Origin: a virus
Virus record (IMG/VR): IMGVR_UViG_3300021962_006154
Location: 1 to 64,000 of that record
Strand: one strand, 5' to 3'
DNA: 64,000 nucleotides
The translations under genes were made by a program, and so were the position numbers. The notes under the pieces were generated by a model. It saw nothing but the letters and a program-made list of their open reading frames with translations, had not been told where the DNA came from and did not search any database. Positions within the stretch are counted from its first letter, which is position 1, and the number at the start of each line of letters is the position of its first letter. Positions 1 to 64,000 of the stretch are shown in pieces.

Positions 1-1
1 T

Positions 2-151
2 AAACACAAAGTAGTAATTGTCAAAACAGACAATTGTGTAAAAGAAGTGTATGCTAACCAAGATTTATATCTAAAAAAGAAACCATCAATTTGGTCTTTC
101 AAAGAAAACAAACACGGTGTCAGTATAAAAGAACTATTTAAAAATAATTAA
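2..151 (+). CDS. C-terminal end of a hypothetical protein cut by the window edge
   Basis: The frame is open from base 2 and ends at a TAA at 149-151, giving 49 residues ending KELFKNN. The segment is lysine-rich and polar with no recognisable motif. No start codon lies inside the window, so the gene begins upstream. It is on the same strand as the GIY-YIG gene that follows after 70 bases. The function is unknown. It could also be a chance open frame, but the codon use matches the neighbouring genes. Confidence 0.5.
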   Translation, partial: KHKVVIVKTDNCVKEVYANQDLYLKKKPSIWSFKENKHGVSIKELFKNN

Positions 152-169
152 ATCCGTTACAATGTAATA

Positions 170-177
170 GATAAATA
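170..177 (+). promoter_or_regulatory. Possible T4-type late promoter (GATAAATA)
   Basis: GATAAATA differs by one base from the T4 late consensus TATAAATA and lies 45 bases upstream of the GIY-YIG start at 222. Transcription from it would begin near 186, at the left arm of the inverted repeat described next. Such AT-rich octamers are common by chance in this DNA, so this is only a candidate. Confidence 0.25.
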
Positions 178-185
178 AACCACCC

Positions 186-251
186 AAACCCTTCTTTGGA
201 GACTGTTGGATACTTATTAGCATGGGTAAACAACGTTCCAAAGAAGGGTTT
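186..251 (+). repeat. 15-bp perfect inverted repeat enclosing the GIY-YIG start codon
   Basis: Bases 186-200 (aaacccttctttgga) are the exact reverse complement of 237-251 (tccaaagaagggttt), separated by 36 bases. The ATG of the next gene (222) sits in the loop and codons 6-10 form the right arm. In mRNA this would be a strong hairpin over the translation start. T4 controls its GIY-YIG homing endonuclease I-TevI with a hairpin at the ribosome binding site, so a similar role is plausible here. That role is inference. Confidence 0.7.
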
Positions 252-551
252 ATTTATATAATTAGCAACAGTGCATTCCCCGATTTCTACAAGATTGGGG
301 TTACTAATGATATAAAGAGTCGTTTGCGCACCTATCAAACTTCATCACCACATCGTGATTATCGTATAGAATACTATATTCAGCACCCAGATTGTTATGG
401 CGCTGAACTAAAGATCAAAGAAATGATGAAACATTTTGCATTGGAAATTCGAAATGAATGGTTTAAGATTGACTTAAACATAGCAAAATCAAGGTTGGAT
501 GAAACTTTGGACCCAGAAGAAAAATTTCCTATTGACATTTATAAAAAGTGA
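222..551 (+). CDS. GIY-YIG superfamily protein (T5orf172/Mug113 type)
   Basis: This 109-residue protein has the GIY-YIG nuclease signature in its N-terminal half. GFIYIISN at residues 9-16 corresponds to the first strand motif. YKIGVTNDIKSRL follows at about 23-35, with the arginine expected in the active site. The second half has the alpha/beta pattern of the short T5orf172 group (about 90-110 residues). Such proteins occur as free-standing, probably homing or DNA-nicking, endonucleases in phages. It precedes an HNH protein, a common pairing of mobile endonucleases. Its start codon lies in the loop of a 15-bp inverted repeat, which suggests translational control. Nuclease activity is inferred from the family only. 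Confidence 0.75.
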   Translation: MGKQRSKEGFIYIISNSAFPDFYKIGVTNDIKSRLRTYQTSSPHRDYRIEYYIQHPDCYGAELKIKEMMKHFALEIRNEWFKIDLNIAKSRLDETLDPEEKFPIDIYKK

Positions 552-569
552 GGTATCATAGATAAAGTT

Positions 570-1214
570 ATGAACAATGTTGCGAACAAGTTAATCTGTC
601 TAAATCTTAATGCTAACTGGCAGCCAGTTGGTTTCAAGACCGTCAAGGATGCTATCGTGGATCTTTGTGGTGCTGACTCCCATGGAAAGCCTACTTCGTT
701 GGCAATAGATATTGACTATGAGATCGATGCCAACGGTGATCCTATTTTGGATGAGGCAAAGAGTATGAATCCGGTCACTTGGAGTGAGTGGATGACTCTT
801 CCAGTTCGTAGTTGGGATTTGAGTATCAATACTCCTACTAGGATGATTCGTGTCCCTACAGTCATCATAGCTACCAACTTCACCAAGATGCCTGTCAAGA
901 GCTTCAAGGGCAAGCCTTCCAAGGATGCAATCTACAACCGTGATGGTGGTGTTTGCCAATACACTGGTAAGAAGGTTGACCGTCACTCTGCTACTGTGGA
1001 CCACGTTGTTCCTCGTAGTAAGGGTGGTGAGGACACTTGGACCAACCTTGTGTTGTGTTCCAAGGATGTTAATTCCAAGAAGGGTAACCGTATGAACAAT
1101 GAGGTGGGTCTAAAGTTGCTCAAGCAGCCTGTGGCTCCTTCACCAGTTCCTATGTATGCTCTTATCAAGGACGCTAAGCACATTGACTGGAATCACTTTT
1201 TGATCAAAACTTGA
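570..1214 (+). CDS. HNH endonuclease-like protein
   Basis: This 214-residue protein carries an HNH core in its C-terminal half, about residues 125-172. It reads CQYTGKK, then TVDHVVPRSKGGEDTWTNLV, then LCSKDVNSKKGNR. The DH pair, the GG turn and the Asn of the HNH motif are present. Each of the two CxxC zinc pairs keeps only its first cysteine (CQYT, CSKD), so the structural zinc site seems degraded. The N-terminal 120 residues have no motif I recognise. It lies 18 bases after the GIY-YIG gene. Codons such as AAG, AAC and TTC are more frequent here than in neighbours, possibly from transfer or selection for expression. It is probably a free-standing homing-type nuclease, though activity is uncertain. 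Confidence 0.75.
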   Translation: MNNVANKLICLNLNANWQPVGFKTVKDAIVDLCGADSHGKPTSLAIDIDYEIDANGDPILDEAKSMNPVTWSEWMTLPVRSWDLSINTPTRMIRVPTVIIATNFTKMPVKSFKGKPSKDAIYNRDGGVCQYTGKKVDRHSATVDHVVPRSKGGEDTWTNLVLCSKDVNSKKGNRMNNEVGLKLLKQPVAPSPVPMYALIKDAKHIDWNHFLIKT

Positions 1215-1258
1215 TTTGATTTGAATTTAATTTTTGTGATGATCGTATATATGATAAT

Positions 1259-1435
1259 ATGCCTTCATCACAAAAAGAAACATACCTACTCAATATCTTG
1301 GGTCAAGAAGTAGAATTGCCAAAAGATCGTATCATCTTTTATCTCAAAGAAACGAGGAGACGTGCGCCAACTAAAAAGTCACTAGAAAAGTTCTTTAGTA
1401 ATTTGGTAAAACACTTTACAGAGAATATTTCTTAG
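1259..1435 (+). CDS. Small hypothetical protein, 58 residues
   Basis: An ATG at 1259 opens a 58-codon frame ending in TAG at 1433-1435. The protein is basic and predicted helical, with runs such as KETRRRAPTKKSLEKF, and has no recognised domain. It fills the gap after the HNH gene and overlaps the end of the convergent gene at 1432 by four bases, as other convergent pairs in this window do. No good Shine-Dalgarno sequence is visible. A real gene is likely but unproven. Confidence 0.45.
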   Translation: MPSSQKETYLLNILGQEVELPKDRIIFYLKETRRRAPTKKSLEKFFSNLVKHFTENIS

Positions 1436-1845
1436 AACAAAGTGTATGGCGCACGTCTCCATGCACCATTCAAATATAGATACAAGAAATTATTGTCAGT
1501 TCTTAATTCTCCTTCTGTGCCATAATCACTACTACTCAATGGTGCTGAAACAGATCCGTTTGGATTTAAGAACATACTATCAAACGATCCTGTTTGTCCT
1601 GTTAAGTTTGAAATTATAACAGGATTTGCAGGATCGGAATTTAAATTTGTAGGACCATCAACGTATAGACCCGAAGCAGAAATAATACTGCCTGAAATAT
1701 TAAATGGTGGTAAATTAACACTGCCCACCAAAACACCTTGAGCGTTGGTCTGAACTATCAAATTAGATCCCGAAACAATACGTTCCAAGAACCTTGTATT
1801 GTTTGGATCTCTCTGTTGAAATACTACATCATATTTGTTTGGCAT
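1432..1845 (-). CDS. Hypothetical virion-associated protein (fibre-like)
   Basis: This 137-residue protein is low in Lys and Cys and rich in Ser, Gly, Asn and Thr, typical of phage fibre or decoration proteins. It has beta-type stretches such as SGLYVDGPTNLN and NPVIISNLTGQTGSF. The C-terminus, from about residue 112 (GELRTDNNFLYLYLNGAWRRAPYTLF), resembles a terminal segment seen in many marine T4-like structural proteins, with a displayed strand and a WRR motif. There are no transmembrane segments or signal peptide. A TATAAATA box on the same strand lies about 75 bases upstream, consistent with late expression. The virion role is inferred from composition and that segment. Confidence 0.55.
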   Translation of the reverse strand: MPNKYDVVFQQRDPNNTRFLERIVSGSNLIVQTNAQGVLVGSVNLPPFNISGSIISASGLYVDGPTNLNSDPANPVIISNLTGQTGSFDSMFLNPNGSVSAPLSSSDYGTEGELRTDNNFLYLYLNGAWRRAPYTLF

Positions 1846-1860
1846 ATCTCAAGTAATAAA

Positions 1861-1868
1861 TATAAATA
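1861..1868 (+). promoter_or_regulatory. Candidate late promoter TATAAATA (rightward)
   Basis: This is an exact match to the T4 late -10 consensus in the 89-base gap between divergent genes. It reads rightward and lies 66 bases before the ATG at 1935. It pairs with an identical octamer on the opposite strand at 1920-1927. The assignment rests only on the motif and position. Confidence 0.45.
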
Positions 1869-1919
1869 TCTTAGATCAACTATATTCACGAAAATAAACA
1901 CGCTAATTATACTTTTTCA

Positions 1920-1927
1920 TATTTATA
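1920..1927 (-). promoter_or_regulatory. Candidate late promoter TATAAATA (leftward)
   Basis: The plus strand reads tatttata, giving TATAAATA on the minus strand, 74 bases upstream of the leftward gene starting at 1845. With the rightward copy at 1861 it would make a divergent late promoter pair whose transcripts overlap. Support is motif and position only. Confidence 0.4.
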
Positions 1928-1934
1928 TCAAAGT

Positions 1935-2534
1935 ATGGACATCTATTCCAAATATGAAAAACAAATCAACGAAACCTACAGAGGTGGATTGCGTGCTTGG
2001 TTTGGTAAAGGATCTGTAGGTAGTGCTAGTGGAGGTGGGTGGGATAGATACGATTCTACAGGCAAAAAAGCTGGTAAGTGTGGTGATGCAAAGAAAGGCA
2101 GTAGTTACAGTGCATGTTTAGGTAAAAAGTATGCGGCTAGATTAAGAGCAAAGGGTGGTAAGAAAGCAATTGCCAATTGGGTAAAACGAAAAAAGTCTGC
2201 GCAACGTAAAGCTGGTAGAGGAGAAAAAGGTAGTGGTGGTAAAGGTCAAGCACCAGTAAGAGTAAGTTATACCAAAGAATGTTTGAGTGAGATATTTACA
2301 ATTCGTCATGCGCAGGAATTGAAAGCAGACTTGATACAGTTTCTACAAAGTGAATTTCAAAAAGGTAATATACAACCCATTCATGCTGGTCCAAGCACAA
2401 CCGATTTTAATGCAGCTGATTGGTTAGAACCTATGGCAGATGACTTGGTAAATAAACTAGTAAGTTATTTTCAAACTATTAGAGGTCAGACAGAACGAGA
2501 CATGTATTCTCCAGTTCCAATTGAACAAGACTAA
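1935..2534 (+). CDS. Basic Gly/Lys-rich phage protein
   Basis: This is a 199-residue protein of two parts. Residues about 33-111 are strongly basic and glycine-rich: GWDRYDSTGKKAGKCG, then SACLGKKYAARLRAKGGKK, then WVKRKKSAQRKAGRGEKG. This pattern (a Gly-Trp start, CG, a Cys about ten residues on, then Arg/Lys runs) recurs in T4-like phages of aquatic bacteria, often in virion-associated proteins. Residues 115-199 are acidic and helical, with no known fold. DNA binding or packaging is possible from the charge, but the function is not established. A TATAAATA box lies 66 bases upstream. Confidence 0.6.
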   Translation: MDIYSKYEKQINETYRGGLRAWFGKGSVGSASGGGWDRYDSTGKKAGKCGDAKKGSSYSACLGKKYAARLRAKGGKKAIANWVKRKKSAQRKAGRGEKGSGGKGQAPVRVSYTKECLSEIFTIRHAQELKADLIQFLQSEFQKGNIQPIHAGPSTTDFNAADWLEPMADDLVNKLVSYFQTIRGQTERDMYSPVPIEQD

Positions 2535-2604
2535 ATAACGGTTGTAAATTATAATATCAATAGTTCTTGATTTATGCCTATTTATATGGTAAACACTATC
2601 ATAT

Positions 2605-2907
2605 ATGAATCGTTACTATATAAAAGATGATATAAACAAGCAACTTGTTTTTAAGCAAACAGTTCAAGAAGTAGTTTCTTATCTCGAAACACTTTGTCCA
2701 CGAATTCACCGTCAAACCCGTAAAGACTACATGGTTGAAATGGTAAGTCTTGGTCATGGTTATGATGACAATCAAGGTGCTTACTTCGCAGAATTAATGT
2801 CCAAGAATGTTGATTTTGGTATTGTTACAAAAGATGGCAGACTAAAACGTTGCAACATCCATGAATACGCTCGTAATCAGAAGTTTAAGACTGAAATGGG
2901 TGATTGA
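2605..2907 (+). CDS. Hypothetical protein, 100 residues
   Basis: This is a 100-residue soluble protein with mixed alpha/beta character and no motif I recognise. The N-terminus (MNRYYIKDDINKQLVFKQT) and the segment NVDFGIVTKDGRLKRCNIHEYA suggest a compact single domain. It ends two bases before the helicase ATG at 2910, so the two are probably translated together. That places it with DNA metabolism by context only. Confidence 0.55.
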   Translation: MNRYYIKDDINKQLVFKQTVQEVVSYLETLCPRIHRQTRKDYMVEMVSLGHGYDDNQGAYFAELMSKNVDFGIVTKDGRLKRCNIHEYARNQKFKTEMGD

Positions 2908-2909
2908 GT

Positions 2910-4529
2910 ATGATTAATTTGGACATCAAATGGACAGATCCAATTAAGATAGACGAAGGCGGCAAAACATATTATGTCCGTGAGTGGGTTATTCCCATTC
3001 AATATCGTCCCCACTTCTTTTCATGGTGGAAAGCAAACAAGTTCACCATGAAAGAACGAGGATTTGCCGTAGTTAAACGTGATCTAGATTGGGTGTTGTT
3101 AGAAGTTCATGATGATCCAAACGATTTCTTCAGTAAGAAAGAATCAAAACAAACGTCAAAAAAGGTAGAACCATTACCAAATTACGATGTAAAACACCAA
3201 GACGGATTACGTCCATGGCAAGTCACAGCTGTAGGTAAGTTGGTATCTTCTATACAAAAATGGGGTGCTGGTGTTGACGGAAGTGATGTAGGCGTTGGCA
3301 AGACCTATACTGCTTGTGGTGTAGCAAGAGAACTAGACATGGATATACTGGTTGTATGTCCTAAAGCAGTTAAGGAAAGTTGGAAACGAGTCATCAAGAA
3401 CCACTTTAAGATGTGGGGTAAGTGTGTTGGCATTATCAATTATGAAGCCCTACGTATAGGAAAAACCGATAGTTTGATTGCTTCGTATGTAAAACGTAGA
3501 GACACTCGTCGCAAAGAGTTTGTCTGGAAGATACCAAAATCTACATTGATAGTTTGGGACGAAGCACAAAAGTTAAAGAATGCCAAGACGAAAAATAGTG
3601 AAACTTGTTTAGCTGCATTGAAATCGGGATATAAGATGTTGTTTTGTTCTGCAACAATGGCAACCAATCCACTTGAGTTACGAACTGTAGGACAAGGTAT
3701 TCAATTATTCAAAGGTAATCAACAATATTACAATTGGTTATATGATCATGGTGTTGTAAAGGGTCGATTTGGTTTAGAATTTACCGGTGACAAAAAATCG
3801 TTGATGAAACTACATGAAGACATATTTGTCAACCGTGGTGTAAGACTTACCCGTGACACAATTCCAAACTTTCCAGAAAGTCAAATATCTGCTGAAACCT
3901 ACGAAATGGATAAGGAAGATGTTGAGAAGATCAATACCGTTTATGACGAAATGCGATTGGAATTATTGAAGATCGAAAAGTTGCTTAAGAAAGACAAAGG
4001 TCAAACCAAGATGACTGCTATCTTGAGAGCACGACAAAAGGTCGAAATGTTCAAGGTTCCTTTGATTATAGAAATGGCAGAAGAAGCAATCGAAAATGGT
4101 ATGAGTGTTGCAATATTCTGTAATTTTACCGAGACTATAAATGCGTTGAGTGATAGACTAAATACCAAGTGTATTGTCAACGGTGTTGTAAGTGACAAGA
4201 AACGTCAACAAGCTGTTGATGATTTTCAAGCAGACAAAGAAAGAATAATTTTGATTAATATTGCAGCTGGTGGTGCAGGATTGAGTTTGCATGATTTGAA
4301 CGGAAAATATCCTAGAATCTCACTCATATGTCCATCATATTCAGCGGTATTGATGCGTCAATCTACTGGTAGAGTTTGGCGTGATAGTGCCAAGACAAAG
4401 AGTATACAAAAAATTGTATTCGTTGCTAATACTATCGAAGAAGAAGTATGTAAAATCGTTAATCAAAAACTAGAAAACCTTGATTTATTGAACGATGGAG
4501 ATTTAACCTATGTCAAAGAAAAAGAGTAA
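2910..4529 (+). CDS. SNF2/superfamily 2 helicase (UvsW-like role possible)
   Basis: This is a superfamily 2 ATPase of about 539 residues. After a roughly 90-residue N-terminal region comes LRPWQVTAV (Q-like motif), Walker A DVGVGKT, motif Ia VVCPKAVKESW, Walker B DEAQ, motif III SATM, and in the second RecA domain NIAAGGAGLSLHD (V) and RQSTGRVWR (VI). The combination is of SNF2 type. T4-like phages use such enzymes in branch migration, origin control or repair, but I cannot name the exact role. The ATG at 2910 is preferred over an in-frame TTG at 2904 that overlaps the previous stop. The gene overlaps the following gene by 20 bases. Confidence 0.85.
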   Translation: MINLDIKWTDPIKIDEGGKTYYVREWVIPIQYRPHFFSWWKANKFTMKERGFAVVKRDLDWVLLEVHDDPNDFFSKKESKQTSKKVEPLPNYDVKHQDGLRPWQVTAVGKLVSSIQKWGAGVDGSDVGVGKTYTACGVARELDMDILVVCPKAVKESWKRVIKNHFKMWGKCVGIINYEALRIGKTDSLIASYVKRRDTRRKEFVWKIPKSTLIVWDEAQKLKNAKTKNSETCLAALKSGYKMLFCSATMATNPLELRTVGQGIQLFKGNQQYYNWLYDHGVVKGRFGLEFTGDKKSLMKLHEDIFVNRGVRLTRDTIPNFPESQISAETYEMDKEDVEKINTVYDEMRLELLKIEKLLKKDKGQTKMTAILRARQKVEMFKVPLIIEMAEEAIENGMSVAIFCNFTETINALSDRLNTKCIVNGVVSDKKRQQAVDDFQADKERIILINIAAGGAGLSLHDLNGKYPRISLICPSYSAVLMRQSTGRVWRDSAKTKSIQKIVFVANTIEEEVCKIVNQKLENLDLLNDGDLTYVKEKE

Positions 4530-4887
4530 TATCAAAAAATACAAAGTGTTGACTGCTGATTGGGCATCTGTAATAGAGGTGGACGGTAGTATTTTTGATG
4601 ATTGTTATGTAGAGGCATGCACACAAGCAATCGAACAAAAAATACAAAAAGTAAGTAACAATCCATTTTTATTCGAAGCTGCAAACCATTCTAATTTATT
4701 TGTAAATCCAATAATGGTATGTCACAATCTAACCAATCCAAAAGAAAAAGAAAGATATATCAACACATACAAGGTATTACAAAACGCTGGGATGCCTAAA
4801 AGAGCAGAAAATTTACGACGAGTATTTTTACAAAACGTGAAAGTGGATCTGGCATACGAACCTCTATCAGCATCTTTGAAATCATGA
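4510..4887 (+). CDS. Hypothetical protein, 125 residues
   Basis: This is a 125-residue protein with a basic N-terminus (MSKKKSNIKKYK), an acidic stretch (VIEVDGSIFDDCYVEACTQAIEQ) and a helical C-terminal half containing RAENLRRVFLQNVKV. No family is recognised. It overlaps the helicase end by 20 bases and the next gene by four (ATGA), so all three are likely co-translated. Its position between a helicase and an HNH-fold DNA-binding protein hints at DNA metabolism, but nothing in its own sequence shows this. Confidence 0.55.
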   Translation: MSKKKSNIKKYKVLTADWASVIEVDGSIFDDCYVEACTQAIEQKIQKVSNNPFLFEAANHSNLFVNPIMVCHNLTNPKEKERYINTYKVLQNAGMPKRAENLRRVFLQNVKVDLAYEPLSASLKS

Positions 4888-5648
4888 ACACCGAAGAATT
4901 TGATATAAAAGAGATCAATAGTAAGTTACAAGAACTTGAGGCATTAAAGGCCAAGGTTGAAGAGTTGTATTCACTCAATAGGATTGGTGAAGATGTTAGA
5001 AAAGAATTGGACCAATACAAAGTTCTTAGAGACCGTGGGGTCGAGATACCACACTTGGACAAAGAGTTCAGTGACCAATTGTATCCAAGAAGAGGTGCTA
5101 ACGGTCCTAAGACAAGACCCCTCATGGAAAGTGAAGTGCGTGAAGCATTGGAAAAATCTCCATCCGCACGAAAGGCAGCAAAGCGATTGGGTGTTAGTTA
5201 TCCAACATTCAAAAAGTATGCCAGAATATATGGCATTCACAAAACACCTGGTTGGCCTATCAAAAAGAAAGATCCAGCCGATCCTACCAGAAAACATCGT
5301 GGTCCAATTGATCCTTACAAAGGCAAATATCCAGTCACAGAAATTGTCAAGGGATTGTATCCAGAATTTCCAGTTCATCGTTTGAAGGATAAACTTATAC
5401 GTGCTGGTATCAAAAAGCCAGAGTGTGAACAATGTGGTTATGGCGAACGTAGATTGACCGATGGTAAATTGCCTTTGTTGTTAAACTTTGAAGATGGTAA
5501 CAATAAAAATCACAAGTTGGAAAACATGAGACTATTGTGTTATAACTGCACATTTACCTCAGGCAAAGGATATATAAATCGTGGACCAAAAGCCTTTGAT
5601 CCAGACATTTTACAAGATAGTAAAAAGATACTAAAACAAAGATTCTAA
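4884..5648 (+). CDS. HTH plus HNH-fold zinc protein, apparently without catalytic His
   Basis: This 254-residue protein has three parts. Residues about 5-50 are a charged, probably coiled, helix. A helix-turn-helix follows (SARKAAKRLGVSYPTFKKYARIYG, about 94-117), with two K/P-rich linkers. The C-terminal zinc module has CEQCG and LLCYNC as its two CxxC pairs. The layout between them (LLLNFEDGNNKNHKLENMRLLC) matches HNH proteins of the form hHxDGxxxNNxxxNLxxLCPNCH. However, the first catalytic His is replaced in NFED, and the final NCH is NCT. It is therefore more likely a DNA-binding regulator on an HNH scaffold than an active nuclease. The ATG overlaps the preceding TGA. Confidence 0.7.
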   Translation: MNTEEFDIKEINSKLQELEALKAKVEELYSLNRIGEDVRKELDQYKVLRDRGVEIPHLDKEFSDQLYPRRGANGPKTRPLMESEVREALEKSPSARKAAKRLGVSYPTFKKYARIYGIHKTPGWPIKKKDPADPTRKHRGPIDPYKGKYPVTEIVKGLYPEFPVHRLKDKLIRAGIKKPECEQCGYGERRLTDGKLPLLLNFEDGNNKNHKLENMRLLCYNCTFTSGKGYINRGPKAFDPDILQDSKKILKQRF

Positions 5649-5653
5649 CCACC

Positions 5654-6148
5654 ATGAATGAATTTGGACACATTTTATCTAAACATGGAGTTTTAGTGGC
5701 ATTTAATATTGCTAAGAAAGTCAAACAGTCCGATATCAACAAAATCAGAAAGAAGTTGAAGGAAACTTGTAACTCTGAAGAAGAAATCAATGAACAGTTG
5801 GAAAAGTTGATTGTTCTTCAAATTAAAAATTCACTACACAATCAAGAAATACCCGGAATAATCAACAAGTCCGACAACAAGACACAGATTGATCCGTTTA
5901 ACAACTTACCTGAGAAACTAAAACAAAAAATCATACAGATGGTGATGTATTTCACACACATCGTCAGTTCAGAAAAACTAAATAAAGAACTGATATTGGT
6001 TATCGCACAACTGTTTTTGACACAAAATAAAATTACTAAAAACGACATTATTCAGTTTAACAAAAAATATAAATTAAAATCATTCGTTGACGAAGACTAT
6101 TTAGATAATGACGAGGACGACGAAAACGAAGATAACGATCAACCTTAA
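5654..6148 (+). CDS. Hypothetical helical protein with acidic tail
   Basis: This is a 164-residue protein, almost all predicted helix and rich in Lys, Glu, Asn and Ile, with no recognised domain. The last 20 or so residues (from DEDYLDNDEDD) are almost entirely Asp, Glu and Asn. Such acidic tails occur in DNA-mimic or single-strand-binding-partner proteins, but that is only analogy. It lies five bases after the HTH/HNH protein and nine before Gmd, within the same plus-strand run. Confidence 0.5.
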   Translation: MNEFGHILSKHGVLVAFNIAKKVKQSDINKIRKKLKETCNSEEEINEQLEKLIVLQIKNSLHNQEIPGIINKSDNKTQIDPFNNLPEKLKQKIIQMVMYFTHIVSSEKLNKELILVIAQLFLTQNKITKNDIIQFNKKYKLKSFVDEDYLDNDEDDENEDNDQP

Positions 6149-6156
6149 TTAGTTTT

Positions 6157-7347
6157 ATGGAAATCTATAACATATCAGACGCTAAGAAATTTATGAACGA
6201 CAAGAAAACTGTTTTTGTGACTGGTGTTACTGGTCAAGATGGCAGCCACATGGTAGACTATCTATTGAAAAATACGGACTATACCATCTTTGGTGGTGCA
6301 AGACGTTTGAGTATCAAGAACCATGAGAACATCAAACATCTTGAAAGTAATCCACGATTTCAATTGATCAATTTTGATTTGAGTGATGCTCATAGTATCT
6401 CCAAGACAATTGAACAAATCAAACCAGATTATTTCATCAACCTAGCTGCTCAAACATTTGTGGGTAGTAGTTGGGATTTCCCAGCCCAAACTTGGGAGTG
6501 TAATACCACTGGCATTATTCACATTCTTGAAGCAATTCGACAACACAAGCCATCTTGTAGATTCTACAACGCTGGTAGTAGTGAAGAATACGGCAACGTA
6601 GCTTATACCCCACAAGACGAAGAACATCCAGCTCGTCCACGCAGTCCATATGGTGCTAGTAAGAGTGCTGCTCGTCAATTGGTAAAGGTATATCGTGAAA
6701 GTTATAACATGTATGCTGTTCAAGGTCTATTGTTTAACCATGAAGGAACCCGTCGAGGTGAAGAGTTTGTTACTCGTAAGATTACCAAGGGTGTATCACG
6801 TATCAAACAAGCACTTGTCAATGGTAAGACATTTGACGCAATTGAACTTGGTAACGTATATGCTAAACGTGACTGGAGTGACGCTGAAGACTTTGTAGAT
6901 GGCATTTGGCGTATGCTTAATCAAGAACAATATCGTGAAGACCTCAAGGATTTACAAACCGTTCGAAGTGGAGAAACTTCAAAGGGCGCTCAAAAAGAAT
7001 TGGTTTCTAAGATTAAAGAATATGTTCTCAGCAGCAATGAGACTCACACCATCAAGGAGTTTGTTGAACTTGCATTCAAACATGCTGGTATTGAAGGTGG
7101 TTGGCATGGTAATGGAACTGCAGAAGAGTTTAGTGTGACACCAGCATGTTTGGAAAAGTATGAAGCTGCTTCAAGTGTGTTGGTAAGAATCAATCCAAAG
7201 TTCTATCGTCCGGCTGAAGTTGACCTGTTGTTGGGTAATAGTAACTTGGCACGAACAGATCTTAAGTGGACCCCAAAGACTTCGTTTGAACAACTAGTCG
7301 CTAAGATGAGTAAAAATGACTTGAGTTTACTCGGACTTACGGTATAA
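6157..7347 (+). CDS. gmd: GDP-mannose 4,6-dehydratase
   Basis: This enzyme converts GDP-mannose to GDP-4-keto-6-deoxymannose, the precursor of GDP-fucose, GDP-rhamnose and related sugars. The 396-residue protein is an extended SDR. The NAD(P)-binding TGVTGQDGSH lies at about residue 22, NLAAQTFVGSSW in the middle, the Ser/Glu region in AGSSEEYG, and the catalytic YGASK follows. The family substrate-site signature NHEGTRRGEEFVTRKIT and the C-terminal FYRPAEVDLLLG block are clear. It is slightly longer than the usual 350-370 residues because of an N-terminal extension and an insert near residue 270. No GDP-fucose synthase is seen nearby, so the 4-keto intermediate must be used by other enzymes. 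Confidence 0.93.
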   Translation: MEIYNISDAKKFMNDKKTVFVTGVTGQDGSHMVDYLLKNTDYTIFGGARRLSIKNHENIKHLESNPRFQLINFDLSDAHSISKTIEQIKPDYFINLAAQTFVGSSWDFPAQTWECNTTGIIHILEAIRQHKPSCRFYNAGSSEEYGNVAYTPQDEEHPARPRSPYGASKSAARQLVKVYRESYNMYAVQGLLFNHEGTRRGEEFVTRKITKGVSRIKQALVNGKTFDAIELGNVYAKRDWSDAEDFVDGIWRMLNQEQYREDLKDLQTVRSGETSKGAQKELVSKIKEYVLSSNETHTIKEFVELAFKHAGIEGGWHGNGTAEEFSVTPACLEKYEAASSVLVRINPKFYRPAEVDLLLGNSNLARTDLKWTPKTSFEQLVAKMSKNDLSLLGLTV

Positions 7348-7357
7348 TTATAGGTAT

Positions 7358-7759
7358 ATGAGCGAGTCTTATACACTATACAACGAAACAGTAATGGATC
7401 ACTTTATCAACCCACGTAACATGGGTGATATAAAAGAAGCTGATGCGATTGGTGAAGTAGGAGCAGCTGCTTGTGGTGATATCATGAAGATTAGTCTCAA
7501 GATCGATGACACAACCAGAAAAGTTGTTGATGCTCGATTCAAGACATTTGGTTGTGGTAGTGCCATAGCAGCATCAAGCATGGCAACTGAACTTATCAAG
7601 GGTAGATCAATTGACGAACTAGAACAAAACTTCAGTAATGATCAGATCGTTGAAGCTCTTGGTGGTCTACCTCCAGTCAAAATTCATTGTAGTGTGTTGG
7701 CTCATGAAGCCCTACAAGCCGCTCTAGAAGATTACAAAAAAAGAAAAGGAAAAAACTAA
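7358..7759 (+). CDS. iscU: IscU/NifU-type iron-sulfur scaffold protein
   Basis: This 133-residue protein matches the NifU N-terminal (IscU) fold over its whole length. It starts YNETVMDHFINPRNMG and carries all three cluster-ligand cysteines: C39 in AACGD (with the conserved Asp41), C66 in FGCGSAIAASS and C111 in IHCSVLA. In cells IscU assembles a 2Fe-2S cluster with the cysteine desulfurase IscS and passes it to client proteins. The LPPVK motif recognised by HscA-type chaperones is present (LPPVKIHC). No desulfurase or ferredoxin is encoded nearby, so it would have to work with host IscS. A radical SAM enzyme at 40597 and other Fe-S proteins elsewhere are possible clients. Confidence 0.93.
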   Translation: MSESYTLYNETVMDHFINPRNMGDIKEADAIGEVGAAACGDIMKISLKIDDTTRKVVDARFKTFGCGSAIAASSMATELIKGRSIDELEQNFSNDQIVEALGGLPPVKIHCSVLAHEALQAALEDYKKRKGKN

Positions 7760-7762
7760 GTT

Positions 7763-8038
7763 ATGTTTAACAACAAAATTGAAGGCATGAATATGCCTGC
7801 TCCAAAGCAAAACTTTGGAATCAAAGATACAACCGCAGTAGAATGTCCAGAATGTAAGAACACTGTGTTTCAAAACGGTGTTATCTTTCGTAAGGTAAGT
7901 AAGATCCTCGCAGGAACCGATAAAGACGGACTAATTCCTATCAACATTCCATACTGTGTAAACTGTTTGGAACCATTGAACGAGTTACTTCCTATTGAAT
8001 TAAGAAAGTCAAAGATTGAGATTATCGATGCAGTTTAA
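7763..8038 (+). CDS. Small zinc-ribbon protein
   Basis: This 91-residue protein has two CxxC pairs, CPEC at about residue 29 and CVNC at about 64, spaced as in a zinc ribbon. The segment between (VFQNGVIFRKVSKILAGTDKDGLIP) forms beta strands and a long loop. Similar proteins occur in T4-like phages of aquatic bacteria with no assigned role. An internal ATG at residue 9 or 11 (MNMPAPKQ) is a possible alternative start. It follows the IscU gene by three bases and could be co-expressed. Its stop overlaps the convergent methyltransferase gene by four bases. Confidence 0.6.
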   Translation: MFNNKIEGMNMPAPKQNFGIKDTTAVECPECKNTVFQNGVIFRKVSKILAGTDKDGLIPINIPYCVNCLEPLNELLPIELRKSKIEIIDAV

Positions 8039-8709
8039 TACTTTTTGATAAAAACAATACTTTTGTAGAAATGGATAAATTCAATGAGTTTATCCATTTC
8101 TTTCATTTTACGATGTTCACACCATTGATAGTCTTCGTTCTTGGAACAATTTACTACGTTGCCAGACATACAATAACCGTGTGAGTTTACACAGTCTACC
8201 AATTCCTTGACATGATTTATAAAGTCAGGCGTGTTATCGATACCATGAACCACACTGTGATATGATGTGTGTAGATCTTCAACAATATAAAGACCACCAG
8301 ATTTAAGTAACGGAAATAATGTGTCAAATGTAGTTTTAGTATATGAATCAATATGAGACCCGTCGTCAATAATAATATCAAATGGACCGTGGTTTGTGTG
8401 AAGGTCCATTAGTAAATTGGTGTCACGTTGATCTCCTTTTACTATGGTTATACGATCATTTGGTGGATAGTGATAACCTTTTATGTCGTGATCTAATGAA
8501 ACCAACTTTGCATTGGTAAAATATTTGGCCCACATTTGAATTGAGTGACCAGCTGCTACACCCACCTCTAATAGATTGAGTGGATCATCACGTAATTCTT
8601 GAAAATATTTATGATATAATTTATTGAAGTTGTGACCGAACTTCGATTTATCAGTGGCAAAATTATTTCCTTCAGCAAGTTTATCTAGTGGGCAATCTGT
8701 TTTATCCAT
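8035..8709 (-). CDS. Class I SAM-dependent methyltransferase
   Basis: This is a 224-residue Rossmann-fold methyltransferase. Motif I is LEVGVAAGHSIQMW at residues 47-60. The acidic residue binding the SAM ribose is in LVSLDHDIKG, and the post-motif segment is IIIDDGSHIDSYTK. The IDDGSH signature is typical of small O-methyltransferases that act on sugars of macrolides and surface polysaccharides, so a glycan target is plausible given the gene content of this window. It overlaps the upstream gene by eight bases on the minus strand. The substrate is unknown. Confidence 0.85.
   Translation of the reverse strand: MDKTDCPLDKLAEGNNFATDKSKFGHNFNKLYHKYFQELRDDPLNLLEVGVAAGHSIQMWAKYFTNAKLVSLDHDIKGYHYPPNDRITIVKGDQRDTNLLMDLHTNHGPFDIIIDDGSHIDSYTKTTFDTLFPLLKSGGLYIVEDLHTSYHSVVHGIDNTPDFINHVKELVDCVNSHGYCMSGNVVNCSKNEDYQWCEHRKMKEMDKLIEFIHFYKSIVFIKKY
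8067..8101. terminator. 13-bp perfect inverted repeat, possible bidirectional terminator
   Basis: Bases 8067-8079 (agaaatggataaa) are exactly complementary to 8089-8101 with a nine-base loop. It lies 29 bases past the end of the plus-strand zinc-ribbon gene, inside the 3' end of the convergent methyltransferase gene. T-rich sequence (ttcatttta) follows on the plus strand. The stem is AT-rich, so its strength as a Rho-independent terminator is doubtful. Confidence 0.35.
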
Positions 8710-9055
8710 ATAACATTGATTTATTCTGACTATAACTAGTATTCTCGGTCTCTCTCACTCCCATTTTTGCTTTTAAAAACATAAGAGCCGCTTTAGGACT
8801 CATAGTTCCACAATTAAATCCAAGAATACCATATTGTTGACAAAACTCTTCCAAAGCCTTTATATCACTATCACTGTGCTGTTTAACCACTGGTTCCTGG
8901 TCCGTAATAGGGTCTTCCTGACGTTTTCTTCTATTGACCATGGTTTGATATGGATCAAAGCCAGAAACGGGTTTAGAACCAATTTGGTTATACATAGAAT
9001 TAAGGGATGCCATTGTTTTTAGCATCCCAGAATTCATGACAGGCCATTCATCCAT
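8702..9055 (-). CDS. Hypothetical protein, 117 residues
   Basis: This is a 117-residue soluble protein. The first 35 residues are Met- and Ser-rich (MNSGMLKTMASLNSMYNQIG). They are followed by a charged linker and a short helical domain (DIKALEEFCQQYGILGFNCGTMSPKAALMFLKAKMG, about 66-101). I recognise no family. It sits just downstream of the virion lysozyme-domain protein on the same strand, so it may belong to the virion block, but only the position supports this. Confidence 0.5.
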   Translation of the reverse strand: MDEWPVMNSGMLKTMASLNSMYNQIGSKPVSGFDPYQTMVNRRKRQEDPITDQEPVVKQHSDSDIKALEEFCQQYGILGFNCGTMSPKAALMFLKAKMGVRETENTSYSQNKSMLYG

Positions 9056-9058
9056 AAA

Positions 9059-11299
9059 TTAACCAATTGCGTAGTTAAATCCAAAATACTCACTTTTGTT
9101 TTTAGCAAATTGTGCAAATGCCAAAGCGTTGGTTTTCATACGTCGTTGAATTTGGTCTGGACCACTGCGTGCATTTTGATGATTTAGATATTCCTTGGCA
9201 GCAGCACCCCAATTACCACTATTCATCAACTTAACTGTTTTTGGTCCCATGTCACCACGATAAAATGCGTTGATTATTGCATTTTTGACATATTGTGGAA
9301 GTGATGTAAAATTGTTGATTTTGCTACTTGCCAATTTTTCTTTTACTTTCACATCGACATTGAACAATTTTTCGATTTGATCATCGGTCAATTTTTGTTT
9401 ACCTTTCAAAACAGCGTCATAGTTCACAGCATTACCAAACAATGCTTTAAACAAATCACGGTCTTGTTGTGTATTATTCAAATAATGACCAATACCAATC
9501 GTGGGTTTCTTTTCCGTATCCAAATACATTGCATTACGTCTACCCTCCCACTGACCAATATAATCACTGGTCTTTTTGTTTAATAACGAAGCTTCTGAAC
9601 CTTTGGTGACTGCTTTTGTGATTGCGGGTTTTACAGCTTGTTTTGCGGCAAGAGCGGGGCTTCCACTCAATGCTCCCAAACCAATTGCACCGGCAGCAAC
9701 CCAGTCTTTCCAACCTTCCTCTAATTCACGAGCAATTCTTACTTCGTCCAACTTTCTGCCTTCTGGTCCAAAATGATCCAAGTGGTGATATACATCATCC
9801 AAGTATTCTCCAGCCAAGTTTAATTTAGCCTTTACCCAATCCTCTAACTTGGTGTCTGGTTGCAACATCGATTGCAATTCTTTAGCATCACTATTAATTT
9901 GTTTCAACGCACCCATAGCCATTGAACTATCAAACTCGTTCAACAACTGATTGGTGACTTCTTTATAAATCTCTCTGACTGGTTTACTCTTTGTATGTTT
10001 ACCAGCCTTTCTCAGTTGTCTAGCCCTACAATGAGCTTTTTGACCAAATCCCTTTGGATTACTACAGTCAATACTTCTCTTGTATTTCATACTCCACTTT
10101 TCATCGATTTGATCGTCTGGAGTTCCCGCATCTTTTTCATCACGATAGAACTTCAAATAATCTCTTACAGTGGCAACATAGTCAGCGGCATGATTCAATT
10201 TGGCTTTTACCCAATCTTCTAAATTATCGTTAACATCAAACATCGATTGTAGTTTTTCACTATAATCAACTAGTTTGGTCAAATCGCTTTTTGCCATCTC
10301 AGCATTTTCATTGATTACACCGTCCATAGATGGATCTCTCCAATTTGTAGAATCAATTTTTCCTTTATTGTGTAACTTGATCAATTCACTATAATGAAAT
10401 GAATACTTCAACAAACTTTGAAGCTTCTTGGTCAACTCTGGATAATTCTTACCAAGACCTATGATGATGCTTTCGACTGAACTCTGTGTGACAATATCAC
10501 GAGCCGCAGTCTTTGCTTTACCCAACATTTTGATCTTTTCCAATTTAGGAATCATTTTCAATGCATAGTTTTTGTATTTTTCATATGCTTGATAATTCGA
10601 CATAAATGTATCTGTTTCAGTCATATTTCTAAGTTTCTGTAATTGTTTGGCGTAACCAGCGGGTAATTCGGATGCTCTCATGTGTGCGGTTCTCACAAAT
10701 TCTTTTTCTTTCTTGGAAAGTTTTGGTTTATCAGAAGCAACTTTTGGTTTTTCGGAAGCAATCTTCGGACTAAATCCACTCAATAATTGAAACTCACTTG
10801 ACGGTCCAGTTCCCGCCATACCCATTTGAATGTATGTAGCACTCGCTGGAAACTTAGTGAGATATTCTTTCAAAGCATCATACTGATTTTGTGTAATGGT
10901 TGTATTCCAAATACCAACAAAATAATAGTTCTTACCTTTTAATGTAACAAGCCATGCACGACCACTCAAACATATCTTTCTCAAGAAGTTCATGTCATCT
11001 TGATCCGCATACTTTTCTGTTCTTATGGATTGCAGTTCTTTACTGCTTGCCATAACAGTTTCTTTATGATCCGATCCTTGACCACCTTTTAATATCAATT
11101 TTTTATCACCATCCGCATAAATGATAAAAGCATAACCATTTTCTTCGGTTGCTTGATATACAGTTTCGTATTTCTTGAGACCCAAAGAAAATGCTTTAAG
11201 GTTGAAGCCCCGAGCAGATGGTGGTGTCCCCAGTCTATCACCGAAGCCACTCATCATATACTCGGAGCCTCCTATTTTGATCGGATATGCTTTGTCCAT
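9059..11299 (-). CDS. Large virion-type protein with C-terminal T4-lysozyme (GH24) domain
   Basis: This is a 746-residue multi-module protein. Residues 1-170 form an unknown domain. Residues 338-386 and 466-510 are an internal repeat sharing the core LEDWVKAKLN. Between them, residues 409-437 carry SIDCSNPKGFGQKAHCRAR, a Cys/Arg motif common in T4-like phage structural proteins. A hydrophobic stretch at 534-552 is followed by the GH24 domain at about 576-735. Its catalytic triad is E585, D594 and T600, with exactly the spacing of T4 lysozyme E11, D20 and T26 (WEG, YLD, PTIGIGH). It should cleave peptidoglycan. The large N-terminal part suggests a virion-carried enzyme used at entry rather than an endolysin. 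Confidence 0.8.
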   Translation of the reverse strand: MDKAYPIKIGGSEYMMSGFGDRLGTPPSARGFNLKAFSLGLKKYETVYQATEENGYAFIIYADGDKKLILKGGQGSDHKETVMASSKELQSIRTEKYADQDDMNFLRKICLSGRAWLVTLKGKNYYFVGIWNTTITQNQYDALKEYLTKFPASATYIQMGMAGTGPSSEFQLLSGFSPKIASEKPKVASDKPKLSKKEKEFVRTAHMRASELPAGYAKQLQKLRNMTETDTFMSNYQAYEKYKNYALKMIPKLEKIKMLGKAKTAARDIVTQSSVESIIIGLGKNYPELTKKLQSLLKYSFHYSELIKLHNKGKIDSTNWRDPSMDGVINENAEMAKSDLTKLVDYSEKLQSMFDVNDNLEDWVKAKLNHAADYVATVRDYLKFYRDEKDAGTPDDQIDEKWSMKYKRSIDCSNPKGFGQKAHCRARQLRKAGKHTKSKPVREIYKEVTNQLLNEFDSSMAMGALKQINSDAKELQSMLQPDTKLEDWVKAKLNLAGEYLDDVYHHLDHFGPEGRKLDEVRIARELEEGWKDWVAAGAIGLGALSGSPALAAKQAVKPAITKAVTKGSEASLLNKKTSDYIGQWEGRRNAMYLDTEKKPTIGIGHYLNNTQQDRDLFKALFGNAVNYDAVLKGKQKLTDDQIEKLFNVDVKVKEKLASSKINNFTSLPQYVKNAIINAFYRGDMGPKTVKLMNSGNWGAAAKEYLNHQNARSGPDQIQRRMKTNALAFAQFAKNKSEYFGFNYAIG

Positions 11300-11300
11300 A

Positions 11301-13010
11301 TTACTTCTTCTTCAACTTACTAAGAGTCATAGCCAAACGAGCACGTTTACCTAGTTTGCCACCCTTCTTAGCAGCTGCTGCCAACTTAGTCTTTGGAATT
11401 TTTTGTCCAGCTGGAACATTCAATTGTTTGTGAAGAGCACCCTTCTTGGCTGGCTTAATAGCATTCTTGATCCATTGTTTCTTGGTCTCTTCGATTTCCT
11501 TTGACTGTTCAAATGTGATTTCACCAAGAGCATCTTCATCAGCACCTTCGTCGCCTGTATCAGATGACATTTGGGTTGATGGAGTTTGTTCGGTTTCATC
11601 ACCACCAGTTTCTACTTCACTGTCAGATGGTGGTAATTGATCATCATCTTGAGTTGGAGCAGATGATTGTGGTTGGTCACTTGATGGTAAATTACCTGAT
11701 TGTTCAGGTGCAAGTTGTGTCATTAAAAGATCATGCAACTTTTTAGCAAGATCTTTATCAAGAGTAATTGTCACTGATTCTTGATCAGCACCAACTTCTA
11801 CTGGTTCGTCGCCACCTTCTTGTTCAGTAAGATGTTTACGAATGATTCTTTTAATCGATTCCTTTAATTGTTTTTCTTTCATAGAGTAATTTTTGTTTTC
11901 TGCATATCCGACAAAATCATATCCACTACCATAAGTGCCAAGCCCTTCAGGGCCTGCTTCCGCTGGACTTGGACCATCAAATACTTGACTAACAACACTT
12001 TCTTCTTTCACCTTTTTAGGCATCATTGAACTAGGTAGTATTTGTATGCCTGTATATTTGTTGAGTAAGTGTGCTACACCATATATAGCTTCTGAACTAA
12101 ACGGGATTTTAAACGTCAATTTAAATACTCCTGCTAAACCGACCAATTTTAGTAGATCAAAAAATTGTTGTGTTGCTTTCTTTCTTTGTTCGGGAGTAAC
12201 TTCTATATTGTTATGAATTTTATGCAATATAGACAACATTTCTTTTGTTTCAAAATGTTCTTCTGAAAATATTCTCTTCAGCTCTTTTGCACCATTAACC
12301 AACTTATTCTTAAGTGCGTTTGCTACATTTTTAACATCAATAGAAGTTTGATCTTTATCTGGTAAACCAAAACTTCCAAACATTGATGGTGATCCAGGCA
12401 TAAACTTACTTACATCAAAGTCTTCGCTCATTCTCCAACCACCACCTTTGCTCTTATACCACTTAGCTGCCCAACCATTTGCATAAGCACTTGGATAAAC
12501 ATCAAACTTTGATCTTGCAGCTGCCTTAGCTCTAGCCCATAATGCGGGATTTGTTGGCTTTGGTTTCTTCTTTTTCTTAGCTTCTTGTAGTTGTATATCG
12601 ATAGTTTTGTTGTGTTTACCCTCACCATCAAATGGATTGTTTGATTTATCAATGATTGGCATACTTGCTCTTCCTGCTACTTGTCCATCAGATGTGCCTC
12701 CGATACTACCCTTTATATTGCCTGGGGTAACACCATCTTCACCAACTCTAGCTGGATCGTTGAAACTTTGATCTGGATCTCCTAAACCTGACCCAGCAGA
12801 CCCACCAAATTCATCTGCGAGACCAGCTTTAATTAACTTGGTATAATATTCTGGATCTTCAGATAGATGGTCCAAAGCAATTTCTTGCGCAATTTTTGGA
12901 TCGTTGGTGTGTTCCATTTCAACTTGAACACCTATGCTGAGTTGAGTGGGATCAACTTTGTCAGTTGGTAAAAGATCACCTTTACCGCCACCTAAATAAT
13001 TTATCTTCAT
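11301..13010 (-). CDS. Modular phage structural-type protein (DUF5661- and DUF5872-like modules)
   Basis: This 569-residue protein is built from segments that recur in T4-like phages of aquatic bacteria. Residues 18-60 (VDPTQLSIGVQVEMEHTNDP, then ALDHLSEDPEYYTKL) look like DUF5661. Residues 150-193 (RAKAAARSKFDVYPSAYANGW, then WYKSKGGGWR) look like DUF5872. Residues 250-325 are a helical, partly hydrophobic segment. Residues 377-396 are a short basic helix (MKEKQLKESIKRIIRKHL). Residues 400-500 are an acidic, Pro/Ser/Asp-rich disordered linker. Residues 520-569 are a basic tail (KKGALHKQLNVPAGQKIPK, then GKLGKRARLAMTL). The DUF assignments are from memory. It starts four bases inside the preceding gene. 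A virion or scaffold role is inferred. Confidence 0.65.
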   Translation of the reverse strand: MKINYLGGGKGDLLPTDKVDPTQLSIGVQVEMEHTNDPKIAQEIALDHLSEDPEYYTKLIKAGLADEFGGSAGSGLGDPDQSFNDPARVGEDGVTPGNIKGSIGGTSDGQVAGRASMPIIDKSNNPFDGEGKHNKTIDIQLQEAKKKKKPKPTNPALWARAKAAARSKFDVYPSAYANGWAAKWYKSKGGGWRMSEDFDVSKFMPGSPSMFGSFGLPDKDQTSIDVKNVANALKNKLVNGAKELKRIFSEEHFETKEMLSILHKIHNNIEVTPEQRKKATQQFFDLLKLVGLAGVFKLTFKIPFSSEAIYGVAHLLNKYTGIQILPSSMMPKKVKEESVVSQVFDGPSPAEAGPEGLGTYGSGYDFVGYAENKNYSMKEKQLKESIKRIIRKHLTEQEGGDEPVEVGADQESVTITLDKDLAKKLHDLLMTQLAPEQSGNLPSSDQPQSSAPTQDDDQLPPSDSEVETGGDETEQTPSTQMSSDTGDEGADEDALGEITFEQSKEIEETKKQWIKNAIKPAKKGALHKQLNVPAGQKIPKTKLAAAAKKGGKLGKRARLAMTLSKLKKK

Positions 13011-13213
13011 TTCTTAAGTCCTTGCTGAAATTTTTGAAATCCTTTGCCACTGTCATACCCATAATCAATCATCCATCTACGACCATGCATTGCTGGGTGA
13101 CCTATGATAGGATCGTTTAGTTTTCCACCTTGACCAACATAAGTCCAATCAGCTGGCAATTTGGATGGACTTCTATACTGTGGTTTCTGTGAGTTGGCAA
13201 AGTTGTTACTCAT
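13007..13213 (-). CDS. Small hypothetical protein, 68 residues
   Basis: This is a 68-residue, Gly- and aromatic-rich polar protein (WTYVGQGGKL, then GRRWMIDYGYDSGKGFQKFQQGLKK) with no recognised domain and little predicted helix. Its stop codon overlaps the ATG of the modular protein at 13010 (ATGA), which indicates coupled translation and probably membership of the virion block. Confidence 0.55.
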   Translation of the reverse strand: MSNNFANSQKPQYRSPSKLPADWTYVGQGGKLNDPIIGHPAMHGRRWMIDYGYDSGKGFQKFQQGLKK

Positions 13214-13228
13214 GATATTTAATAAATA

Positions 13229-13780
13229 TTAAATAACTTGGTAAATCCAGCAAGTATCCTTAATAGTTACTTTGTCCATCGGAAACAGTTCGTTGACTGC
13301 TTTAATTACACCAGCATGTTCTGGGTTGGTAGGATCATCCAAGTTGTAATCGTGACCCGCAATTATACCACCTTTTTTGACTTTTGGTAACCAAGATTCA
13401 ACGTCAAGAACAACACATTCATACAAATGACAAGCATCAATAAAAACAAAGTCTAATGAGTTGTCTTCAAATTGAGCCGATCCGTCAACTGACGATTCAC
13501 GAATATATCGATATAAATTTGGGTTCTTCAAAAACTCAGCCATGTTATTGACGTATATATCAAAAATGCCAGTTGCAAACCAATTATCTACAGATGTGAG
13601 TTGAATATTCTTTTTCGAATTTATTATTTCGACCAACATGTAAGATGTCGACCGACCCTTCCATGATCCTACCTCGACAAACTTACTGTTGTCTTTTGCT
13701 TGTTCTACAATCGATTTATAGACATCTGCGTAGTTAAACCAATTTTCGTCGAACTTCTCCTCGGTATATACATGTTCCAT
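13229..13780 (-). CDS. Class I SAM-dependent methyltransferase (Methyltransf_24-like)
   Basis: This 183-residue protein has motif I KFVEVGSWKGRSTSYM at residues 33-48. An acidic residue in TSVDNWFATG follows, then DFVFIDACHLYECVVLDVESW and GGIIAGHDYN. The FIDACHxYE and GHDY motifs are typical of small class I methyltransferases found in glycan and natural-product clusters. It is shorter than average, with no extra domain. It lies between two probable virion genes, so the target could be a virion glycan or protein. The substrate is not determinable. Confidence 0.85.
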   Translation of the reverse strand: MEHVYTEEKFDENWFNYADVYKSIVEQAKDNSKFVEVGSWKGRSTSYMLVEIINSKKNIQLTSVDNWFATGIFDIYVNNMAEFLKNPNLYRYIRESSVDGSAQFEDNSLDFVFIDACHLYECVVLDVESWLPKVKKGGIIAGHDYNLDDPTNPEHAGVIKAVNELFPMDKVTIKDTCWIYQVI

Positions 13781-13798
13781 AACAATATTTATGTTCTA

Positions 13799-14305
13799 TC
13801 AATAATATTCGTTACGTTTTAAAGCATACTTACGAGCTTTCAATATTGTCATGATTTCCATAAGTGCTTCATCTTTTTCGTCTGGATAAACACCCAACAT
13901 ATGAAGTTTACTGTAATACTTAGGATCTTTCTTCAAATTCTTGACAACCAATGCTTTTGCTACTTGACGATCCTTCAAGACTAATTTCTTCATTTCATAA
14001 TCAATGCCCATGATTACTTCGTCTGGTGTAACCTTATATTTGATGTTTTCTACGTCTTTTACATAATCCCAAGGATCTTGTCCAGTGTAGGGTGCGAATG
14101 GAGAAATCTTTTCAACCGAATCTTTGGAACTGGCGGTCAACTTACTCTTGTCATCTAGTGTTCCAAATTTACGAGGATCTTGCGTAACGTCTGGACTACT
14201 GAATGTATCTAGACTTGATGCACCTGTTATAGCGCCTCCTTGACCATAAGGAAGTCCTTGCATCATTCTATCGCCAGTATCTCCCAATTCGTTGATTTTA
14301 GACAT
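13799..14305 (-). CDS. Hypothetical phage protein with a DUF5661-like domain
   Basis: This is a 168-residue protein. The N-terminal 85 residues are Gly/Ser/Asp-rich and probably disordered. Residues 90-137 (KVTPDEVIMGIDYEMKKL, then VAKALVVKNLKKDPKYYSKL) match, position by position, the DUF5661-like segment of the 569-residue protein encoded about 1 kb downstream. Shared features are the x-xPxxxxxGxxxEM opening and the closing DPxYYxKL. The two are therefore paralogous modules in one gene block. The function is unknown, with a virion-associated role likely from composition and context. Confidence 0.6.
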   Translation of the reverse strand: MSKINELGDTGDRMMQGLPYGQGGAITGASSLDTFSSPDVTQDPRKFGTLDDKSKLTASSKDSVEKISPFAPYTGQDPWDYVKDVENIKYKVTPDEVIMGIDYEMKKLVLKDRQVAKALVVKNLKKDPKYYSKLHMLGVYPDEKDEALMEIMTILKARKYALKRNEYY

Positions 14306-14356
14306 ATGTATATAAATATGTCAATGTCGAATAAAACCTCGAATAACTTGATGTGT

Positions 14357-15025
14357 TCAGTCCATCAATACAGATTTACATTTGTCCATAAATAATTTTT
14401 GATATTCTGACAAACGACCATGATACTGATGATATATCATGTTTTCATATATAGTTCCATGGCCAAAATGCATATTTCTAACAGCTAATGGCCAACACTT
14501 ATCACCTTCGTCTGTTATTTCCCAATATTTTATAGGTTTATTAAGTTTTTTACATACTTTGGTGAAAAGTTCAACAACATCACAAACGCCATTTATACGT
14601 CCCAAATAAGGTCTGCCACATTCATTGTATAATTTCATACTAAAACCTATAAAACACGCGTGAACATATGATTCATTTGGACTTATATGATTAGAACAGC
14701 CAATAGCTCCACTTAAAGTTCCATTCACCATATCGTTGTATATGATATCATAAAAGTCTCTGGTCAACGGTATACAATCGATATCAAAAAATATTATGTA
14801 ATCTTTATCTGATGTATCTACTACGTGTTGATAATAAAGAAAGTCTACAAATTCATCATCGGTATTACGATCAAATGGTGGAAGTTTATCTTGTTGAATT
14901 TTTAATCCAAACTTTTCAAATACCAGACGTTGTAGATTAACCATTTCATCTGGTATGTTTGGTAAATAACACGTATATATTCCTACATTTGGGTGCATAG
15001 TATTAATCAATGTTATATATTCCAA
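14357..15025 (-). CDS. GT-A type glycosyltransferase-like protein
   Basis: This is a 222-residue protein with a nucleotide-sugar-binding fold. It has a hydrophobic strand ending in the metal-binding DID at residues 81-83 (YIIFFDIDCIPL), then the acceptor-side VHACFIGFSMKLYN segment and a C-terminal HFGHGTIYENMIYHQYHGR. It begins the sugar island on the minus strand and lies divergent to the next gene across a 61-base gap. The size is small but complete for a catalytic domain. The sugar donor and acceptor are unknown. Confidence 0.7.
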   Translation of the reverse strand: MEYITLINTMHPNVGIYTCYLPNIPDEMVNLQRLVFEKFGLKIQQDKLPPFDRNTDDEFVDFLYYQHVVDTSDKDYIIFFDIDCIPLTRDFYDIIYNDMVNGTLSGAIGCSNHISPNESYVHACFIGFSMKLYNECGRPYLGRINGVCDVVELFTKVCKKLNKPIKYWEITDEGDKCWPLAVRNMHFGHGTIYENMIYHQYHGRLSEYQKLFMDKCKSVLMD

Positions 15026-15086
15026 AATTATAATGAATGACCTTTGGAATCATATTGATACATATATAATAGTCCGTTATAACGTC

Positions 15087-16025
15087 ATGAAAGTCAAGAT
15101 TCTTACATATAATAATAGAGCAGGCATTGTAATTGATGCGATGTTGCTTCAAAATTTGATTCAAAAAAACGTAGCCGAAAACACTGATATTTTATTCATA
15201 GAACATTTGAATAAAAACTGGGCAGTTCCAAACTATGTGCCAGACGAAACCGGTGACTTGGGTATTTGGATTCAAAACCCACTGTATAGTAATCTAAGCA
15301 ACTTTAAAAAGAACATATGGTTTATCAACGAAGAATGGGCGGGAGCAGACGATCTAAAAAAGATAGACCAATTTGATTACATCGTTGTAAAAACTGAATA
15401 TGCTAGAAAATTATTGGAACCAATACGTCCTGATGTAGTATGTCTTCCATTGTTATCATATGACTTTTATGATCCGGCTATTCAACGTGATCAAAAGTTT
15501 TTGCATTTGAACGGTAGAGCCATACAGAAAAACACAGAGGTTGTAATGAAACAGACGGCGCCAATAACTGTATTTGATACAACAAAACGTTTCGTGCCAC
15601 CGTCAAATATCAATTACATGACAACATACATGATCAAGCGAGAGATCAAGAAAACGCTCAATAGACATTCAGTTCATATTTGTCCGAGTATATATGAAAG
15701 TTGGGGTCATTATTTATATGAGGGACTTTCGACTGGAGCAGAAATAATTTGTAGTGACATACCTTCTTTTTCAGAACACTTAGATCCTTCGTTGGTTCAT
15801 ATAATTCCCACCGAAGAAAAAATAGACTTGAATTATCACTACTGTAACGACAATTTATCAGGAACATTTCCATTGAGAAAATCATTCTTTGTGGATGAAC
15901 AAAAGTTGAAACATGTGATTGATAACTTTGAACCAATTGGAAAAGAACAACAACGTAGGGATATGTTTCATGACATTATGTCAAAAAACACAAAACGACT
16001 TATAGAATTTTTCAAAAACATATGA
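15087..16025 (+). CDS. GT-B type glycosyltransferase
   Basis: This protein of about 312 residues has a C-terminal GT-B donor domain. The key segment HSVHICPSIYESWGHYLYEGLSTGAEIICSDIPSFSEHL has the Glu, GxxxxEGLSTG and DIPxxxEH features of GT1/GT4 enzymes. I start it at the ATG at 15087 (MKVKILTYNN), a typical GT-B first strand. An ATG at 15033 in the same frame adds 18 residues and would remove the space for a divergent promoter. It overlaps the next gene by four bases (ATGA). The substrate is unknown. Confidence 0.75.
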   Translation: MKVKILTYNNRAGIVIDAMLLQNLIQKNVAENTDILFIEHLNKNWAVPNYVPDETGDLGIWIQNPLYSNLSNFKKNIWFINEEWAGADDLKKIDQFDYIVVKTEYARKLLEPIRPDVVCLPLLSYDFYDPAIQRDQKFLHLNGRAIQKNTEVVMKQTAPITVFDTTKRFVPPSNINYMTTYMIKREIKKTLNRHSVHICPSIYESWGHYLYEGLSTGAEIICSDIPSFSEHLDPSLVHIIPTEEKIDLNYHYCNDNLSGTFPLRKSFFVDEQKLKHVIDNFEPIGKEQQRRDMFHDIMSKNTKRLIEFFKNI

Positions 16026-16726
16026 AGTTGTGTTACATGTATGATGATAAGTTCATACCGTTACGAGATCATTTTCTTTCAAATCTCAAAGATACATTTG
16101 AATTAATTGAAAAAAGGTTGGAAACTCCTGTATTCGGTGAAGACTTTTATTTACATAGACTATTTGGTGGAGGCATCCAAATTTGGAAAGACAAAGTAAA
16201 TTTTCTGTTGGAGGTCATCGACAAATGTGATCCAAACGAATACTTTGTATATTCAGACGTTGATGTGATGTTTTTCAAACCAATCATTCCTATATTAGAC
16301 AAAGTGTTGATGAACAAAGATGTGATGTTTATCCGAGAAATACCTTATGGATCTTTGCCACAACAAGGTGGTGACGTTAGTGGATATTGTAACTTTGGAT
16401 TTTGTGTGGTCAAATCGTGTGATAGATCTCGTAAGTTTTTTCAAGATGTTTTACACATGATAGAGAATACAAAAAACTTTGTAGACTCACACAATCATGC
16501 TTTGTGGCCAGATGGTTTAATGGATCAAACATGTGTCAATAGGATTTTGTTTTCCAATCCAAACTATGACATAAAGTGGGGAACTTTACCTCTTACATTT
16601 ACCACAACCGCATACGACAATTATGGGTTAATAAACAAACATACAGTGGTATATCACGCAACATGCGTAGTTAAAATGGAAGAAAAAATAGACATAATAA
16701 GTCGATTTAAACAAAAAGTGTTATGA
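16022..16726 (+). CDS. GT-A glycosyltransferase-like protein (tandem copy 1)
   Basis: This 234-residue protein has the fold of nucleotide-diphospho-sugar transferases. MKLCYMYDDKF opens the first strand, a GGGIQIW motif lies at about 49-55, and YFVYSDVDVMFFKP places the metal-binding DVD at 79-81. YCNFGFCVVKSC and the final HATCVVKMEEKI complete the pattern. It is clearly paralogous to the next gene, which shares the GGGIxIW, NEYFxxSDVD, NFGFxVxK and YHAxCxxKxE blocks in the same order. ATGA overlaps on both sides show a coupled plus-strand trio. Confidence 0.75.
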   Translation: MKLCYMYDDKFIPLRDHFLSNLKDTFELIEKRLETPVFGEDFYLHRLFGGGIQIWKDKVNFLLEVIDKCDPNEYFVYSDVDVMFFKPIIPILDKVLMNKDVMFIREIPYGSLPQQGGDVSGYCNFGFCVVKSCDRSRKFFQDVLHMIENTKNFVDSHNHALWPDGLMDQTCVNRILFSNPNYDIKWGTLPLTFTTTAYDNYGLINKHTVVYHATCVVKMEEKIDIISRFKQKVL

Positions 16727-17439
16727 AGTTATATTACATATGTGATACAGAATTTCATGATATGCGTGATAACTTTATCAACAGTCTAAAAGATAAAGAT
16801 AATTTCACAATTGTAGACATATCAATAGACACACCGAGGTTTGACACAGAATGTCCAGAACATCTCAAGAATGGCGGGGGTATAGATATATGGAAATTGA
16901 GACTATCTTACATCATTGATATAATCAAAAAGTCTGATCCCAACGAATATTTTATATTTTCAGATGTGGATATTGTGTTTTACAAACCATTACTACCAGC
17001 ACTTAACAAAATAATCAAAGATCAAGATGTATTGTTTTTGAGAGAGTTTTACGACGATCAAGACAAACAAAGAACTCAAGAATATTACGATGCTAATGAA
17101 ATTCCGTATAAAACACAAGATGGAAATATAAACTTTGGATTCAACGTGATTAAAGCGTGTGAGCAAACACACAAGTTTTTTTCAGACATACTTGAATCGG
17201 TCAAAGAAACTGGTGTGTGGGAACAAGCATTGATCAATACAGTTTTATATTCACAACACAATTATGATTTGCAATGGGAATTACTTCCACCAGAATTTTT
17301 CTCAACATCGGTTGGATTACATCATATACACAAAGAAATAAAAGAAGTTGTGTTATACCATGCAAATTGTGCAATTAAGAAAGAAACAAAATACTCATAC
17401 ATGCACCATATAAACAACGTTATTAACCAACGTTTGTAA
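16723..17439 (+). CDS. GT-A glycosyltransferase-like protein (tandem copy 2)
   Basis: This 238-residue paralogue of the preceding gene has GGGIDIW at 51-57, YFIFSDVDIVFYKP with DVD at 81-83, INFGFNVIKAC and YHANCAIKKE. The two copies have diverged in the central acceptor-side region (here DQDKQRTQEYYDANEIP), which suggests different acceptors. It overlaps the upstream gene by four bases. At the 3' end it overlaps the convergent UDP-galactopyranose mutase gene by 17 bases. Confidence 0.75.
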   Translation: MKLYYICDTEFHDMRDNFINSLKDKDNFTIVDISIDTPRFDTECPEHLKNGGGIDIWKLRLSYIIDIIKKSDPNEYFIFSDVDIVFYKPLLPALNKIIKDQDVLFLREFYDDQDKQRTQEYYDANEIPYKTQDGNINFGFNVIKACEQTHKFFSDILESVKETGVWEQALINTVLYSQHNYDLQWELLPPEFFSTSVGLHHIHKEIKEVVLYHANCAIKKETKYSYMHHINNVINQRL

Positions 17440-18517
17440 ACTTGTGCATTGCTTGTCCAATCGCTTGATGCATATCAAAATACTGATAACATGCTAGTCT
17501 TCCACCCAATATCATATTTGGAAAATGTTCCACACACTGGTTCTTATAGTGAGTGTATAGACTATGATTTTGTTCATTATTGATTGGATAATACTTTTCC
17601 AATGATCTGTTCCACGTTTGAGGATATTCACGGGTAATAAATGTAGTATCTGATTCTGTTTGTTCAAAATGTTTATGTTCTATAATACGTGTAAATGGAA
17701 CATCTAACGACGTATAATTCACTACAGCATTACCTTGATAATCTGATTCCCATACTTCTGAATGTTCGAATTTAAGACTTCTGTATTCAAGTTCTCCTTT
17801 ACTGTAATTAAACAGTTCGTCGAGAGCTCCTGTATATACTACTTTGTTCGCTTTATTTGACCAGTAATCGACATCTTGTAAAAAGTCCACTCCCATTTCT
17901 ACTGGAGTATCACCAATCATGTTTTTTATCATTTGTGTATAACCACCAATAGGAATTCCTTGATATCTGTCATAATAGTAATTGTCATCATAAGTTAGTC
18001 TTATTGGTAACCTTTTTATGATGAATGTCGGTAGATCTTTAGGATCTCTACCCCATTGTTTTGTAGTATACCCTTTTATAAAAATATTATACAACTCTTC
18101 GCCTACTTGACTCAATACCCACTCTTCCAAGTTTTGCGGATTATCAATTTTAACTCGCACCGAATCTAATTTTTGTTTTGCTTCAGTTGGAGTCTTACAT
18201 CCCCACAACTGGTAAAGGGTAAACAAATTAATTGGGAAAGAATAGAGTTCATTGTTGTATCTCACTTTTGGTCGATTAACAAAACCATTGAACGTCGCAA
18301 ACTTGTTCACATAATCCCATATTTCTTTATTGGACGTATGAAAGATGTGGGGACCATACATGTGAACATTAATATCACGACGTTTCTCGGTATAACAATT
18401 ACCAGCAACGTGATTTCTTTTTTCAAGTATTAAACATGACTTGCCTGATTCTTTTGCAAGATTAGCAAATGTAGCACCAAACAAACCACTACCAACAATC
18501 AAATAATCATATTTCAT
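17423..18517 (-). CDS. glf: UDP-galactopyranose mutase
   Basis: This 364-residue flavoenzyme interconverts UDP-galactopyranose and UDP-galactofuranose, the donor for galactofuranose in bacterial surface glycans. The FAD-binding DYLIVGSGLFGATFA is at the N-terminus. It is followed by ILEKRNHVAGNCYT, the family signature YGPHIFHTSNKEIWDYVNKF, SFPINLFTLYQLW, the substrate-site IFIKGYTTKQWGRDPKDLP and PIGGYTQM, and a C-terminal GGRLACYQYFDMHQAIGQA. The length is normal for the family. The start overlaps the upstream glycosyltransferase by 11 bases. It implies that one of the neighbouring transferases uses UDP-Galf. Confidence 0.95.
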   Translation of the reverse strand: MKYDYLIVGSGLFGATFANLAKESGKSCLILEKRNHVAGNCYTEKRRDINVHMYGPHIFHTSNKEIWDYVNKFATFNGFVNRPKVRYNNELYSFPINLFTLYQLWGCKTPTEAKQKLDSVRVKIDNPQNLEEWVLSQVGEELYNIFIKGYTTKQWGRDPKDLPTFIIKRLPIRLTYDDNYYYDRYQGIPIGGYTQMIKNMIGDTPVEMGVDFLQDVDYWSNKANKVVYTGALDELFNYSKGELEYRSLKFEHSEVWESDYQGNAVVNYTSLDVPFTRIIEHKHFEQTESDTTFITREYPQTWNRSLEKYYPINNEQNHSLYTHYKNQCVEHFPNMILGGRLACYQYFDMHQAIGQAMHKFTNVG

Positions 18518-19259
18518 TAAACTTGTATTCTATCCTTTCTGAAAATATAGGTGGCATATAATTGGTAAATTCGTGACTCTTGTATATTTCTTCATTGTAG
18601 GATGCACCTAATACTCCTATATGATTTAGTCTTGAAAGTCTTGGGGTCACCGTTTTGATTTTATCCAAATAGTGAGGCAAAAGATGTTCAGAGAAACACC
18701 ATTGATGTGGCCACTTCTTCATACAATCAAACCACATTTTACGTGTGCATAAGTAACCCCATGTAGCAAAGTATACCATACCTGTTCTAATTGGATGAAA
18801 GTTCGACTTAACTTCTAGTATATCCTTACCGTCATCATTTTGTGGTGGGTCAACCAAATTATCTTTGTTTAAATACGTCAGTATAGTATTGTTGTCATAA
18901 TACTGTGAGTTGACATAAAACTTGGTGATGTCATACATATCATTCGACATCAAACAATCGTCTTCGGTATAAATTACGTGTTCTAGCCCAAGTATTTCAA
19001 AACTGTAATACAATGTCATATATTGATTCAACAATAACCCGTATTTGTATGGGTTGACCATGATACGAATATTTGGATACAGTCGTAACTTTGTGAGTAA
19101 GTCAAAATTCATTACATCAGGTTCGACCATAAACACAAAGTTCATTTTGTCAAAATCACGTTGGGCCAAACATGACTTTATGTATGTCTCAAAATATTCA
19201 AGTCGATGTGGTTTACCCAAATAAACAGGAGCAACTATTGTAACCTCATTCATACTCAT
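18507..19259 (-). CDS. Glycosyltransferase-like protein (GT-A, EDD motif)
   Basis: This protein of about 250 residues starts with NEVTIVAPVYLGKPHRLEYF, a GT2-like first strand and helix. The metal-site segment is HVIYTEDDCLMSNDMYD, and a later RTGMVYFATWGYLCTRKMWFD resembles acceptor-side motifs. I use the ATG at 19259, or possibly 19253. The longer frame up to 19310 would overlap the divergent gene starting at 19270. The gene directly precedes glf on the same strand, so it is a candidate galactofuranosyltransferase. That is inference only. Confidence 0.7.
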   Translation of the reverse strand: MSMNEVTIVAPVYLGKPHRLEYFETYIKSCLAQRDFDKMNFVFMVEPDVMNFDLLTKLRLYPNIRIMVNPYKYGLLLNQYMTLYYSFEILGLEHVIYTEDDCLMSNDMYDITKFYVNSQYYDNNTILTYLNKDNLVDPPQNDDGKDILEVKSNFHPIRTGMVYFATWGYLCTRKMWFDCMKKWPHQWCFSEHLLPHYLDKIKTVTPRLSRLNHIGVLGASYNEEIYKSHEFTNYMPPIFSERIEYKFNEI

Positions 19260-19269
19260 ATATATTGAC

Positions 19270-20094
19270 ATGAAGTTGGTTACATTTATAAATCTGGCAT
19301 ACACGGACATCTGTCATAATTTATACTTACAATTGAAAAAGTTCTCCCGTCACACCGACTTAATTATATTTTGCACGGATGAATTAACATACAAATCTAT
19401 AAGTTCTAAAAACTTAGACTGTGATATCAGAAAGTTCAAACCAATGTTGTTCGAAAGTATATCAGAAAGACTCAATCCACATTTAGATAATAAAGATTTA
19501 GCCGCAACATATAAATCGAGTAACTCATATGCTGTATATCAGTTTATAAAACACGATGTGGTGTTTCAAACATTATTACAAAATGACCGTGTATGTTTGT
19601 TGGATGCTGATATGATTGTATTTGAAGATTTTATTGATGAACTCATATACTGGACTGATTATGAAGGTAAGTTTCATCATAATGGACCTGCTTTGTTTGG
19701 ATTTAAATATTACCTTCAAATAAGAACTGCGACAAGCTTGAATCATCCAGAGTCATTATATCAGTGGGTGGGTAAAGAACAAATCATAAACACAGGATTT
19801 ATGTATGTTCGACAATCAGATATTACATTAGACCATATAAACAACTATACTAAACTATTTTTTCCACACTTCGACGCGTTAAACAATTTGGATGAAAATA
19901 TCATGACCGAATACTTCAGACAAACCAATCTCAATATCACATCGATAAAAGATCAATTGAATTTATTGAGTGATGTTGGAGTTAATTATACACACGATCA
20001 AGTATTGAAACTAAGACCCAAAACTTATCATCCTACGTTCACAAGTAACAAAATACAGTTTATGAAAGACTGTAATCAGTGGTTTGTAGAATAA
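19270..20094 (+). CDS. GT-A glycosyltransferase-like protein
   Basis: This 274-residue protein has a GT8/GT77-like nucleotide-sugar-transferase layout. Strand VTFINLAYTDICHNLYLQLKKF comes first, an AxTYKSSNSYAVYQFIKHDVV helix follows, then NDRVCLLDADMIVFEDF with DAD at 112-114, and IINTGFMYVRQSD. It is the only plus-strand gene among leftward genes here and starts 10 bases from the divergent transferase, leaving almost no promoter space. It overlaps the convergent DUF3431-like gene by 19 bases. Confidence 0.7.
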   Translation: MKLVTFINLAYTDICHNLYLQLKKFSRHTDLIIFCTDELTYKSISSKNLDCDIRKFKPMLFESISERLNPHLDNKDLAATYKSSNSYAVYQFIKHDVVFQTLLQNDRVCLLDADMIVFEDFIDELIYWTDYEGKFHHNGPALFGFKYYLQIRTATSLNHPESLYQWVGKEQIINTGFMYVRQSDITLDHINNYTKLFFPHFDALNNLDENIMTEYFRQTNLNITSIKDQLNLLSDVGVNYTHDQVLKLRPKTYHPTFTSNKIQFMKDCNQWFVE

Positions 20095-20654
20095 CTCCAA
20101 ATCAGCGGCCACAATCGTTCATATACCCAAGGAGTTGTAGGTAGATTATCTGTAAACACTTTGTAGGCATGTATCCACCACTCTAAACTCTTGGATGTAA
20201 TCTTGTGTCTTGGAACAATATATTGCGCTCCAGCAGAAAACGTGAACGTTGTGCTTTTGTCAAAGTCACAATTCTCAAATAATAGTTTTGATATCTTTAT
20301 CATTGGTAGAAAACAACCATGTCCAGGTCCACCGTCATAGTTTTTTGTAACTGGACCCCAATTGCTTCCCAACCACACAACGTCTTCGACATTTCTATTT
20401 TCTTCTAAGAGTTTCAAAAGATCCCAACAGTGGTCAAATGGATCGCCTTGTAGAAAAACAAGTTCATCACTTAGGTTATGATAGTTGTTGACGATGTGAT
20501 ACAACATACTGTCCGCCTCACGACCTACGTTTGGTAACTCTTTGAACTCATATGGTAGTAAGGGAAAACCTTTGTTATAAATGACCACATCGTCTTTGAT
20601 GTTGTCAATCCAACTCAAATTTTCATCATATCTTGTTACTACCAAAGTTCTCAT
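20076..20654 (-). CDS. DUF3431-like protein
   Basis: This 192-residue protein matches the DUF3431 pattern. It has LVVTRYDENLSWI, then VVIYNKG, then LPNVGREADSMLYHIVNNY, then LVFLQGDPFDHC, FSAGAQYIVPRHKI and PWVYERLWPLIW. Proteins of this family occur in fungi, bacteria and phages, often near glycosyltransferases, and are thought to be carbohydrate-related, with no proven reaction. The NVGREA and LQGDPFDH motifs suggest a small GT-A-like fold with a metal site. It is the last gene of the long leftward run that starts at 33612. Confidence 0.75.
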   Translation of the reverse strand: MRTLVVTRYDENLSWIDNIKDDVVIYNKGFPLLPYEFKELPNVGREADSMLYHIVNNYHNLSDELVFLQGDPFDHCWDLLKLLEENRNVEDVVWLGSNWGPVTKNYDGGPGHGCFLPMIKISKLLFENCDFDKSTTFTFSAGAQYIVPRHKITSKSLEWWIHAYKVFTDNLPTTPWVYERLWPLIWSYSTNH

Positions 20655-20718
20655 TTATATTCAAATAACACGGAGTATATACCCTCTCGTAATTTATCTT
20701 CAAGTTTACCTTTATAAT

Positions 20719-21612
20719 TTAGTGAATAATAAATGGTTGACTCTTGAATCTTTCTACAAACATGGATTTATCAATACTCATCTTGACTGCGGAACAATCG
20801 TTTAAACCACCATAAATGTGAATTGATTTATCGTCGGTCACCACATTCATTGGAAAAATCACTTCATACTTGATAGCATTTCTGTGTGTGGTATTTCTCC
20901 AAGACCACAGGCGATTCAATACATAAGAACTTGAATAGTTTCGATCAGACACCAACAGTGGATTTATGCAATATCCAACTGGTGTTAGGTCGTTCTTTAC
21001 TTTCATAAGTCCCACAAAGTATTTCATGAGTGCAGGTCCATAATAAACATAACTGTGATACAACAAAAACTTTTCTCCATGAACATCAAATACGTTAGTG
21101 CTTAGTCCTGGATTACCATACTTTTCAATCCATGGTTTCCAATTGATGTTCTTGACAAATACCTGTTGTTCAGAAGAATCCATAATCGTATATGGATTAA
21201 CGTGATAAATTATGTAGTTGTTATAAAACTGCCAGTGTTTTTCAAAGTGTGCTTTTCTAGTTGCATAATGATACAACTTCTTGGTTTCGATATTGTATTT
21301 CTTGAAATGAACACCTTCAAGTTTAGCAAGATCTTCAATATCAAATTTGGCAACACATACACTGATATGTTTGTCGTCTATCCAACGTGCGTCCTCAAAA
21401 CTATAGTGATATTCTTCATCCGCATAATTTTGTAATAATACGACCCCATCTTGGTCTACGATATCACAAGCATGAAAGTCTCTACTCAGTTTATGTTCTT
21501 TACGAAATATCGTTTTACCATTCAAATGAGAACAATTAAAATAATTGTTGGTCCCATCAAACTGTTTCAACATCTCTACGTTAAGTTCGTCAAAAGTAAA
21601 AATTGGATTCAT
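20719..21612 (-). CDS. GH130/GH43-like beta-propeller protein
   Basis: This 297-residue protein has repeated short strands and the signature order of five-bladed sugar-active propellers. It has FEDARWIDDKHISV, KHWQFYNNYIIYHVNP, NVFDVHGEKFLLYHSYVYY, and a final VIFPMNVVTDDKSIHIYGGLNDCSAV. In GH130 enzymes the equivalents are ED-R, K-NW-P, YH and VFP..G......YG..D, which bind mannosides and act as phosphorylases or hydrolases. The mapping here is by eye. It could trim or bind a glycan made by the surrounding transferases. It is separated from its neighbours by 2 and 64 bases. Confidence 0.5.
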   Translation of the reverse strand: MNPIFTFDELNVEMLKQFDGTNNYFNCSHLNGKTIFRKEHKLSRDFHACDIVDQDGVVLLQNYADEEYHYSFEDARWIDDKHISVCVAKFDIEDLAKLEGVHFKKYNIETKKLYHYATRKAHFEKHWQFYNNYIIYHVNPYTIMDSSEQQVFVKNINWKPWIEKYGNPGLSTNVFDVHGEKFLLYHSYVYYGPALMKYFVGLMKVKNDLTPVGYCINPLLVSDRNYSSSYVLNRLWSWRNTTHRNAIKYEVIFPMNVVTDDKSIHIYGGLNDCSAVKMSIDKSMFVERFKSQPFIIH

Positions 21613-21614
21613 AT

Positions 21615-22745
21615 TCAGTTTAGTCTATGGTGTTTATGAACGTATCGATATGTAAATTTGACAAATTTATTCAAATCGAACTCCAAATTGATTCGTCCAT
21701 AACCATAATACTGTATCAATAATAATATATAGTTTTTCAACGCTTTTCTGTGCTTTATATATTGTTCATTACCCAACAATTCAATATACTTTTGCTTGAA
21801 AGTTTGTATCAATGCCATACCTAGTATATACGTTGATAAATGATGAACAAAAGGTGACCAGTCCTTTGATTTCATGATACGATCATAATAAACTTTTCTA
21901 TTGGTCTTATCATTAAACTCAAGATATTGAAACAAAGCACCATTGAAGTAATGAACGTATTTATCCAGTTGACTATGTTTATCGTAAAATTCTTGTGTTT
22001 TACTTAACCCTTGAAACCACCAGTAATCAAAAGAATTTTCTTCATAAAAATGTATCTTGATGTTGGGGTTCAAATAACACATTAATGAGAAAAATTCAAA
22101 TGTATCAAAGCTAACCTCTCGTTTGAAGTTTAAATAAGTAGGCAATAACTGTGGTCTAAAATCGATTCCATTTTCTAACTTAACATAGTCTACAGACATC
22201 CAATCCCAATGTTGTTTTATAGACTTATTAACAAATAATACACTTTCTTTGCCGGGACCAGGAACATCTGGAACACATGAAAACAAACGAATCTTTTCAA
22301 ATACATCACAGTTGTTTGGAGTAACACGATTCATACCACATACAACATGAACGTCGTTGAGTTTGTCAAACCAATTGTAAAACAATTCTCTATCAAATAC
22401 AAAAGCGTCTTCTTCAAATATGACTATATTTTGTTCTTCAGATAAAAACAAAATTGAGTCCATACAAAAACCATGGGTAGCCCATAAAGGTGTTCCCCAC
22501 CATGCTTTGTAATGTGCTTCAATTACAACAATCTCTTTGAATAAATGTTCGTATGAACGTATCACTTTATAGGATACGTCATAGATATACTGCAATTGTT
22601 CCGCAGAAATGTATTCTCGTTGTGGATTAAGACAAATGTAAAGTTTGTATTGTGGACACAACTTACTAAGTCTATCCAACGATGCGATCAATGTAAGAGG
22701 GTTACCGAGAGTAGTAAGCCCCACTGCTCTAGAACCGTCATTCAT
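21615..22745 (-). CDS. Glycosyltransferase-like protein (EED family, copy 1)
   Basis: This 376-residue protein starts RAVGLTTLGNPLTLIASL, has THGFCMDSILFLSEEQNIVIFEEDAFVF with EED at 111-113, and GPGKESVLFVNKSI. SFDTFEFFSLMCYLN and YIHYFNGALFQYLE-type blocks follow, then a helical C-terminal third. The same blocks appear in the same order in the gene at 23932, so the two are paralogues flanking two methyltransferase-like genes. The family name is unknown to me. A GT-A donor domain is inferred from the acidic strand end and the context. Confidence 0.6.
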   Translation of the reverse strand: MNDGSRAVGLTTLGNPLTLIASLDRLSKLCPQYKLYICLNPQREYISAEQLQYIYDVSYKVIRSYEHLFKEIVVIEAHYKAWWGTPLWATHGFCMDSILFLSEEQNIVIFEEDAFVFDRELFYNWFDKLNDVHVVCGMNRVTPNNCDVFEKIRLFSCVPDVPGPGKESVLFVNKSIKQHWDWMSVDYVKLENGIDFRPQLLPTYLNFKREVSFDTFEFFSLMCYLNPNIKIHFYEENSFDYWWFQGLSKTQEFYDKHSQLDKYVHYFNGALFQYLEFNDKTNRKVYYDRIMKSKDWSPFVHHLSTYILGMALIQTFKQKYIELLGNEQYIKHRKALKNYILLLIQYYGYGRINLEFDLNKFVKFTYRYVHKHHRLN

Positions 22746-23248
22746 CTATACTGAAATATTGTCGATTCGTTTTCTAGACTTTCTGCAACAACCGTTTGAT
22801 CAGGTCTCTTGATTTTATATGGAAATAGTCCAAGATCACCTTGAACATAAAGTTGTCTCTTGTCCTCTTCACCACCCCAAAGTTTTGCTCTTTGACAAAT
22901 ACCTTCTGGACAAATTCCGTCTTTTGGTGCTGGTAAAAAATACGGCCAAAATTTTGCTTTATTAGCAACTATAATTTCATGATACCCTCTGGGTCTAACA
23001 GAATAATTTAAAACGGATAGTATAGATTCTGCAGTTGACCAATCTTCGATGTTCAAAAAGAAGATGTCGAACTCATAGCTGTTAAGTTTGGTTATATCGG
23101 TCTCGACATGAATATGTTTAAAAATCTGTGTCCACATTTGTGAAGACAGTTTGCCTGTGGTGTTATATTCCAAAACCACAAGATTTTCAACATCTTTGTA
23201 GTTGGCGTAGATCTTATATAGATCAAAGAATAATCTTGGACTGTTCAT
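22742..23248 (-). CDS. Hypothetical protein, possibly degenerate methyltransferase fold
   Basis: This 168-residue protein has a Rossmann-like alternation: NLVVLEYNTTGKLSSQMW, then IHVETDITKL, then YEFDIFFLNIEDWSTAES, then YHEIIVANK. It lacks the GxGxG of SAM enzymes. The last third contains two cysteines in GICPEGICQRAKLWGGEEDKRQ and no known motif. It overlaps the upstream methyltransferase by 26 bases and the downstream transferase by four. It may act with the neighbouring methyltransferase or be a diverged copy. I do not assign a function. Confidence 0.5.
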   Translation of the reverse strand: MNSPRLFFDLYKIYANYKDVENLVVLEYNTTGKLSSQMWTQIFKHIHVETDITKLNSYEFDIFFLNIEDWSTAESILSVLNYSVRPRGYHEIIVANKAKFWPYFLPAPKDGICPEGICQRAKLWGGEEDKRQLYVQGDLGLFPYKIKRPDQTVVAESLENESTIFQYR

Positions 23249-23915
23249 TTTTTTTGTAACAAATTGTTAATGATGGATAGTTTTCTATCACAAAGAAATC
23301 ATAAAGTCTAGTCAATTCTTCTTTTTCTAGAATTGGAGCAATAGGAACACAGTTGTAGTCAATCATCCATGGAACGTTATCTCGGGACTTACTACCACCT
23401 TCAAATATGATAATACCGTCGTCTTTCATCTTTGAATTATACTCCAACAACAGTTTTTCAACTTTGTCGCCTGTGTTTGAAATATCGATGTGAAGAATAT
23501 CAATTGACTTGTCATCAAACTTAAGATCCAAGTCTAATGCATCTCCTTTGTGAAGATACACACATTTGTCCATACCCCAATGTTCCAACTTAGATTTGAT
23601 GTCATCGTATCTAGCGTGATGGTATGGATAGTCTTCAAATAAATCAATTGCAATGATCTTACCTTTTCTGTTTTCAACACATCCTCTTGCAAAACTGAAT
23701 AGAGAATAACCTTCTAAAATTCCCATCTCAACAATAAGATCTGGCTTTTTGTTTAATACCAACTGATAAAACTTGACCCAATAGTTATGTTTTTGATATG
23801 ACGATTTTAGAGACTTGATGAAGGTAAAGAACATTGTAGCGAATGCAGAGGCACTTGCACTTACAGCATATTCTTTGTAATCAAAAATTAAATTCAAGAT
23901 ATAATTTGCTTCCAT
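23223..23915 (-). CDS. Class I SAM-dependent methyltransferase
   Basis: This protein of about 230 residues has motif I in DLIVEMGILEGYSLFSFARG and acidic ribose-binding residues in IIAIDLFEDYP. It also has GDALDLDL, IDILHIDISNTGDKVEKLL and DDGIIIFEGGSKSRD. This is the arrangement of small sugar or glycan O-methyltransferases. I take the ATG at 23915. A GTG at 23948 in frame would overlap the preceding gene by 17 bases. It lies between two paralogous transferase-like genes. The substrate is unknown. Confidence 0.75.
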   Translation of the reverse strand: MEANYILNLIFDYKEYAVSASASAFATMFFTFIKSLKSSYQKHNYWVKFYQLVLNKKPDLIVEMGILEGYSLFSFARGCVENRKGKIIAIDLFEDYPYHHARYDDIKSKLEHWGMDKCVYLHKGDALDLDLKFDDKSIDILHIDISNTGDKVEKLLLEYNSKMKDDGIIIFEGGSKSRDNVPWMIDYNCVPIAPILEKEELTRLYDFFVIENYPSLTICYKKNEQSKIIL

Positions 23916-23931
23916 AAAGATATATAGATTA

Positions 23932-25062
23932 TTATACAATCTCCTCACTCAAATAGTGAACTTTTCTTGAGTGTCTACAAGCAAATTTAAAATACAAGTG
24001 CATCTTGAATTTTTTCTTGATTGTATAATATCCAAAGTAATTGAACAACATCGTTATTGAGTTCTTTAACGACTTTTTGTGACGTTTATATTCTTCTATA
24101 CCACAAATTTCCACATACCTCTTCTTGATTGTTAACATAATAGAATAGTGGAGCAAGAATGTAGACATATGATACATAAACTGTCCGAAGTGAGGCGCTT
24201 CGTGCACCATATCATAGTAGAACTTTCTATTTCCTTTATCGTGGTAATCTAGATACTGAAATAACGCTCCGTTGAAATAATGAATGTATGGTGGTGGAGA
24301 AGCGTGCTTTCTGAAGAACTCATCTATGTTTCCTCGTCCTTCACTCACCCAATAGTCAAAGTTGTGTTCTTCATACACACTCTTCTTGATACTCTTGTTC
24401 ATCCAACAGTTTAAAGAAAAGAATTCGAATGTATCAAAGTGTATTTCCTCATTAAACTTTAATTCAAGGTGTGAATTTGGTTTATATACAAAATGATTTT
24501 CCCACTTAATATAATCAAAAGCAGGCCAATCATACAACTCTAGTATATCTCTTCTCACAAAGAATATACTTTCTTTACCAGGCATGTTTACAGCACCATG
24601 AAATATACCCAGTTTACTAAACAACTGACCAAAGTTGTTTGGATTTTGTGGAGCAACTACGCAATGTAAATGATTATCTTTTAGTTGATTGAACCAATTG
24701 TCAAACGTCACCTTATCAGTCAAGAAAGCATCTTCTTCAAAGAATACCATTTCATCTTCTGTGGTCAACGTAAATAATGTATCCAAACATAATCCGTGTG
24801 TCATCCAATCACGTGTGGTGTTTTCTATGATTAACACTTCAGAAAAAAACTTTTGATAGTATTGACAAATCTTATATGTTTGTTCAGTAAGATGTTTAAT
24901 ATTTTGTGGATTGTTACATTCTCTAGCAACGTTCAACATCACATATATTTTATACCCCTTACACAACCGTTTAAACTTTTCAAATGACGCAATAAGTGTC
25001 AGTGGATTTCCAATCGATGTCAAACCTACTGCTCTAGTTTTTTGTTTTATAACCTCACTCAT
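23932..25062 (-). CDS. Glycosyltransferase-like protein (EED family, copy 2)
   Basis: This 376-residue paralogue of the gene at 21615 shares RAVGLTSIGNPLTLIASFEKF, THGLCLDTLFTLTTEDEMVFFEEDAFLTD, PGKESIFFVRRDI, HFDTFEFFSLNCWMN and YIHYFNGALFQYLDYHDKGNRKFYYD. Both copies are the same length, so a recent gene duplication followed by divergence is likely. The acidic EED at a strand end fits a GT-A metal site. ATGA overlaps link it to the upstream gene. The sugar specificity is unknown. Confidence 0.6.
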   Translation of the reverse strand: MSEVIKQKTRAVGLTSIGNPLTLIASFEKFKRLCKGYKIYVMLNVARECNNPQNIKHLTEQTYKICQYYQKFFSEVLIIENTTRDWMTHGLCLDTLFTLTTEDEMVFFEEDAFLTDKVTFDNWFNQLKDNHLHCVVAPQNPNNFGQLFSKLGIFHGAVNMPGKESIFFVRRDILELYDWPAFDYIKWENHFVYKPNSHLELKFNEEIHFDTFEFFSLNCWMNKSIKKSVYEEHNFDYWVSEGRGNIDEFFRKHASPPPYIHYFNGALFQYLDYHDKGNRKFYYDMVHEAPHFGQFMYHMSTFLLHYSIMLTIKKRYVEICGIEEYKRHKKSLKNSITMLFNYFGYYTIKKKFKMHLYFKFACRHSRKVHYLSEEIV

Positions 25063-26063
25063 AACATATTAGTTCTATGAAATTCTTTAAATTGATTTTG
25101 GTAATCGTCAAACAGTTCTTTTGAGATACCTATATCTTCACGAATTCTGTCTATATAACTAGTATACTCAGAATAACTTGCATCAATTTCTATCAACTTT
25201 TCCAAAACAATTGTGAACCACGAAAGTAATCGTTGTGATTCTTGTCGATTGTAATGAACATGTGATGTATTTGACTTTACATATTCTATAGTTTTTATAG
25301 TTTCACCAAAGTTTCTAATGTGATAATATTCGCCTGATCTAGTAGCACCTTCATCGCATCTAGAATCGTCCGAGTTTTGATATTTATCAATAGTGTTATT
25401 TTCAAAATTGATCCACAAGTTGAACCTATAATCCTTCAACTCTTTAAACTTTACATGTGGATAGTGTTTTATAACGTTTCTGGAAAATATCTCCATGGAT
25501 TCGTGTGAATTATACTGTTCACTTTCACCACAATATGTCATCCAAAACTTTTTTGTGCATCCAAACAAAGTTGCAGCAAATCGGCCTCTGCCACCACGAA
25601 ATTCATTTGGCGCAAATATTGGAGATGTATACATGAAATTTCGATATTCATCTTCTGGAAAATGACCTTTTTGCCAAGTATGAAAATATGTGGGAGTTAT
25701 TGTGCAACCCCCATCTATGTTTGATACAACATCGTGTTGATCTAAATCATTGAATATACGAGTAAAAATACTGTGGTCGTATATCATCAAGTCACTGTCT
25801 AATATAATGAATTTATCGTCATCGTTTAACTTATCGATTGCGATTTGCAAATTTTCTTGATGACATGCACCGGTTGCTATATACTCAATAGTTTTGCCAT
25901 GTATATTTACTGTCTTACTTTTCCATGACATCAATGTTCCGACAAAAATGAAATTATCACATGGAAATCTAGATATTCTTGACAAAATATAATCATGCAA
26001 CATTTCGCCCAGTTTTCTATCACCATGAGAGTAACTTATAAATGGAATAATGATGTAATTCAT
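25059..26063 (-). CDS. GT-A glycosyltransferase-like protein (DSD motif)
   Basis: This 334-residue protein opens NYIIIPFISYSHGDRKLGEML. It has a nucleotide-sugar-type core ending in DDDKFIILDSDLMIYDH, with the DSD at 89-91. A Gly/Arg-rich loop (NEFRGGRGRFAATLFGCTKKFW) lies on the likely acceptor side, and the C-terminal 80 residues are helical. No closer family is recognised. It is joined by four-base overlaps to both neighbours in the leftward run. Confidence 0.65.
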   Translation of the reverse strand: MNYIIIPFISYSHGDRKLGEMLHDYILSRISRFPCDNFIFVGTLMSWKSKTVNIHGKTIEYIATGACHQENLQIAIDKLNDDDKFIILDSDLMIYDHSIFTRIFNDLDQHDVVSNIDGGCTITPTYFHTWQKGHFPEDEYRNFMYTSPIFAPNEFRGGRGRFAATLFGCTKKFWMTYCGESEQYNSHESMEIFSRNVIKHYPHVKFKELKDYRFNLWINFENNTIDKYQNSDDSRCDEGATRSGEYYHIRNFGETIKTIEYVKSNTSHVHYNRQESQRLLSWFTIVLEKLIEIDASYSEYTSYIDRIREDIGISKELFDDYQNQFKEFHRTNML

Positions 26064-26938
26064 TCTTCTAGTATTTTATTTGAAATGGTCACCCACTCTG
26101 GAAACAATTGAACAGTTGTTTTCATACACTGTTCATGAAATAGCCTATATGCCGGACCATTTCTAGCTTTACGACCATGTTCATACATCATCAGATAATC
26201 GTGGGTGATGCCCGCAAAGTGTTTAAAATACACATCCAGTCTATCAAGCAACAACAACTGTTTTCCATCATCTTGAACAATATCCATCAACTGTGTAGAC
26301 ACCAAATCAAAGTGGTCGTAAAAATGAGGAACTGACATTTCTTCGGTTATAATTTTGTGTTCTTTGTAGAAGTTTTTAACAGCATCTGCGTTAAGATACT
26401 TCAATTGATCATTATCAAATTTTAAACGTTTATTGTAATCAACACCAAATAAATCTTTGACACGTTGATCTACAGTAGCACCAAAATTAAGATATTTTAT
26501 TTGTGACATCAATGACTTCTTACACCCCCAAAAAGATGGCCACATTCTTATACCAGTAAGATTGTGTTCTATCACCGAAAATAGTGAATAGTCTACATTC
26601 AACATGATATTCACTATCTTTTCCCAGTCACCAATAAAATCAGGCTCCATACTAAAAATATAGTCACCTGTTGATCGTTTGAGAACTTCATGAACCGCTT
26701 CGTCACGCCAGTCTGAATTTAATGCTCCAGACATTCTGGAGTATATAATCTCACACTTATCTTTTAAGTCATTTTCAATGAAGTTGGTATAGGGTCTCCA
26801 ATTTTCATTAAAATCTTGCGAGTAAGAAAACACATAAAATACTTTGTTGAATCTTGTATAATACTTGTGAATAAAGTCTCTTATAAGAGGACTATCAAAC
26901 GTCGGATTAGATATAACAAATAAATCAACTTTGTTCAT
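26060..26938 (-). CDS. Glycosyltransferase-like protein
   Basis: This 292-residue protein begins VDLFVISNPTFDSPLIRDFI. It has a GT2-like acidic motif in TGDYIFSMEPDFIGDWEKIV and a conserved-looking GIRMWPSFWGCKKSLM segment. The DWRDEAVHEVLKRSTGDYIF stretch resembles the helix before the DxD strand in GT-A enzymes. The C-terminal third is helical with many aromatics. The assignment to glycosyltransferases rests on this layout and on its location inside a run of transferases. It overlaps both neighbours by four bases. Confidence 0.55.
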   Translation of the reverse strand: MNKVDLFVISNPTFDSPLIRDFIHKYYTRFNKVFYVFSYSQDFNENWRPYTNFIENDLKDKCEIIYSRMSGALNSDWRDEAVHEVLKRSTGDYIFSMEPDFIGDWEKIVNIMLNVDYSLFSVIEHNLTGIRMWPSFWGCKKSLMSQIKYLNFGATVDQRVKDLFGVDYNKRLKFDNDQLKYLNADAVKNFYKEHKIITEEMSVPHFYDHFDLVSTQLMDIVQDDGKQLLLLDRLDVYFKHFAGITHDYLMMYEHGRKARNGPAYRLFHEQCMKTTVQLFPEWVTISNKILEE

Positions 26939-28140
26939 AGTATCATTTTAGCAATAGTTCGATATTTGTCAATATCAATTTTTCCATCGGTCAATCCATT
27001 GATATTGTATGCTTTCAGTATAGCTTCCATATCATTCTCAGTTTCGTATGTGTTTATGGTTCTGTTTAAATTCTCTTGATAAATGTCGTAGTATTCAAAA
27101 TCTTTTGGATTTTTGATTGCATTCAACATCTCTCGCATCAACAAACATCTACGATACGGTTCTACGATAGACAGATTGTTATGGTTAGAACCTTCTTGTG
27201 ACTTCTGTGCATACATTGCCTTCATGTATGAATGTTCTTCATATTCACCTTTGAATGGTTTCCAGAACTTGTTTGAAATGAATGTAGATAAAGAACCAAC
27301 GTGGAAGTCCATCGATGTTGGTATCACTTTATCCAATAGTTCGTTATCATGTAGACTAGAATGATATGTTCTATACAAGTGATCCACAGGGTAAGCATGT
27401 TCTGAAGTAAACAACTTTTCTGGTGTATTAGACAATAATTTTACCTTTTTGACTTCTGGATTACCATACAATTCATAAGCATAACTTACGAATGTATCAC
27501 CACTACATTCTCTGTCCAAAGTTACTTGTTCGTCTCCGATTTTAATAACAGACCCAGCAGGCCAAGTTTTGGAATAAAATTCTCTTGACGATTTTACCAA
27601 CAAATTTTTCTTGGTCAAAAAGAAAGTTGGCCAAAAACTTATAGCAGAATCGTCTGGAGCTAACGTTGTATCTATTTGAAGATTTGGTCTACGTTTTACC
27701 AAAGGCAAAAGTGTATCCAACAAATATGGAGTTGCTGATCCTCGACCAACACCTAAGACATCATATCCTTTATCAAAATACTCGTTGATGTTTTCTGTGA
27801 CAAACTTTGGATTGATGATAAAGTCATCTTCTTCCATCAACAATACATTATCTCGGATATCAGGCTCATACTTGTTTAACAATAGATCAATATTGAGTCC
27901 GTGTTGCGCAACCAGATATTCACTATTGTCACGTAGGTTAGGAAACTTTCTATACAGTCTGGTGAGATAATTCTGAATAAAAATGAACTCCATTCTGTTC
28001 AATCGACCCATACAATCGACCGATACAAATATGTTGTCGAAGTGATGACTATACTTTTGCAAGTTAGTCATCCAACAATACATCAGTAGTGGTTCGCCAG
28101 TTGCAGGTAACAGTAGGGAGATTTTTTTGTCGTTGTTCAT
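26935..28140 (-). CDS. GT2-like glycosyltransferase
   Basis: This 401-residue protein starts KKISLLLPATGEPLLMYCWMTNL, typical of GT2 enzymes. VLLMEEDDFIINPKFV provides the metal-binding acidic cluster. An extended region with SGDTFVSYAYELYG and a C-terminal helical tail of about 130 residues follow. The tail is longer than needed for catalysis and may contact the acceptor or partner proteins. Four-base overlaps join it to both neighbouring transferases. Donor and acceptor are unknown. Confidence 0.7.
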   Translation of the reverse strand: MNNDKKISLLLPATGEPLLMYCWMTNLQKYSHHFDNIFVSVDCMGRLNRMEFIFIQNYLTRLYRKFPNLRDNSEYLVAQHGLNIDLLLNKYEPDIRDNVLLMEEDDFIINPKFVTENINEYFDKGYDVLGVGRGSATPYLLDTLLPLVKRRPNLQIDTTLAPDDSAISFWPTFFLTKKNLLVKSSREFYSKTWPAGSVIKIGDEQVTLDRECSGDTFVSYAYELYGNPEVKKVKLLSNTPEKLFTSEHAYPVDHLYRTYHSSLHDNELLDKVIPTSMDFHVGSLSTFISNKFWKPFKGEYEEHSYMKAMYAQKSQEGSNHNNLSIVEPYRRCLLMREMLNAIKNPKDFEYYDIYQENLNRTINTYETENDMEAILKAYNINGLTDGKIDIDKYRTIAKMIL

Positions 28141-29132
28141 ACTAGATTTGCCAAAAATGACTTAATTTGAAGAAACTCATAATCAAAATCACTGACTTGT
28201 TTAAACTTCTTCATAACATAATTACTAACTTCTTCGTAGTTTTCTGTCATTTCTCTGATTTTGAATTCAATTTCTTTTTGAGTCTTACCATTCACATCAA
28301 TAACAGTTTTACCATCTTCAAACATTAATGACGCAGTATTACCAATCCAACCATTCCAATCCACACCCATGTGCGTAGAATCTACGATCACAGGCTTACC
28401 ACAAGCAAATGCGTTGTGAACATTATGTCCATAACCTTCATCTACAACCTTACAGTGAAACAAGAAGCCAAGGTTTTTGATAAAATTAGACATTTCATCT
28501 TCACCGTTTGGAATATATCCGTCTCTATTACCCGCACCATGTGCTTTGAATGTATAGTCCGGCATAGCTTTTTCAAGACCATAAAACAATTCAGGCATTT
28601 GCATAAAATGTTGAAGGTTAGCTATTGACTTTCTATTACAATCTAACTTTTGGGTAAACTTGGTTGTGTCAAATTCTTGATGATAAAACACCTTGTTCTT
28701 ACATGGGTAGTTTACATAACATGGCCATGAACTAGACAATAAGTTTTCAAATTGTGTAGGTTGACACCATAGTGGAATGTTATTGCCTATTTGAAAGATC
28801 AACTTACATTTTAGGTTGTAGTGTTTGATCAATGTTTGCCAAGTGATATAGTTTTCAAGCAAAGTGCATACAACAATATCATATTCATTGTTCTTGAACT
28901 TTTCAAAACTGCCACCACCTAGTTTAGGCATGTATTGTTTAAAATATGCATTATCGAATTCGGGATGTATTGTATAAGACCCAACTTCTGGTGCATATGA
29001 ACTATACAATGATCCTTCAAAATACCAATCCCAACCACTAGGAATTTCCAATTCGTAGTTAAGTCGTTGACTGAATAAAATGTAAATGGATCTAAGTAAA
29101 GATAAATGGTGGTAATCAGCTAAAACTTTCAT
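28137..29132 (-). CDS. GT-B glycosyltransferase (paired copy 1)
   Basis: This 331-residue protein begins MKVLADYHHLSLLRSIYILFSQRL, an N-terminal GT-B strand and helix. The C-terminal donor domain reads YTFKAHGAGNRDGYIPN, then LGFLFHCKVVDEGYGHNVHNAFACGKPVIVDSTHMG. It is paralogous to the next gene upstream, which shares DxHHxxLxxS, the GxGNRDG loop, GYGxNVHxxxAxG and DSxHM in the same order. It overlaps both neighbours by four bases. The sugar is unknown. Confidence 0.72.
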   Translation of the reverse strand: MKVLADYHHLSLLRSIYILFSQRLNYELEIPSGWDWYFEGSLYSSYAPEVGSYTIHPEFDNAYFKQYMPKLGGGSFEKFKNNEYDIVVCTLLENYITWQTLIKHYNLKCKLIFQIGNNIPLWCQPTQFENLLSSSWPCYVNYPCKNKVFYHQEFDTTKFTQKLDCNRKSIANLQHFMQMPELFYGLEKAMPDYTFKAHGAGNRDGYIPNGEDEMSNFIKNLGFLFHCKVVDEGYGHNVHNAFACGKPVIVDSTHMGVDWNGWIGNTASLMFEDGKTVIDVNGKTQKEIEFKIREMTENYEEVSNYVMKKFKQVSDFDYEFLQIKSFLANLV

Positions 29133-30286
29133 ATTAGTCTTTCAATAAATACACGAATCTTTTGGTATTCTTCATCAAAGTCCACAACTTCTTTGAATTT
29201 ATTTATGACGTTTTCTTGCATGGTCGGATAGTTATCGGCACACCACTTCAATCTGTTTACCACACTGTCGTAGTTATACTTACCCCAATCAACAAATGTT
29301 GGTTTGGTTCCATAATTCTCAGTGTCCAATAATAGTTGCGACGTAAACCATTCTTCTGGATTTCCCGCGCTGGTCATGTGACTGCTGTCTGTAATCAAAA
29401 TACTACCAACAGCATAAGTTTGGTGAACGTTGTATCCATAACCGTCACCCACAGGCTTAACGTGATACACAAATCCAGATTCATTCATCACTCTAGCAAT
29501 GTCATAATCTGTCTTTAGTTCGCCATCTCTATTACCAACACCATACGCTTTGATAGTCCAATCTGGTAAACGACGTTCAAGTTCATATAACCCACCAAGA
29601 GTATTACAGTTATGACGTATGTTACTAATACTCTTGATGTTTTTGATACTATTGTTATTCTTAAAGATGTTCAGATCAAATTCTGGATGGAAGAAAACCA
29701 TGTTACATTTCTTGCCATTACGTCTGTTCTGGAATATCTTGTGCATACCCTTATACAAGTCCTTCTTTTGGAATTTCTTGTAAAGAGATGTCATGGTCAA
29801 CCCATGTATATCTTCACCCGAAACAAATGTATATGTTGTTGAATTCAAGAAGTTGGGAACGTTGGTGTTGATGTTACCCCAATTGTTACCCGCTTCAAAA
29901 ATAAACTTGGCTTGAGGTTGATGATCCTTCAACAACTTCATATAAAGAGGAATGTGCGCTGGAACAGTAGCAATAATGATGTCGAACTTAGTTTTACAGA
30001 ACGTTTCAAAGTCCATACCTTTATATGGCAATTTACCATCATTAGACTTTACCAACACTGTTCCATCTTCATTATCTGTAAATTCTTGTAGACCATCATT
30101 ACCAAATTGGTTTATCAAGAATTGTTCCGCAACACTGTCAATATTTGCATCAACAATTCTCCAGTATCCTTGTTTGTAATAATCCATTCCATAAGGAACA
30201 TACAGTTCGGCACCCATTCTTTTTTCGAATAGGTGACACATTGAGTTAACTAAATCACGATGGTGAAAATCACAAAATACTTTCAT
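29129..30286 (-). CDS. GT-B glycosyltransferase (paired copy 2)
   Basis: This 385-residue paralogue of the gene at 28137 starts MKVFCDFHHRDLVNSMCHLFEKRM. Its donor domain has WTIKAYGVGNRDGELK, then SGFVYHVKPVGDGYGYNVHQTYAVGSILITDSSHMTSAG. It is about 50 residues longer, mainly through inserts in the first domain. GYGxNVH in place of the usual ExxG signature sets this pair apart from the GT4 enzymes nearby. It is linked by ATGA overlaps to the genes on both sides. Confidence 0.72.
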   Translation of the reverse strand: MKVFCDFHHRDLVNSMCHLFEKRMGAELYVPYGMDYYKQGYWRIVDANIDSVAEQFLINQFGNDGLQEFTDNEDGTVLVKSNDGKLPYKGMDFETFCKTKFDIIIATVPAHIPLYMKLLKDHQPQAKFIFEAGNNWGNINTNVPNFLNSTTYTFVSGEDIHGLTMTSLYKKFQKKDLYKGMHKIFQNRRNGKKCNMVFFHPEFDLNIFKNNNSIKNIKSISNIRHNCNTLGGLYELERRLPDWTIKAYGVGNRDGELKTDYDIARVMNESGFVYHVKPVGDGYGYNVHQTYAVGSILITDSSHMTSAGNPEEWFTSQLLLDTENYGTKPTFVDWGKYNYDSVVNRLKWCADNYPTMQENVINKFKEVVDFDEEYQKIRVFIERLI

Positions 30287-31320
30287 AGTTTGTCAAAAAA
30301 TGCTTTCCATTGAGGTTTGATAGATTCTGCATCAAAATATTCAATAGCAGCTTTTCTACCATTCTCACTGATCTTCTTTCTAAAATTTGTATCGGTCATT
30401 ATTTCACGAATACATTCCTTGAGTTCAGCAACATTGTTGCAACAGAATCCGTTTTCTCCGTGTTTGATCAACTTGTTAACTTCGTATGGGAACTTACCAA
30501 CTTTGCTAGCGAGTTCATCACCGAGAGCAACAACTGGAATTCCACTCATCCAGGCTTCCATGAAATTTAATGTATAAGATGCTGGCCAGGTTCCACTATA
30601 CAAATAGACTTTGTTCTTTGATAGTTCAACCAACTGATCCTTGTAGTCCAATTCACCACAGTCCATAGGAGCAGCTTGATTGCCTGGTCCAAACAACTTG
30701 AAATTGAAATCTTTTGCAACATGACGAATCAAATCGTATCTGCAATGATCACCTCTACCAACCACGTTCTGACCAAACGTCATCACATAATTTTGATCGC
30801 CAACATATGGTAGATAATCGTTCTTATACTTGGCAAATCGAATCATCGCATCTTCACCACAGTAATTACCCAGTTCACGTTCACTTGGACTATAACGAAC
30901 AATCTTCAGACCTTCAGCACGATACTTTTGCATCTTGGCTTCAACATCAGCAGTAGATTGTCCAATAGTTCTCCAGATAACATTCTTGTGTTTGATACGA
31001 TCCCAGTTTTGTTCAATGAATCTAGGAAGATGCATGATCATGATTGTGTCAAATGAATCAATCATGGCATCAGTCAACAAGTTATTGTATTGTTCTGGCT
31101 TAACGTCTGGATTATGTGAATTGACATGACACATATCGTAAAACTTCTGGAGATAATCTGGCTTATCTTCAATATTCAGAGGTGGTCTTCTATTTACTAC
31201 CGGCGTTTTTGGACGGTGATATGCGTCATTGGTAAATACATCATAACCTAATTCATGAAGAAGTCGGAGTTCGTCATATTCCAACACACAGTGACAACAG
31301 AGATATAGTAATTTTTTCAT
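30283..31320 (-). CDS. GT4-like glycosyltransferase
   Basis: This GT-B protein of about 345 residues has a C-terminal domain containing KVYLYSGTWPASYTLNFMEAWMSGIPVVALGDELAS, with the conserved Glu and Gly-Ile-Pro-Val-Val of GT4 enzymes. HGENGFCCNNVAELKECI, a typical GT4 closing motif, follows. I choose the ATG at 31320 (MKKLLYLCCHCVLEYDEL), which follows the upstream stop by four bases. The frame is open further up to 31419, but only inside the preceding gene. Donor and acceptor are unknown. Confidence 0.8.
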   Translation of the reverse strand: MKKLLYLCCHCVLEYDELRLLHELGYDVFTNDAYHRPKTPVVNRRPPLNIEDKPDYLQKFYDMCHVNSHNPDVKPEQYNNLLTDAMIDSFDTIMIMHLPRFIEQNWDRIKHKNVIWRTIGQSTADVEAKMQKYRAEGLKIVRYSPSERELGNYCGEDAMIRFAKYKNDYLPYVGDQNYVMTFGQNVVGRGDHCRYDLIRHVAKDFNFKLFGPGNQAAPMDCGELDYKDQLVELSKNKVYLYSGTWPASYTLNFMEAWMSGIPVVALGDELASKVGKFPYEVNKLIKHGENGFCCNNVAELKECIREIMTDTNFRKKISENGRKAAIEYFDAESIKPQWKAFFDKL

Positions 31321-31324
31321 TATT

Positions 31325-31750
31325 TTACAGGCAAGATAGACTTGGATGTTCACACACTTGAGCAAAGCACAGACCCAGTGAACGAGTGTCATTCTCTGGC
31401 ATATACGAATCTGTCTCAATAGTCAAGTCTTTAGTGCCAACACAGTTAATTATAAATATGTATGGTTTGTTTGGAGTCAACTTTTGTTTGAAGTTAATAC
31501 GGTCATTGTATATACGAACTTCTCGACCTACTGGACATGTGAATTTAACTCTTAATGCTGATATATTTTCGTATGTGATTGTAGTTTTTGGAAAAGACCA
31601 TCTGAACTTGTTGCCATCCAAGTCTTTTTCAACTTCGTGCCAGTCAGTTCCACTCAAGGACAATGTGCTAGCACTATTGAATGATTTGACACTCAAAATA
31701 TTCTTGAGTCTATTCCAAAATGATTGATTGATTATAATTGCGTCATCCAT
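31325..31750 (-). CDS. Stand-alone beta-sandwich module of glycosyltransferase clusters (copy 1)
   Basis: This 141-residue protein has no catalytic motif. It shares an ordered set of landmarks with the protein at 33178 and with the middle of the 883-residue transferase at 42116. These are a W near the start (DWHEVEKD), RWS (KFRWSFPKT), CPVGREV, a strand-rich middle and a terminal NDTRSLG. I infer a beta-sandwich glycan-binding or targeting domain that acts with the GT4 enzyme encoded just upstream at 31758. The domain name is not known to me. Confidence 0.55.
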   Translation of the reverse strand: MDDAIIINQSFWNRLKNILSVKSFNSASTLSLSGTDWHEVEKDLDGNKFRWSFPKTTITYENISALRVKFTCPVGREVRIYNDRINFKQKLTPNKPYIFIINCVGTKDLTIETDSYMPENDTRSLGLCFAQVCEHPSLSCL

Positions 31751-31757
31751 AACTTTT

Positions 31758-33176
31758 TTATTTCACTTTTGATTCCATTAAAGCATAAGTATGTTCCAAA
31801 TCTGGGTATGCCCATTCTTGGTCACTAGTATAATTAGCACTGAACGTTTCCATACCTTGAATTGATCCAATTTTATATTTTACCAATCCAGGATGGTCTT
31901 TGCCAAGAAAGTCGATGTGACCACTATATCCAGTAGCAATAACATCCTTTTTAAGATGAAATGCTTCAAAGATAGTCAATCCAAATCCTTCTGACTTAGT
32001 AAGACTTACATAACAGTCACCAAAACTGTGCAAACTTAACATTTCACGTTCGTTAAGATTCATCAACAACAAGTGAACACTTTTACCGATTTTATCAGTC
32101 AATACACTCAACTTGTTAACGATATAATTAATGTTGTTTAGAGTATAATCTTTATAGTGAACCTTTAAAAGAAGTTGGGTATTAGGATACTTATTATTTA
32201 ACTTGTCAAATACCTTAACCAACTCTTCAATACTCTTACGTGCGGTCAACTCACCAATGCTATAAAATGTATATTTGGTCTTGCTTAGTTCAGTTCCGAA
32301 ACAGTCGGTAATATTAATCTTACTCTTATCCAAGAGTTTTTGATCAAACCATACGTGAGGCACAACTTCTACTTTGGATTTGACACCACATTTTTCATAA
32401 ACCTCTTTGTTGTATACAGACGGAACCCATACCTCAGGTATCATGTTAATACAATCAACCCACTTAGAAGGTAACTTACTACTTTCCCAAGCACAATATC
32501 CCACAACACGTTTGTATTTAGAACATTCATACTTTCTTATGAACTCGGGCCACAAATCGGGAGTCGAATGTAACGTAATTTGATCTTTACCAGGCAAAGA
32601 TCGATTCATTGCGCTTTCAGCAAGAGCATTGACGTAGTTTGTGGTATCGAGTTTACTACTATCAAACCGTAACGTGTGCCAACAAATTGGAACACCTTTT
32701 GTAACATATTCTGCGATGTAACCTTTAGCTGCGGTAGCATAACCACTTGTTCCATACTGACCAACGTAATATACCGAGTCCACGATGTCCAATTCGATAT
32801 TTGATCGATTGAACAACTTGATTAGACTGATCTTCTTGAGGGTCTCTTTACGAGGAAAATCATATTTTGGATATACGATAATATTACAAAAAATCTTTTC
32901 CTTTTCAAATACATTCAGCGTTCTATTGACTACAAACCTTAAGAACTTATTTTCTTCGAAACTACTATTGACAAATACAAACGTTTTGCCAAGTTTCTTG
33001 ATCAATTCATTATAGATACCAATACCATTCAAAGCATCCATATCATCGATCAAATATAGTTCAATGTCTTTTTCAGACTTCAAACTATCAAGAACAGTTT
33101 TATCTTTGGATATCAACACCAAAGAATTACTACGTTCTCGTAAGAAATCAATACTGTTCTGATTGTATTTCTCCAT
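31758..33176 (-). CDS. GT4-like glycosyltransferase
   Basis: This 472-residue GT-B enzyme has an extra N-terminal domain of about 130 residues. The first Rossmann domain opens YYVGQYGTSGYATAAKGYIAEYV. The donor domain has FYSIGELTARKSIEELVKVF and YVSLTKSEGFGLTIFEAFHLKKDVIATGYSGHIDFLG, carrying the ExFGxxxxE signature of GT4. The N-terminal half of its GT region is clearly related to the 883-residue protein at 42116 (GxSGYAxAAKGYI, then PDxW). It is flanked on both sides by small beta modules that share landmarks with the central domain of that larger protein. Confidence 0.85.
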   Translation of the reverse strand: MEKYNQNSIDFLRERSNSLVLISKDKTVLDSLKSEKDIELYLIDDMDALNGIGIYNELIKKLGKTFVFVNSSFEENKFLRFVVNRTLNVFEKEKIFCNIIVYPKYDFPRKETLKKISLIKLFNRSNIELDIVDSVYYVGQYGTSGYATAAKGYIAEYVTKGVPICWHTLRFDSSKLDTTNYVNALAESAMNRSLPGKDQITLHSTPDLWPEFIRKYECSKYKRVVGYCAWESSKLPSKWVDCINMIPEVWVPSVYNKEVYEKCGVKSKVEVVPHVWFDQKLLDKSKINITDCFGTELSKTKYTFYSIGELTARKSIEELVKVFDKLNNKYPNTQLLLKVHYKDYTLNNINYIVNKLSVLTDKIGKSVHLLLMNLNEREMLSLHSFGDCYVSLTKSEGFGLTIFEAFHLKKDVIATGYSGHIDFLGKDHPGLVKYKIGSIQGMETFSANYTSDQEWAYPDLEHTYALMESKVK

Positions 33177-33177
33177 A

Positions 33178-33612
33178 TTAGTTCAATACCAATGTATCTT
33201 CAGAAGTGATAGAATAATATTGAGCACCAAGTGAACGTGTGTCGTTATCTGGATTAAATGGATCTATTCTGATGGAGATTTCATTTGCATCATACGTAGA
33301 TACAATTACCTTGTATTCTTCCCCTGGTGCCAACTTGATAGTGTGGTCTACCTCTTTTGATTTGAAAGTCATTTCTCGACCAATTGGATCAGAAAAAACA
33401 AATACAACCTTGTCTACGTTTTGAATATTAACCTTTGTTAGTGGATGAGACCACCTAAATGGTTTGTCATTTGCTTGTTCAAGACCATACCACAGATCAG
33501 ACTCTCTTTGAATTTTTGGTTCGGTCTTGATTCTAGATAACTTTTTTGTCAACTTCTTGAGAGCCGAAACATACTTTAAATAAAACGGTTGTTGTATTGT
33601 AATAACTTTCAT
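33178..33612 (-). CDS. Stand-alone beta-sandwich module of glycosyltransferase clusters (copy 2)
   Basis: This 144-residue protein has a basic helical N-terminus (about 35 residues) followed by the module described for 31325. Its landmarks are DLWYGLEQ, then PFRWSHPLTKV, then DPIGREM, a strand-rich segment and DNDTRSLGAQYY. It is the first gene of the long leftward run and ends one base before the GT4 gene. No enzyme motif is present. Glycan or partner binding is inferred from the repeated association with GT-B proteins. Confidence 0.55.
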   Translation of the reverse strand: MKVITIQQPFYLKYVSALKKLTKKLSRIKTEPKIQRESDLWYGLEQANDKPFRWSHPLTKVNIQNVDKVVFVFSDPIGREMTFKSKEVDHTIKLAPGEEYKVIVSTYDANEISIRIDPFNPDNDTRSLGAQYYSITSEDTLVLN

Positions 33613-33722
33613 ATTAGTTTAGATTCAATCATACCATAACTAGACGACATGTCAATTTGATGAATTATTATATTTTGGATATAGTTGTTTTGGAATTTGA
33701 CTTTCAAATATATATTGTAAAA

Positions 33723-34193
33723 ATGAAATTCATTAGTCATAGAGGAAACTTACAGGGTCGTCATAAGATCAACGAAAACGTTCCATCCGTTATCGAAAAC
33801 GTGATATCAGAGGGATATGATGTCGAAATTGATATTTGGTGTAAAGATGATGTATTATATTTAGGTCACGATGAACCCGTGTGGAAAATTAATGACCAGT
33901 TTTTGAAAAAACATTATACAAGATTACTGATCCACTGTAAAGATGATGCTTCATTGTTCAAATTGAGTTCATTACCAGTATTGGACATATTCAGTCACAC
34001 CAATGATAAATTTACACTATCTAGTAAAGGAAAAATTCTAATAAATCCGCACACAGTTACTACTTATAGAAAAGGCATATTAATGATGCCAGAAATGTCA
34101 AACTATACTGTCGATGAAATTTTACAGTTTGATGGCATAATAAGTGACAACATTAAATTTTATGAAGATTGTTATAACACTTTCGGGAAATAG
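33723..34193 (+). CDS. PI-PLC/GDPD-like phosphodiesterase domain protein
   Basis: This 156-residue protein carries the core residues of the glycerophosphodiester phosphodiesterase/PI-PLC superfamily: FISHRGN with H6 and R7, VEIDIW with E35 and D37, and LGHDEP with H49. LLIHCK and a closing DGIISDN follow. It is shorter than typical GDPD enzymes (about 230-250), so only part of the barrel is present or this is a compact subfamily. I use the ATG at 33723, since the frame upstream is not protein-like. Its end overlaps the nucleotidyltransferase by 32 bases. It might act on a phosphodiester-linked glycan intermediate (inference). Confidence 0.7.
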   Translation: MKFISHRGNLQGRHKINENVPSVIENVISEGYDVEIDIWCKDDVLYLGHDEPVWKINDQFLKKHYTRLLIHCKDDASLFKLSSLPVLDIFSHTNDKFTLSSKGKILINPHTVTTYRKGILMMPEMSNYTVDEILQFDGIISDNIKFYEDCYNTFGK

Positions 34194-34980
34194 TGAACGT
34201 TTTACATCAAAGGGATATCCAATTAAGGCTTTGATAAAGATCGAGGGTAAAAAGATATTGGATTATGTGTTGGACATGTTTCCCACCGTAGAAGACAAAG
34301 ACTTTATATTCATTGTCAGAAAAGATGATTTGTCAGCTAACGCTATTGAAAGGGCCATATTAGAATCCAAGGTGTCAAAGATTGTAGCTATCGACAAAAA
34401 TACACTGGGTCCTGTATATTCGATTTCAAATGCTTTTGACAACATCCCCGATGACGAAGAAGTAATTGTAAGCTATTGTGATCTCACACAAAATTGGGAC
34501 TTTACAGATTTTCTTAAACACTGTCGAGAATCAAATTCAGATGGTGTTGTTGTGACTCACACTGGTTTTGTGCCACATAAATTGTATAACAAGTCATTTG
34601 CATTTCTCACGGTGGATGAAAAGGGTTTTGTATCGTATGTGCATGAAAAGAAACCCATGGAATTAGTAAAACCAAATGAACCAGCATCAAATGGTATCTA
34701 TTACTTTAAGACTGGTAAATTGATGAAACACTATTTCAATCGTCTAATGAATGAAAAGATTTGCGTCAATGGTGAATACTATGTTACTGTTCCTTACAAC
34801 CTAATGATTCAAGATGGACTAAAAGTAACCCAATATGATGCCACAAAATACGCATGTCTTGGAACTCCAGTCGATGTCGAATGTTTTAGATCATGGAAAT
34901 ATATTATTGAAAACAACAATGTTAACGAAAGTAACATTGTGGATGTATACAAGTTTTGGAAAAACTACTTTTCCAACTAA
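34162..34980 (+). CDS. Sugar nucleotidyltransferase-like protein
   Basis: This 272-residue protein has the NTP_transferase fold. The N-terminal strand IVITLSGNSERFTSKGYPIKALIKIEGKKIL is a variant of the GxGxR...PK signature, with GNSERF and a Lys in IKALI. VIVSYCDLTQNWDF holds the catalytic acidic residue, and SNGIYYFKTGKLM matches the sugar-binding region. I use the ATG at 34162 (MKIVITLSG). It would activate a sugar or cyclitol phosphate to an NDP form. It is convergent with a second nucleotidyltransferase and lies next to the cyclase cassette. Confidence 0.75.
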   Translation: MKIVITLSGNSERFTSKGYPIKALIKIEGKKILDYVLDMFPTVEDKDFIFIVRKDDLSANAIERAILESKVSKIVAIDKNTLGPVYSISNAFDNIPDDEEVIVSYCDLTQNWDFTDFLKHCRESNSDGVVVTHTGFVPHKLYNKSFAFLTVDEKGFVSYVHEKKPMELVKPNEPASNGIYYFKTGKLMKHYFNRLMNEKICVNGEYYVTVPYNLMIQDGLKVTQYDATKYACLGTPVDVECFRSWKYIIENNNVNESNIVDVYKFWKNYFSN

Positions 34981-35681
34981 ACGATGTGTTTACTAGATAA
35001 GTAAAAATACTCTTTTGGAGTTCCTAACACTAGAGTATTATTCTCATTGTGTAAATTACCAAAAACTACTTTTTTATCATCATTTATCATATTTCTATAT
35101 GTCTTGCTGAAGTAGTCATCCTCGTAATATTTAAAAAACGTATCTGTGTTAGAAAATCCATAAAATCCAGAACTGGCTACAGAAGATATCAGTATTTTTT
35201 CTTGTATGTCCTTTACATATATGTCATCAGTTAATATGTAACTATATTCATGATTATTTGAAGTAAATATATCGATATATCCATCATACTTATTCAAACT
35301 ATTTGAAATGTGGTGTAAATCTCGTTCATACAATATAGTGTCTATATTATGAAAACATATAGGTCCGTTCACCAATCTATTTTTAAATCTATCAATGCCG
35401 TGTAAGGCGGTTTCACATTGACTTTTTGTATCACCTATAAAGACTAAGTTTTCTTGCGGGATATTATAGTATTTCATTGTATACAAAATTTGATACATGA
35501 AATTTTTATCGTTTTTGTTGGCAACCAAAAATACATTCTTGAACACATTTTGATTTGTCAGATTAAACAATATTTCGGACAATATCGTGTGATTTGCCCA
35601 AGGTAATAGATACTTTGGAATTTTAAATCCCTCGTTGACAAACCGAGAGTATTTACCGGCCATCGTTAGTATAAGATTCAT
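34977..35681 (-). CDS. Sugar nucleotidyltransferase-like protein
   Basis: This 234-residue protein starts NLILTMAGKYSRFVNEGFKIPKYLLPW, a clear nucleotidyltransferase signature (AGxxxRF, PKxLLP). The acidic metal residue lies in CFHNIDTILYERD, and SSGFYGFSN is the sugar-binding segment. It is the last gene of the cassette with the cyclase, SDR and kinase, so its likely job is to convert the phosphorylated product to an NDP-linked donor. It differs clearly from the convergent protein at 34162, so the two probably have different substrates. Confidence 0.8.
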   Translation of the reverse strand: MNLILTMAGKYSRFVNEGFKIPKYLLPWANHTILSEILFNLTNQNVFKNVFLVANKNDKNFMYQILYTMKYYNIPQENLVFIGDTKSQCETALHGIDRFKNRLVNGPICFHNIDTILYERDLHHISNSLNKYDGYIDIFTSNNHEYSYILTDDIYVKDIQEKILISSVASSGFYGFSNTDTFFKYYEDDYFSKTYRNMINDDKKVVFGNLHNENNTLVLGTPKEYFYLSSKHIV

Positions 35682-35685
35682 AATA

Positions 35686-36363
35686 TTAATGCCATTCGCA
35701 TGTTGGAAACAAAACTACATTTTTCAAAACTACATTTTTAGGCAATTCAGATACATACTCTATCATGTTCACAACATCTTCATCTTTCAAAAGTTTGTTT
35801 GTGTCACCACCTGGGTATTTATTTTTCTCATTCCACAAAGGGGTATTTATTCCGCCAGGACAAATTGTAGTGATTAATATATTTTTCTTTATAAGTTCTT
35901 GATTTAAAGACTCAGAAAATCCATTTAGAGCATATTTGGTCGAACTGTATACTGATTGATTTTCTATTCCATGCGTTCCAGATACAGAGCTTATATTCAC
36001 TATTCTACCCTGTTTCATAATTTTCAATGTATTCAGTGTGCAAAAAATGACCCCTTTGATATTTGTATCTATAATGTCATTGATCTCTTGTTCTGAAAAC
36101 TCAGTAAAGGGTTTCATTTTAAATATAGCAGCATTGTTAATCAATAAATCAATCGAATCAAATTTATCGGATATAACGTCAAATGTTTTTTTTATCGACT
36201 CGACGCTCTTCAAATCTGTCTCTATATGCAAATAATTTTTACTGGAAAAATCAACTTTGTTTCTAGAAAGCCCTATCACATTCCATTTCTTTGACAAGAA
36301 CTTTTCGACCGCCTTTTTTCCAACACCACTGCTAACTCCTGTTATTATTACTGTTTTTTTCAT
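35686..36363 (-). CDS. Short-chain dehydrogenase/reductase
   Basis: This is a 225-residue classical SDR. The NAD(P)-binding TGVSSGVGKKA lies at residues 8-18, LLINNAAI follows, the catalytic Ser is in VNISSVSGTHG, and Tyr/Lys are in SVYSSTKYALNG. After these comes CPGGINTPLW. All three catalytic residues are present and the length is near normal. The gene overlaps the cyclase by four bases, so it probably reduces or oxidises the keto group of the cyclase product (inference). Confidence 0.88.
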   Translation of the reverse strand: MKKTVIITGVSSGVGKKAVEKFLSKKWNVIGLSRNKVDFSSKNYLHIETDLKSVESIKKTFDVISDKFDSIDLLINNAAIFKMKPFTEFSEQEINDIIDTNIKGVIFCTLNTLKIMKQGRIVNISSVSGTHGIENQSVYSSTKYALNGFSESLNQELIKKNILITTICPGGINTPLWNEKNKYPGGDTNKLLKDEDVVNMIEYVSELPKNVVLKNVVLFPTCEWH

Positions 36364-37478
36364 ATAGTTTTAAAAACTTCGATTGCTTTTATTATTTCAT
36401 CATCGGTTAAATCATTTACAAAACTCCCCACACCAATTTTTGTTGGAATAGGCATGTTTTGATTTCCATTTCTATGTTTAGTAGCATCATTTAATGATTC
36501 TCTCAAAAATGAAAAGTTACAAAAATATTCATGTGCCGTTGGCAAGTCAAGATTTTTTGATGTGTTTATAATTCTTACCAATTCGTCATACGATAAAATA
36601 TTTCTATTATATGATATTATCGAAGAGAATACAACATCCAATGCCACAGCTTGACCATGTTTTAATTCACAATCTGTTCCAAGAGATCGCATTTCAATAA
36701 TTGGACTAAATGTATGACCGAAATCTACAAGTCTCTTTAAATTCTTCTCCCACAAATTATTTTCTAACTCCTCTATCATTCCTTTTATTGACAGATGAAT
36801 AACGTGATCGGATTGTGGATGATTAAACTTGTTGTGCATTATTTCGGAACCATATTTTTCCAAAATACAAAACAGATCATGGTCCTTGATTACCGCCATC
36901 TTAAGAATTTCACCCATACCAGAACTTATGTCACTCAACGTCTGTGTGTATATAAATGATTTGTCTATTAAACTTAGTATTGGTGGATAATACGATCCAA
37001 GTCTATTTCGTCTATTCTTAAAGTTGACTGCGGTTTTAGCTGCGACAGATACATCCACAATTCCCAATAATGTAGTAGGAACTCTTATGTATGGTATACC
37101 TCTTCTATATAACGATGATGCTAACCCAGCTATATCAAGTATTATTCCGCCACCTATACAAATAATAGGTTCACTTCTTCTATTTAAGTTAAAGTTCTCA
37201 ATTTCTTCCAACAACTCAATCAACTTTGAATCTGTTTTTGAAATCTCTTCCGAGTCCAGCGTCACAATTTTTGTGTATATATTGTGATGTTCAAAATATT
37301 GTTTTATCTCGCTTGCAAACAATTTATATATTTTTTCATCGATGACAAGGAATCTTCGGTTTGAAAATACATCCGAATTACAATACAATAAATCCAAATT
37401 ATTCATATTAAAAATCCCCGGAGAGTTTTTAATTTTATAATTTACAGACAATGTAGTATTTATCTCATATTCTGTCAT
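36360..37478 (-). CDS. Sedoheptulose-7-phosphate-cyclase-type sugar phosphate cyclase (2-epi-5-epi-valiolone synthase-like)
   Basis: This 372-residue protein belongs to the dehydroquinate-synthase superfamily. The NAD site is IICIGGGIILDIAGLASSLYRRG (about 105-127), followed by RVPTTLLG, KTAVNF and RNRLGSYYPP. The metal ligands are E190 (GMGEILKMA), H255 (GHTFSP) and H274 (KHGQAVA). True dehydroquinate synthases have a second His in GHTxxHA. Here it is Pro, as in the sedoheptulose-7-phosphate cyclases that make valiolone-type cyclitols. YRRGIPY, RLGxYxPP and AEILKMA-type motifs also fit that subgroup. The likely substrate is sedoheptulose 7-phosphate. The exact product isomer is not predictable. 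It overlaps the SDR and the kinase genes by four bases each. Confidence 0.85.
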   Translation of the reverse strand: MTEYEINTTLSVNYKIKNSPGIFNMNNLDLLYCNSDVFSNRRFLVIDEKIYKLFASEIKQYFEHHNIYTKIVTLDSEEISKTDSKLIELLEEIENFNLNRRSEPIICIGGGIILDIAGLASSLYRRGIPYIRVPTTLLGIVDVSVAAKTAVNFKNRRNRLGSYYPPILSLIDKSFIYTQTLSDISSGMGEILKMAVIKDHDLFCILEKYGSEIMHNKFNHPQSDHVIHLSIKGMIEELENNLWEKNLKRLVDFGHTFSPIIEMRSLGTDCELKHGQAVALDVVFSSIISYNRNILSYDELVRIINTSKNLDLPTAHEYFCNFSFLRESLNDATKHRNGNQNMPIPTKIGVGSFVNDLTDDEIIKAIEVFKTI

Positions 37479-38449
37479 AATAGGATTTTAACATCATTAA
37501 ATAACTTCGATGCTAATATGTAGAAAAATAACATCTTATTTTTGTCAATTTCTTTTTTAAATGGGAGCATTCTTACAAACTGAGATACTTCAAACAATTT
37601 TACACTTATGTATTGATCATTACTGATTGTTTTGCGTAGATGGTCATCGAACAATTTATTCAAATAGTCTACTCCAAAATTATCAACGTTGTTTATAATC
37701 AAATTGTTGTTGACCACATCTATATCTAGGTTATTATATATCTCATATTTTGAATTAGTTGATTGAAATATCTGAGAATACTCTGTTAAAGAAGAGTCGA
37801 TTATGTTTTCTTCGTATGGATCTATGAAGTATAATTTATCATTCTCTTCATCGTATAATAAATTTTCCAATGTTATATTTCCGTGAGTAAAACACTCAAC
37901 TGGATTATTGTATACTTTTTTAAATAATGATGTATAGTTATCCACTTCATAATAAAAAGCGTTTATGTCATAACCATTAACATTAACTGTTTTATGTTTG
38001 ACAAACTGTAAAAATATATCATCAATTATAGCATCATTTAACTTCTGTAATACTTCTTCTTTTATGTATAGATCGAGAGAGTTCGTGTTAGATTTCAATT
38101 TAACAGAATGAAGTCTGTTCATCGACGATAATAGATTTTCTAGAAATATTTCAATCTTTTTGGGATCGGTGGTTGAACATACAAACTTATGTGCTGATAT
38201 GGCGTTTTCTAAATACTCCATATCAAAATATGCAATGTCTTCTTCTAATCCGTATGATATTAACTCTGGAAACAAATTTGGAAACAATGAGTTATATCTC
38301 TGAATCTTTTTAAGTTGCGAATACCATCTTTGAAATCCATATTCTCTATTGTGTAACACCGAAACTTCTTTTCTCACATATGTTTTTTTGTCATCCTTGA
38401 TGAGATATACGCCGCTTAATGATCCGCCTTTGAGTTTTATCTTTTCCAT
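37475..38449 (-). CDS. APH-like kinase (phosphotransferase family)
   Basis: This is a 324-residue protein of the aminoglycoside phosphotransferase/choline kinase fold. An ATP-binding N-lobe contains GVYLIKDDKKTYVRKEVS. The catalytic loop FTHGNITLENLLY is at 187-199, and the metal-binding Asp is at 210 in YFIDPYEE. The usual HGD is HGN (N191), so the catalytic base is changed. The enzyme may be inactive or use an altered mechanism. It lies between the cyclase (four-base overlap) and a GT61-like gene, so it is a candidate cyclitol kinase. Confidence 0.75.
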   Translation of the reverse strand: MEKIKLKGGSLSGVYLIKDDKKTYVRKEVSVLHNREYGFQRWYSQLKKIQRYNSLFPNLFPELISYGLEEDIAYFDMEYLENAISAHKFVCSTTDPKKIEIFLENLLSSMNRLHSVKLKSNTNSLDLYIKEEVLQKLNDAIIDDIFLQFVKHKTVNVNGYDINAFYYEVDNYTSLFKKVYNNPVECFTHGNITLENLLYDEENDKLYFIDPYEENIIDSSLTEYSQIFQSTNSKYEIYNNLDIDVVNNNLIINNVDNFGVDYLNKLFDDHLRKTISNDQYISVKLFEVSQFVRMLPFKKEIDKNKMLFFYILASKLFNDVKILL

Positions 38450-38452
38450 AAA

Positions 38453-39460
38453 TTATAGTCTTGATAACATGTGGTCTATGTTTTCCAATCGCCATGGTCT
38501 ATTATTGGTATCACCTACAATAGGTTCATGATCTTCAAGTAATTTAGCATAATCGTAATCATAAAAATTGACGCCCAATCTATTTGCCGAGTCTCTCAAT
38601 ATTGGGTTTGCCCATGGACCATACAATGGATGTGAAATGATGTGATAGTTTGTATTTGGTTGACATACCAATAAATTTATCATAGCAGCACCATTTGTCT
38701 GTATTATATTATTGTATGACTTGAATACTTTGATTTTATCATACATGTTCAAATCATATAGCTCAATTATATCGTAATCGAATTTGGTTTTGATCTTATC
38801 AATCAATTCTAGTTCATTTTGTAAATGTCTATTGTGTCTCCAACCAAGTTTGACAATATCTTGTCTCGAAATATACACACCTTCTTTTTTATCGTCAATA
38901 GTAACCTTGTTTGATAATGTCTTAAAACTGTCATGTATGATACTTGAAAAATATCCCTTATCAGGCCATAGATATACATTACTGGGTATTAACAATCTAT
39001 CACATGTATAATGTTTAGAACCACTTAATACTACCACATCATTCATGTTATTATCAAAATACAAAAGAATAGATTCTTTGATAAATGATACATCCCACAT
39101 AAAGTCAGGAACAATCAACTTTAAATCTGGGATACTTTCTTTTATTCGCATGAAATATTCCAATTTAGGAAATGTTTCTAGAAAGTAATGTAGATAATTA
39201 CCAAAATAATCATCAAACAAAAATAATGATGCGTGAGATAAATGTTCTACCTCTTTGTCAAATGTGAAGTCTTCTTTCACATGAGTTAAGTTTTCATTTT
39301 TTAACCAAGAAGATCGTTTCAACAAATATGCGAAGTCGGTGTTTTCGACATAAATATTTAAAAACTTTGGAAATTCCCGAAAAATGATGCTGGAACGTTT
39401 TTTGAATTCAAACGTATATAAATGAATATCTTTATCAATTATATTTGTGATTCTATACAT
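38453..39460 (-). CDS. GT61 (DUF563)-like glycosyltransferase
   Basis: This is a 335-residue protein with the GT61 pattern. It has LFLFDDYFGNYLHYFLETFPKLEYF near residue 80, CDRLLIPSNVYLWP, then YISRQDIVKLGWRH, and IIQTNGAAMINLLVCQPNTNYHII. These correspond to the H(W/Y)xxxxxP, R, and GAxxxN blocks of the family, which transfers xylose, GlcNAc and other sugars in eukaryotes and is found in bacterial capsule clusters. It lies between the kinase and a GT90-like gene in the same leftward run. Confidence 0.8.
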   Translation of the reverse strand: MYRITNIIDKDIHLYTFEFKKRSSIIFREFPKFLNIYVENTDFAYLLKRSSWLKNENLTHVKEDFTFDKEVEHLSHASLFLFDDYFGNYLHYFLETFPKLEYFMRIKESIPDLKLIVPDFMWDVSFIKESILLYFDNNMNDVVVLSGSKHYTCDRLLIPSNVYLWPDKGYFSSIIHDSFKTLSNKVTIDDKKEGVYISRQDIVKLGWRHNRHLQNELELIDKIKTKFDYDIIELYDLNMYDKIKVFKSYNNIIQTNGAAMINLLVCQPNTNYHIISHPLYGPWANPILRDSANRLGVNFYDYDYAKLLEDHEPIVGDTNNRPWRLENIDHMLSRL

Positions 39461-39464
39461 AAAT

Positions 39465-40592
39465 TTATAAGTTTAGTCTGATGCACATTGTTTCGTATAC
39501 AATTTTACGGATATTTTCCAATGTAAAGTGTGTTTCTGACAAATTATACATATTATCTCTAATAACCTCATACTTCTGAGGGTTATTTTTCATATCTTGA
39601 AGTTTTTCAACTAAATTACTTAAGTCCTTTTTTATTCTAACGTAATGTATATCAGACACTAGTTGATGTTCAGCATAAGACCAAACTGGATGGTCAGTAG
39701 ATAACACTATTCTATTTGACTGTATAAGGTGTGGCACTCTTCCACTAAATCCTCCTGCCCCAACTTCAATCAAATAATCAAATTGTGTAATCTGATCTTC
39801 TAGTGTCATATATTCATTGTATATGAATTGATTTGAAAAGTCTTTATTTGCCGGAGGACAATAATTTGGTATCCCTACCCACTGTTTTGCATCAATCATA
39901 TCAAAATTGTCATGGGATAACTTGACAAGTAAGTATCTTTGATGACAGTTCATAGATCCACGCCATCCAACTTTTTGTTGAAGGCCTCGGTGATGTTTAG
40001 CGTATTCTTTTTTAAACTTGATTAGATTCTTAAAATTAACACCAAAGAAATTGTTATAAGCACACGTTGGTAAAACTGACAAAGTATTATTGACCAATAA
40101 ACCACGATTGTAATGATATGGTAGTGTCAATTTTTTAACATCCGGCATATATCGTTCTGGATTTGGAACGCCCAGATCGGGTTCATAATTCTTAAATTCA
40201 AAGTTATAATACGCAGTAGTAAATACTGGAATTTTGATATTTTCTAACATGCGGATTGTTGGTCCAGCATCTGCTAAGAAAATTTGTATCCAATCAAAAT
40301 CTTTAAAATTGAATTCGGCATCAACATCATTAAACAACAGAGATGTTTCTGTAGCACGACTGTCTCCATAATGACCATATTCCATTTTGCCATTATGTTT
40401 TCTGACAAACAACGTCGAGGCCTGATAATATTCTGGATTAATCGGCCCCCAATAGTGAGGTGCATAATTTTCCAATTCCCATCCTATATCTTCCAACGAT
40501 CTATACGACTTGTTGATTGTTTTATCGTGACACAAAGTTAAGTCACCATGCCATTTTAGAGGATTTGAATTAAAATGAATTACTTCTGACAT
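39465..40592 (-). CDS. GT90 (CAP10)-like glycosyltransferase
   Basis: This protein of about 375 residues has a C-terminal region that fits the GT90/CAP10 family. GWRGSMNCHQRYLLVKLS corresponds to the FRGS....R motif. ITQFDYLIEVGAGGFSGRVPHLIQSNRIVLSTDHPVW, then HYVRIKKDLSNLVEKLQDM, match the typical YKYxxxxxGxxxSxRxxxLLxSxSxxL and HYVPxxxDLSDL blocks. I use the ATG at 40592, four bases after the radical SAM gene, not the GTG at 40613. Family members transfer xylose or glucose. The specificity here is unknown. Confidence 0.75.
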   Translation of the reverse strand: MSEVIHFNSNPLKWHGDLTLCHDKTINKSYRSLEDIGWELENYAPHYWGPINPEYYQASTLFVRKHNGKMEYGHYGDSRATETSLLFNDVDAEFNFKDFDWIQIFLADAGPTIRMLENIKIPVFTTAYYNFEFKNYEPDLGVPNPERYMPDVKKLTLPYHYNRGLLVNNTLSVLPTCAYNNFFGVNFKNLIKFKKEYAKHHRGLQQKVGWRGSMNCHQRYLLVKLSHDNFDMIDAKQWVGIPNYCPPANKDFSNQFIYNEYMTLEDQITQFDYLIEVGAGGFSGRVPHLIQSNRIVLSTDHPVWSYAEHQLVSDIHYVRIKKDLSNLVEKLQDMKNNPQKYEVIRDNMYNLSETHFTLENIRKIVYETMCIRLNL

Positions 40593-40596
40593 AACT

Positions 40597-41691
40597 TTAT
40601 TTTCTGAACTCACTTAGGTTACCAAAATCGATGAATTCATAATCATATGTTTGATTAACTATTTTCAGAAATTCACTATGTTCTGGATGATGTTTATCAA
40701 ATATATTGTGGACTTTAAACTCTTCTTCGGAGTATGTTCCCCAGTTATCAATTCTTGACAAATAACAGTGAAAATTGTATTTTTTTGCTATATCAATAAA
40801 AAGCGGGATTTCCTTGTAGTTTTTCTGTTGACAAACAAAATCTAATCTAACATACCACAATTTCTTTTCATCAAAAAGACGTTTGACAAATTGCAAATTG
40901 TTCATGAGTTTATTCCAGTCTCCACCTCGTCTGGTGTAATTGTATGTTTCTTCAGTTCCGGCATCCAAACTAATTACAGCTGTTATACAGTTATTGTGTA
41001 GGTTCTTCATTTTGTTCCAGTTTTCTTCTGTAAAAAGAACGCCGTTTGTTTGAAACTGAAATTGTAACAATGGATTTTTGATACCATCAAATGAAGTAAT
41101 AAGTTCCCAAAACAACCTACTAGCAAATGGGTCTCCAGATCCAGTTATATTGACACATGTTTTTGTCTTACATGTATACAAATATTCAATCAAATTTTTC
41201 TGATGCGCTAGTTTATACAAATATAATTCACTGTCGCTTTTTTCGGTCAAAAATTCAAAATCTTTTCTGCAACTTGGACATTTTAAATTGCAACTTTTGT
41301 CATAACATAGATTGATATAGTTTGGATAATCAGAATGTAATTCTTTGGTCAGATATATATTCTTTTTTTCTTCTCCATGTTTTCCAGAAATTACATCGTC
41401 CACATCTGGCAAATTGTTATTCTGTATCCAAGGACATAGTGTTTTATTGCAATATTTGTAACTACCATCTAAAATTGATTGTCTAAATTTCTTTGCTTTA
41501 TCACTATTCCACACATCATTAAATTTGATATCTTTGTCAATTTTGCCAAAATGATATCTGTTTATCCAATTTGAACAACATGGATAAACAACATCTTCAG
41601 TGTATTCTGTTGGTAATCTGTGTGTTTGTCCAGGTCCAATTTCTAGATGGTCCCATGGTTTGAAACAAAACTTTTTAGACAAATCTTTCAT
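40597..41691 (-). CDS. Radical SAM protein
   Basis: This 364-residue protein has the 4Fe-4S radical SAM motif CNLKCPSC with C134, C138 and C141. It is followed by the SAM-binding NITGSGDPFAS and VISLDAGTEETYNYTRRGG on later strands. Upstream, residues 1-100 hold several more cysteines (KFCFKPWDHLE, YPCCSNW, KYCNKTLCPW), which may bind a second cluster as in SPASM-type enzymes, but placed at the N-terminus. Similar proteins occur beside glycosyltransferases in aquatic phages and bacteria. The reaction is unknown. The phage IscU could supply its clusters. Confidence 0.85.
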   Translation of the reverse strand: MKDLSKKFCFKPWDHLEIGPGQTHRLPTEYTEDVVYPCCSNWINRYHFGKIDKDIKFNDVWNSDKAKKFRQSILDGSYKYCNKTLCPWIQNNNLPDVDDVISGKHGEEKKNIYLTKELHSDYPNYINLCYDKSCNLKCPSCRKDFEFLTEKSDSELYLYKLAHQKNLIEYLYTCKTKTCVNITGSGDPFASRLFWELITSFDGIKNPLLQFQFQTNGVLFTEENWNKMKNLHNNCITAVISLDAGTEETYNYTRRGGDWNKLMNNLQFVKRLFDEKKLWYVRLDFVCQQKNYKEIPLFIDIAKKYNFHCYLSRIDNWGTYSEEEFKVHNIFDKHHPEHSEFLKIVNQTYDYEFIDFGNLSEFRK

Positions 41692-41696
41692 TAACT

Positions 41697-42119
41697 TTAT
41701 CCATTGAATATTTTGTTTTCAGCACTTAATCGATGTTTGTTTTGATCAAATATTTTATAAAGCTTACATAGGTCATTACTTTGGTCTACTACTTTCCAAA
41801 TATTTTTAACATCATCGTCACACACTACAATTGATTCCAACTTCACCTTAACTACTTTTTTATCTAAAATTTCAATTACGTCGTCGGCATTCACTTTTAA
41901 TTTTAAAGTCTCATCACCAGACAAAACATTTACAACTACCTTATTCGTATACATTTTTTGTAGGTCTAACGAAGCTTCTCTCCAAGCTTGATGTTGATCC
42001 GAATAATAAACTATCAAATCTTCTTCTATTTGTGTTACGTCGCTATTATCAATGTGCTTTACTGATGTTGTTGGCACTGTGTATATCTTGTTATTGTAAT
42101 ATATTTCTTTGATATTCAT
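41697..42119 (-). CDS. Hypothetical protein, 140 residues
   Basis: This is a 140-residue protein with a strand-rich N-terminal half (IKEIYYNNKIYTVP, then LKVNADDVIEILDKKVVKVKLESIVVCDDD) and a helical C-terminus. No family is recognised. It overlaps the 883-residue glycosyltransferase by four bases and precedes the radical SAM gene by five, so it is part of the same transcript. It could be a small binding or partner protein. That is not shown by sequence. Confidence 0.5.
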   Translation of the reverse strand: MNIKEIYYNNKIYTVPTTSVKHIDNSDVTQIEEDLIVYYSDQHQAWREASLDLQKMYTNKVVVNVLSGDETLKLKVNADDVIEILDKKVVKVKLESIVVCDDDVKNIWKVVDQSNDLCKLYKIFDQNKHRLSAENKIFNG

Positions 42120-44767
42120 AAACTCTTATATATCTTTGAATTGACCATACTCTCTAAAAAGTGGCCAATTTCAACTTTGTATCTTATTGTTTTTAGATAA
42201 AGATGTGCTTTCTTTATCAAATCTAAATCTTTTATTTTAGCTTCCAAGTCATATTGACTGTCAATATATAGTGGGTATCCTTCTCCCAAATACTCAACAA
42301 TTGCGGGAAGTCGATTTATAAATATTGGGGTTGCTCTAGCCATACATTCAATGATACCGTTATTGGCACTACTATCATATAAATCAAGGTATACTAAATT
42401 TTCAGTCAGTATCTTATCATATTCATCATTAGGTAAGAAGTCAAGTATTCTTACAGAATTTCTTTGTTCGTCAGTTATTTGTTGATTGTTGACCAATGAT
42501 TCTATTTTTTCCAATCTAAAAATTGTATCTTTACACTTGTTGTTTGGCAGCAATCTTACCTTCTGATATCCGTCGGGGTTAACGGTATATAATGCATTTA
42601 ACTTACGAAGCCACCATCCAATAGTGATAAGTTTCTTTTCTGGATTCTTGACAAATTTTTCGAAATCAAATTGTAACTCTGGAATTTCAGTTGGATGATA
42701 CAATGACTCGACTGGAACAAATGGAACATACTGTCGTATTACTTTGGCGTGATACTCTGACAGTGTATATAACCCTTTACATTTTCTAAGACTATCTAGA
42801 AAATATGGATCTTGCAATATGATGTTACAAAACGCATTATTATCACTAAACCATGGTGGCATGTTTGGTGGGTTGTGAATAAATCCGACCCAACTCTTGT
42901 TATATGGAATTGTCTTTTGAAGAATGCACTCTGTTTTTCTCCAACTAAAATTATTTTCTATAAAACCATCGCAATATACACCGCTGTTACTATTGAGTGC
43001 GGCCATGTTGTGTAACACATAATTCCATCCAGATCTATGTGAATAAAATGAAAGTTGTTTACCAAGATTGATCTTTTTTGGGTATTTGTTATTATCAGTC
43101 AACTCTTTGAACTTAATGATAATATCTCCGTATTCACCCTTGTTCAAGACATTCGATTTTTCTATAATAAATCCACTATCTACAAGCACACGTTCGTTGA
43201 AATTTGCATCTTTTAATACAAGCTTACTCGTTGAGTTTTTGATACCATTAACGTAAATGTCAACAATTTTGACACCATAATCTTTATCCTCATTTCTACC
43301 TACACACGACCCATTCACTGTGGTTTGACAGTCGAATTCGATATGTTTTTCTTCTTTAGAAATTACCTTTAATGAATACTGACCACGTTTTACTTGATAA
43401 ACATGATCCACATCGTTTATAGTCAAAGTTATTACGTTATCTTGAACACTTTCTAATAAAAACTCAATCTTATGAACATCTGGACCGATCACCATTTCAG
43501 ATTGTTTTTCAGACCAAATACCTGCCGTCAACAATTCATTGTGCCATCCGTTTTTAAAATAAATTGGAAACAGCGATGACTCTTCAGTCAAAGTTGTATG
43601 TGGTTGATAAAGTTCAACCGAATCAAAGTATACACATTTTTTGATGTTGGAATAATAGGCGGATTTGAGACTATTACACAAATCTTCATATGAAGGATCA
43701 ACACTCTTAGTATTCATATTGATCCACATCATCATAGATAAATCTACACTTTTATCTACACTACTGATATTAACAGTGTTATAGTCAACTTCAAATAACT
43801 TCGGATAGTTTGTCAGATAATCTGTCATACCTCCGTGTAATAGAGTAACAATATCTTTATTTTTTCTTGAAGCAGTATAACATGGTATATTGAAGCCCTC
43901 ACCCTTAGATACATTAACATAAATGTCTGTATCATCATGTAGACTTTGAATTTTATCGAAACTCAATCGTTCACTTATTACTACAATTGGAGCATAGGCA
44001 TAATCTTTTTCTTTATTCTTGATCTTCTTTAGAATTATCTCTTGTATATGTTTTTCAATATGAGAGATATTATTGATGTGATCAGTGAACTTGCATATTA
44101 GTAGAGTTTCATCATCAAATGTAAACGAATCCAAATATGCTTCGATCAAAAATCCAGTATTCTTTCGTGCTACCAATGAAGATATATTTAAGAATTTTAC
44201 TCGTTTTGTATACCGTTGATAATTGATGGGGACTGGACTAAATACTCTAGCATTATTTAATAGATCTACCAAACCATATTTAGTATAATTAATGTTTGGA
44301 ACAGTGTGTGGTTCTACAATTACATCCTTTTTTACACCAGACTTAATAAACACATTTTTACACCATTCGGATGGAACGCTAACAACATTAACAATACTGT
44401 CGTTAATGTCTTTTACCCACTTGTCAGGAACAGGATCAAAATCCCATACGGTTCTACCAATAACTTTCTTGTTGCCAATCCAGTCTTTGTGAGAATTAAT
44501 TACTTTATTCCAAATATCGGGAGTAAAATGAATTACTACATCCGCACCTTCAAGTTTTTCTTTCTTGGAAAAGACTGGAATTTTCTTAACATTCTTATGA
44601 AAATAGTTATAAAACTCAGTATCGTCTTTTACTGGAGCACCAGATAATGTTCCAAAAAATACTTCATGACCACTTTGTATTAAGTCATAAATGTATCCCT
44701 TAGCCGCATTAGCATACCCACTCGCACCATCTGATCCAAAATAAACAACTTTTTTGCTGTAACTCAT
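42116..44767 (-). CDS. Two-domain glycosyltransferase with a central beta module
   Basis: This is an 883-residue protein. Residues 1-400 form a GT-B transferase opening VVYFGSDGASGYANAAKGYI, with FLNISSLVARKNTGFLIEAY and NVSKGEGFNIPCY. Residues 407-508 are a beta module with the WHNE, IWS and KDYGV landmarks shared with the small proteins at 31325 and 33178. Residues about 570-883 form a second GT-B-like domain with SSANNGIIECMARATPIFINRLPAIVEYLG. The first domain is paralogous to the GT4 protein at 31758. It could carry out two successive transfers. A GATAAATA box lies 25 bases upstream, and it is the first gene of a nine-gene leftward run. Confidence 0.8.
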   Translation of the reverse strand: MSYSKKVVYFGSDGASGYANAAKGYIYDLIQSGHEVFFGTLSGAPVKDDTEFYNYFHKNVKKIPVFSKKEKLEGADVVIHFTPDIWNKVINSHKDWIGNKKVIGRTVWDFDPVPDKWVKDINDSIVNVVSVPSEWCKNVFIKSGVKKDVIVEPHTVPNINYTKYGLVDLLNNARVFSPVPINYQRYTKRVKFLNISSLVARKNTGFLIEAYLDSFTFDDETLLICKFTDHINNISHIEKHIQEIILKKIKNKEKDYAYAPIVVISERLSFDKIQSLHDDTDIYVNVSKGEGFNIPCYTASRKNKDIVTLLHGGMTDYLTNYPKLFEVDYNTVNISSVDKSVDLSMMMWINMNTKSVDPSYEDLCNSLKSAYYSNIKKCVYFDSVELYQPHTTLTEESSLFPIYFKNGWHNELLTAGIWSEKQSEMVIGPDVHKIEFLLESVQDNVITLTINDVDHVYQVKRGQYSLKVISKEEKHIEFDCQTTVNGSCVGRNEDKDYGVKIVDIYVNGIKNSTSKLVLKDANFNERVLVDSGFIIEKSNVLNKGEYGDIIIKFKELTDNNKYPKKINLGKQLSFYSHRSGWNYVLHNMAALNSNSGVYCDGFIENNFSWRKTECILQKTIPYNKSWVGFIHNPPNMPPWFSDNNAFCNIILQDPYFLDSLRKCKGLYTLSEYHAKVIRQYVPFVPVESLYHPTEIPELQFDFEKFVKNPEKKLITIGWWLRKLNALYTVNPDGYQKVRLLPNNKCKDTIFRLEKIESLVNNQQITDEQRNSVRILDFLPNDEYDKILTENLVYLDLYDSSANNGIIECMARATPIFINRLPAIVEYLGEGYPLYIDSQYDLEAKIKDLDLIKKAHLYLKTIRYKVEIGHFLESMVNSKIYKSL

Positions 44768-44791
44768 TTGGAAATAAATAGTCCGAGTGGG

Positions 44792-44799
44792 TATTTATC
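44792..44799 (-). promoter_or_regulatory. Possible late-type promoter (GATAAATA) before the cyclitol/GT run
   Basis: On the minus strand this reads GATAAATA, one base off the T4 late consensus. It lies 25 bases before the ATG at 44767 in the 44-base gap after the clamp-loader gene. It would drive the nine-gene run down to 34977. The evidence is motif and position only. Confidence 0.3.
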
Positions 44800-44811
44800 T
44801 ACTTTTTACAT

Positions 44812-45771
44812 TTACTTGGATATGACTTTTATGATCTTGGCAATACAAGCCATAAACGTAATTTCTTTATCAATAACCAACGAATTCTGATACAGACTTT
44901 CTGATATGTCCACGATCACACTAATTGTATGTCCATTGTCATATTCCGTAGCCTTGTTATACAACTCAGAATACAATTCATCAAAGTGTTTAATACCCAC
45001 ATCGTTGATCAACTGTCGGATCTCTGTAAACGCTTTCTTGTTGGTCTTTGCGGTCTTAAGAATAGAAATCATCTTGTTCTTTACATCCGCATTGGCACTT
45101 TGTAGTTTGACCAACTCAAGTTTGCCACTAGTAGAACTCTGTTGAACCACGTTGACAATCTTACGGATATCTGGATAATATTCCTTAACCACAGTCGCAA
45201 CCTCAGGCATATCATAAGAGATATTCTCCTTAGTCAAGATCTTAACGATATACATCGCAACATCCTTCATAGTGGGAGGTTCCAACTTGAACACTTGAGT
45301 CCTACTAAACAACGGTTCAATAATCTTATCAATATAGTTACATGTAAGAATGAACCGTGTGGTCTTACTGTAGGTCTCCATCAAATTACGAAGTGATGCC
45401 TGTGAGTTCTGAGACATATAATCAGACTCATCCAAAATCACAATCTTTAGGTCATTGAAACCCATCGTCGAAGCGAATGGCTTGATCTTATCACGAACAA
45501 AGTCCACACCAGTATTATCCGATGCGTTGACATACATCACATCACAAGGAATATTCTTGGTGATAATCTTTGCCAACGTCGTTTTGCCAGTTCCCGCATT
45601 ACCGTGAAAAAGCAAATGACCAGGCACATTCTTCTTGTTGATAAAATCCGTAATGATCGATCTGACTCGCTCATCACAAATATAGTCTTCAAGTGTGTCT
45701 GGACGATACTTTTCTGCCCAAACACCATGATCCGAAACCTGCGGTTGTTCTGTTTCAGTAAAGAAACTCAT
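44812..45771 (-). CDS. 44: Clamp-loader large subunit, AAA+ ATPase (T4 gp44-like)
   Basis: This 319-residue AAA+ protein starts WAEKYRPDTLEDYICDE, the hallmark of clamp-loader subunits. Walker A is HGNAGTGKTTLAK, Walker B is IVILDESDYM, sensor 1 is ILTCNYIDKI, and the arginine finger is in LFSRTQVFKL (SRT in place of the usual SRC). With the small subunit it loads the sliding clamp on DNA for the phage polymerase. It directly follows the clamp gene on the same strand, as in T4 (45-44). The small-subunit candidate, however, lies far away at 61061. Confidence 0.95.
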   Translation of the reverse strand: MSFFTETEQPQVSDHGVWAEKYRPDTLEDYICDERVRSIITDFINKKNVPGHLLFHGNAGTGKTTLAKIITKNIPCDVMYVNASDNTGVDFVRDKIKPFASTMGFNDLKIVILDESDYMSQNSQASLRNLMETYSKTTRFILTCNYIDKIIEPLFSRTQVFKLEPPTMKDVAMYIVKILTKENISYDMPEVATVVKEYYPDIRKIVNVVQQSSTSGKLELVKLQSANADVKNKMISILKTAKTNKKAFTEIRQLINDVGIKHFDELYSELYNKATEYDNGHTISVIVDISESLYQNSLVIDKEITFMACIAKIIKVISK

Positions 45772-45779
45772 AATTTATA

Positions 45780-46517
45780 TTAGTCAATGTTCTTGAATTC
45801 GATCAGAAAGTAATTGCTGTTGAACATATCGTTATCAAACTCAACGTTCGCAATACCTGCGTCACTGATCTTCAATACAGCATTATCACAGTCTGTATTG
45901 GAAGTCAAGATCTCCTTGAGATACTTCGCACTGAAATGTAGAGTCTTGCCAATCTTATCCTTACCAGCGGTAGGCTTTACCTCAATATTGATACGATTAC
46001 TGTTTACATTACTAAATCCTAGAGTCATCTTGATCTTACCCTTCTTATCTGTGGTCAGAGTAAAGATATCAACGTCACTCAACGCACTCTTTGCCTTTAC
46101 AAAGGTCGTTACGAACTCCTTGGTCAATGGAATCTCCAAGTTGAACGGAGGCAATTTCTTGAGTTCAACCGCCTTGGGAATCACACTCAAGTCAGACGTA
46201 ACATACTGAACGTCCGTTTCTGCACTTGCCAGTGTCAAAGATGTAACCTTTTCGTTTGTCTTGGTTGGAGAAATAGTCAACTCTTCTGCCAAGACTGTCA
46301 ACATCTTCTTCAGCTTGGCAGTGTCATTGACACCAATTTCCATATCTTCCAATCCATCATTAGTCTTGATAGTGACAAATCCCAAAACGTTCTTGTCATC
46401 ACTAATCGCAGATGTCTTGATATTTTTGTCTTTTGCACTTACCACCCACTTTACAGACTCAATAGTTCCGTTTAGCGAGTATTTGTCGATGAATGTATTT
46501 AATGTTTCTTTCTTCAT
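45780..46517 (-). CDS. 45: Sliding clamp (T4 gp45-like)
   Basis: This is a 245-residue beta-rich protein with the size and composition of T4 gp45 (228 residues). It opens LNTFIDKYSLNGTIESVKW, has NVLGFVTIKTN and GKIKMTLGFSNVNSNRINIEV strands, and ends SNYFLIEFKN, where the family usually has an aromatic/Leu-rich C-terminal strand. As a trimeric ring it tethers the polymerase to DNA, and in T4 it also activates late transcription. The neighbouring gp44-like and gp43-like genes support the call. The leader carries three close repeats of a taacata-like element. Confidence 0.88.
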   Translation of the reverse strand: MKKETLNTFIDKYSLNGTIESVKWVVSAKDKNIKTSAISDDKNVLGFVTIKTNDGLEDMEIGVNDTAKLKKMLTVLAEELTISPTKTNEKVTSLTLASAETDVQYVTSDLSVIPKAVELKKLPPFNLEIPLTKEFVTTFVKAKSALSDVDIFTLTTDKKGKIKMTLGFSNVNSNRINIEVKPTAGKDKIGKTLHFSAKYLKEILTSNTDCDNAVLKISDAGIANVEFDNDMFNSNYFLIEFKNID

Positions 46518-46549
46518 GTTTTCTATGTTACTATGTTGTTATGTTACTG

Positions 46550-46969
46550 TCAAACCGTTTCAAAAAATTCTTCTGGTATAATACTAACTTTGGCATCTTG
46601 TTCTTTGATACAAGTTTTTACGTTACCATCTTCTACAAAATATAGATCACTCGGCGATATGTAAAAGTGATTGATCAAGTAGTCGGCATATGCCACACTT
46701 CGCATTTGATAATATACCTTTACATTATTTTGTAATGTTCTAAACTCAATGTAATACACCTTCGGATCACTCAACCGATATAGCTGTGACTTTGGTATAT
46801 AAAGTTCGGTGTCAACAATCTGATTCTTGGTAAATTCAATATATGGTCCCCGTTGACCAATTACTACACGTTGATACTGTGTTGCGACTGGAATAGATGA
46901 TAGTGCCGAGTATAAATACATCTTAGCACCATCAATTGGAATATTTAACAATTTTTCGTAGGAACTCAT
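46550..46969 (-). CDS. Hypothetical protein in the replisome block, 139 residues
   Basis: This is a 139-residue, Tyr-rich protein of mixed strand and helix (YQRVVIGQRGPYIEFTKNQ, then YYIEFRTLQNNVKVYYQMRSVAYADYLINHFYISPSDLYFVEDG). No motif is recognised. It sits between the DNA polymerase and the clamp on the same strand. In T4 the neighbours of these genes include the small regulator RegA, but the sequence gives no sign that this protein corresponds to it. A replication-linked role is inferred from position alone. Confidence 0.55.
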   Translation of the reverse strand: MSSYEKLLNIPIDGAKMYLYSALSSIPVATQYQRVVIGQRGPYIEFTKNQIVDTELYIPKSQLYRLSDPKVYYIEFRTLQNNVKVYYQMRSVAYADYLINHFYISPSDLYFVEDGNVKTCIKEQDAKVSIIPEEFFETV

Positions 46970-47017
46970 TGCTCAATAATAACAAACAGTCTATCCACTT
47001 TCAACTTATAAGAAGTA

Positions 47018-49675
47018 TCAAAAACTAAAGAACTCACCAAGCGTCTTATCAGTTTGATTAGGATAATCCCAGTTTAGAATTTGATAGAAATCAAGCAGTT
47101 TACCTTTCAACTCTTGTTCATACATCGCACTTCGATCAACATATTGATTGATAAACTCTAGAATTCTGTCTGGATCGGTTCCGTCCGCCTTCAAGGCAAT
47201 ACAGTCAGATCCAAACTCATTAGGCTTTAGATATACCCACTTGATCTTTTGTCCATGAAAGATCGGAGGAATAATCTTGTCCAATTCCCAATGTTGCAAT
47301 AGATCGTTGTAAAACAAAGCTGCCTTAGCCTGAGCTGTAGTTCCCTTGATATACTTGAACTTACTACGACTCTTTGGATTGTAATCAGTCTTGGTTTCAC
47401 CACCACTCTTGAACTTAACACTAGTATTCTTTGCAATTTCAATGACTGGTGAGTTTACCAAGTTGGACTCCAAGAAATTCAAGATATTTTGATCGATAAT
47501 TTCTTTATCAGTCTTACGAAGAATATCATCCAAGAACTGTTGCATGAACTTTCTGAATTGAATTGGGAATGATGTTCTAACAACGTCAATACCCTTTACT
47601 TCCATTTCGTCGCACACGATACCACCCTTGTTGATGATAAACTGGGCATAACGTTTCTTGGCCAACCAAAAACCAGTCTTGGCAATAACTTCTTGTTTTG
47701 CATCAAACCGATGTTTATCAATATTGAAGAAACGAACCGCCATCATGTCATAAAACTTGTTTACGAATGTCTGAACCTCACCCGTTACCTTCAAGATTGC
47801 CTCAGTCATCTGTTTTTCATCAGACTGGTCGATTTCAGGCATGTTCTTTTGGATAATAGGCAACGCACTGGCGAAACACGAATCTGTGTCGGTATAAATC
47901 ACCCAATCACCTTCTGTTTCATTCAGAGTCTTCTTGAAATATTCGTTGATTGCCTTACCCGTGGTTTTGATAATATCTTGACCAGTGATTGTTACGGCAC
48001 TCGCATTATCCTTATCATAGAAACGGAAGATAGGCAGACCCAAAACACCGTAAATGGAGTTGAGTAGAACCTTTTGAACCTTCTGACGTTGTTCATAGAA
48101 TTCATACATACCTTCATCACCTTGTTCATGATACTTCTTTGCCAACTTACGCATTTCCTTACGTTCATCGAACCACTTCACAAGAATTTCTGGAATAACA
48201 CCAGTGGTTTCTTTGTAATACAATACACCATTACTGGCAATACTCAACTTGGATTCATTGACAAGTTTCTTGAAATCATCTTGAGAATATACATTACCAC
48301 CGATGTGATACTTAGACACACGGTTTTGTGTATACATCTTGGCACTGTATCCATACAATCTCTGTTCAATATACTGTTCCAGAGGAGTATCTTTCTGAGT
48401 ATTATCACTAAGATTCTGCCAATCGTCGGTCAGATCCTTTCTACGATCATCAACAAACTTGTCATCATATTCAATACGATCAATAACACCTATCTTGGTC
48501 TCAGGGCTGATGTTAAGACTGATGATGATATTCGGATACATTGATGTGAGGTCCAAATCAAAAACCCACTCGTAACGACCAGGCACAGGAGCCTTGACAT
48601 ATGCACCCTCAAATCCTTCTTCGTTTTCATCCATTCGTTGTTCATATTCCTCACGACCTTCCAAAGGCTTGTTTTTAGCGACTTGACCCTTACGGCGAAG
48701 ATACATAAGAATTGCACCCTCAATGAATCGTGAACTCATTTGGTAACAGTCATATGGAACGTGACCCTTGTGACAAATAGCTCTAGCCAACTCAATAAAT
48801 TGAAGTTTCTTTTCCAAAGCAACAATGATCTGAACGTCGTTCAAGTTATATTCGATATACTTGTTGATATCAGACTTGTAAAGATCATCAAGACTTCCCT
48901 TGTAGGTAATCTTCTCCATACCTACAATCTTCTTACCAATCGCATTTAGTGCGTAACTTGGCTCTTTCTTGATGTTCAACTTTTCATAAAGACGCATATA
49001 GTCCAAATGAGTTACACCAGCGATCACAAGTTTCTTACTCCAATCGTTGATATAAGTCACACCAATAGGACTCATACGTTTTGCTTGAGACGCACCAATC
49101 ACACTCTTCATACGCCGATACAAATAAGGCATATCGAAGTCATTACTGTTCCAACCAGTCACAATAGTTGGTTGAATTTCTTCCCACTTGGTCACAAAGT
49201 GAGACAACAAACTTTCTTCTGTAGTAAAACTCAATACCTCAACATTATCTTTTGAGAATTGTTCTAGTTTACCATCTCTATCAAGAATGAAAGCGGTATA
49301 TTTTTCGGTTACACCATCACAAATTGCGATAGCTGTGATTTCCTTGTCCGCTTGTTCTACGTTTGGAAACCCACCTTCAGTGCTGACCTCAATGTCAAGA
49401 TACAACACACGATGACCCTCCGACAAATCGTCACTATCCTCGTAGGCATCGATCAAGATACGGGTTTCAATCGGAACATCAGACTCAAACAACGATGGAT
49501 CTCTAGGATTGAAACTGTGGACCTTCTCAAGATCGTCTCCAAAGATACTCTTATACTTTCCGTTCGGACGCTTGCGATAAGCATAGGGTCGAAACACGAA
49601 ACTCGTATAACCCTTTTTATCATCCCACAGATGACACGTATTTGTCTTTTTGTCGAAATAGATGTTTTGATACAT
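47018..49675 (-). CDS. 43: Family-B DNA polymerase with 3'-5' exonuclease (T4 gp43-like)
   Basis: This is an 885-residue replicative polymerase. The exonuclease motifs are ExoI LYLDIEVS (D94, E96), ExoII TGWNSNDFDMPYL (about 173-185) and ExoIII YNLNDVQIIVAL (about 276-287). The polymerase motifs are A DLDLTSMYPNIIISL (373-387), B QKVLLNSIYGVLGL (534-547) and C YTDTDSC (594-600). All catalytic acids are present and the length fits T4 gp43 (898). The C-terminus ends KTLGEFFSF, a probable clamp-binding peptide like that of T4 polymerase. It is encoded in one piece, with no intron or intein visible. Confidence 0.97.
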   Translation of the reverse strand: MYQNIYFDKKTNTCHLWDDKKGYTSFVFRPYAYRKRPNGKYKSIFGDDLEKVHSFNPRDPSLFESDVPIETRILIDAYEDSDDLSEGHRVLYLDIEVSTEGGFPNVEQADKEITAIAICDGVTEKYTAFILDRDGKLEQFSKDNVEVLSFTTEESLLSHFVTKWEEIQPTIVTGWNSNDFDMPYLYRRMKSVIGASQAKRMSPIGVTYINDWSKKLVIAGVTHLDYMRLYEKLNIKKEPSYALNAIGKKIVGMEKITYKGSLDDLYKSDINKYIEYNLNDVQIIVALEKKLQFIELARAICHKGHVPYDCYQMSSRFIEGAILMYLRRKGQVAKNKPLEGREEYEQRMDENEEGFEGAYVKAPVPGRYEWVFDLDLTSMYPNIIISLNISPETKIGVIDRIEYDDKFVDDRRKDLTDDWQNLSDNTQKDTPLEQYIEQRLYGYSAKMYTQNRVSKYHIGGNVYSQDDFKKLVNESKLSIASNGVLYYKETTGVIPEILVKWFDERKEMRKLAKKYHEQGDEGMYEFYEQRQKVQKVLLNSIYGVLGLPIFRFYDKDNASAVTITGQDIIKTTGKAINEYFKKTLNETEGDWVIYTDTDSCFASALPIIQKNMPEIDQSDEKQMTEAILKVTGEVQTFVNKFYDMMAVRFFNIDKHRFDAKQEVIAKTGFWLAKKRYAQFIINKGGIVCDEMEVKGIDVVRTSFPIQFRKFMQQFLDDILRKTDKEIIDQNILNFLESNLVNSPVIEIAKNTSVKFKSGGETKTDYNPKSRSKFKYIKGTTAQAKAALFYNDLLQHWELDKIIPPIFHGQKIKWVYLKPNEFGSDCIALKADGTDPDRILEFINQYVDRSAMYEQELKGKLLDFYQILNWDYPNQTDKTLGEFFSF

Positions 49676-49686
49676 AACCTATGATC

Positions 49687-49917
49687 TTATGGTAGTCGCA
49701 ACTTGTCCATAAGTCCATCAAAAACTGGAAGATGTTCTGGTTTGATCAAAATCCTGCAGTTCGTCAGACGGTTCATCAATTTTCTATGATTAATGCTTGT
49801 GAATAAAGACGGTTCAAGGTCAACTCCTGCTAATACAGGTGGGTTGACCTTGTTCACGCAATACCACAATATTGATAATTCGTCTTCTGTAAGACTATGA
49901 AGCTGCTGTAACGTCAT
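49687..49917 (-). CDS. Small hypothetical protein upstream of DNA polymerase
   Basis: This is a 76-residue, mostly helical protein (LQQLHSLTEDELSILWYCVNKVNPP, then HRKLMNRLTNCRILIKPEHLPVFDGLMDKL) with no recognised domain. It overlaps the end of the FecR-like gene by one base and precedes the polymerase by 11, so it is probably co-expressed with replication genes. A small regulatory or polymerase-partner role is possible but not shown. Confidence 0.5.
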   Translation of the reverse strand: MTLQQLHSLTEDELSILWYCVNKVNPPVLAGVDLEPSLFTSINHRKLMNRLTNCRILIKPEHLPVFDGLMDKLRLP

Positions 49918-50654
49918 TACTTTAATTTAAAACCAAATATGTTATTACCATAATTCACAAACAAAACATTGTCAAGTTTAGATTGTAAATTCTTTAGTTC
50001 GCCAGTATGAACTTCTTTTTCTACATCTTCTACTTCCTTTATGCTAAAGCTATTACCCGATGTCTTGATGGTTGCTTCTCTTGGACTCAACGATGCTTGA
50101 GGGGTAATTACCAAAAAATCTCCTTCTTTCAACTCTTTCTTTTTCTTGCTGCTCTTAGCATCCAATACAGTGGCTTTGCCTTCCACAACATATACTTGCG
50201 TAAACTTTTCACCGGACTTAACAAAAATCTTTGCTTTGTCAAAAATAATGATTGCCATTGATGTTCCAACGGTGACTTGTTTTTCAGACTCGCTAATTAC
50301 ATATAGCTCTCCTTGAGTCGAAAAGTTAAGAGAATGATCCTTGATTTTCACCACTTCAGGTAGCGAAAAATTGTTTACATACTCAGTCTGAGTTTCATTG
50401 AAATAAGCCGATGAGTTTTCCTTTTGATACACAGCAACCCTATATGGCAGGGCGTATGTCGCAGATCCATTTGTGCTAATTGTTACAGATAAATTGTTAG
50501 TTAAAGTATACGTCTTGCCATTTACTGTAGGCAATACGTTGAGTTTATTTGCGATAACCTCACCCAATTCAACCTTATCAGCTGAATCATATAGATAAAG
50601 ATCATTTGCGAACAATGACACACTTGTTAGTAATAATGCTAGTAGTTTTTTCAT
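49917..50654 (-). CDS. Secreted FecR-domain-like protein
   Basis: This 245-residue protein begins with a clear signal peptide (MKKLLALLLTSVSLFA, probable cleavage after A16). It has no later membrane segment, so it should be exported to the periplasm or beyond. Residues about 125-200 (VGTSMAIIIFDKAKIFVKSGEKF, then VVEGKATVLDAKSS, then ELKEGDFLVITPQ) have the repeated-strand pattern of FecR domains. FecR proteins relay signals or organise envelope complexes in Gram-negative bacteria. The signal-peptide style and domain look host-derived. Its place at the head of the replisome run is unexpected. The role is unknown, with surface modification or superinfection exclusion as options. Confidence 0.65.
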   Translation of the reverse strand: MKKLLALLLTSVSLFANDLYLYDSADKVELGEVIANKLNVLPTVNGKTYTLTNNLSVTISTNGSATYALPYRVAVYQKENSSAYFNETQTEYVNNFSLPEVVKIKDHSLNFSTQGELYVISESEKQVTVGTSMAIIIFDKAKIFVKSGEKFTQVYVVEGKATVLDAKSSKKKKELKEGDFLVITPQASLSPREATIKTSGNSFSIKEVEDVEKEVHTGELKNLQSKLDNVLFVNYGNNIFGFKLK

Positions 50655-50678
50655 ATGCTAATAAATAGTTGTTATAAA

Positions 50679-50706
50679 TTGACAGTTGTAGGTTATAGTG
50701 TATCAT
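50679..50706 (+). promoter_or_regulatory. Candidate sigma-70-type promoter (TTGACA, 16 bp, TATCAT)
   Basis: TTGACA at 50679-50684 is followed after 16 bases by TATCAT at 50701-50706, one mismatch from consensus, in the gap between divergent genes. The start site would fall near 50713, the ATG of the nuclease gene, which would make the mRNA nearly leaderless. That weakens the call or points to a special mode of initiation. Confidence 0.35.
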
Positions 50707-50712
50707 GATAAC

Positions 50713-51597
50713 ATGTCTGATCAAGAAATAAAAAAGAATAGAGTAAGTTTTAGTCAATACTCAACGTTTTTGAAATGTCCTCATAAATGGTATTTGGATT
50801 ATGTCAAGAATCTTAGGGTTAGAGATGATAACATTAATACCACATTTGGAACCGCAATTCATCATGTGTTTCAAACCTATCTGGATATTCTCTATAAGAA
50901 AAGCGTAACTGAGGCTGATTCACTCAATCTCAATAAAATCTTTTTGGATAAATTCAACGAGGAAATCAAAAAGTTGAAGCCTGAAGATTATAACGAAGAA
51001 GAGTTCACCGATTTTTGTTTTGATGGTCAAGACATTATCAATACATTCTGTAAGACTGCTAATCGACTCAAGTATTTTCCTGCAAAGGATTATGAACTGA
51101 TTGGTATTGAAGTTCCGTTGGAAATTCCTCTGAAAAACAACGTGGAGTTTGTCGGGTTTATTGATATTGTTCTCAAAGAAGTAAACAAAGAGAAATACCG
51201 TATCATTGACTTCAAGACAAGCACCCAAGGTTGGAATAAATACCAGAAAGAAGATGAGAGTAAGTATGCCCAGCTTCATTTGTATAAAAGCGTATACAGT
51301 AAGAAATTCAATGTTCCGTTGGAGTCAATTGACGTTGAATTCTTCATTGTTAAACGTAAGTTGCTTGAGAATGTAAGTTTCCCTCAAAGCAGAATTCAGG
51401 TGTTTATCCCACCGCATAGCTCAAATCATATCAAAGAATCTATCAATAACTTCATTGAATTCTTGGATCATGGGTTCAAACCTGATGGATCTTATAATGT
51501 GGATAATCAGTATCCTAAGATTCCAGGCAATGCGAAAAAGAACTGCAAGTATTGTATCCACTACAAGAAAGCATGTGACGGCAAAGCTACCAAATAA
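50713..51597 (+). CDS. PD-(D/E)XK nuclease (RecB/Cas4-like)
   Basis: This 294-residue protein has SFSQYSTFLKCPHKWYLDYV at the N-terminus and GTAIHHVFQTYLD with the motif His. VGFIDIVLKE (Asp) and YRIIDFKTS (D-x-K) form the nuclease core, followed by QLHLYKSVYSKKF. A C-terminal cluster KNCKYCIHYKKAC, with a cysteine near the N-terminus (LKCPH), suggests a 4Fe-4S site as in Cas4/AddB-type nucleases. T4-like phages of aquatic bacteria carry similar proteins, probably for DNA repair or recombination. I use the ATG at 50713 rather than an in-frame GTG at 50698. Confidence 0.85.
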   Translation: MSDQEIKKNRVSFSQYSTFLKCPHKWYLDYVKNLRVRDDNINTTFGTAIHHVFQTYLDILYKKSVTEADSLNLNKIFLDKFNEEIKKLKPEDYNEEEFTDFCFDGQDIINTFCKTANRLKYFPAKDYELIGIEVPLEIPLKNNVEFVGFIDIVLKEVNKEKYRIIDFKTSTQGWNKYQKEDESKYAQLHLYKSVYSKKFNVPLESIDVEFFIVKRKLLENVSFPQSRIQVFIPPHSSNHIKESINNFIEFLDHGFKPDGSYNVDNQYPKIPGNAKKNCKYCIHYKKACDGKATK

Positions 51598-51645
51598 AAA
51601 TTAACAAACCTGGCATATTCACATATGTATATATGTTAATATGTT

Positions 51646-51870
51646 ATGGAACAATTTGTTACTACAGTAAAACTTGACAACGAGTTATATACTCAGTTCA
51701 AGGAAATAAATGTGCGAGCACGTATATCGTTTCAAGACTTTGTAAATAAGTGTCTTGAAAAGTATATTGAGGATGACACTTTTCGTAATGAAATTAGCGA
51801 GAGTGTCGTTCAACAGCTTAGCTATAATCAGCCGTTTCAACTTTCAAAATCCAAGGATAAAAAACCATGA
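51646..51870 (+). CDS. Small protein with ribbon-helix-helix-like pattern
   Basis: This 74-residue protein opens with a strand (FVTTVKLDNELYTQFKEI) followed by two helices around RISFQDFVNKCLEKYI, the arrangement of ribbon-helix-helix DNA-binding proteins. The tail is Lys/Ser-rich. It overlaps the next glycosyltransferase gene by four bases. It could regulate local transcription, but with only a secondary-structure pattern this remains tentative. Confidence 0.5.
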   Translation: MEQFVTTVKLDNELYTQFKEINVRARISFQDFVNKCLEKYIEDDTFRNEISESVVQQLSYNQPFQLSKSKDKKP

Positions 51871-52412
51871 AGAAGAAAAAAATACTCTTATTGAGTGATG
51901 ATTTGCGAATGCATAGTGGCGTTGCTACTATGAGCAGAGAGTTAGTATTAGGAACATTACACCACTATGATTGGGTTCAGATTGCTGGTGCTATCAAACA
52001 TCCAGAAGGTGGCAAGGTTGTAGATATGTGTGATGCTTCGAATAAAATGACAGGTCTAAAGGATGCTTATTTGAAGTTGTATCCAGTTGATGGTTATGGT
52101 AACGAAGAAACATTGTTTGGAGTAATTGGAGCTGAGAAGCCTGATGCAATTCTACACTTTACAGATCCTCGTTATTGGGCATGGTTGTATTTAATTGAGA
52201 ATCAAATCCGAAGCAAGATTCCACTTACATATTTGGATATTTGGGATGATTTGCCATATCCAATGTGGAATCGTCCATTCTACAAGAGTTGTGATGCGTT
52301 GTTCGCAATTAGTAAACAAACAGATAATCTTAATAAGTGGGTATTGGGACCAGAGTTTTGCACCAGTATTCAAGGAGACTTTGACAAGGAAGGAAAAATT
52401 ATATGCCAGTAA
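51867..52412 (+). CDS. N-terminal half of a split GT-B glycosyltransferase
   Basis: This 181-residue protein holds only the first Rossmann domain of a GT-B enzyme: KKKILLLSDDLRMHSGVATMSREL, then HFTDPRYWAWLYLIENQIR, then DALFAISKQTDNL. It stops at a TAA at 52410 in the sequence after a run of five A at 52394-52398. One extra A there would continue the frame through NYMPVKGKHLLHYVPHGI into the next gene and give a normal 501-residue enzyme. The split is thus either a sequencing error, a recent mutation or a slip-controlled gene. The two halves might still assemble as separate chains. Confidence 0.75.
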   Translation: MKKKKILLLSDDLRMHSGVATMSRELVLGTLHHYDWVQIAGAIKHPEGGKVVDMCDASNKMTGLKDAYLKLYPVDGYGNEETLFGVIGAEKPDAILHFTDPRYWAWLYLIENQIRSKIPLTYLDIWDDLPYPMWNRPFYKSCDALFAISKQTDNLNKWVLGPEFCTSIQGDFDKEGKIICQ

Positions 52413-53371
52413 AAGGAAAACATCTACTACACTACGTTCCCCACGGAATCAATTCGAAGGTATTTACTACACTTCCAAAGAATAACAACTTGGTGACCAA
52501 ACTAAAGAAAGAGTTCTTTGGTGATCGCAACTATAAGTTTGTTGTAGGATTCAACAGTAGAAATACTCATAGAAAGCATCCCGCTAATTTAATATTGGCA
52601 TTCAAAAACTTTTGTGATCATTTGACTCCAGAACAAGCGAGTGAGTGTGCTTTGTTAATGCATACCGACAAGGTGTGTGATCAAGGAACCAACTTGTTAG
52701 CAGTTATTGAAGCTATTTGTCCTAACTACACTGTGGTCATTGACGAAAGTCGAAGAACTCCAGAAGACATGGTTGCATTTTACAATATTTGTGACGTAGT
52801 AGCAAACGTAAGTTCCAATGAAGGATTTGGTTTGAGTATTGCTGAAGCTATTATGTGTGGAACCCCAGTAATCGCCACGGTCACTGGTGGTCTACAAGAT
52901 CAACTTGGATTGGTAGACAACGATGGTAATCCATATGAGTTTAATTTGGAATTTGGCACCAATGTTACTGGTAAATACAAGAAACATGGAGTTTGGGCTA
53001 AGCCAATATGGACCAAGATTCAAACACTACAAGGTAGTCCTCCAACACCTTATATCATGGATGATTTTACCGATTATAAAGATATCTCAGAGGCTATCAT
53101 GTATTGGTATTTGGTTGGTCCAGAAAAGCGTGAATCATATGGTGCTGAAGGTAGACGTTGGGCACTAAACGAAGGTGGTATCAATTCTGAACATATGTGT
53201 CGTGAGTTTATTAAAGCAATGGATTTTACTATTGATAACTTTACACCACCCAAGAAGTTTGGTATATTCAGTTATAGTGAAGAGTTCAATATGGACAATT
53301 TGCCTCAAGGTAAACTTGGATTTGACATGCACAAGATTGATGTTGAATCTATCAAAAAGGAAATTCAATGA
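52403..53371 (+). CDS. C-terminal half of a split GT-B glycosyltransferase
   Basis: This 322-residue protein holds the donor-binding domain. It has HYVPHGINSKVFTTLP, then FVVGFNSRNTHRKHPANLILAF, then VANVSSNEGFGLSIAEAIMCGTPVIATVTGGLQDQ, with the ExFGxxxxE signature of GT1/GT4. Its ATG at 52403 overlaps the end of the first half by 10 bases in the -1 frame. The ATG codes for an internal Met of the predicted intact protein, so it need not be a true start. The end overlaps the dUTPase gene by four bases. Confidence 0.78.
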   Translation: MPVKGKHLLHYVPHGINSKVFTTLPKNNNLVTKLKKEFFGDRNYKFVVGFNSRNTHRKHPANLILAFKNFCDHLTPEQASECALLMHTDKVCDQGTNLLAVIEAICPNYTVVIDESRRTPEDMVAFYNICDVVANVSSNEGFGLSIAEAIMCGTPVIATVTGGLQDQLGLVDNDGNPYEFNLEFGTNVTGKYKKHGVWAKPIWTKIQTLQGSPPTPYIMDDFTDYKDISEAIMYWYLVGPEKRESYGAEGRRWALNEGGINSEHMCREFIKAMDFTIDNFTPPKKFGIFSYSEEFNMDNLPQGKLGFDMHKIDVESIKKEIQ

Positions 53372-53943
53372 ATATTAAGAAACTATCTGATAAAGCTGTA
53401 ATTCCTAGTAAGGGTAGTGTTGGTGCAGCTGGTTATGATCTATACACTACAGAATCGTATGAATTAAAGCCTGGTGAACGTAAGGCATTCAAAACAGATA
53501 TTGCTTTGGCTATTCCAGAGGGATTTTATGGTCGAGTTGCACCTCGTAGTGGACTTGCTGTAAAACATGGCCTCGACGTTCTTGCCGGTGTTATTGATAG
53601 TGATTATCGTGGCGAAATCTTGGTAGCTCTAATCAATCTTGGAGACAAACCGGTTCAACTACCAATCATCAAGGATGGCAAAGAAACAGCTATTGCTCAA
53701 ATCATTTTTGAAGCACATGGAACAGTTCAAGGTGGATTCGCTGAAGTTGATGATTTGACCGCGACGCAACGTGGTGATGGTGGATTTGGTAGTAGTGACA
53801 ACAAACGTGAAACTGTAGACCAAGCATCCAAACAAATGTCCAAGATGGAAGAATTATACAATAAACTAGGCGGGGTTCCAACTCCTGCAAAGAAGTATAG
53901 TCAAGTGATTGGTGAACGTGAACAACAACAATTTAATAGATAA
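53368..53943 (+). CDS. dut: dUTPase
   Basis: This 191-residue protein hydrolyses dUTP to dUMP and PPi, keeping uracil out of DNA and feeding dTMP synthesis. The five trimeric-dUTPase motifs are present: I AAGYDLYT, II APRSGLAVKHG, III GVIDSDYRGEI, IV with AIAQIIFE, and V QRGDGGFGSS. The C-terminal 45 residues after motif V are extra compared with bacterial Dut (about 150) and carry helical, Lys/Gln-rich sequence. It overlaps the glycosyltransferase before it by four bases. Confidence 0.94.
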   Translation: MNIKKLSDKAVIPSKGSVGAAGYDLYTTESYELKPGERKAFKTDIALAIPEGFYGRVAPRSGLAVKHGLDVLAGVIDSDYRGEILVALINLGDKPVQLPIIKDGKETAIAQIIFEAHGTVQGGFAEVDDLTATQRGDGGFGSSDNKRETVDQASKQMSKMEELYNKLGGVPTPAKKYSQVIGEREQQQFNR

Positions 53944-53944
53944 T

Positions 53945-55264
53945 ATGAGTAAACCACTATGTTTAATTTCTGGACCCGTCTTTAATCGAAGCGGGTATGG
54001 TGACTGGGCAACAGCTGTTGCTAAGAGTATTGTTCGTTATGACAAATACGATGTAAAGATTGCACCTACTAGATGGGGTAATTGTCAACCAAAACGATAT
54101 ATTGAAGAATTGACCGATCCAGAAGATCAAAACCTTACAACCAGGTTTCTGTTGCAACCTCTTCAAAAGCAACCAGATTTGTTTATCCAATTGAGTATTC
54201 CCAACGAGTTTCAACGTGTTGGTAAGTATAATATTGGTATGACGGCTGGTATCGAAACTACGGTTGCGTCTGGTGAATTTATTGAGGGTGTAAACCGAAC
54301 CGATTTGACGATTGCGTTGTCCAAACATTCTAAGGATGTGTTGGTAAATACCAAGATGTTGAAACAAACGCCTGATGGCAAACGTGAAGATATTGCAGTA
54401 AAGAAACCAATCGAAGTATGTTTCTGGGGTGCTGATACAAGAATCTACAAAAAGACAGACGAACGTGTTGCATCAGTTGATGAAGCATTATCTGTTATTC
54501 CAGAAGAGTTTGCCTATTTGTTTGTTGGTCAGTGGACCCACAGTGGATTGTTTGCAGATCGAAAGGACATTGCAAACCTTGTAAAAACCTTTTGTGAAGC
54601 TTTCAATAACAATACTCCAAACAAGCCATGTCTCATTCTTAAGACTTCGGGTGTTGGTTTCTCGACCATGGATAGGTTTGAGATTATAAACAATATCAAT
54701 AAAATTACCTCGACATTCAAGGGACAAATTCCAAACATCTATTTGTTACACGGTGAATTGACCGACGTTGAAATGAATGCTTTGTTCAACCATCCAAAGG
54801 TAAAGGTTCACATTTCATTTACTCACGGTGAAGGTTATGGTCACCCACTATTGTTACAAACATTGAGTGGTAAACCAGTTCTCGCACCAGACTGGAGTGG
54901 CCATCTCGACTTTATGAATCCAAAGTATGCTACTCTTCTTCAAGGTCAGTTGGTTGACGTTGATAAAAAGTCAGTCAATCAATGGATTATCAAAGAAAGT
55001 AAGTGGTTCAAGGTGTCTTATGGATTGGCTGAGAACAAAATCAAGGAAATGTTCCACAATAAGCCAAAGAAGATATTTGAAAATGCAGAACTACTTCGTC
55101 AAGAAAATGCCGAGAAGTTTAGTATGGATGCAATGGACAAGAAACTGTGGGCTATCTTGGATCAATATGTTCCCAAATTCGCAGTTGAAAATAAGTTTGT
55201 TCTTCCAAAGTTCAACGCAATTTCTCCAGATGCATCCGGCGGATTGCCTACATTAAAGATCTAA
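53945..55264 (+). CDS. GT-B glycosyltransferase
   Basis: This 439-residue protein begins KPLCLISGPVFNRSGYGDWATAVAKSIVRYD, the GT-B first strand with the SGYG glycine turn. The donor domain includes YLFVGQWTHSGLFADRKDIANLV, PNIYLLHGELTDVEMNALFNHPKVKVHISFTHGEGYGHPLLLQTLSGKPVLAPDWSGHLDF, with HGEGYGxPxxxxxxxG as its signature. I use the ATG at 53945, one base after the dUTPase stop, because the longer frame runs back into that gene. The substrate is unknown. Confidence 0.82.
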   Translation: MSKPLCLISGPVFNRSGYGDWATAVAKSIVRYDKYDVKIAPTRWGNCQPKRYIEELTDPEDQNLTTRFLLQPLQKQPDLFIQLSIPNEFQRVGKYNIGMTAGIETTVASGEFIEGVNRTDLTIALSKHSKDVLVNTKMLKQTPDGKREDIAVKKPIEVCFWGADTRIYKKTDERVASVDEALSVIPEEFAYLFVGQWTHSGLFADRKDIANLVKTFCEAFNNNTPNKPCLILKTSGVGFSTMDRFEIINNINKITSTFKGQIPNIYLLHGELTDVEMNALFNHPKVKVHISFTHGEGYGHPLLLQTLSGKPVLAPDWSGHLDFMNPKYATLLQGQLVDVDKKSVNQWIIKESKWFKVSYGLAENKIKEMFHNKPKKIFENAELLRQENAEKFSMDAMDKKLWAILDQYVPKFAVENKFVLPKFNAISPDASGGLPTLKI

Positions 55265-55265
55265 T

Positions 55266-55907
55266 ATGTTCTTATCATATCTAATTACTACCCACAACGA
55301 AACTGACAGCTTGGATAAGTTATTGTCCAAGCTAGTTTCTTCACTCAAATCAAATCAAGAAATTGTCGTGATTGATGATCATTCTACCAATCCAAAAACA
55401 CTGGAGATATTTGAGAAATACAGTAATCACATACAACTGCGACTTCATAGACTTAACAACAATTATGGAGCACAAAAGAACTTTGGTATTGATTCGTGTA
55501 GTGGTGAGTGGATATTTCAATTAGACGGAGACGAATATCCAACAGATCTATTGTTAGAACATATAGAATTGCTTATCAAACAAAATGATGTTAATGATGT
55601 CATTTGGTTGCCAAGATGCAATTATTTCACGGGTGTAGAACAATCGGATATAGATAAATGGGGTTGGAAAATGGTCGAAGGTATGGTAAATTTTCCAGAC
55701 TATCAGTCACGATTGTATAAGAGGAAGCCAAATATTCGTTACAAAAAGCGATTGCATGAACGTGTTGAGGGTCATGACAGTTATACAATTATTCCTCCTC
55801 AAAAAGATTATGCTATTGTTCATGAAAAAACGATTGAGAAACAACGTGAGAGTAATGAACGATACATGAAGAACTTTACTGCTGAAGAAAATATGGGAAC
55901 TCCGTAA
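55266..55907 (+). CDS. GT2 family glycosyltransferase
   Basis: This 213-residue protein is a compact GT2 enzyme. It has LSYLITTHNETDSLDKLLSKL, VVIDDHSTNPKTLEIF (first acidic motif), NYGAQKNFGIDSCSGEWIFQLDGDEYP with the DGD metal motif, and the C-terminal YQSRLYKRKPNIRYKKRLHERV. This matches waaE-type enzymes that add a sugar to a growing oligosaccharide. It is shorter than most GT2 proteins and has no membrane segment, so it is probably cytosolic. It is one base from both neighbours. Confidence 0.87.
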   Translation: MFLSYLITTHNETDSLDKLLSKLVSSLKSNQEIVVIDDHSTNPKTLEIFEKYSNHIQLRLHRLNNNYGAQKNFGIDSCSGEWIFQLDGDEYPTDLLLEHIELLIKQNDVNDVIWLPRCNYFTGVEQSDIDKWGWKMVEGMVNFPDYQSRLYKRKPNIRYKKRLHERVEGHDSYTIIPPQKDYAIVHEKTIEKQRESNERYMKNFTAEENMGTP

Positions 55908-55908
55908 A

Positions 55909-56880
55909 ATGAACACTTGCTTTATAAGTCCAATCAATATTAACGGTAAAGTTTCAAGAACCGTCAACAATTTAAGTGTGGTATCAGCGTGGCCAGCAGC
56001 ATCTGACTCCGACATTATCAACGTGTATGGTCTTGCAATGGCAGATAGAAATCAGATATCACAACAATATGATTTGGGTGTAATAATTTTACCAAAAGAT
56101 ATTACCAACCTCAATTTAGAGTTGTTATTGACAAATGCTAGAAAGTTGTGTAAGAAGATTGGACACATGCAAGAAGGTAGTCATTGGTATTATCAAGACT
56201 ACAAATATATTGACCAAATTCGATATCTAAACTTTGTTGGGTCTATGGACGTATTGTTTGCGCATAGTAAGACCGACGTTCCATACTACAGTGGTATATA
56301 CAAAAAGAAGACGTATACCATTCAAACGTTGATTGTAGATGATGGATTAAAAGCCAAGAATATAACACCGGCACGCAATGGTGAGGTTATTATAGGCGGC
56401 AACTTCTGTAGTTGGTATAGCGGCATAGATAGTTACTTTGTGGCTAGAAACTTTAATAAACCAATCTGGGTTCCAAGCATGGGACGTAGAATTGAAAATG
56501 AAGAACACACTCCTAACCTAAACCATTTACCATTCTTAGAGTGGACTGATTGGATGATCGCATTGTCTAAGTTTAGTTATGGTGTTCATTTGATGAGACC
56601 CAGAGTTGCGGGAACGTTCGCATTGAATTGTTCATATTGGGGTATACCATGTATTGGATATAAAGGATTAGATACCCAACAAATTTTACATCCAGACTTG
56701 AGTGTGGATGTTGGTGATATTGAAAGTGCTAATAAGTTAGCAATTCGTTTGAGAGATGATAAAGAGTTTTACAATCAATGTATAGAAACTACCAAATCAA
56801 ATTATCAAAAATATTACACCGAACAAGTTTGGTTAAAACAATGGAGAGACATGTGCAATGATATTTTGGAGAATACTTAA
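55909..56880 (+). CDS. GT-B-like glycosyltransferase
   Basis: This 323-residue protein starts CFISPININGKVSRTVNNLSVVSAW. It has an EVIIGGNFCSWYSGIDSYFVARNF segment and a donor-type region KFSYGVHLMRPRVAGTFALNCSYWGIPCIGYKGLDTQQ with Arg and Gly positions like those of GT-B enzymes. The classical E-x7-E is not obvious. It lies inside a tight transferase run and overlaps the next gene by 23 bases. The assignment is moderate. Confidence 0.62.
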   Translation: MNTCFISPININGKVSRTVNNLSVVSAWPAASDSDIINVYGLAMADRNQISQQYDLGVIILPKDITNLNLELLLTNARKLCKKIGHMQEGSHWYYQDYKYIDQIRYLNFVGSMDVLFAHSKTDVPYYSGIYKKKTYTIQTLIVDDGLKAKNITPARNGEVIIGGNFCSWYSGIDSYFVARNFNKPIWVPSMGRRIENEEHTPNLNHLPFLEWTDWMIALSKFSYGVHLMRPRVAGTFALNCSYWGIPCIGYKGLDTQQILHPDLSVDVGDIESANKLAIRLRDDKEFYNQCIETTKSNYQKYYTEQVWLKQWRDMCNDILENT

Positions 56881-57724
56881 TAATCGAAGAATAAATGTTC
56901 ATGAATGTGACGCTTTGGGATTTCCTCAAAACGATGCTAGATACATTCCCGATGATTATCTATCAAAACAAGAATTCGTCATATTACGAACTTGTTTTGG
57001 TATTGGTGATTGGGGAATCATATCAGCACTACCACGTAAGCTCAAAAAGAAATATCCAAACTGTAAAGTGTATTTACCATCAGAAGCACTAATGTTTAAG
57101 TTATTTGCAGACATTTTAAATCCATCTGCATTGACCAACAAGCCATTTAGCGTGGTCAAAGATATATTTGCTAATAACCCATATGTAGATGGTTATGTTG
57201 ATAGTTGTGATGGGGATATATTTCATGATCATTACAGAATCTACAATACTGATTTGCCCGATGAACCTCTAGCAAAACAAATATTGAAATTCTGGCAGTT
57301 TAAAGATCACGACCTAGACGATGTTCTGCCAGAGTTATATTTTAGCAAATCTGAAATAGGTTTGGGAGACAAAATCATCAGTGGATTTACAGGCGATAAC
57401 CCATTTGGGACATTATTGTTATCAAATAGATACGACTATCAGTCCGATGACAAGTTATTGAAATATCTCAAACTGTATGATCTGCCTTATTATTATTGGA
57501 CTTCAAAACCTATAGAGAACACAAACTTTGCGAATATAAACAAAGTGTTAGATATGAGTATGTTACCTCTAAGAATTCAACTCTACATAAAGACCAGAGC
57601 ATTAGTTAATATAGGAAATCAAAGTGGTATGAACGACACTATTTCAAAATATACCAAGAATATTACATTACAACGACAATTCCCACTTGGAGGTAATTTT
57701 GTTGAAACTACGCAATACATCTAA
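56858..57724 (+). CDS. GT9/heptosyltransferase-like protein
   Basis: This 288-residue protein has a GT9-like N-terminal segment, FVILRTCFGIGDWGIISALPRKLKKKYPNCKVYLPS, with the GxGD turn of ADP-heptose transferases, followed by NNPYVDGYVDS. Near the C-terminus, LPLRIQLYIKTRALVNIGNQSGMNDTISKY resembles the acceptor-ring or donor-binding loop (GNxSG). The first 23 bases overlap the preceding gene and no later in-frame ATG fits. The sugar donor is unknown. Confidence 0.62.
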   Translation: MIFWRILNNRRINVHECDALGFPQNDARYIPDDYLSKQEFVILRTCFGIGDWGIISALPRKLKKKYPNCKVYLPSEALMFKLFADILNPSALTNKPFSVVKDIFANNPYVDGYVDSCDGDIFHDHYRIYNTDLPDEPLAKQILKFWQFKDHDLDDVLPELYFSKSEIGLGDKIISGFTGDNPFGTLLLSNRYDYQSDDKLLKYLKLYDLPYYYWTSKPIENTNFANINKVLDMSMLPLRIQLYIKTRALVNIGNQSGMNDTISKYTKNITLQRQFPLGGNFVETTQYI

Positions 57725-57748
57725 AATATAAAAATCTATGTATACCAT

Positions 57749-58951
57749 ATGAATATTAGTTTTATCATTCCGTCCCGAAACAACCTAAAATATCTCAAGT
57801 GGGCATATGCTGCTTTGAGAAAAAATCTAAGTCATAAACAACACGAAGTATGTGTGGCAGATGACTTTAGCAACGATGGAACAAGTGAGTGGTGTGCTGA
57901 AATTAGTAAGACAGACCCATACTTCAAATTCATTCGTAATGACGGTCCTACAAGACTCGGACACACCATTTTATATGATCGTTTAATTAACACTGTTGCT
58001 ACTAACGATGTGGTCATGATTTATCATGCAGACATGTATGCTTGTCCTAATTTTGATAAATATGTTGAAAAGCACATACAACCAGGCACAGTTGTGAGTT
58101 TGACCCGAATCGAACCTCCGTTACATCCACCTGGACCAGAAAAGATTGTGATGGATTTTGCAACTGAACCAGAATTGTTTGCTGAAGAAAACTTTTTGAA
58201 GTGGTTCAATGAAAGCAAAATCAGCAGGCGTGATAAGACTACTGAAGGTATCTTTGCTCCGTGGGCAATTTACAAGAAAGACTTTCAATCAATTGGTGGT
58301 CATGACGATTTGTATGCTCCTCAAAGCAAAGAGGACAGTGACATATTCAATCGATTCTTGTTGAACGGTTACAAATTTGTTCAAACGTGGGAGGGTTGTG
58401 TATATCACATGACATGCAGAGGTAGCAGATACAATCCTACATTGACTACAGTTGGTAAAGAAAGTGATGAGTGGTTGGCACAAAACAATCGCAGTGCCAG
58501 AAACTTTATTCGTAAGTGGGGTCATTTTGTAAAACATAATGACACTATGAAACCAATTGTGCCTAAACGTTATGATGTTGGATTTGTAGTAGTCAACTGT
58601 GATGAATATAAGTTAATGCTTTTGGAGCCATGGTGTGACACAATTTATACAGACGTTCCTTATGAACGTTATATTAACGTAGAACAAAAGAATACCAAGT
58701 TTAATCTGAAGAAAAAGTTAAAGGGATACGATGATCAAAAAGTTAATGACATCATCGTTGAATTTGATGGAAACAAGTTGACTACTCAAAACTTTGAATT
58801 CTTCAATATGCTTCAATTGATGCTTGAAGATAGCGGTCAAATAGGTAATGTGGAATTTGATATATTCAAGTTAAAAGTAAAAAATTTGAAAGATTATAGC
58901 AAAGGACTTATAGATATCAATGATAAGTGGTATCTAGAAAAATTAGTATGA
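57749..58951 (+). CDS. GT2 family glycosyltransferase with C-terminal extension
   Basis: This 400-residue protein has a standard GT2 domain in its first 260 residues. ISFIIPSRNNLKYLKWAYAALRK is followed by VCVADDFSNDGTSEW, VVMIYHADMYACPNF (a HAD in place of DxD) and GIFAPWAIYKKDFQSIGGHDDLYAPQSKEDSDIFNRFLLNG with the ED(x)D acceptor motif. About 140 further residues have no recognised domain. It overlaps the dehydrogenase-like gene by four bases. Donor and acceptor are unknown. Confidence 0.85.
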   Translation: MNISFIIPSRNNLKYLKWAYAALRKNLSHKQHEVCVADDFSNDGTSEWCAEISKTDPYFKFIRNDGPTRLGHTILYDRLINTVATNDVVMIYHADMYACPNFDKYVEKHIQPGTVVSLTRIEPPLHPPGPEKIVMDFATEPELFAEENFLKWFNESKISRRDKTTEGIFAPWAIYKKDFQSIGGHDDLYAPQSKEDSDIFNRFLLNGYKFVQTWEGCVYHMTCRGSRYNPTLTTVGKESDEWLAQNNRSARNFIRKWGHFVKHNDTMKPIVPKRYDVGFVVVNCDEYKLMLLEPWCDTIYTDVPYERYINVEQKNTKFNLKKKLKGYDDQKVNDIIVEFDGNKLTTQNFEFFNMLQLMLEDSGQIGNVEFDIFKLKVKNLKDYSKGLIDINDKWYLEKLV

Positions 58952-59745
58952 ACAAGTTTACAATAGGAATAATTGGTTATGGTTACGTTGGTAAAGCGTT
59001 TCATAACTTTTTTAAGGGTCACTATAACGTAAAAATTTATGACCCAGCACTCGAAAACTCAGTCACAAAAGATGAAATCAACAAGTGTGATCTAGGAGTA
59101 ATATGTGTGCCAACACCAGAAAACAAAGATGGTAGTTGTAACACAAGCATTGTTGAAGAAACAATCACATGGTTAAATACACCATTGATACTATTAAAAT
59201 CTACGGTTGAAATTGGAACAACTGATAGATTGATCAAGACCTATAATAAAGAAATTGTGTTTAGTCCAGAATTTGCTGGTGAATCCAAGTATTGGACTCC
59301 AGACGGATTCACGACCGATGTCAAACAAACACCGTTCTTTATCTTTGGTGGTAAAAAAGATTTGTGTTATAAAATGATCGAAATTTATACACCAATTACT
59401 GGTCCAAGCAAAACTTATAGGGTTACAGAACCACTCAATGCTGAACTAGCGAAGTATGTGACCAATACACAATTGGCCATGAAGGTTGCATATTGTAATG
59501 AGATTTATGACCTATGTGAGAAGTTAGGCACAAACTACTATGAAGTCCGTGATCTATGGTTATTGGACCCAAGAACAACCAAATCACATACGGCTGTATT
59601 TACTGGTGAACGTGGTTTTGGTGGTAAGTGTTTTCCAAAAGATACCAAAGCGCTTGTTAAGTTGGGTGACAAGGTTGGTGTTAATCTAGAAATACTAAAA
59701 AGTGTGTTGGATAGTAATGAAAAACAACTAAATAAAAACGTATGA
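58948..59745 (+). CDS. Truncated UDP-glucose/GDP-mannose dehydrogenase-like protein
   Basis: This 265-residue protein has the NAD domain GIIGYGYVGKAF (7-18), VICVPTPENKDGSC, KSTVEIGTT, then SPEFAGES, K169 and N173 in AELAKYVTNTQ, and catalytic C228 in GFGGKCFPKDTKAL. All catalytic residues of UDP-glucose 6-dehydrogenase are present. The C-terminal nucleotide-sugar-binding domain (about 120 residues in the usual 390-450) is missing. Phage relatives of similar length may exist, so this may be a stable short form using a different substrate site. Its ATG overlaps the preceding stop (ATGA). Confidence 0.85.
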   Translation: MNKFTIGIIGYGYVGKAFHNFFKGHYNVKIYDPALENSVTKDEINKCDLGVICVPTPENKDGSCNTSIVEETITWLNTPLILLKSTVEIGTTDRLIKTYNKEIVFSPEFAGESKYWTPDGFTTDVKQTPFFIFGGKKDLCYKMIEIYTPITGPSKTYRVTEPLNAELAKYVTNTQLAMKVAYCNEIYDLCEKLGTNYYEVRDLWLLDPRTTKSHTAVFTGERGFGGKCFPKDTKALVKLGDKVGVNLEILKSVLDSNEKQLNKNV

Positions 59746-60119
59746 ACCTCGCTGATCTTGACATTCCTCTAATTTGTTGGATATCATTTATGTTGGTAGT
59801 TTGGTTTGAAAGTGATATCGTTACAACCATAGCTACATTAACCAACACAAAATGGTTATTCAGAATAGATGAATTTACTAAATACAAAGCAGAAGTTGAC
59901 GTAATGTCAAACTATCCTAACTTTTTGTATAGTAATTATCCAAGTTACTTTACCAAGTTAATATCGTGTCCAATTTGTCTATGTTTTTGGTCAACACTAG
60001 TGACAGTTGGTTTATTAGTATTTGGATCTGGTTATCATCAGATCTATACATTGTTATTGTTTCCAATTAACTATATTTGCAGTTTGTTTATCTATTTGAT
60101 TATACGTAAACTACTATGA
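59742..60119 (+). CDS. Small membrane protein with a CPIC motif
   Basis: This 125-residue protein has three hydrophobic segments: residues 8-35 (PLICWISFMLVVWFESDIVTTIA), 73-96 (LISCPICLCFWSTLVTVGLLV) and 101-122 (IYTLLLFPINYICSLFIYLII). The CPICxCFW motif at the start of the second segment recurs in small phage and bacterial membrane proteins of unknown role. It overlaps the upstream and downstream genes by four bases. It may be a holin-like or envelope protein, but no lysis partner lies next to it. Confidence 0.6.
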   Translation: MNLADLDIPLICWISFMLVVWFESDIVTTIATLTNTKWLFRIDEFTKYKAEVDVMSNYPNFLYSNYPSYFTKLISCPICLCFWSTLVTVGLLVFGSGYHQIYTLLLFPINYICSLFIYLIIRKLL

Positions 60120-60397
60120 TTATCGGTGACTATCAATCATTCTATAACTTAATCAAGAACGACAACAACCCAATTGCAATAAATCTGGGTGAGTGTATAT
60201 CTAGTCTTGGTAGAATATGTTCATGTAACAAAACTAGAAAAGTAGAAAAATCTCAAGAGTGTAACACAATATACGTTCAGTTTATCAAGAATAACCAAAA
60301 TACTCTTGCAGAATATATGCGCACAAAAACAAATGATGCGGAAATTGTGTTTAACCACAACTCGCATCATACTATTTTGAAACTAAAATTACGTTAA
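60116..60397 (+). CDS. Hypothetical protein, 93 residues
   Basis: This is a 93-residue protein with the sequence SLGRICSCNKTRKVEKSQECN (three Cys) and a C-terminal strand (HTILKLKLR). No motif is recognised. It overlaps the upstream membrane-protein gene by four bases and the convergent dNMP kinase gene by four, ending the plus-strand run that starts at 50713. The function is unknown. Confidence 0.5.
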   Translation: MIIGDYQSFYNLIKNDNNPIAINLGECISSLGRICSCNKTRKVEKSQECNTIYVQFIKNNQNTLAEYMRTKTNDAEIVFNHNSHHTILKLKLR

Positions 60398-61056
60398 CTT
60401 GCTGGGTTGATTATAATCTTTATTGCAACCAAAGCATCCATAACTTGTTGTCTAATGTAAGTGTTTGCCAACAGTTCTTCTTTGGTTTTGCACTGTTGAG
60501 ACATATCTTCCCATTCAAAAGCATAATCAGCACGCTTCTTCACCTTGGGGTCATTAAACAATTCATGTTCGTTTGGAGCTGCTTCATAAACCTTAACTGG
60601 TTTAGCTGTAGTAATTCTACGTTTAGATGGTGCTTGAGTTAACTGATAACGAGTTACATGAACCAACTTGCCGGCCATCTTACGTTGAAGCCAAGTGCAT
60701 TCATCCTCTGGATAATGATCGTATCGAATATCTGTGACGAATAATACATCCGCCTTAGACTTTGCGATGTGTTTTTCTACCTTGGTTGTCCAATATTTGC
60801 CTTCACTAGTCTTTCTCATTACGTCGCCATAAGCAACCAACAGTGGACGAATAATGTTTTTCTGTGCGGTATCTTCTGTAAATACATCAATACCCGTTTT
60901 GTCACGAATAAGATCCTTAAGGTCACTCTTTAATTCGTATGCGAGAGCACGACGTTCTGTTTTGAGTTTATATTCCTTTTCAAGAATATCTTGTGCGACT
61001 GTGGTAAATAAGTCTTTTCCGCTTCTGGCAATACCTGATACACCTATAACTTTCAT
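60394..61056 (-). CDS. 1: Deoxynucleoside monophosphate kinase (T4 gp1-like)
   Basis: This 220-residue P-loop kinase starts KVIGVSGIARSGKDLFT, a Walker A of the T4 gp1 type. RALAYELKSDLKDL and RPLLVAYGDVMRKTSEGKYWTTKVE form the lid and nucleotide-binding region. VLFVTDIRYDHYPEDECTWL is the second acidic site. T4 gp1 (241 residues) phosphorylates dGMP, dTMP and hydroxymethyl-dCMP. Substrate range here is not predictable. It lies next to the gp62-like gene and convergent with the small genes before it. Confidence 0.82.
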   Translation of the reverse strand: MKVIGVSGIARSGKDLFTTVAQDILEKEYKLKTERRALAYELKSDLKDLIRDKTGIDVFTEDTAQKNIIRPLLVAYGDVMRKTSEGKYWTTKVEKHIAKSKADVLFVTDIRYDHYPEDECTWLQRKMAGKLVHVTRYQLTQAPSKRRITTAKPVKVYEAAPNEHELFNDPKVKKRADYAFEWEDMSQQCKTKEELLANTYIRQQVMDALVAIKIIINPAS

Positions 61057-61060
61057 ATTT

Positions 61061-61555
61061 TTATTCTTTCGTAAATAGTTCCTCTGCTTCTGTTTCTGAA
61101 TAGCCGAATGATGTTACCAATGAATGTAGTTCTTTGATACCACCCTCGGTCGAAATAAGTAGGTTGTAATAATCTGTGGAATCACGGCTACCCACTTTAA
61201 ATTTTTTCGAAATACAATCAATAATAGTCTGATTGGGATCTTTTGTAGACTTCTTGATATATGGATAAAACTTAAAGTCCTTGGGAAGACATTGAATCAA
61301 CAGCGTATACAATTGCTTCTCAGGCAAGACCTCCATGTATTTTGATATCAAAGATATTTCTTCAATAACATTTGGGTCCATACTCAAGACCCGCAGAATC
61401 ATATACTTACTGAATGACTTACGTTCAGTCTCATTCAATGAATCATAATAATCTGGTTTTTGGACTTGTCGAATGTGTTTAACATGATCAAACAATCCTC
61501 TATTCTTGACCACGGTTTCTTCTTTGGAAGCCTTGCCTTTTCGTTTCATTGCCAT
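61061..61555 (-). CDS. 62: Probable clamp-loader small subunit (T4 gp62-like)
   Basis: This 164-residue, helical and basic protein has no ATPase motif. It shows the spacing of gp62-like clamp-loader proteins of T4-type phages: a DSLNETERKSFSKYMILRVLSM helix, then ISKYMEVLPEKQLYTLLIQCLPKDFKFYPYIKK and a closing GGIKELHSLVTSFG. It is slightly shorter than T4 gp62 (187). In T4 this gene follows gene 44. Here it is about 15 kb away from the gp44-like gene, and no other gp62 candidate is present. The start overlaps the membrane-protein gene by 56 bases. Confidence 0.6.
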   Translation of the reverse strand: MAMKRKGKASKEETVVKNRGLFDHVKHIRQVQKPDYYDSLNETERKSFSKYMILRVLSMDPNVIEEISLISKYMEVLPEKQLYTLLIQCLPKDFKFYPYIKKSTKDPNQTIIDCISKKFKVGSRDSTDYYNLLISTEGGIKELHSLVTSFGYSETEAEELFTKE

Positions 61556-61793
61556 ACATTCTAATACGTCGTTTCAGTTCTTCAACATCTTTTATCATCC
61601 TACTGCGTTCACCAGACAACAATTCAAATGCTTCAGTTATTGTAGTAAATAACTTGTTTGATTCGTTCTTCGTATTTTCTAGATTTTGTTTAAGATTGTT
61701 GATTTGCTTACGAAGACTAATATAAAGAAAAAATGTGGCTGCCATCGACAGCAGCCACATTCCAACAATCAACGTTGTTGTTCCTAATGTCAT
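61500..61793 (-). CDS. Small membrane-anchored coiled-coil protein
   Basis: This 97-residue protein has an N-terminal transmembrane helix (residues 5-26, TTLIVGMWLLSMAATFFLYISL). It is followed by a heptad-like coiled coil (about 28-75, RKQINNLKQNLENTKNESNKLF) and a basic tail rich in Arg and Gln. The layout is like that of i-spanins or other single-pass phage membrane proteins, but no lysis genes adjoin it. Its end overlaps the gp62-like gene by 56 bases. Confidence 0.6.
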   Translation of the reverse strand: MTLGTTTLIVGMWLLSMAATFFLYISLRKQINNLKQNLENTKNESNKLFTTITEAFELLSGERSRMIKDVEELKRRIRMYGNETKRQGFQRRNRGQE

Positions 61794-61796
61794 TGA

Positions 61797-62000
61797 TTAG
61801 GCATTGTAACCAGCAGCGAGAACCTCACGGAGAGCCTTGATCTGGCGACCGTTCAAGTCAAGACGGGTATCACCAGCACGGAGGGTGAGGCGGGAAGCCT
61901 TCTTAGCACCGGCGACGGGGGTGGAGAGATAAAGCTCAACACCAGTGGTATTGTGGCCGACGAAGTTAGTCTTGTTACGAGCATTCTTACGAGTATACAT
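61797..62000 (-). CDS. Small GC-rich, codon-optimised protein
   Basis: This 67-residue basic protein (MYTRKNARNKTNFVGHNTTGVELYL, then AGAKKASRLTLRAGDTRLDLNGRQIKALREVLAAGYNA) has no recognised domain. The middle suggests strands followed by one helix. By hand count it is 53 per cent GC, far above its AT-rich neighbours, and it uses CGT/CGC, AAG, AAC, GGT and CTC codons almost exclusively. Its leader (62001-62035 on the minus strand) is an A-rich, purine-rich tract with little secondary structure. Both points suggest very strong expression. A structural or host-takeover role is possible, but the function is unknown. Confidence 0.65.
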   Translation of the reverse strand: MYTRKNARNKTNFVGHNTTGVELYLSTPVAGAKKASRLTLRAGDTRLDLNGRQIKALREVLAAGYNA

Positions 62001-62106
62001 ATTTATTTTTCTTTCTTTTGTTTTTTTGTTTTTGTTTCGTTAGTTCATCACCAACTTGAAATAATCTTGACACACAGTTTGAAGAAGTCAACAACTTCTA
62101 CTTTTT

Positions 62107-63018
62107 TTATTTTTGGAGTTTATGTTCAAAAAATTCAATCGCATAGTCCTTTGCCTTGAACTCAAAGTCCAAATCGATATTTTCACCAATATATTCATCG
62201 GGAAACACAGTAGGATAGTCCGCATGCGCACGAGGATTACGATTCTTGACATCGTTGTCGCTGAAATGAAATAGAGGAACGTAACTACCCCATGTAGACT
62301 TACACAGTGTCACCGCATCCTTGGCAGTCAATCCACCAGTATTGCATCTGAAATGCAGATTATCATACGTAATTGGGATTCCGGTTTCTTGATAAATATA
62401 ATCATACAGTTGTTTGACATTCCAACTGTTGGGCTTGTCTTCGTTCTCTAAGACCAAACGGCTCTTAACACCATCAGGAAGCTGTCTAAACACCTCTATA
62501 AACCGTTTTGCCGTAGCTTTGAGGTCTCCTTTATAACAGTTCATATGGATGTTTATAGGCGCATTATACGAACGAGGAAGACCCAAACGGTCCATTACAT
62601 CCGCATGATAGGTCAATTCCACAATAGACTTTTGTGCTACAGTCGAATTTGCACTAGCTGGAACCACAAACTGGTCAGGATGTGTGCTACAACGAATCTT
62701 ACTATTTTTGATAAGAACAACACATTCATCAAATGCTTGATCAATTTTATCTTTATCTGGAAGACAATCAAAGTCAAGATTAGCCTCTGGAAGAGTTTTT
62801 AGAGGAAATAAATCACTGCTTACACGGTAGTTCCAACCTTTATTGATACAATACTTGATAGTTTCTTTTGTAACAATAACGTTGTTCAATACACGTTTAC
62901 TAAGAATTTCCAGTGAATCGACACGTTCTAGTGCAAGAAACCTAGATTTTGTCATGGTATTTGCTTTGATACCACGTTCTTGCAGTTTTAGGGATATACA
63001 ACACAGACTTTTTCTCAT
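62107..63018 (-). CDS. uvsE: UV damage endonuclease (UvsE/UVDE type)
   Basis: This 303-residue enzyme nicks DNA 5' to UV photoproducts, starting excision repair without glycosylase. It follows the family order: NTMTKSRFLALE near the start, YCINKGWNYRVSSDLFPLKT, RCSTHPDQFVVPAS, INIHMNCYKGDLKATAKRF, LVLENEDKPNSWNV and PITYDNLHFRCN, with the metal-binding His, Glu and Asp residues of the TIM barrel. The full length (about 300) is kept. Photorepair genes suit a phage in sunlit water, though this is only suggestive. The gap to the downstream gene at 62000 is 106 bases and contains A/T-rich tracts. Confidence 0.93.
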   Translation of the reverse strand: MRKSLCCISLKLQERGIKANTMTKSRFLALERVDSLEILSKRVLNNVIVTKETIKYCINKGWNYRVSSDLFPLKTLPEANLDFDCLPDKDKIDQAFDECVVLIKNSKIRCSTHPDQFVVPASANSTVAQKSIVELTYHADVMDRLGLPRSYNAPINIHMNCYKGDLKATAKRFIEVFRQLPDGVKSRLVLENEDKPNSWNVKQLYDYIYQETGIPITYDNLHFRCNTGGLTAKDAVTLCKSTWGSYVPLFHFSDNDVKNRNPRAHADYPTVFPDEYIGENIDLDFEFKAKDYAIEFFEHKLQK

Positions 63019-63053
63019 GATAATTAGTATACCATGAGCGTGATCAAAGTCAA

Positions 63054-63470
63054 TTAGAAGCTACCACTACCGCTTTGACTTCCACTAAACGAACCAGTAG
63101 CACAACAATCAACACCTAATATTGGACAGAAGTATCCAAGAAGTTTCCAAGTGGTAGGGCCAGCAGCTGTTTTAACCCAAGACGCCTTTTTATTGATGCC
63201 TTGGGTTAAAACGTATTGAGTTTTTTTGGTAAGATCGGGAAATTGATCTGATAATGAATTAAAATCGGCGTCTGAATTGTCTCTATACCAAATTAAGTTA
63301 TCATTTTTTACCAACAAATCACCAGGTTCACCAGTGAATACGCCATCGGGAGAAGTATCTTTTTCTGTGGTTGTTCTAGCAGACTTGGCAAATTGCGTCA
63401 GCTTAGATATAAATTTTTGATATCTATCTGCAAATGTATAATTGACGGACGGATTTTTACTTTTTCCCAT
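63054..63470 (-). CDS. Hypothetical virion-type protein with Ser/Gly tail
   Basis: This is a 138-residue protein. It starts MGKSKNPSVNYTFADRYQKF and has a helix with KSARTTTEKDT. The segment DGVFTGEPGDLLVKNDNLIWYRDN is built of short strands. The C-terminus is Cys- and Ser/Gly-rich (CPILGVDCCATGSFSGSQSGSGSF). The GDLLV..DNLIWY segment and repetitive tail are reminiscent of phage tail or fibre proteins. No family is assigned. It lies 36 bases upstream of uvsE on the same strand. Confidence 0.5.
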   Translation of the reverse strand: MGKSKNPSVNYTFADRYQKFISKLTQFAKSARTTTEKDTSPDGVFTGEPGDLLVKNDNLIWYRDNSDADFNSLSDQFPDLTKKTQYVLTQGINKKASWVKTAAGPTTWKLLGYFCPILGVDCCATGSFSGSQSGSGSF

Positions 63471-63498
63471 GTCTTTACCATAATAAATAGTAAAAATC

Positions 63499-63954
63499 TC
63501 ATCTTCCTACCTCACCAAAGTAAAGTTTTTTTGAGTCTTCATACGACATTCCAATCATTTTGTTGTAATATAGAATATCTCCCTTCAATCGTTTCTCATT
63601 CTTGAGAGTTTGATATCGTGCAATTGCCTTTTGTCTCCACCAATCAATAATAAACTTTTCGTTGTAAATTGGGTTGGGGTCCAACTTTGATTCTTCAATT
63701 TCACCTTTCAAGAATTCTCTACTATTACGATAGGGACAAGCATAGTAGGTTCCACGTTCGTAACCATGAACATATTCGGATGCTTTAATTTCACATTGAG
63801 AGAAAATCATGCTCAACACTCTGTTCTTGGCACCAGTCACGGGTCCACTAACACCTTCACGTTGAGTCATGGCTTGTTTATATTTATCAGCCTTGTTCTC
63901 TTTGATCCAATTATGCCACACCTTGTAGATGTCATCATCTGGCTTAATGGTCAT
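63499..63954 (-). CDS. Hypothetical protein, possibly longer than the window
   Basis: From the ATG at 63954 this is a 151-residue, Lys/Tyr/Trp-rich soluble protein (DDDIYKVWHNWIKENKADKYK, then NEKFIIDWWRQKAIARYQTLK). The frame stays open upstream to the window edge (residues NSLKWWHKCGSSSGK), so the true start may lie beyond 64000. A gene interrupted by the edge and one starting at 63954 are both possible. No motif is recognised. Its orientation matches the leftward genes that follow. Confidence 0.5.
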   Translation of the reverse strand: MTIKPDDDIYKVWHNWIKENKADKYKQAMTQREGVSGPVTGAKNRVLSMIFSQCEIKASEYVHGYERGTYYACPYRNSREFLKGEIEESKLDPNPIYNEKFIIDWWRQKAIARYQTLKNEKRLKGDILYYNKMIGMSYEDSKKLYFGEVGR

Positions 63955-64000
63955 TTTACCACTACTAGACCCGCACTTGTGCCACCACTTAAGACTGTTA

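Follow-up and report, generated by a model that had tools for sequence, protein, structure and literature searches.

Known sources of EEVS-type sedoheptulose 7-phosphate cyclases are bacteria, vertebrates, and certain algae (PMC4426668). In the acarbose and validamycin routes of Actinoplanes and Streptomyces, a cyclase, a kinase, and a nucleotidyltransferase lead to GDP-valienol (PMC9200736). On the phage side, ORF53_52c of the T4-like phage RB69 consists of a nucleotidyltransferase followed by an APH-fold kinase with a proposed role in NDP-sugar supply, and its authors tied this pair to UDP-arabinose (PMC6024577); the Synechococcus phages S-SM2 and Bellamy carry glycan blocks in which nucleotidyltransferases, a PI-PLC-like protein, glycosyltransferases, and nucleotide-sugar epimerases stand together. 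We found no report of an EEVS in any virus in the open-access literature. Here, we report that four minus-strand genes of a viral contig (IMG/VR record IMGVR_UViG_3300021962_006154, positions 1 to 64,000; this whole stretch of 64,000 nucleotides is called the window) probably code for a pathway, specific to phages, that starts from sedoheptulose 7-phosphate and yields a nucleotide-activated C7-cyclitol (carbasugar) for a phage or host-surface glycan.

Cassette architecture and distribution among viruses

The core of the cassette consists of four packed minus-strand genes coding for a kinase, a cyclase, an SDR, and a nucleotidyltransferase (Table 1). Kinase and cyclase overlap by 4 bases (ATGA), as do cyclase and SDR, and a gap of 4 bases separates the SDR from the nucleotidyltransferase. 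A sequence-only reading of this DNA had described packed minus-strand genes with overlaps of up to four bases, and the ORFs, their coordinates, and the four-base overlaps were all found as described. The families it named are likewise recovered by Pfam for the cyclase, SDR, NTP2, GT61, and GT90, by fold for the kinase, and by profile for NTP1, and so are the positions of the GT61- and GT90-like genes directly after the kinase; its PI-PLC-like label is weak. No single-sequence Pfam call is obtained for the kinase or NTP1 because both are too divergent.

Table 1. Genes of the cassette and its surroundings in the window.
Feature	Position	Strand	Evidence and proposed role
KIN, APH-like small-molecule kinase, 324 aa	37475..38449	-	AlphaFold model, Foldseek, motif counts, cyclase linkage; proposed cyclitol kinase
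CYC, EEVS-type sedoheptulose 7-phosphate cyclase	36360..37478	-	4p53 ValA match, metal ligands, fingerprint residues, tree
SDR, short-chain dehydrogenase/reductase, 225 aa	35686..36363	-	adh_short, cofactor and YxxxK motifs; proposed ring ketone reductase
NTP1, sugar-1-phosphate nucleotidyltransferase-like, 234 aa	34977..35681	-	Profile match to 4evw, motifs; proposed NDP-cyclitol maker
GT61-like glycosyltransferase, adjoins kinase	38453..39460	-	PF04577 1.6e-17; candidate donor user
GT90-like glycosyltransferase	39465..40613	-	PF05686 7.8e-8; candidate donor user
NTP2, second nucleotidyltransferase, convergent	34162..34980	+	PF12804 (NTP_transf_3) 2.7e-10; outside conserved core
PI-PLC/GDPD-like small protein	33726..34193	+	phrog_34507 6e-26; outside conserved core

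The viral contigs with relatives of the cassette number 93; they represent uncultivated aquatic phages and come from 81 metagenomes. With the window cyclase as the only query, a scan of viral contigs gave no matches, and with an alignment that includes bacterial homologues it gave 62 loci. The gene order is NTP1-KIN-CYC-SDR in 50 of these 62 viral cyclase loci and KIN-CYC-SDR-NTP1 in the window and two others, i.e., NTP1 is the first or last cassette gene in most contigs; beside KIN-CYC-SDR it is undetectable in three. All 80 viral kinase loci examined have the cyclase adjoining, and so do 77 of the 80 viral SDR loci, the remaining three ending at a contig edge. This grouping recurs in dozens of distinct viral contigs, so that the clustering is far beyond chance; this is the opposite of the scatter over unrelated, separate contexts that the sequence-only reading had named as speaking against its proposal. 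The gene-order search thus gave conserved linkage in viral contigs and no such set at the 80 closest bacterial EEVS loci.

Named phages carry no cyclase, only weak AroB-like matches (<32% identity), several of them in short or bacterial-looking records. The phages of the large clade are not ordinary psbA-bearing cyanophages, psbA being missing from 25 contigs, including those of 133-172 kb. A helicase of this clade is 61-66% identical to cyanophage gp41. No bacterial source of the cassette was found either: neither this kinase nor this nucleotidyltransferase is found at any of the 80 closest bacterial EEVS loci, and 398 Pseudomonadota genomes hold only distant kinases with an HGD motif and no EEVS besides that of the seed genome at E 1e-45; please note that the bacterial scan patterns needed GHTFS or GM(L/I)EEL-type motifs, by which GHSF-type enzymes such as ValA are perhaps under-sampled.

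Cyclase, SDR, and nucleotidyltransferase

The window cyclase matches the Pfam families DHQ_synthase (2.9e-28) and DHQS_C (2.1e-23). Its similarity to ValA (4p53) runs over the full length at E 7.8e-84 (284.9 bits), compared with 3.6e-55 (190.6 bits) against DDGS and 7.9e-33 (117.1 bits) against AroB. Two positions, an Asp and a His, separate EEVS from DDGS (PMC4426668). The metal ligands E190, H255, and H274 (Glu, His, and His) are conserved in all viral members, as in ValA-type cyclases. At the two of ValA's 14 fingerprint sites that were compared, the window cyclase has D252 and H335, the Asp/His of the EEVS type, where DDGS has Ala/Thr and AroB has Asn/Val. These residues we take to be the counterparts of ValA D281 and H360, a numbering that agrees with 4p53; the list of 14 active-site fingerprint residues is reportedly that of Kean et al. 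(2014). In the tree, the viral cyclases group in a single clade (SH-aLRT 98-99) that excludes the sampled bacterial EEVS; they have about 40% identity to the bacterial enzymes in alignment A1, and their partner genes differ from the bacterial ones. Scores, fingerprint residues, and tree all tell against an AroB or DDGS identity, and by sequence comparison the cyclase is of the EEVS subtype, with either 2-epi-5-epi-valiolone or 2-epi-valiolone as its possible product. The product of the cassette is most likely a C7-cyclitol made from sedoheptulose 7-phosphate.

The SDR matches adh_short in Pfam (9.5e-47), and both its cofactor motif and its YxxxK motif are present. The NTP1 profile (A3) finds 4evw in the PDB at 7.1e-32, a match to an NDP-sugar pyrophosphorylase that points to a sugar nucleotidyltransferase, and the motifs MAGxxxRF and PKYLL are conserved.

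The kinase and its HGN motif

The best Pfam match of the kinase, choline kinase at 0.0029, is under the cut-off. Its AlphaFold model (pLDDT 93) matches 5-methylthioribose kinase and APH(2'')/APH(3') in Foldseek, i.e., an APH/protein-kinase-like fold, and the APH-like fold is confirmed at the level of this predicted structure; the nearest viral structural relatives are phage G gp311 (TM 0.84) and RB69 ORF052c. The HGDxxxxN motif of APH is replaced by HGN (HGNxTLEN) in 60/60 kinases of a first set and 80/80 of a second, overlapping set. The catalytic Asp is thus an Asn in all phage cassette kinases, a substitution that had escaped the sequence-only reading.

It is conceivable, if unlikely, that the kinase is inactive or performs another reaction (pseudokinase, nucleotidyl transfer), in which case the simple kinase-then-nucleotidyltransferase scheme would not be followed. 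The HGN motif itself speaks for this, being found in all scored phage kinases while phage G, RB69, and the bacterial homologues keep HGD, and so does the best match of the kinase profile among PDB sequences, the loop of the JAK2 JH2 pseudokinase (E 0.003). That match is mainly to the loop, which makes it a motif resemblance, and kinship with JAK2 was rejected. Against an inactive enzyme, the glycine-rich loop, the ATP-binding Lys, and the Mg-binding Asn are conserved among the phage cassette kinases, the DFG-like Mg-binding Asp is present as FIDxY(E/D)E in 60/60, the gene is always retained beside the cyclase, and the cassette holds no other kinase.

Neighboring genes

The sequence-only reading had drawn a route to an NDP-cyclitol that also took in the two plus-strand genes. 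Family and linkage uphold the four-gene core of that route; the convergent NTP2 and the PI-PLC-like gene fall away as cassette members, as both are frequent in Synechococcus phages that lack the cyclase (relatives in 18 and 16 phage records, respectively), and the PI-PLC-like gene is near the cassette in only 3/62 contigs. The PI-PLC-like protein has neither a Pfam nor a PDB match and belongs to phrog_34507 (function unassigned), one cyanophage homologue being annotated as a glycerophosphodiester phosphodiesterase. The glycan blocks of S-SM2 and Bellamy, which otherwise resemble these surroundings, differ in having neither a cyclase nor a member of this kinase family.

The glycosyltransferases beside the cassette vary between phages and are of types other than pseudoglycosyltransferase. 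GT61 and GT90 homologues are near the cassette in none of 62 other contigs; in most contigs (main clade), the protein directly after the cassette has a predicted GT-A glycosyltransferase fold. Sequence or structure comparison thus gives the enzyme families, the cyclase subtype, the conserved linkage, and this GT-A-fold neighbor.

Proposed pathway and fate of the product

In the pathway that we infer, including its step order, nucleotide, stereochemistry, and acceptor, the cyclase would convert sedoheptulose 7-phosphate to 2-epi-5-epi-valiolone or to the isomer 2-epi-valiolone, the SDR would reduce the ring ketone of this product to a hydroxyl, the kinase would phosphorylate the hydroxyl so formed, and the nucleotidyltransferase would turn the cyclitol phosphate into an NDP-cyclitol. 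A phage glycosyltransferase would then place the cyclitol, most likely, onto a glycan of the phage particle or of the infected host surface. By family assignment and linkage, an EEVS, a candidate cyclitol kinase, and a nucleotidyltransferase are in one cluster, and the acarbose and validamycin pathways offer the same parts, i.e., a cyclase, a cyclitol kinase, a reductase, and a cyclitol nucleotidyltransferase that together give an activated C7-cyclitol (PMC9200736), the phage side of this comparison being by family assignment. The phage cassette differs in having four genes only, with one APH-like kinase and without epimerase, dehydratase, or phosphatase; no 2-epimerase of the AcbO/ValD type is among the four cassette genes or the Pfam-annotated neighbors. 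The RB69-type order, with the nucleotidyltransferase directly before the kinase, recurs in the main viral clade, and NTP1 is last in the window; the RB69 pair differs in being fused, in keeping HGD, in having no cyclase or SDR, and in serving DNA arabinosylation.

The RB69 parallel raises the question of whether the NDP-cyclitol modifies phage DNA, as arabinose does in RB69, instead of a glycan. We regard this as improbable. The kinase relative RB69 ORF052c does belong to a phage with arabinosylated DNA, and phage G gp311 sits among alpha-glucosyltransferases, a nucleotidyltransferase, and a thymidylate synthase. Nevertheless, a base hydroxymethylase of the thymidylate-synthase type (the class of T4 dCMP hydroxymethylase) was rejected as a companion of the cassette: such proteins are missing from the large T4-like contigs (133, 146, and 172 kb) and occur in only 3/26 records, possibly as ordinary thymidylate synthases; and the neighboring GT-A, GT2, GT61, and GT90 proteins look like glycan enzymes. 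It is still harder to see the product as a free small molecule, such as a gadusol-type sunscreen or a glycosidase inhibitor, rather than as a glycosyltransferase donor: bacteria and vertebrates do use EEVS to make the precursors of compounds like these (PMC4426668, PMC9200736), but kinase and nucleotidyltransferase travel with the cyclase, the window cassette has no gadusol-type methyltransferase-oxidoreductase, and glycosyltransferases adjoin the cassette. A diverged 3-dehydroquinate synthase serving aromatic amino acid synthesis is disfavored to the point of being hardly credible, as the shared superfamily and an NCBIfam aroB match of 5.4e-59 that is far under its cut-off (200 vs 305 bits) are set against the ValA-type score and fingerprint, the EEVS clade placement, and linked genes that would be senseless for the shikimate pathway.

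A probable route to a nucleotide-activated C7-cyclitol for glycans therefore stays our reading of the four genes. We suggest more tentatively, as a possibility that we would not put at even chances, that phages make a minimal carbasugar donor and use it to put a pseudo-sugar, resistant to ordinary glycosidases, on their particles, on their DNA, or on the infected cell by way of a cyclitol kinase without the usual catalytic Asp; if true, this would be viral glycan chemistry without earlier description. A second question that lends itself to direct testing is posed by the Asn-for-Asp kinase, which invariably accompanies the cyclase. The conserved viral cassette centers on an enzyme whose other known settings are antibiotic and sunscreen pathways; it would extend the chemistry of phage surfaces or DNA to carbasugars and would offer a very short route, itself testable, by which a central metabolite becomes an NDP-pseudosugar.

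Organization and conservation of the four-gene cassette

The kinase, cyclase, SDR, and nucleotidyltransferase genes form a real, conserved, and specific set. All of the ORFs named in the sequence-only reading were found in the window, and the four minus-strand genes are tightly packed: at two of the junctions the genes share a 4-base ATGA, and at the third they lie 4 bases apart. GT61- and GT90-like genes adjoin the kinase end. The G+C content of the cassette is 30% versus 35% for the window, which covers nearly all of the 64,534-base record of this uncultivated virus and also encodes a T4-type DNA polymerase (43% identity to the Microcystis phage Mel-JY01 enzyme), a T4-type clamp loader, and an extended series of glycosyltransferase-like genes. 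A radical SAM protein with a SPASM domain is encoded within the glycosyltransferase cluster. Away from the cassette, a nucleotide-sugar epimerase-like gene (phrog_540, 8e-68) is a sign of further NDP-sugar metabolism in the same phage.

Positions of the cassette genes and of other genes in the window and in viral contigs
Feature	Location	Coordinates	Strand
Kinase	window	37475-38449	-
Cyclase	window	36360-37478	-
SDR	window	35686-36363	-
Nucleotidyltransferase	window	34977-35681	-
Radical SAM/SPASM protein	window	40597-41691	
Epimerase-like gene	window	6157-7347	
RuBisCO-large-chain-like gene	contig L062	5760-7037	
UvdE-type UV endonuclease	contig L068	9799-10827	
GT-A fold family member	contig L065	9754-10461	

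A search of 2.9 million viral contigs gave 62 viral loci with a cyclase relative (41-58% identity). The order nucleotidyltransferase-kinase-cyclase-SDR was found in 50 of them; the nucleotidyltransferase is the last gene in two, as it is in the window, and is 1.6 kb distant in three. At the other seven loci, several of which lie at contig ends, no more than three of the four genes are seen. From a separate kinase-family scan, 80 of 121 relatives were kept, and the cyclase adjoins the kinase in every one (80/80); in the SDR scan, the cyclase was alongside in 77/80, the three exceptions beginning at a contig end. The cyclase and kinase sets combined comprise 93 contigs from 81 metagenomes. In each of two trees, one branch (SH-aLRT 98 and 99) separates the viral cyclases from the sampled bacterial enzymes, and their diversity suggests a long residence in viruses, although the bacterial sample is biased. 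The 80 bacterial loci nearest the query come mostly from actinobacteria, and no members of the kinase and nucleotidyltransferase families were detected in them.

The sequence-only reading had also counted the convergent nucleotidyltransferase and the PI-PLC-like gene as cassette parts, which did not hold: relatives of the former occur in 18 Synechococcus phage records and relatives of the latter in 16, the cyclase was found in none of those records, and the PI-PLC-like gene is close to the cassette in only 3/62 contigs. The two resemble a cyanophage glycan module of their own. Among other neighbors, a RuBisCO-large-chain-like gene (PF00016, 2.5e-43 in L062) immediately precedes kinase-cyclase-SDR in three of the viral contigs (L061, L062, and L066), and a UvdE-type UV endonuclease (PF03851, 1.3e-36) lies immediately downstream of the SDR in the L068 branch.

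Several large cassette contigs carry T4-type major capsid protein, terminase, and tail sheath genes, indicating that, judged by gene content, they are contractile-tailed T4-like phages. A helicase of the large viral clade is 61-66% identical to cyanophage helicases, but psbA was not found in any of the 25 cassette contigs tested. The nearest relative of the window cyclase (58% identity) is on a 394-kb contig, where the sheath match is only sub-threshold. The cyclase was absent from all records in the named phage collection, and we found no report of a viral EEVS, i.e., a sedoheptulose 7-phosphate cyclase of the 2-epi-5-epi-valiolone type, in the open-access literature.

Predicted functions of the enzymes

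Two active-site positions tell EEVS and DDGS apart (PMC4426668). The window cyclase keeps all three metal ligands. At ValA positions 281 and 360, which we take to be the discriminating ones and which match the 4p53 chain at an offset of 6, it has Asp/His, compared with Ala/Thr in DDGS and Asn/Val in the compared AroB, and the same residues are present in every viral cyclase covering these positions. They point to EEVS or its 2-epi-valiolone-making sister, which are not distinguished here. The most probable substrate is therefore sedoheptulose 7-phosphate, which would yield a C7-cyclitol rather than a C6 inositol.

The predicted kinase model (pLDDT 93) matches 5-methylthioribose kinase and aminoglycoside phosphotransferases (APH), with Bacillus phage G gp311 (TM 0.84) and RB69 ORF052c as viral matches. 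RB69 ORF053c and ORF052c are really a single 561-residue nucleotidyltransferase-kinase protein, with a role in UDP-arabinose synthesis speculated by the authors (PMC6024577), and this pair is therefore a precedent for a phage nucleotidyltransferase-kinase NDP-sugar module. In every cassette kinase scored, from the window and its viral homologues, HGN(x)TLEN replaces the APH HGDxxxxN, i.e., the catalytic Asp is Asn, whereas phage G, RB69, and bacterial homologues outside the cassette retain the Asp of HGD. The ATP-binding Lys, Mg-binding Asn, and DFG-like Asp are retained in the cassette kinases. In the SDR, both the cofactor and the catalytic motifs are intact, and most members of the set formed by the window SDR and its homologues end in a conserved Trp-His (…EWH). 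The nucleotidyltransferase profile matches the nucleoside-diphosphate-sugar pyrophosphorylase 4evw (7e-32).

Proposed pathway and acceptor

We infer the following sequence of steps: the cyclase would cyclize sedoheptulose 7-phosphate, the SDR would reduce the ketone of the cyclic product, the kinase would phosphorylate the newly made hydroxyl, and the nucleotidyltransferase would add a nucleotide. Such NDP-cyclitol logic is established for acarbose and validamycin (PMC9200736); the cassette is a pared-down form of it, without the epimerase and dehydratase of those routes. The earlier proposal of an NDP-cyclitol cassette is well supported, now with a sharper identity, the enzyme functions being predicted ones.

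In the main viral clade, the gene after the cassette encodes a protein (model pLDDT 91) whose structural matches are all GT-A glycosyltransferases; this family, which includes the L065 gene and its homologues, has no Pfam match, and its GT-A fold model is confident. In another branch the gene at this position gives a weak match to GT2, and in the window GT61- and GT90-like genes adjoin the cassette. DNA is a possible but less likely acceptor of the cyclitol, because the large T4-like contigs have no thymidylate-synthase-type hydroxymethylase. The activated cyclitol is probably transferred to a glycan, and the acceptor may differ between phages.
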